DNA of 6,938 nucleotides from NCBI GenBank assembly GCA_046759145.1, contig JBHIBR010000097.1:1-6938 (forward strand), in the 5' to 3' direction. Under the pieces are notes generated by a model, which was not told where the DNA came from, searched no databases, and worked only from the letters and a program-made list of their open reading frames with translations. This document shows positions 1-6,938 of the stretch, piece by piece (the first letter of the stretch is position 1; every line of letters starts with the position of its first letter). The position numbers were made by a program, and so were the translations under genes. This stretch comes from JBHIBR01 sp046759145 [NCBI: Nitrospinota bacterium]. GTDB lineage: Bacteria; UBA8248.

Positions 1-238
1 TGCAGGCGGCCAGCTTGGGGTCGAGGTAGTGGATGAATCCGCAGGAGGGGCAGCAGAGCCGCTCCCTGGTGTCCCCCGGCGGGATCCGCCGCTCGAGGAG
101 CGCCCCGCAACCGGTGCGATGGCGCACCCTGCCCGGCAGGTAAGGATGGGCCAGGGGGGCGGGCTCCTCCGGGCGGACTACCAGGCCCGGTGGCCGGGGC
201 GCAGGCGGATTATCCGAGGTATTCCGCTCAGGGCTCAC
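1..238 (-). CDS. NUDIX hydrolase, N-terminal zinc-ribbon part (partial, continues past the left edge)
   Basis: The first 79 codons of a gene cut by the window edge. Residues 44 to 79 (CGALLERRIPPGDTRERLCC, then PSCGFIHYLDPKLAAC) match the zinc-ribbon leader seen before the catalytic domain in NADH pyrophosphatase or ADP-ribose pyrophosphatase-like NUDIX hydrolases, which cleave nucleoside diphosphate derivatives. The NUDIX box itself lies outside the window, so the family call rests on this leader. The second Cys pair (C63, C66) is intact. In the first pair only C44 remains: Arg41 sits where the partner Cys is expected. The chosen start is the GTG at 238, which overlaps the upstream stop (GTGA) and has GGAG 11 nt before it. 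It gives a Pro-rich lead of about 40 residues. A GTG at 127 would begin directly at the ribbon and is an alternative. Confidence 0.7.
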   Translation of the reverse strand, partial: MSPERNTSDNPPAPRPPGLVVRPEEPAPLAHPYLPGRVRHRTGCGALLERRIPPGDTRERLCCPSCGFIHYLDPKLAAC

Positions 239-873
239 AGGAAGAGCCGCTCCGCGCCCGGCAGGAGGAAGGGGTTGGTCTCCGCCTCCCGGCCGATGGT
301 GGTCTGGGGGCCGGGGTAGGCGACCGTCTCGGGCGGAAGGGCCAGGAGTTTTTCGCGGATGGAGCACAGGAGCTGGGTGGGGGAGCTCCCCGGGAGGTCC
401 GTCCGCCCCACCGCGCCTGCGAAGAGCGCATCCCCCACGAACGCGGCGCCCTCCCGGTAGAAGGTCACCCCGCCCTCCGAATGGCCGGGGGTGCAGAGGA
501 CCCGGAAGGTGAGCTCCCCGACGCTCACGGCGTCGCCCTCCTCAAGGAAGCCATCCACCTCAGGCGTCCAGGGGGCGGGGAGGCCAAAGCTCCTCGCCTT
601 CTCGGCCAGGGACCGGAGGTGGGGGAGGTCCCCCCGGTGCAAGTAGAAGGGGACCCCCAGCCTCTCCTTCGCCTCCTGGACTCCCTCCACGTGGTCGAGG
701 TGCCCATGGGTGTTGATGATCTTCGTGAGCCTAAGGCCGTGGCGGGAGGCGGCGGCCAGTATGCGGTCCACCTCCGCCCCCACGTCGATGAGGGCCCCTT
801 CGCGGGTCTTCTCGCAACCGACAACGTAGGCGTTCATCTGGAAGAGGCCCACCGTGACGCATTCGACGATCAT
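235..873 (-). CDS. MBL-fold hydrolase, glyoxalase II-like, lacking the last metal-ligand histidine
   Basis: Metallo-beta-lactamase fold protein of 212 residues, closest in look to the short YcbL/GloB2-like hydroxyacylglutathione hydrolase group; the actual substrate is unknown. The start MIVECVTVGLFQMNAYVVGC is typical of that group. The metal motif THGHLDH (55 to 61) supplies His56, His58, Asp60 and His61; TPGHSEGG supplies His131 and FVGDALF supplies Asp148. Relatives then carry YPGHGPxTTIG, whose His is the seventh ligand. Here residues 186 to 194 read YPGPQTTIG, so a His-Gly pair is missing while the flanking residues, including the later TNPFL, are kept. Activity may be lost or altered. 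It starts at an ATG with GGAGG just upstream (878 to 882), 13 nt after atpC, and its stop overlaps the next gene by 4 nt. It is therefore probably co-transcribed with the synthase genes, which does not prove a related role. Confidence 0.88.
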   Translation of the reverse strand: MIVECVTVGLFQMNAYVVGCEKTREGALIDVGAEVDRILAAASRHGLRLTKIINTHGHLDHVEGVQEAKERLGVPFYLHRGDLPHLRSLAEKARSFGLPAPWTPEVDGFLEEGDAVSVGELTFRVLCTPGHSEGGVTFYREGAAFVGDALFAGAVGRTDLPGSSPTQLLCSIREKLLALPPETVAYPGPQTTIGREAETNPFLLPGAERLFL

Positions 874-886
874 CGTCCCTCCGGGC

Positions 887-1321
887 TCATCCCTCCTCCT
901 CTCTCCCCTCGCCAGCCAGAGTGGCCACCCGGAGCCGGCTCATCGCCCGGCGCAGCGCAGCCGCCGCCCGGTCGAAATCCACCGACCCCTCCGTCTGGCG
1001 GGCAAGGTGGCGCTCCGCCCTCTTCCGCGCCTCGCGGGCGCGCCCCACATCGATCTCCTCCGCCCGCTCCGCCCGCTCGGCCAGCACCGTCACGTAGTTG
1101 GGACCCATCTCGGCGAAGCCGCCGACCACCGAGACGAAGTGGAGGCGGTCGCCCTTCCGATAGCTCAGGGCCCCGACGTCGAGCCGGCAGAGGAAGGGCG
1201 TGTGACCCGGGAGCACGCCGAACTCACCGCCCGCCCCCGGGGCGGTCACCTCGTCCACCTCCTCCCGGAATAGGAGTCGCTCGGGGGTGACCACCTCCAG
1301 GCGGATCTTCCCCTCTTCCAT
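887..1321 (-). CDS. atpC: F-type ATP synthase subunit epsilon
   Basis: Rotor subunit at the foot of gamma. In many bacteria its C-terminal helices brake ATP hydrolysis. It has 144 residues. The beta-sandwich domain covers about 1 to 88, with the conserved IRLEVVTPERLLF start, the GEFGVLPGHTPFL segment (about 32 to 44) and VVGGFAEMGPNYVTVLAE (about 65 to 82). An Arg/Ala/Glu-rich helical hairpin then fills about 88 to 135, so the two-helix regulatory domain is present. The ATG is 4 nt after the atpD stop, consistent with coupling. It is the last synthase gene of the operon. A 13-nt gap with a good ribosome binding site leads into the MBL gene. Confidence 0.95.
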   Translation of the reverse strand: MEEGKIRLEVVTPERLLFREEVDEVTAPGAGGEFGVLPGHTPFLCRLDVGALSYRKGDRLHFVSVVGGFAEMGPNYVTVLAERAERAEEIDVGRAREARKRAERHLARQTEGSVDFDRAAAALRRAMSRLRVATLAGEGREEEG

Positions 1322-1325
1322 GGCG

Positions 1326-3684
<2,359 letters not shown>

Positions 3685-3811
3685 CTCAGCCCATCCCCCT
3701 CAGAGCAACCCCCGCGCGCCCGCGAGCCGCCAGGCCGGGGCGAAGGGCGCCGCCCTCCCCCGGAACGGAGCCTCCGCGCGCTTGCGGGAGAGGTATTTCA
3801 CTCGGCTGCGC
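3685..3811 (-). other. alpha-gamma intergenic gap with GC hairpin and small open frame
   Basis: This 127-nt stretch is the longest non-coding interval in the operon. It holds a GC-rich inverted repeat (listed separately) and an open frame of 33 codons on the coding strand: GTG at 3801, TGA at 3700, starting 10 nt after the atpA stop and ending 15 nt before the atpG start. The frame would give a basic, Arg/Ala/Pro-rich peptide beginning MKYLSRKRAEAPFRG. No clear ribosome binding site precedes it, and open frames of this size are common by chance in such GC-rich DNA, so it is not called a gene. The last part, GAGGGGG about 10 nt before the atpG GTG, is probably the atpG ribosome binding site. 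Confidence 0.6.
3735..3763 (-). repeat. Strong GC hairpin between atpA and atpG
   Basis: The outer arms CCGGGG (3735 to 3740) and CCCCGG (3758 to 3763) pair perfectly. The inner arms AGGGC (3744 to 3748) and GCCCT (3752 to 3756) pair around a 3-nt loop. A 3-by-1 nt internal loop separates the two, giving about 11 pairs in total. No T-run follows on the coding strand, so it is not a standard intrinsic terminator. It could stabilise the atpA 3' end, mark an RNA processing site or damp downstream expression. Chance pairing in GC-rich DNA is the alternative. Confidence 0.5.
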
Positions 3812-5353
<1,542 letters not shown>

Positions 5354-5371
5354 CGCTCCCCTCTCTCCCGC

Positions 5372-5914
5372 CTAGTCCGCCAGGAGCTTCTCCCGCAACA
5401 CCTGGAGCTGGGTGCGCACGCTGCCGTCCATGACGGTGCTGTCCATCTGCACCACCAGGCCCCCGATGAGCTGCGGGTCCCGTGCCACCTGCAGGATGAC
5501 CTCCTTCCCGGTGAGCCGCGCGAGCCGCTCCCGGAGGCGCGCCACCGCCCCCGGGTCGAGCTCGGCAGCCGCCCGCACCTCCGCGCGCACCCGCCCCCGC
5601 CGTTCATCTGCCCCCCTGCGGTAGAAGTGGGCCATGGCGGGCAGCTCCCGCACCCGACCCTTCTCGAGCACCAGCAGGAGGAAGCCGCGGACCAGTTGCG
5701 AGAGCCCCATCCGCTCCACCAGCGCCTCCAGGACGGCGCGCTTCGCCTCCGCGCGGAACTGCGGGTTGATGAGGAGCGCCCGCAGCTCGCCGTGGCCCTC
5801 CACCGCCCGGCTCACGCTCGCCAGCTCCTCCCCCGTCTCATCCAGTCGGCCCTGCGCCTCCGCCAGGGCGAGGAGCGCCTTGGCGTAGCGGCGGGCCACC
5901 TTGGCGCCGGTCAC
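5372..5914 (-). CDS. atpH: F-type ATP synthase subunit delta (OSCP type)
   Basis: Stator subunit that sits on top of the F1 head and joins the alpha N termini to the b/b' stalk. The 180-residue length is normal. The N-terminal helical domain begins with the family pattern AKVARRYAKALLALAEAQG and covers about residues 1 to 105. The C-terminal domain ends with the conserved type GGLVVQMDSTVMDGSVRTQL (about residues 152 to 171). The GTG start overlaps the b stop in a GTGA junction, typical of translational coupling in a 1:1 complex. An 18-nt gap separates it from atpA. Confidence 0.95.
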   Translation of the reverse strand: MTGAKVARRYAKALLALAEAQGRLDETGEELASVSRAVEGHGELRALLINPQFRAEAKRAVLEALVERMGLSQLVRGFLLLVLEKGRVRELPAMAHFYRRGADERRGRVRAEVRAAAELDPGAVARLRERLARLTGKEVILQVARDPQLIGGLVVQMDSTVMDGSVRTQLQVLREKLLAD

Positions 5915-6501
5915 GTTTTCTCCCCCAGCCGGACCAGGTACTCCTCCACCAGGCGGCGCTGGTCGTCCGGCCCCAGGTTCTTAGAGAGCATCTCCTCGGC
6001 GAGCTGGATGGCGAGGGTGGCCGCCTGGGCCTGGAGCTGGGCCCGCGCCTTTTTCCCCTCCAGCTCGATGGCGGTGCGGGTCTGCTCGATGAGACGTTGG
6101 GCGGCCCTCTCGCTCTCCCGCACGAGCCGCTCCCGGAGCGCCTCCCGTTCCCGGGCCGCCTCGGCCCGCTGGGCTTCGAGCGCCCACTCGAGCTCCCCCA
6201 CCCGGGCGCGCTGCTCCGCCAGGAGAGCCGCCGCCTCGCGGCGGGCCTGCTCCGCCTCGGCGATGGACCGCTCGATGCGCTCGCGCCTCTCCGCCATGTG
6301 CTGGCGGATGGGCTTCGCGAGCAGCATGTAGAGGAGGCCGGCGACCAGGAGGAAGTTGAGGACCTTCGCGCTCTCCTCGAACCAATCGACGGGCGCGCGG
6401 GCGACCTCCCCCCCCTCCTCCTCCTCGGCCGCCCCCGCGAGCCCCGCGAGGCACAGCGCCCCGGCAAGAAGAAGAGGGAAGAGCCACCGCCGGGCCCCCA
6501 C
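5911..6501 (-). CDS. atpF: F-type ATP synthase subunit b, with signal-like N terminus
   Basis: Peripheral stalk subunit that anchors the stator in the membrane and binds delta. It is 196 residues long. A hydrophobic leader with Arg-Arg in front spans about residues 4 to 25 and ends in an AGA-A signal-peptidase-like site. An acidic EEEEGGE stretch follows, then the real anchor at about 45 to 62 (VLNFLLVAGLLYMLLAKPI) and a long charged coiled coil to the C terminus. The frame stays open well upstream inside b', but the GTG at 6501 is chosen because a GGAGG lies 9 nt before it and it falls directly after the b' stop. The upstream extension is Pro/Arg/Gly-rich shadow translation. The stop overlaps the delta start by 4 nt (GTGA), suggesting coupled translation. 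Whether the leader is cleaved or stays as a second membrane helix cannot be read from sequence. Confidence 0.92.
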   Translation of the reverse strand: MGARRWLFPLLLAGALCLAGLAGAAEEEEGGEVARAPVDWFEESAKVLNFLLVAGLLYMLLAKPIRQHMAERRERIERSIAEAEQARREAAALLAEQRARVGELEWALEAQRAEAAREREALRERLVRESERAAQRLIEQTRTAIELEGKKARAQLQAQAATLAIQLAEEMLSKNLGPDDQRRLVEEYLVRLGEKT

Positions 6502-6502
6502 C

Positions 6503-6937
6503 TCAGGCGACCTCCACCTCGCGGCCCGCGATGCGGCGGGCGATGGCGCGGGCGAGCCCCCGCGCCCGGCCCTTGAGATCCCTCTCCGCCAGAGCGGCAT
6601 CCCGCGCGAGAGCGGCCCGGGCGGCCTCGAGCTCCCGGGCGGTCCCGGCCCGCACCTCCTCAAGCCGCCTCCGGCCTCCTTCGGCCAGCTCCTGGTGGAT
6701 GGCCCCCAGGGCCTCGGCCGCCTCCTTGCGGTCGGCCGCCATGGCGAGCGCGTAGCGGTCCACCAGCGCCTGGGCCTCCTCGCGGTCGCGGCGGGCGACC
6801 TCCAGGTCGCCGCGGATCCTCCCCTCGCGCCCCTCCATCAGGGTCCGAAGGGGACGGTAGAGCAGGTAGTTGAGGATGATCAGGAGGAGAAGGAAGTTCG
6901 CCCACTGGATGAGGAAAGAAACGTCGAGCTGGAGCAC
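6503..6937 (-). CDS. atpF': F-type ATP synthase subunit b' (peripheral stalk)
   Basis: Second, diverged b-type subunit of the Fo stator. It pairs with subunit b to form the right-handed coiled-coil stalk linking the membrane sector to alpha3beta3-delta. The 144-residue protein opens with LDVSFLIQWANFLLLLIILN, the typical start of b/b' subunits. One membrane helix spans about residues 7 to 27, then the YRPL basic boundary, then a long charged Ala/Glu/Arg-rich helix to the C terminus. The predicted start is a GTG one base from the window edge. It fits the family start (M-L-x-L/I-D) and usual length (about 140 to 160), but its ribosome binding site lies outside, so a slightly longer protein cannot be excluded. 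Its TGA stop lies one base before the b start. It is called b' rather than b because it comes first and lacks the signal-like leader of its neighbour; b/b' naming is by convention. Confidence 0.9.
   Translation of the reverse strand: MLQLDVSFLIQWANFLLLLIILNYLLYRPLRTLMEGREGRIRGDLEVARRDREEAQALVDRYALAMAADRKEAAEALGAIHQELAEGGRRRLEEVRAGTARELEAARAALARDAALAERDLKGRARGLARAIARRIAGREVEVA
6511..6515 (-). promoter_or_regulatory. Ribosome binding site of atpF (decides its start)
   Basis: GGAGG on the minus strand, inside the last codons of the b' gene and 9 nt before the GTG at 6501. It supports that GTG over the longer open frame, which would start inside b'. Confidence 0.6.
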
Positions 6938-6938
6938 C

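What the first reader, a model, noticed from the sequence alone, without database searches (positions are those of the whole stretch)
298..321. Glyoxalase II-like protein has lost the PGHGP metal-ligand histidine through an apparent 6-nt in-frame deletion
Seen: residues 186 to 194 read YPGPQTTIG; the other six expected ligands (H56, H58, D60, H61, H131, D148) are present. Known: relatives of the YcbL/GloB2 type have YPGHGPxTTIG or similar, and that His matches the seventh metal ligand of glyoxalase II. The coding DNA reads TAC CCC GGC CCC CAG. An ancestral TAC CCC GGC CAC GGC CCC CAG would lose exactly six bases by slippage between the two GGC copies. Inferred: a mono-metal or altered enzyme, an enzyme drifting toward loss of function, or an assembly error. 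The frame and the flanking motif are otherwise perfect.
Basis: partly seen in the sequence, partly recalled or inferred. Interest (0 to 1): 0.6.

Follow-up and report, generated by a model that had tools for sequence, protein, structure and literature searches.

The report
Glyoxalase-like enzyme missing metal ligand
A bacterial glyoxalase II-like enzyme has lost one of its seven metal-holding residues through a tiny in-frame deletion that none of the relatives compared shares, so it is probably a crippled or changing copy of an ordinary enzyme, although an assembly error cannot be excluded.

Summary
The 212-aa MBL-fold protein (235-873, minus) reads YPGPQTTIG where relatives read PGHGPxTTIG or similar; the other six ligands are present. 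The motif-5 His is present in 79 of 79 aligned close homologues, including 18 of 18 orthologues from the nearest clade, which also carry the downstream Nudix gene. "This subfamily never had the His" is therefore refuted for the sampled relatives. The gene otherwise looks maintained: open frame, SD-like sequence, GC3 like its neighbours, branch shorter than its sisters. Two further near-invariant positions differ (P31V, S154A), and the Nudix neighbour lacks a zinc-ribbon Cys that 17 of 18 orthologues have; an assembly error alone would not predict these. Best reading: a real, fairly recent 6-nt in-frame loss in a YcbL/GloB2-type gene under relaxed or changed selection, breaking metal site 2 and leaving site 1. 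Activity is probably low or absent: in the mono-iron relative AcPDO, the H171A variant (by my equivalence the same position) is inactive (passages of PMC6060420). A working mono-metal enzyme and an assembly error both remain possible.

The parts
235..873 (-). MBL-fold (YcbL/GloB2-like) protein gene, 212 aa
   Evidence: Pfam PF00753, 6.6e-26; AF2 mean pLDDT 96.8; YcbL 2xf4 TM 0.94
307..315 (-). Deletion junction: P187-G188-P189 where close homologues read P-G-H-G-P; motif-5 His absent
691..708 (-). Motif 2 (HGHLDH) ligands H56, H58, D60, H61 (retained)
481..483 (-). Motif 3 ligand H131 (retained)
430..432 (-). Motif 4 bridging ligand D148 (retained)
412..414 (-). A154 where 72 of 79 aligned homologues have Ser (BLEG-1 Ser-156, loop12)
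   Evidence: BLEG-1 mapping from the alignment and passages
781..783 (-). V31 where 77 of 79 aligned homologues have Pro (IDPG motif)
1..238 (-). Start of a Nudix protein gene (GTG overlapping the MBL stop; runs off the window); zinc ribbon reads HRTGC instead of CxxC
   Evidence: PF14803, 47 bits, match begins next to the second Cys

Best explanation
This is a YcbL/GloB2-type MBL-fold hydrolase gene that suffered a private in-frame 6-nt deletion (two codons, His plus Gly, of the motif-5 PGHGP loop). Shown: the residue is absent, all compared relatives that cover the site have it, and the rest of the reading frame and the predicted fold are intact. Inferred: metal site 1 (H56, H58, H131, bridging D148) can still bind, while site 2 keeps only D60, H61 and the shared D148 and so binds a second metal weakly or not at all. 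Hydrolysis of lactoyl-thioesters is then strongly reduced or lost, and the gene, together with its overlapping Nudix partner, is under relaxed or changed selection and at an early stage of decay or repurposing.
For: His present in 79 of 79 rows of A1 and in 108 of 108 homologues whose hit reaches residue 195, including 18 of 18 orthologues. The query groups with those 18 at 100/99 on the MBL tree and with G166/G303 at 97/94 on an atpA tree. A Nudix frame follows the MBL gene in 18 of 18 orthologue loci, with an NTGA stop/start overlap in 14 of 18 (my count). Predicted fold intact, mean pLDDT 96.8, closest to YcbL 2xf4. Two further departures at near-invariant columns: in the 50-row set the query has 4 (2 of them the deletion), each of the 49 others 0 or 1. 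The neighbour's ribbon Cys is lost while 17 of 18 orthologues have the CxxC. AcPDO H171A is inactive with a lowered melting point (passages of PMC6060420); in BLEG-1 the equivalent His-191 is a Zn2 ligand (passages of PMC8431146).
Against: One sequence only, and no genome or reads are held. No acceleration: the query's branch from the shared node is 0.67, whereas the 18 sister paths that I summed from the printed tree are all 1.15 or more, which argues against long relaxation. GC3 is 0.911 against 0.89-0.953 for six atp genes and an SD-like sequence is kept, so the gene looks maintained. In the wider 76-row set S154A no longer counts as a departure and the query's total falls to 3 (2 from the deletion), against a maximum of 1 (97% threshold) or 2 (95%) in the others; 1 of 79 A1 rows also has Ala at 154. 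One orthologue (L131) lacks the first half of its Nudix zinc ribbon, so that ribbon is less constrained than the MBL site.
Confidence: 0.52

Rival explanations
1. Assembly or consensus error: the organism's gene has the His and the two codons were lost in sequencing or assembly at a GC-rich, possibly repeated spot.
For: Unique among 108 homologues whose hit covers the site; the gene is otherwise intact with a short branch; the local sequence is GC-rich and a GGC/GGCC repeat is plausible.
Against: The loss is exactly in frame. Errors do not explain P31V and S154A or the neighbour's lost Cys. The atp frames of the same window are open and align to relatives over long stretches.
Confidence: 0.23
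2. Functional mono-metal enzyme: site 1 alone (Zn or Fe) carries the chemistry, ETHE1-like, possibly with a new substrate, and the loss was kept by selection.
For: Site 1 ligands are all retained. Human ETHE1 binds its single iron with His79, His135 and Asp154, and its motif-5 His195 is not a ligand (passages of PMC4383860). Short branch and expression signals kept. The change in the active-site loop (S154A) could be adaptive.
Against: In AcPDO, itself mono-iron, H171A is inactive and less stable. The single Zn seen in crystalline YcbL sits in site 2, the site broken here. No compared relative shares the state.
Confidence: 0.18
3. A subfamily that never had the His, or an older clade-wide loss.
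For: None found.
Against: All 18 genomes held for the phylum of the nearest clade have the His, as do 79 of 79 rows of A1. Closer relatives are not held, so a young clade-level loss stays possible.
Confidence: 0.05

Closest known systems
YcbL, type II glyoxalase of Salmonella enterica (PDB 2xf4)
   Same: Single-domain MBL fold without the C-terminal helical domain; Foldseek TM 0.94/0.95, 38% identity; HxHxDH, motif-3 His and motif-4 Asp.
   Different: YcbL keeps His-192, a ligand of its single crystallographic Zn in site 2; the window protein lacks it.
TTHA1623 of Thermus thermophilus (2zwr; di-iron form 2zzi)
   Same: Best sequence match among solved structures (1.6e-38), 46% identity in the fold alignment.
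   Different: Keeps the GHGP the window lacks (alignment); the title of 2zzi names a di-iron-bound form.
BLEG-1 of Bacillus lehensis (7ev5)
   Same: Same fold and motif order; glyoxalase II and beta-lactamase activities reported (start of abstracts).
   Different: Zn2 bound by Asp-58, His-59, His-191; the His-191 equivalent is deleted here and Ser-156 is Ala.
ETHE1 / persulfide dioxygenases
   Same: MBL fold; mono-metal binding by residues equivalent to three of those retained here.
   Different: Lower similarity (4chl_A 27% identity); human ETHE1 and AcPDO keep the motif-5 His, and its Ala variant is inactive in AcPDO.

Membership tests
YcbL/GloB2-type glyoxalase II | Single-domain MBL fold without the C-terminal helical domain | tested here: met
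   212 aa; AF2 model and Foldseek to 2xf4
YcbL/GloB2-type glyoxalase II | HxHxDH motif, motif-3 His, motif-4 bridging Asp | tested here: met
   H56, H58, D60, H61, H131, D148
YcbL/GloB2-type glyoxalase II | Motif-5 His (PGHGP) completing metal site 2 | tested here: not met
   Absent in the query; present in 79 of 79 rows of A1 and 108 of 108 covering homologues
YcbL/GloB2-type glyoxalase II | Descent: groups with PGHGP-bearing orthologues | tested here: met
   100/99 support with 18 orthologues
YcbL/GloB2-type glyoxalase II | Hydrolysis of S-D-lactoylglutathione | not testable with these tools
   Needs an assay
Canonical hydroxyacylglutathione hydrolase (TIGR03413) | Score above the curated cut-off | tested here: not met
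   86.1 bits against 200.8
ETHE1-type persulfide dioxygenase | Mono-iron ligands equivalent to His79, His135, Asp154 | tested here: met
   By equivalence of H56, H131, D148, through the glyoxalase II residues named in the paper
ETHE1-type persulfide dioxygenase | Motif-5 His (ETHE1 His195, AcPDO H171; equivalence of the two is my inference) | tested here: not met
   Deleted
ETHE1-type persulfide dioxygenase | Dioxygenase activity and GSH-binding residues | not tested
   No alignment of GSH-binding residues was made

The most novel reading that the evidence does not exclude
A naturally occurring YcbL-type enzyme stripped to metal site 1 by a single 6-nt deletion and still functional, as a mono-metal hydrolase or oxygenase, with a remodelled active site (P31V, S154A) and a co-drifting Nudix partner.
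Probability: 0.15. Interest if true: 0.5.

Novelty: new variant of a known kind. Interest (0 to 1): 0.27.

Why it matters
If real, it is a natural single-step loss of a metal ligand that every compared homologue covering the site has kept, in an otherwise intact gene. It could be used to test whether site 1 alone supports chemistry in YcbL-type enzymes, and how such enzymes begin to decay or change function. As one unreplicated sequence it is a modest finding.

Tried and rejected
Considered and rejected: a subfamily that never had the His (18 of 18 orthologues have it). General low quality of the window: the atp frames are open and align to relatives over long stretches. A replacement ligand: H85, C127, C170 and six acidic residues of the query occur in none of the 18 orthologues at those columns, but nothing places any of them at site 2; coordinates of the AF2 model were not among the files that I could read, so this was not tested further.

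Led nowhere: two viral contigs motif scans, shortened motif and intact control, both 0 matches, so uninformative. The plasmid search with atpD gave 98 records, all at 60-80% identity, of many genera. Paper searches 'metallo-beta-lactamase/pseudoenzyme/histidine/lost' (1 paper, on a metformin hydrolase) and 'glyoxalase II/deletion/metal-binding histidine' (0 papers) found no description of such a loss; that covers only the held PMC library and those terms. Four other paper searches were for background.

In one search the Nudix query was read out of frame; it was redone in frame. The second structure prediction and the other fold libraries were not used.

Full report
What is there. The window carries, on the minus strand, an ATP synthase gene cluster (b', b, delta, alpha, gamma, beta, epsilon), then a 212-aa MBL-fold protein (235-873) 13 nt after the epsilon gene, then the start of a Nudix protein whose GTG overlaps the MBL stop codon. 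Pfam was run only on epsilon and b'; the other subunit names rest on alignments among relatives and on my reading of the translations. The MBL protein matches Pfam PF00753 (6.6e-26). It scores 86.1 bits with TIGR03413 (glyoxalase II), below that model's cut-off of 200.8. Its four best solved relatives are TTHA1623, YcbL, BLEG-1 and the chain of 7l0b. The AlphaFold2 model (80-row alignment A1) has mean pLDDT 96.8 and lies closest to YcbL 2xf4, TM 0.94.

The observation. Residues 186-194 read YPGPQTTIG. In A1, 79 of 79 homologues have G-H in the gap of the query, and 79 of 79 have the six other ligands. In the wider set of 127 distinct proteins from 152 loci, 124 were scored H and three run off a contig end. 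The BLAST hit itself reaches residue 195 in 108, all with H; the other 16 rest on the extended frame, and one of these (L042) is not meaningful. Distant members have longer loops at this place.

Where the window belongs. No genome is held for it. Its atpA is 85% identical to that of G001, the genome of the record named Nitrospinota bacterium J063, over 395 residues up to a contig end, 79% to G060 over a part, and 76-78% to G166 and G303. An atpA tree of 12 rows nevertheless groups the window with G166 and G303 at 97/94, so its nearest kin is not fully settled. A tree of 50 MBL proteins places it beside all 18 genomes held of G166's phylum at 100/99. A Nudix frame follows the MBL gene in 18 of 18 of these loci, with an NTGA stop/start overlap in 14 of 18 by my count. 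I take them as orthologues; 18 of 18 have the His. No atp gene was matched in these 18 loci (flanks of about 1.5 kb, some shorter), so the position downstream of epsilon is particular to the window among those compared.

Is the gene decaying? Against decay: open frame, SD-like GGAGGG before ATG, GC3 0.911 against 0.89-0.953 in six atp genes, and a branch of 0.67 while the 18 sister paths, which I summed from the printed tree, are all 1.15 or more. For changed constraint: P31V and S154A, at columns at least 97% conserved (weighted) in the 50-row set. There the query has 4 departures including the two deleted residues; of the 49 others 43 have 0 and 6 have 1. In the 76-row set the query has 3 and the others at most 1 (97% threshold) or 2 (95%). 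In A1, position 31 is P in 77 of 79 and A in 2; position 154 is S in 72 of 79, and one row has A like the query. S154 corresponds to BLEG-1 Ser-156 of loop12, listed among docked S-lactoylglutathione contacts. The neighbouring Nudix ribbon has HRTGC where 17 of 18 orthologues have CxxC; the remaining one (L131) lacks that half. These are small numbers, and the excess is suggestive only.

Origin of the deletion. The loss of two codons is exactly in frame. A direct repeat GGCC-AC-GGCC, which would favour slippage, is present in 10 of 61 homologous motif DNAs that fitted a regex, and in 5 of 18 in the orthologue clade. The ancestral codons here are unknown, so slippage is plausible and not shown.

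Consequence. [quoted passage not shown] crystalline YcbL held a single Zn in site 2 (Asp-60, His-61, Asp-151, His-192) (passages of PMC8431146). The window protein keeps site 1 and loses the His-191/His-192 equivalent. Human ETHE1 is mono-iron with His79, His135 and Asp154; its His195 is present but not a ligand (passages of PMC4383860). That would allow a mono-metal site 1 here. However, AcPDO H171A, which I take as the same position, had no activity above detection and a reduced melting point, which the authors relate to its place in the hydrogen-bond network (passages of PMC6060420). I therefore expect low or no activity. Loss of metal ligands in other MBL-fold branches is already described (one domain of yeast Trz1, class-C flavodiiron proteins, passages of PMC7785958).

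Verdict. A real observation, probably a real private deletion (I put an assembly error at about a quarter), most likely giving an impaired or changing enzyme. It is a variant of a known family, of modest interest until reads or a second genome confirm it.

Noticed in passing
window 116-121 (-), Nudix codons 40-41: The overlapping Nudix protein reads V-R-H-R-T-G-C-G where 17 of 18 orthologues have a CxxC knuckle: the first zinc-ribbon Cys is replaced by Arg, with a His just before it.
   Followed up: partly
L131 (minus strand, downstream of the MBL gene): This orthologue lacks the first half of the Nudix zinc ribbon through an apparent in-frame deletion, so the ribbon may be dispensable in this clade.
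   Followed up: no
window 235-1321: The MBL-Nudix pair sits 13 nt after the ATP synthase epsilon gene here; no atp gene was matched within the held flanks of the 18 orthologous MBL loci.
   Followed up: partly
L105, L106, L131-L146, motif 3: All 18 orthologues have Asp before G-H of motif 3 where the window and the 31 other close homologues have Pro, and most carry about six extra residues after window residue 140.
   Followed up: no
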